Source: an uncultured Porphyromonadaceae bacterium
GTDB lineage: Bacteria > Bacteroidota > Bacteroidia > Bacteroidales > CAMTPD01
Direction: 5' to 3'
DNA length: 11,807 nt
Assembly: GCA_947074265.1 (NCBI GenBank)
Contig: CAMTPD010000017.1
Span: forward strand, 1-11,807
Part shown: piece by piece, positions 1-11,807 of the stretch
Position numbering within the stretch: the first letter of the stretch is position 1
How the letters are laid out: each line of letters opens with the position of its first letter
Notes under the pieces: model-generated
The model's input: the letters and a program-made list of their open reading frames with translations, nothing else
Told to the model about the DNA's origin: nothing
The model's database searches: none
Translations under genes and position numbers: made by a program

Positions 1-93
1 TGACAGGTTCTATCACTAAAAAGAAACGCGAACCGATTTTAACGGGTTTAATTACCTCTTTAGTTACGTGTTATAATCTAAAATTTTAGAAAA
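1..93 (+). other. Leader region upstream of rplK
   Basis: No convincing gene is visible here. In Bacteroidota nusG usually precedes rplK, but none of the three forward frames reads like the NusG C-terminus, so nusG, if present, must end before base 1. One frame is open from the left edge to a TAG at 87-89, but I do not recognise its short basic peptide. A perfect 14-base AT-rich palindrome lies at 77-90, four bases before the rplK start. Bases 59-66 can also pair with 74-82 (eight pairs, one bulged T) to give a weak hairpin. Neither structure is a recognised regulatory element to me. Confidence 0.4.
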
Positions 94-537
94 ATGGCTA
101 AAGAAGTTGCTGGACAAATCAAATTGCAGATTAAAGGAGGGGCAGCAAATCCTTCTCCCCCTGTTGGACCTGCTTTAGGTTCTAAGGGTATTAACATTAT
201 GGAGTTTTGCAAGCAATTTAATGCCAGAACTCAGGACAAAGCTGGTAAGATTTTACCTGTGGTAATTACTTACTATGCTGACAAGTCTTTCGACTTTGTT
301 GTTAAGACTCCTCCTGTGCCTATTCAATTGTTAGAAGTAACAAAGGCTAAGAGTGGATCTGCAGAGCCAAACCGTAAAAAGATCGCAGAAATTACTTGGG
401 ATCAGGTGAAAGCTATCGCTGAAGACAAAATGGTAGACTTGAACTGTTTCACACTGAAGTCAGCTATGACTATGGTTGCTGGTACAGCTAGAAGTATGGG
501 TATCACCGTTAAAGGAGAATTCCCGGAGTTAAATTAA
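94..537 (+). CDS. rplK: 50S ribosomal protein L11
   Basis: L11 binds the GTPase-associated region of 23S rRNA at the base of the L7/L12 stalk and takes part in factor-dependent GTP hydrolysis. The 147-residue length is normal for the family. The N-terminal domain carries the proline-rich loop (P20, P22, P23, P26, followed by ALG at 27-29), the part known in the family to bind thiostrepton-type antibiotics with the rRNA. The C-terminal RNA-binding domain ends with the family signature AGTARSMG at residues 129-136. The ATG at 94 gives the expected MAKEVAG start and is preceded by an A-rich stretch without a Shine-Dalgarno motif. The gene ends in tandem TAA TAA (535-540), and rplA starts 15 bases after the first stop, so the two are co-transcribed. 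Nothing appears abnormal. Confidence 0.97.
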
Positions 538-552
538 TAAACTTCAATTAGA

Positions 553-909
553 ATGAGTAAACTTACAAAAAATCAAAAGTTAGCTTTAGGCAAAATTGAA
601 GCTGGGAAATCTTATACACTTAAAGAAGCTTCTGCATTGGTAAAAGAAATCACAACTGCAAAGTTTGATTCTTCTGTTGATGTTGATGTGCGTCTAGGTG
701 TTGACCCACGTAAAGCTAACCAAATGGTGAGAGGTGTGGTTTCACTACCTCACGGAACAGGTAAGCAGGTTAGGGTTCTTGCATTATGTACACCTGACAA
801 GGAAGCTGAAGCACTTGCTGCTGGCGCTGACTATGTAGGGTTGGACGAATATATCGACAAGATTAAAGGTGGTTGGACTGATATCGATGTTATCATCACA
901 ATGGCTTAA
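553..909 (+). CDS. rplA: 50S ribosomal protein L1, N-terminal half (interrupted by in-frame TAA)
   Basis: This is the first 118 residues of ribosomal protein L1, which forms the mobile L1 stalk near the E site, helps release deacylated tRNA, and in other bacteria represses its own operon by binding the mRNA. Recognisable stretches are [16 protein letters not shown] near the start, [16 protein letters not shown] in the middle, and [12 protein letters not shown] at the end. Bacterial L1 is normally about 230 residues long, so this is half a protein. The frame stops at codon 119 (TAA, 907-909) inside domain II, where relatives read on through a sequence like TMPSIMGK. The next codons in the same frame continue the protein. 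Alone, this fragment would hold only the N-terminal segment of domain I and part of domain II, so it probably would not fold as normal L1. Confidence 0.9.
907..909 (+). other. rplA: In-frame TAA inside rplA
   Basis: The codons around this stop read ATG GCT TAA ATC ATG GGT AAG, with the frame unchanged on both sides. Relatives, as I remember them, have a sense codon here, often Ser after Pro. TCA to TAA or GAA to TAA would each need one base change. All seven intact gene ends in the window also use TAA, so TAA is a working stop codon in this genome and general reassignment is unlikely. No frameshift is needed to join the halves. Confidence 0.9.
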
Positions 910-912
910 ATC

Positions 913-1251
913 ATGGGTAAGATTGGTGCTCTTGGACGCGTTTTGGGTCCTCGTGGTTTGATGCCAAACCCAAAGAGTGGAACAGTTACTAACGAAGTTG
1001 GTAACGCGGTTAAAGAAGTGAAACAAGGTAAAATCGACTTCAAAGTTGACAAAACTGGTATCGTTCACGCTTCAATCGGTAAAGTTTCATTCACAGAAGA
1101 TCAAATCCGTGATAATGCAAAGGAATTCGTTTCTACGCTTATTAAACTTAAACCATCAGCTGCTAAAGGTACATATATTAAGAGCATCTTTCTTTCAAGT
1201 ACTATGAGCCCGGGTATCAAAATTGACCCTAAATCAGTTGAAGAAAATTAA
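913..1251 (+). CDS. rplA: 50S ribosomal protein L1, C-terminal half
   Basis: This is the remainder of L1 in the same reading frame as the N-terminal half. The joined span 553-1251 is 231 sense codons plus the internal stop, matching the normal L1 length. The L1 signature [19 protein letters not shown] is intact near the start. The rest of domain II and the C-terminal part of domain I follow, with [20 protein letters not shown] near the end. The ATG at 913 corresponds to an internal methionine of normal L1 (IMGK), three bases after the TAA, so restart by a terminating ribosome is geometrically possible. No separate ribosome-binding site is seen. The good conservation suggests a recent lesion, continued use, or a sequence error. 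rplJ follows after 15 bases. Confidence 0.88.
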
Positions 1252-1266
1252 AACAATTGAGAAGTT

Positions 1267-1782
1267 ATGAGAAAGGAAGAAAAAAGTGCTATTATAGAAC
1301 AAATTGCTTCAACCATTCAGGAATACGGTAACTTCTATCTGACAAACATCGATGCTTTAAACGCAGAGAAAACGTCAGCACTTAGAAGAGAGTGTTTCAA
1401 GAGTGAGGTGAAGATGATGGTTGTAAAGAACACTTTGCTTGAAAAAGCTCTAGGAACTATTGAAGGAGATTTCTCTGGACTAGTTTCAGCTATGAAAGGC
1501 AATACAGCTGTGATGTTCTCACAAACAGCAAACGCTCCGGCTAAATTGATCAAAGCGTTCGCTAAAGAAGCTGGTAAACCTGAATTAAAAGCGGCTTACG
1601 TTCAAGAATGTGTTTACGTTGGTGCTGATCAATTAGACGCACTAGTAAACATCAAGAGCAGAGAGGAACTTATTGGCGACGTTATTATGTTGCTTCAATC
1701 TCCAGCGAAGAACGTTATTTCAGCTCTATCATCAGGTGGACAGACAATTCATGGAGTTTTAACAACTCTTGCAGAAAGATAA
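1267..1782 (+). CDS. rplJ: 50S ribosomal protein L10
   Basis: L10 anchors the L7/L12 dimers to 23S rRNA and forms the base of the ribosomal stalk. The 171-residue length fits the family. The N-terminal rRNA-binding domain is clear (MRKEEKSAIIEQIA, then LRRECFKSEVKMMVVKNTLL), followed by the GNTAVMF and NAPAKLIKAF segments. The C-terminal part (LLQSPAKNVISALSSGG to the end) is the helical region to which L12 N-terminal domains bind. The ATG at 1267 matches the usual MRKE start. The gap to rplA is only 15 bases, so the long structured leader found before rplJ in some bacteria is absent; any L10-L12 autoregulatory site would have to lie inside rplA or further upstream. rplL follows after 45 bases with no terminator. 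Confidence 0.96.
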   Translation: MRKEEKSAIIEQIASTIQEYGNFYLTNIDALNAEKTSALRRECFKSEVKMMVVKNTLLEKALGTIEGDFSGLVSAMKGNTAVMFSQTANAPAKLIKAFAKEAGKPELKAAYVQECVYVGADQLDALVNIKSREELIGDVIMLLQSPAKNVISALSSGGQTIHGVLTTLAER

Positions 1783-1827
1783 TTTATTCATATAACTAGA
1801 TTAGTAAATCATTAAAATCATACAAAA

Positions 1828-2196
1828 ATGGCAGATTTGAAAGCTTTTGCAGAACAATTAGTAAACTTGACCGTAAAGGAAGTTAACGAACTTGCTGAAA
1901 TCCTTAAGAACGAGTACGGTATCGAACCTGCTGCTGCAGCTGTTGCTGTTGCTGCTGCTCCTGCTGCTGAAGCTGCAGCTGAGAAAACTTCTTTCGACGT
2001 AGTGTTGAAAGCAGCTGGTGCTAACAAATTAGCTATCGTTAAACTTGTTAAAGAACTTACAGGTCTTGGTTTGAAAGAAGCTAAAGATATCGTTGATGGT
2101 GCTCCATGTAACATCAAAGAAGGTGTAAGCAAAGAAGAAGCTGAAGCGTTGAAAAATTCTCTAGTAGAAGCTGGCGCAGAGGTTGAACTTAAATAA
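1828..2196 (+). CDS. rplL: 50S ribosomal protein L7/L12
   Basis: This is the acidic multi-copy stalk protein that recruits and stimulates translation GTPases. It has 122 residues, normal for the family. Residues 1-33 form the N-terminal helical dimerisation and L10-binding domain. Residues 34-52 are an alanine/proline/valine-rich flexible hinge. The C-terminal domain begins near [12 protein letters not shown] at residue 53 and contains the conserved [14 protein letters not shown] segment that contacts elongation factors, ending in EAGAEVELK. The ATG at 1828 gives the expected [10 protein letters not shown] start. It is the last gene before the hairpin at 2221-2258, which fits the need for more L12 than polymerase subunits. 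Confidence 0.97.
1930..1980 (+). repeat. GCT-rich low-complexity tract (L12 hinge)
   Basis: This short run is dominated by GCT and GCA alanine codons with a few GTT, CCT and GAA codons, and encodes hinge residues 35-51 of L12. It is an in-frame codon repeat imposed by the protein hinge, not a mobile or intergenic repeat. Slippage here would change hinge length in whole codons, which the family tolerates. Confidence 0.6.
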
Positions 2197-2200
2197 TATA

Positions 2201-2215
2201 ACCTGTAACGCAGGT
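2201..2215 (+). other. Small hairpin after rplL
   Basis: Bases 2201-2205 (ACCTG) pair perfectly with 2211-2215 (CAGGT) around the five-base loop TAACG. It begins four bases after the rplL stop and five bases before the long terminator stem. Bases 2199-2203 could instead pair with 2221-2225, the foot of the terminator stem, although the full terminator is much stronger. Confidence 0.4.
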
Positions 2216-2220
2216 AATTT

Positions 2221-2258
2221 GGTTAAGAATCTTCGTTTCGGAGATTCTTAACCTTTTT
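2221..2258 (+). terminator. Intrinsic terminator/attenuator between rplL and rpoB
   Basis: Bases 2221-2235 pair with 2239-2253 to form a 15-pair stem (14 Watson-Crick pairs and one T-G) closed by a TTT loop, followed directly by five T (2254-2258). It is an unusually long perfect stem in the middle of an operon. In E. coli an attenuator lies at the same place and lets only part of the transcription reach rpoBC; the same role is inferred here. The rpoB start is 40 bases downstream, and I see no clear second promoter in that gap. Confidence 0.88.
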
Positions 2259-2298
2259 GTGTCTATAGTTTCATTAAGTTCAATTAATTTCTGAATAG

Positions 2299-5200
2299 AT
2301 GTCTTCAACAGCTGTAAACCCAAGAATTAATTTTGCTTCGGTTAAATTCCCACTACAATATCCGGATTTTCTCGAAGTACAATTAAAGTCATTTAAAGAC
2401 TTTCTTCAACTAGATACTCCTCCGGAACAAAGAAATAACGAGGGGTTGTATAAGGTATTTGCAGAAAATTTTCCAATTGCAGATACTCGTAACAATTTCG
2501 TGTTGGAGTTCCTTGACTACTACATTGATCCTCCTCGCTACTCGATAGATGAGTGTATCGAAAGAGGCCTTACATATAGCGTTCCTTTGAAGGCTAAATT
2601 AAAACTGTATTGTACAGATCCTGATCACGAAGATTTCGATACAGTGATTCAGGATGTGTATTTGGGGCCTATTCCTTATATGACGGATAGGGGTACTTTC
2701 GTTATTAACGGGGCTGAACGTGTAGTTGTTTCGCAGTTGCATCGTTCACCTGGTGTATTCTTCGGACAAAGTACTCACGCCAACGGTACTAAGCTTTATT
2801 CTGCACGTATTATTCCTTTTAAAGGTTCGTGGATCGAGTTTGCTACCGACATCAATAATGTGATGTATGCTTACATCGATAGAAAGAAAAAGCTTCCGGT
2901 AACAACACTTCTTAGAGCGATTGGCTTTGAGAGTGATAGAGACATTCTTGAGATATTCAACTTGGCCGAAGAGGTTAAGGTGAATAAAACTAATCTTAAG
3001 AAACTTCTTGGCAGAAAACTTGCAGCCCGCGTTTTGAAGACTTGGGTGGAAGACTTTGTAGATGAAGATACAGGTGAGGTAGTTTCAATTGAACGTAATG
3101 AAGTGATCATTGATCGAGAAACTGTTCTTGATGCTGATCATCTCGAAGCAATCCTTGAATCAGGTGTTCAAAATATCCTTCTTCACAAAGAAGATTTGAA
3201 CTCTTCTGATTTCGCGATTATTTACAACACGCTACAAAAAGATCCAAGTAACTCTGAAAAAGAGGCTGTTCTTTATATATATCGCCAACTTCGTAATGCG
3301 GAACCTGCTGATGAAGCAAGTGCACGCGAAGTTATTACTAATCTTTTCTTCTCTGATAAGAGATATGATTTAGGTGAAGTAGGTCGTTACAGAATCAACA
3401 GAAAGTTGAATTTGACAACGAGCGCCGATGTAAAAGTTCTTACCAAAGAAGATATTATCGAAATCATCAAATATCTAATTGAGTTGATCAACTCTAAAGC
3501 GATTGTTGATGATATCGACCACTTGAGTAACCGTCGTGTACGTACTGTAGGTGAGCAACTTTATAACCAATTTGGTGTAGGTCTTGCTCGTATGGCTCGT
3601 ACTGTTCGCGAACGTATGAACGTACGTGACAACGAGGTGTTTACTCCGATTGATTTGATCAATGCAAAAACAATCTCTTCGGTTGTTAATTCATTCTTCG
3701 GAACGAATGCATTGTCTCAGTTCATGGACCAAACTAACCCACTTGCTGAGATTACTCACAAGCGTCGTATGTCTGCTCTTGGACCTGGTGGTCTTTCAAG
3801 AGAGCGTGCAGGTTTCGAGGTTCGTGACGTTCACTATACTCACTATGGCCGTTTGTGTCCTATTGAGACTCCTGAGGGTCCAAATATCGGTTTGATCTCA
3901 TCTCTTTGTGTATATGCAAAAATCAATGACTTAGGTTTCATCATCACTCCTTATCGTAAAGTTACGAATGGTGTTGTAGATGTTACGACAGAAGGTATTG
4001 ATTATTTGACTGCAGAAGAAGAAGAAGGGCAAATCATTGCGCAAGGTAATGCACCTATCAATAACGATGGTACATTTATCCGTTCTCGCGTAAAAGCAAG
4101 ACAAGAAGGTGACTTCCCACTTGTAACTCCAGATGAAGTTAACTTGATGGATGTTTCTCCTACGCAGATTGCTTCTATCGCAGCTTCTTTGATTCCTTTC
4201 CTTGAGCATGATGATGCCAACCGTGCATTGATGGGATCTAACATGATGCGCCAGGCAGTTCCATTGTTGCGAGTTGATGCTCCAATTGTAGGTACAGGTA
4301 TCGAAAGACAATTGGTTAGCGATTCTCGTACTCAGATTGCAGCTGAAGGTGAAGGTGAAATTGTATTTGTAGATGCTACATGCATTAAGATTAAATACGA
4401 CAGATCTGAAGACGCGGAGTTTGTAAGCTTCGAGGATTCAGTTAAAACATACAATATTCCTAAGTTTAGAAAAACGAACCAAAGTACAACTGTTGACTTA
4501 CGTCCTATTTGTCGTACAGGTCAGCGTGTAGTTGCTGGTGAAATCTTAACTGAAGGTTATTCTACTCAACAAGGTGAACTTGCACTAGGACGTAACGTTC
4601 GTGTTGCATATATGCCTTGGAAAGGATATAACTTCGAGGATGCGATCGTATTGAACGAGCGTATGGTTCGTGAGGATATCTTTACTTCTGTTCACGTTGA
4701 CGAGTATATTCTTGAAGTACGTGAAACAAAACGAGGAATGGAAGAGCTTACTTCTGATATTCCTAACGTTAGCGAAGAGGCTACTAAGGATCTTGATGAA
4801 AGAGGTATTGTTCGTGTGGGTGCTAGAATCCGTCCGGGTGATATTCTTATCGGTAAGATTACTCCTAAAGGAGAATCTGATCCTTCTCCAGAAGAGAAAC
4901 TTCTTCGTGCAATCTTCGGTGATAAAGCCGGTGATGTGAAAGATGCTTCATTGAAAGCTTCTCCATCTCTAAATGGTGTTGTTATCGGAACAAATCTTTT
5001 CTCTAAAGCTGTTAAGAAGAGAAAGTCACGTCTTTCAGACAAGGCTATTCTTCCTAAACTTGATGAAGAGTATGAAACTAAGATGGCCGAACTAAAAGTG
5101 GCCCTTATTGATAAGTTAGTAATCCTTACTTCTGGTAAGACTTCTCAAGGTGTGAAAGATTATATGAACACCGAGATTATTCCTAAGGGTGCTAAGTTCT

Positions 5201-6111
5201 CTCACAAAGCATTGAGCGAATTGGATTATAATGCAATCCAAGTGAGTAAGTGGACTACAGATAACCACAAGAACGAGCTTATCAAGCAAGTTATCTTGAA
5301 TTATTTGAAGAAATATAAAGAACTTGATTCTGACTTGCGTCGTAGAAAGTTCGATTTGACTATCGGTGACGAGTTACCAACAGGTATCGTTCAAATGGCA
5401 AAAGTTTACATTGCTAAGAAACGTAAAATCCAAGTTGGTGATAAGATGGCGGGTCGACACGGTAACAAAGGTATCGTATCGAAAATCGTTCGTCAAGAAG
5501 ATATGCCATTCTTGGAAGACGGAACTCCAGTAGATATCTGTTTGAATCCACTAGGTGTACCTTCTCGTATGAACCTTGGTCAGATTTTTGAAACTGTTCT
5601 TGGATGGGCAGGTACAAACTTAAATTTGAAGTTTGCTACTCCTATCTTTGATGGTGCTAGTATTGATGACTTGAACGAATGGACAGACAAAGCTGGTGTA
5701 CCTCGTTATGGTAAATCTTACCTGTATGACGGTGGAACTGGTGAACGTTTTGACCAACCGGCAACAGTGGGTGTTGTGTACATGCTTAAACTTGGTCACA
5801 TGGTCGATGATAAGATGCACGCACGTTCTATTGGTCCTTACTCTTTGATTACGCAACAACCTCTAGGTGGTAAAGCACAATTTGGTGGACAGCGTTTCGG
5901 AGAGATGGAGGTTTGGGCACTTGAAGCATTCGGTGCTGCTCACATCCTACAAGAAATCCTTACAATTAAGTCGGACGACGTTGTTGGCCGTTCTAAAGCT
6001 TATGAAGCAATCGTTAAGGGTGAACCAATGCCACCAGCTGGTATTCCGGAATCTCTAAACGTGTTGTTGCACGAACTTAGAGGTCTTGGTTTAAGTATCT
6101 CACTTGATTAA
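2299..6111 (+). CDS. rpoB: DNA-directed RNA polymerase subunit beta
   Basis: This is the beta subunit of RNA polymerase, which with beta' forms the active-site cleft. It is full-length at 1270 residues with no breaks. The protrusion and lobe fill the N-terminal half. The rifampicin-pocket segment [20 protein letters not shown] covers residues 473-492, with D477, H487 and S492 at the positions of E. coli D516, H526 and S531, all in the usual sensitive form. [11 protein letters not shown] follows. Conserved [12 protein letters not shown] occupies residues 1047-1058, and the C-terminal region containing [13 protein letters not shown] (from residue 1201) joins the clamp. The ATG at 2299 gives a normal beta N-terminus and follows the attenuator by 40 bases. 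Codon use resembles its neighbours, with many CGT arginines as expected for high expression. Confidence 0.98.
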
Positions 6112-6125
6112 TTCTTATAGATTTT

Positions 6126-6156
6126 GAGGATGAGCTCTGAAAAAGGGCTTGTCCTC
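6126..6156 (+). other. Hairpin between rpoB and rpoC, no T-tract
   Basis: Bases 6126-6137 pair with 6145-6156 over 12 consecutive positions (nine Watson-Crick and three G-T pairs) around the loop TGAAAAA. It lies 14 bases after the rpoB stop and 34 bases before the rpoC start. The stem is followed by TTATATATC rather than a run of T, so it is a poor intrinsic terminator. An RNA processing or stability element, or a weak pause site, is a more likely role; this is inference. Confidence 0.5.
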
Positions 6157-6190
6157 TTATATATCAGATAACTCTTTATAAACAAATAAT

Positions 6191-9100
6191 ATGGCTTTTA
6201 GAAAAGAAACTAAGATAAAGAGTAACTTTACCAAAATATCAATCGGTTTAGCTTCACCTGAGGAAATCTTGGAAAACTCAAGTGGTGAGGTATTAAAGCC
6301 GGAAACAATCAACTATCGTACCTATAAACCTGAACGTGACGGTCTTTTCTGCGAACGTATTTTTGGTCCGGTTCGTGACTACGAATGCCACTGTGGAAAG
6401 TATAAGAGAATTCGTTACAAAGGTATTGTGTGTGACCGTTGTGGTGTGGAAGTTACAGAAAAGAAAGTACGTCGTGAACGTATGGGACACATTCACCTTG
6501 TTGTGCCTGTAGCTCACATCTGGTACTTCCGCTCACTTCCTAATAAAATCGGTTATTTGTTAGGTATTCCTACAAAGAAACTTGATTCTATTATTTACTA
6601 TGAACGTTACGTTGTTATTCAAGCTGGTACAGCTGAAGGCGTATCTGCATATGATCTAATCTCAGAAGAAGAATATCTACAAGTTTTAGATACGCTTCCA
6701 AGAGAAAATCAAATGCTTGATGACAACGACCCTAATAAATTCATCGCTAAAATCGGTGCAGAAGCAATCTATGAATTGTTGGCTCGTCTAGATCTAGACA
6801 CTCTTTCATACGAACTTCGTCACCGTGCAAGTACAGATGGATCTCAACAACGTAAAAACGAAGCGTTGAAACGTCTTCAAGTTGTTGAATCTTTCCGTGC
6901 ATCTAAAGGTCGCAATCGTCCGGAGTGGATGGTAGTACAGGTTGTTCCTGTTATTCCACCAGAACTTCGTCCTCTTGTACCTCTTGATGGTGGTCGTTTC
7001 GCTACTTCTGACTTGAATGACCTTTATCGTCGTGTTATCATTCGTAACAACCGTTTGAAACGATTGATCGAGATCAAGGCTCCTGAAGTTATCTTGCGTA
7101 ACGAAAAACGTATGCTTCAAGAAGCGGTAGACTCATTGTTTGACAACTCAAGAAAATCAAGTGCAGTTAAAACAGACGCTAATCGTCCGTTGAAATCACT
7201 TTCTGATAGCTTGAAAGGTAAGCAAGGTCGTTTCCGTCAAAACTTGTTGGGTAAACGTGTCGACTACTCTGCTCGTTCGGTAATCGTTGTAGGTCCTGAA
7301 CTTAAGATGCATGAGTGTGGTATTCCTAAAAACATGGCTGCTGAGCTTTACAAACCATTTATCATTCGTAAATTGATTGAGCGTGGTATCGTAAAAACAG
7401 TAAAATCAGCGAAAAAGATCGTTGACCGTAAAGAGCCTGTTGTATGGGATATCCTAGAACACGTAATGAAAGGACATCCAGTTCTTCTCAACCGTGCCCC
7501 GACTCTTCACCGTTTAGGTATTCAGGCTTTCCAACCTAAAATGATTGAAGGTAAAGCAATTCAGCTACACCCACTTTCATGTTCGGCCTTCAATGCCGAC
7601 TTCGACGGTGACCAGATGGCGGTTCACTTGCCACTTGGTAACGAAGCTGTATTAGAGGCACAGATGTTGATGCTTGGATCTCACAATATCCTTAACCCTG
7701 CCAACGGTGCACCGATTACCGTTCCTTCTCAGGACATGGTACTTGGTCTTTACTATATTACAAAGTTGCGTCCGGGTGCAATGGGTGAAGGTCTTATTTT
7801 CTACGGACATGAAGAGGCAATGATCGCTTATAACGAGAAAAAAGTTTCGATCCATGCTCCGGTGAAAGTATATGTTCACGATGTTGATGAAAACGGTAAC
7901 TTTATCAATCATTTGATTGAGACTTCTGTAGGTCGTATTATTGTAAATCAATTCGTACCAAAAGAAGTAGGTTATTTGAATGAAATTCTTTCAAAGAAAT
8001 CACTTCGTGACATCATCGGTAATGTTATTAAAGTTTGTGGTGTAGCTCGTACAGCGCAATTCTTGGATGATATTAAAGATTTGGGTTATCAAATGGCGTT
8101 CAAGGGTGGTTTGTCATTCAACCTTGCCGACGTAATTATCCCAGAAGAAAAAGATGAATTGGTAAAAGAAGGTTACGAAGAAGTTGAACAAATTCTTGCT
8201 AACTATAGCATGGGTTTCATCACTTACAACGAACGTTACAACCAAATCATTGATACGTGGACACACGTTAACTCGAAACTGTCTAACATCTTGATGAAAC
8301 AGATTTCGAGCGATAACCAAGGCTTCAACTCAATCTACATGATGCTTGACTCTGGTGCCCGTGGTTCGAAAGAACAGATTCGCCAGCTTTCAGGTATGCG
8401 TGGTTTGATGGCTAAACCTCAAAAGAGTGGTGCAGAAGGTGGTCAAATTATCGAAAACCCGATCCTTTCTAACTTTAAAGAAGGTCTTTCGGTACTTGAG
8501 TACTTTATCTCTACCCACGGTGCTCGTAAGGGTCTTGCGGATACCGCTTTGAAAACAGCCGATGCGGGTTATCTAACACGTCGTCTTGTTGACGTTTCAC
8601 AAGATGTGATCATCAACGAAGAAGACTGTGGAACACTACGTGGTCTTGTTTGTACAGAACTTAAGAACAACGAAGACATCGTTGCTTCTCTATATGAAAG
8701 AATCCTTGGTCGTGTTTCTGTACATGACGTTCAGCACCCAATGACAGGTGAAGTACTTGTTCATTCAGGTGAGGAAATCACAGAAGACATTGCTAAGAAG
8801 ATTCAAGACTCTCCAATCGAGCGCGTAGAAATACGTTCTGTATTGACTTGTGAATCTAAGAAAGGTGTTTGTGCTAAATGTTATGGACGTAACCTTGCAA
8901 CAGGTCGTTTGGTTCAAAGAGGTGAGGCTGTTGGTGTAATCGCAGCACAATCTATCGGTGAGCCGGGTACGCAGCTTACACTACGTACGTTCCACGTTGG
9001 GGGTATCGCTTCGAACATTGCAGCAGAAAATAATGTAACTTCAAAATACGATGGTATTCTTGAAATCGATGAATTGAGAGCAGTAGATGCACAAGATGAA

Positions 9101-10471
9101 TTGGGCAAGAAACACATGGTAGTAGTAAGCCGTTTGGCAGAAATGAGGATCGTTGACCCAAATACGAAGATCGTATTGGTAACACACACTGTTCCTTATG
9201 GTGCTAAACTCTACTTCGACAATGGAGCAACTGTGAAAAAAGGTGATGTAATCATCGAATGGGACCCATTCAACGCAGTAATCGTATCAGAGGTTGCCGG
9301 TAAAGTTCAATTCGAAAGCTTGATCGACAATGTAACTTGTAAGGTTGAGTCTGACGAAACAACAGGTCTTAGAGAGAAGATTATCATCGAATCTAAAGAC
9401 AGAACAAAAGTACCTTCTGCACACATTTGCGCCGACAATGGTGGTTACTTAAAAACATACGCACTTCCTCTTGGTGCTCACGTAGTGAAAGAAGAAGGTA
9501 GCATGATTAAAGCCGGTGAAGTACTTGTTAAGATTCCACGCGCAGTAGGTAAAGCGGGTGATATCACAGGGGGTCTTCCACGTGTTACAGAGTTGTTCGA
9601 GGCTCGTAACCCATCGAATCCTGCAGTCGTTTCTGAAATCGACGGTGAGGTTTCGTTCGGTAAGATCAAACGCGGTAACCGTGAAATCATTGTAACTTCA
9701 AAAACTGGTGAAGTTAAGAAGTACATGGTTCCATTGTCAAAACAAATCCTTGTTCAAGAAAACGACTACGTACGTGCAGGTATGCCTTTGTCAGACGGTG
9801 CTACAACTCCATCTGATATCCTAGCGATCAAAGGTCCTACAGCAGTACAAGAATATATCGTGAATGAGGTTCAAGACGTATACCGTCTACAAGGTGTAAA
9901 AATCAATGATAAACACTTTGAGGTAATTGTACGTCAGATGATGCGTAAAGTTGAAGTTGTTGATCCGGGTGATACTCGTTTCTTGGAAACACAAATTGTT
10001 GACAAGCACGATATCATGGAAGAGAACGACCGTATCTGGGGCAAGAAAGTTGTTATAGATGCTGGAGATTCTCAAACATTGAAACCAGGACAGATTGTAA
10101 CTGCGCGTAAACTTCGTGATGAGAACAGTATGTTGAAGCGTCGTGATATGAAACTTGTAGAAGTACGTGATGCAGTTCCTGCAACTGCAAATCAGATCCT
10201 TCAAGGTATCACCAGAGCGGCACTTCAAACAACAAGCTTTATGTCTGCTGCATCGTTCCAGGAAACTACAAAAGTACTGAACGAAGCTGCTATCAACGGT
10301 AAAGTTGATAAACTGGAAGGTTTGAAAGAGAACGTTATTTGCGGTCACTTGATTCCAGCCGGTACAGGACAACGCGAATTCGAGAAGCTTGTAGTTGGTG
10401 CTAAAGACGATTTCGATCGTATCTTTGCAAACCGCAAGAATGTTGTCGATTTGAAAGCTGTTGAAGAATAA
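6191..10471 (+). CDS. rpoC: DNA-directed RNA polymerase subunit beta'
   Basis: This is the beta' subunit, which holds the catalytic magnesium site. It has 1426 residues and is unbroken. The N-terminal clamp zinc site uses C66, C68, C81 and C84 (CHCG...CDRCG). The catalytic NADFDGD motif spans residues 468-474, with D470, D472 and D474 binding Mg2+. The conserved [17 protein letters not shown] stretch begins at 722, the bridge helix lies about 768-803 ([14 protein letters not shown]), and the second zinc site uses C813, C887, C894 and C897. The trigger loop begins near [16 protein letters not shown] (from 923). A long beta' insert region and the C-terminal omega-contacting end follow. The ATG at 6191 is 79 bases after rpoB; the gap holds a hairpin but no strong terminator, so it is read from the same transcript. 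Confidence 0.98.
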
Positions 10472-10494
10472 ATAGAGTCATTTACTGGCTTAGT

Positions 10495-10530
10495 AAAAAG
10501 GGATGCTTAGTAATAGGCATCCCTTTTTTT
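10495..10530 (+). terminator. Intrinsic terminator after rpoC
   Basis: Bases 10500-10509 pair with 10514-10523 (ten pairs, one T-G) around the loop GTAA, a stable GNRA-type tetraloop in RNA, followed by seven T (10524-10530). Five A before the stem (10495-10499) extend it by A-T pairing and give the reverse strand its own T-tract, so it could act in both directions. It begins 24 bases after the rpoC stop and marks the end of the operon. Confidence 0.93.
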
Positions 10531-10641
10531 GTATCTAAATGAGTATACAACGATTAAAACATAACACGCTAGTACCATTTATTATACGATCAAAAGATCA
10601 AAGCATCCGCTAAATAACCATTTAACTTTTTAAACAAATCG

Positions 10642-10672
10642 TTTTATTCCTCCCTATTATCATCTATCTTAG
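10642..10672 (+). promoter_or_regulatory. Possible weak Bacteroidota-type promoter for the secreted hydrolase
   Basis: The known Bacteroidota promoter form is TTTG at -33 and TAnnTTTG at -7, separated by about 19-21 bases. Here TTTT (10642-10645) is followed after 19 bases by TATCTTAG (10665-10672); each box has one mismatch. The position suits a transcript starting shortly before the gene at 10716. In such AT-rich DNA a match of this quality can easily arise by chance. Confidence 0.22.
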
Positions 10673-10715
10673 TATCCTCTAATCTTAAAAACATCTTAAC
10701 TTAATACATTTAGTG

Positions 10716-11570
10716 ATGATCAAGTCGATTCTTACAATGTGTCTTTCGGCACTATTATCCACCTCTCTATTTGCACAAAAAGAGCAGTTAAATGTGATGA
10801 CATTCAATATTCGCTATGATAACCCTTCAGACGCTCCACACAATTGGGGTAATCGCAAAGAATTTGCTGCGAATGCAATTAAATTTTACGATGCAGACAT
10901 CGTAGGAACGCAAGAAGTATTGCATCACCAACTGCAAGATCTGCAATCGGCACTCCCTGAATACGCAACCATCGGAGTAGCTCGTGAAGACGGAAAGACT
11001 AAAGGAGAATACAGTGCAATCCTCTACAAGAAAGATCAATTTAAAATACTAGATAGCGGTACATTCTGGTTAGCAGAAGATATCAATGCTGTAGGCAAAA
11101 AAGGGTGGGATGCCGCTTGCGAACGCGTTGTTACATGGGCGTTGATGCAAGATAAAGCAACCAAAGAGAAGTTTCTATTTATGAATACACACTTCGATCA
11201 CGAAGGTCAAGTAGCACGTCGCAAAAGCGCCAACTTATTATTGGATAAAGCCAAAGAACTGAGCAAAGGTAATCCGGTAGTTGTAACGGGCGACTTCAAT
11301 GCGACAATAGCAGAAGAGCCGATCAAAATCATCACCGACATTACCAATCCGAATCATTTAACCGACTCAAGAACGAAGGCTCAACTGGTATACGGTCCGG
11401 AGTGGACGTTTCACGACTTCGGTCGATTAGATCAAGAAAAACGCAACATTATTGATTATGTCTTTGTTTCTGATAATATAAAGGTTAGTTCTTACGGAGT
11501 TATTTCCGAAACTCTCAATGGATTATATCTATCAGATCATAATCCGATTGCCGTAAAAATAGAGTTTTAA
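10716..11570 (+). CDS. Secreted endonuclease/exonuclease/phosphatase family hydrolase
   Basis: This protein belongs to the DNase I-like metal-dependent hydrolase superfamily, whose members cleave phosphodiester or phosphate bonds in nucleic acids, inositol phosphates or sphingomyelin; the substrate cannot be told from sequence alone. From the ATG at 10716 it has 284 residues. A signal peptide is clear: basic MIK, a hydrophobic core, and likely cleavage after SLFA at residue 20, so it acts outside the cytoplasm. Superfamily motifs are complete: TFNIRYDN (N31), TQE (E67), NTHFDH (H159), GDFNA (D193, N195), IIDYVFV (D247) and SDHNP (D274, H275). A GTG at 10713 is an alternative start, but the ATG begins a normal signal peptide. 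It lies 185 bases beyond the rpoC terminator region and is likely its own transcription unit. No terminator is seen after it. Confidence 0.9.
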   Translation: MIKSILTMCLSALLSTSLFAQKEQLNVMTFNIRYDNPSDAPHNWGNRKEFAANAIKFYDADIVGTQEVLHHQLQDLQSALPEYATIGVAREDGKTKGEYSAILYKKDQFKILDSGTFWLAEDINAVGKKGWDAACERVVTWALMQDKATKEKFLFMNTHFDHEGQVARRKSANLLLDKAKELSKGNPVVVTGDFNATIAEEPIKIITDITNPNHLTDSRTKAQLVYGPEWTFHDFGRLDQEKRNIIDYVFVSDNIKVSSYGVISETLNGLYLSDHNPIAVKIEF

Positions 11571-11580
11571 CTACTACGCT

Positions 11581-11807
11581 ACGATTCATACGATTCCTAT
11601 CATACGCGAACCTGCGCTGTTCTCGAGTGAAGACTGCTTCTTCGTTGTAAAAAACATGAAACAAAGTCTCACTTACCCGGTTCATATTCACCCCTAATAT
11701 GAGTTGATTTTATTAGAAGGTGCAAAAGGCGCGAGACGGATTGTAGCTAACTCAATAGAAGAGATTGGAAATACGGATATAGTACTGAGACCGGTCACTC
11801 GTCCGCA
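11581..11807 (+). pseudogene. AraC-family regulator N-terminal fragment with premature stop (partial)
   Basis: One frame, read from codons starting at 11581, gives FSSEDCFFVVKNMKQSLTYP, then VHIHP, a stop (TAA, 11695-11697), and then YELILLEGAKGARRIVANS and IEEIGNTDIVL. This matches the start of the cupin-type ligand-binding domain of Bacteroidota AraC-family regulators, whose motif reads HxHPEYEL; the stop replaces the acidic residue (GAA to TAA would be one change). No in-frame ATG lies before IIREP. ACG codons at 11581 and 11590 are each one base from ATG and could be a lost start. The internal ATG at 11656 would yield only 13 residues. The match weakens in the last 20 bases, so further damage is possible. 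The C-terminal DNA-binding domain, if present, lies beyond the window. The assignment is from memory of family sequences, not from a search. Confidence 0.6.

Follow-up and report, generated by a model that had tools for sequence, protein, structure and literature searches.

The rplA gene of the window (the whole stretch of 11,807 nucleotides analysed here, contig C17 of a draft genome) is interrupted by a stop codon that is probably an error of base calling or of the consensus in a draft with thin coverage, with a rough probability of 0.75. The cause would then lie in base calling or consensus rather than in a mutation in the cell, and the living cell would most likely carry an ordinary, unbroken, single-copy rplA that encodes a normal ribosomal protein L1 of 232 residues. 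Translation confirms the preliminary description of a single in-frame TAA at codon 119 that splits two L1 halves in the same frame, and its coordinates were right. The L1 frame at 553-1251 comprises 232 codons and a final stop, and its sole interior stop, at 907-909, leaves 118 amino acids before it and 112 after it, the latter piece starting from an ATG (913) three bases past the TAA. The features of this region are as follows:

94..537, forward strand: upstream neighbour, open frame ending in TAA, presumably rplK (name by gene order)
553..1251, forward strand: rplA frame, 232 codons and a final stop, interrupted once (translation; PF00687 match with one TAA inside)
553..909, forward strand: N-terminal piece of L1, 118 amino acids (TIGR01169 positions 1-114, 141.5 bits)
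904..906, forward strand: codon 118, Ala where homologues have Pro (107/107 homologues, 92/92 loci)
907..909, forward strand: in-frame TAA, codon 119 (translation)
913..1251, forward strand: C-terminal piece of L1, 112 amino acids, ATG start (TIGR01169 positions 118-226, 162.1 bits)
1267..1782, forward strand: downstream neighbour, open frame ending in TAA, presumably rplJ (name by gene order)

The two pieces match successive parts of one model, both for TIGR01169 (positions 1-114 and 118-226 of 227) and for PF00687 (positions 1-95 and 99-198 of 198), which, judged from the matches, is not a chance arrangement. Neither TIGR01169 score (141.5 and 162.1 bits) reaches the whole-protein cut-off of 216.3 bits. 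At the DNA level, with the stop read past, PF00687 is matched at 218.6 bits against a cut-off of 32.2, with one TAA inside the match. The claim that both halves are conserved and together make an L1 of normal length thus holds. Beyond the TAA the L1 frame is still open and conserved and, aside from the TAA and codon 118, it is intact and free of frameshifts. A frameshift in place of a stop was rejected because the halves share a reading frame and add up to a normal length. The position of rplA fits the order rplK-rplA-rplJ-rplL-rpoB-rpoC, where the neighbouring frames are taken to be rplK, rplJ, rplL, rpoB, and rpoC from gene order; the name of rpoB is backed also by matches to relatives. These remaining operon genes are intact and end in TAA, as previously described. 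After rpoC, an open frame of 285 amino acids with a GTG start (10713-11570) encodes, as read by eye, a putative endonuclease/exonuclease/phosphatase-like secreted protein.

Two checks proposed in the preliminary description, a comparison with rplA of relatives and a search for a second copy in the genome, were carried out. The locus search covered 110 loci including the window's own, and the codon is spanned in 93 rows, of which one is the window itself; all 92 other loci carry a sense codon at this site, with 20 different sense codons in use. A search of 60 genomes, namely the draft, which is the sole member of its family there, and 59 relatives, detected an L1 match in 58 of the 59 relatives and an interior stop in none. 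The one relative without L1, by protein and by PF00687 profile, is G042 (same order, 95% complete), where the absence is either a draft gap or a true loss. A second rplA was not found in the 2.19 Mb of the 61.48%-complete draft. Among the 120 proteins listed of 8000 scored, none is an L1 closer than 94% identity, and same-species copies may be hidden in clusters because the database was collapsed at 90%. Additionally, a search of titles and abstract openings, with most subscription journals outside its reach, turned up no description of an interrupted rplA gene in an organism of this kind.

A point absent from the preliminary description is that codon 118, directly before the stop, is also aberrant. 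It encodes Ala in the window but Pro in all 107 homologues of 232 amino acids (a subset of the 120 listed proteins, from which 13 of other lengths were excluded) and in each of the 92 other loci with coverage there. At residue 119, 75 of these 107 homologues have Ser and 32 have Ala. Two adjacent codons are therefore off, and no fewer than two bases must differ. Errors in two neighbouring codons, on a contig of a putatively thinly covered, metagenome-type assembly, would fit a cluster of miscalled bases or a consensus built from very few reads, and errors of such size are plausible for a draft of this kind. That both of these neighbouring codons are otherwise near-invariant favours an error in the draft. 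Residues 40, 88, and 182 of the window's L1 are likewise unseen among the 107 homologues, and the resulting five unseen positions exceed the count in 106 of the 107 (leave-one-out range 0-7). This count stands against a draft error, as slight decay or simple divergence could account for it too. So do rpoB and rpoC, where invariant columns hold 0 and 1 odd residues, respectively; these counts do not point to a high error rate, but such residues are expected to be few and the counts cannot decide the matter.

The conservation of both halves in one frame would also be expected if the TAA were read through by programmed recoding, by a suppressor tRNA, or under a changed code, an explanation that is scarcely credible in light of the following. 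First, TAA is the commonest terminator, ending 341 of 446 coding frames on 81 sampled contigs as well as the genes of the operon, and a release factor of the RF-1 family is intact on contig C36. Reassignment of TAA, already considered unlikely in the preliminary description, is for these two reasons very unlikely. Second, no stop anticodon is present among 11 tRNA hits, a partial test at 61% completeness; ten of these tRNAs were named by ARAGORN and the eleventh, cut at a contig end, has the anticodon CAT as read by eye. Third, the RNA at the stop folds no better than shuffled sequences (z -0.92; a fold at least as good in 35 of 200 shuffles), and none of the 92 other loci has a stop. Programmed read-through was consequently left without support, the stop being unconserved and the fold unremarkable.

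The state of the draft bears directly on how the stop is interpreted. The draft comprises 2.19 Mb in 422 contigs, and a sample of 81 contigs (761 kb) was read for single in-frame stops inside genes. Besides rplA, up to seven places read as genes with one in-frame stop, three of them firm and four less firm:

L167:3999, HtpG (firm): halves on NF003555 2-288, then 290-613
L168:3787, reverse strand, Mg P-type ATPase (firm): halves on TIGR01524 13-59, then 62-867; the short first half scores weakly on TIGR01524 (16.4 bits) and above the cut-off on PF00690 (30.6)
L118:1344, DUF5128 beta-propeller (firm): halves on PF17170 2-84, then 92-316
L221:2916, SusC-like receptor (less firm): second half matches just another barrel family, below cut-off
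L124:647, PfkB kinase (less firm): first piece of 30 amino acids, too short
L177:7354, reverse strand, subtilase (less firm): first piece of 25 amino acids at a contig end, too short
L123:2769, reverse strand, hydrazine-synthase-alpha-like protein (less firm): first piece without a family match above cut-off

In the three firm cases both halves fall on successive parts of one profile; the four less firm genes were named by eye, the subtilase also by homology. Real pseudogenes are possible among these interrupted genes since they look dispensable. The coding fraction of the draft (0.82) resembles that of two control drafts (0.84 and 0.78), and the genome is therefore not visibly decaying; decay of the genome as a whole was rejected on this basis.

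The controls were two better drafts, G059 (395 kb) and G002 (400 kb; 795 kb together), in which none of the listed junctions read as a broken gene, with four of eight junctions shown for G002. One doubtful control junction, which ends a complete histidine-kinase ATPase domain and has no family after it, was set aside. A fixed rule applied by itself (a same-frame junction with no ATG within 15 codons) gives six cases in the draft (761 kb), three of them counted as breaks, versus three plus four in the controls (795 kb), so that the excess in the draft rests on the reading of proteins. By homology, interior stops occur in 2 of 105 genes of the draft (rplA, the starting point, and the subtilase) and in 0 of 100 and 0 of 54 genes of the controls, after one, six, and one rows, respectively, were set aside by eye for stops at alignment ends or before a likely start. 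Frameshifts by homology number zero among the same 105, 100, and 54 genes. In simulations, composition detected 187 of 300 stops and 71 of 300 frameshifts; given the latter figure, the lack of frameshifts by composition is weak evidence. The composition-based path search flagged many ordinary gene junctions as breaks in draft and control alike, for which reason only single places, and not counts, were taken from it. Frameshift candidates by composition are few, one without a nearby ATG (L127) and one at L203; the former, at L127:7164-7190 on the reverse strand, is a possible frame change in a His-rich stretch of a region that is otherwise coding. If rates were equal, the chance that all other breaks fall on the draft side would be 0.11 for three breaks and 0.006 for seven. 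With three to seven other breaks, the window would be expected to hold 0.09 to 0.20 and, if all breaks are substitution errors, the error rate would be about 2e-4 to 4e-4 per base.

Taken together, a frame that stays open past the stop, the lack of a stop in relatives, the fragmentary draft, and the other genes with single stops argue for an error in the draft, with the reservation that the excess of breaks depends on how proteins were read and that the other interrupted genes may be pseudogenes. As an artefact, the stop would tell nothing about the cell, and in a draft of 61% completeness an isolated break in a core gene is to be weighed against that draft's other single-stop interruptions. 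Of the options entertained in the preliminary description, error and a recent nonsense mutation remain, whereas read-through lacks a conserved stop or a fold better than that of shuffled sequences and a two-chain L1 lacks positive evidence.

A two-chain L1 would be a natural split of uL1 in which translation stops at 907-909 and restarts at the ATG at 913, with the two chains assembling around a break in domain II. The nearness of that ATG to the stop fits such a split, as does the position of residue 119, which falls in domain II by alignment to solved L1 chains. Domain II is placed at about residues 68-158 because the construct 2oum (137 amino acids) matches residues 159-228 of the window's L1 immediately beyond its own residue 67. 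According to PMC10931766, deletion of domain II is possible and domain I on its own can be built into ribosomes, so a broken domain II would not be absurd; nevertheless, two chains would have to make up domain I, and the deletion data do not show such assembly. Homologue lengths were also considered. Among 120 listed C-half homologues, drawn from candidates of about 62-196 amino acids, 27 (the window's own included) are 110-113 amino acids long and start at the same Met, as a split protein would, but proteins of 175 amino acids, the length that a start at Met58 would give, are equally common (26 of 120). Both classes presumably represent genes cut by contig ends, since random cuts of this kind predict similar numbers of each. 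Moreover, an end at 118 is unique to the window's own piece among the 120 N-half homologues listed, with P0138 ending at 117 and P0170 at 119. A naturally split L1 is accordingly held to be highly improbable. Separately, three L1 homologues of 287-357 amino acids from metagenome contigs (P0001, on a contig of 25 kb, P0004, and P0006) repeat a central L1 stretch in one chain, which is either a misassembly or a real duplication; P0002, P0003, and P0005 are similar in size.

A real nonsense mutation of recent origin in the sampled strain, by which L1 is lost or reduced to inactive pieces and cells live with poorer ribosomes, is unlikely yet deserves more weight than the split protein. The sequence letters themselves carry the TAA, and the draft has further genes that read as interrupted. 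Against this, the rest of the rplA frame is intact except for codon 118, L1 is kept in nearly all relatives, a second copy was not found in the draft, and no excess of frameshifts was seen, with the caveat that their detection was poor by composition and that homology recovered none. If the TAA were real, the likeliest outcome would be the loss of L1 and the next likeliest a restart at 913 to give two chains. The window would then record that a nearly universal ribosomal protein had been lost or split in nature, in a lineage with relatives that retain it, and would put to the test how dispensable the L1 stalk is.

The full-length uL1 of Parabacteroides-like Bacteroidales (for example P0007 and P0009; 94% identity) resembles the window's L1 in its length of 232 residues and in sequence, and the gene order around full-length L1 in the loci searched is the same as in the window; P0007 and P0009 differ in having no stop, with Pro-Ser in place of Ala-stop. 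Escherichia coli mutants lacking L1 are viable, which supports a genuine mutation insofar as loss of L1, here as there, would be survivable, but those are laboratory mutants, and a natural strain devoid of L1 is not demonstrated here. Natural bacteria without a complete L1 do provide a likeness that favours such a mutation: PMC12641178 describes uL1 as absent from some lineages of Patescibacteria. There, however, the gene is missing and its absence is tied to other changes of the ribosome (PMC12641178), whereas the gene in the window is almost complete and carries one stop.
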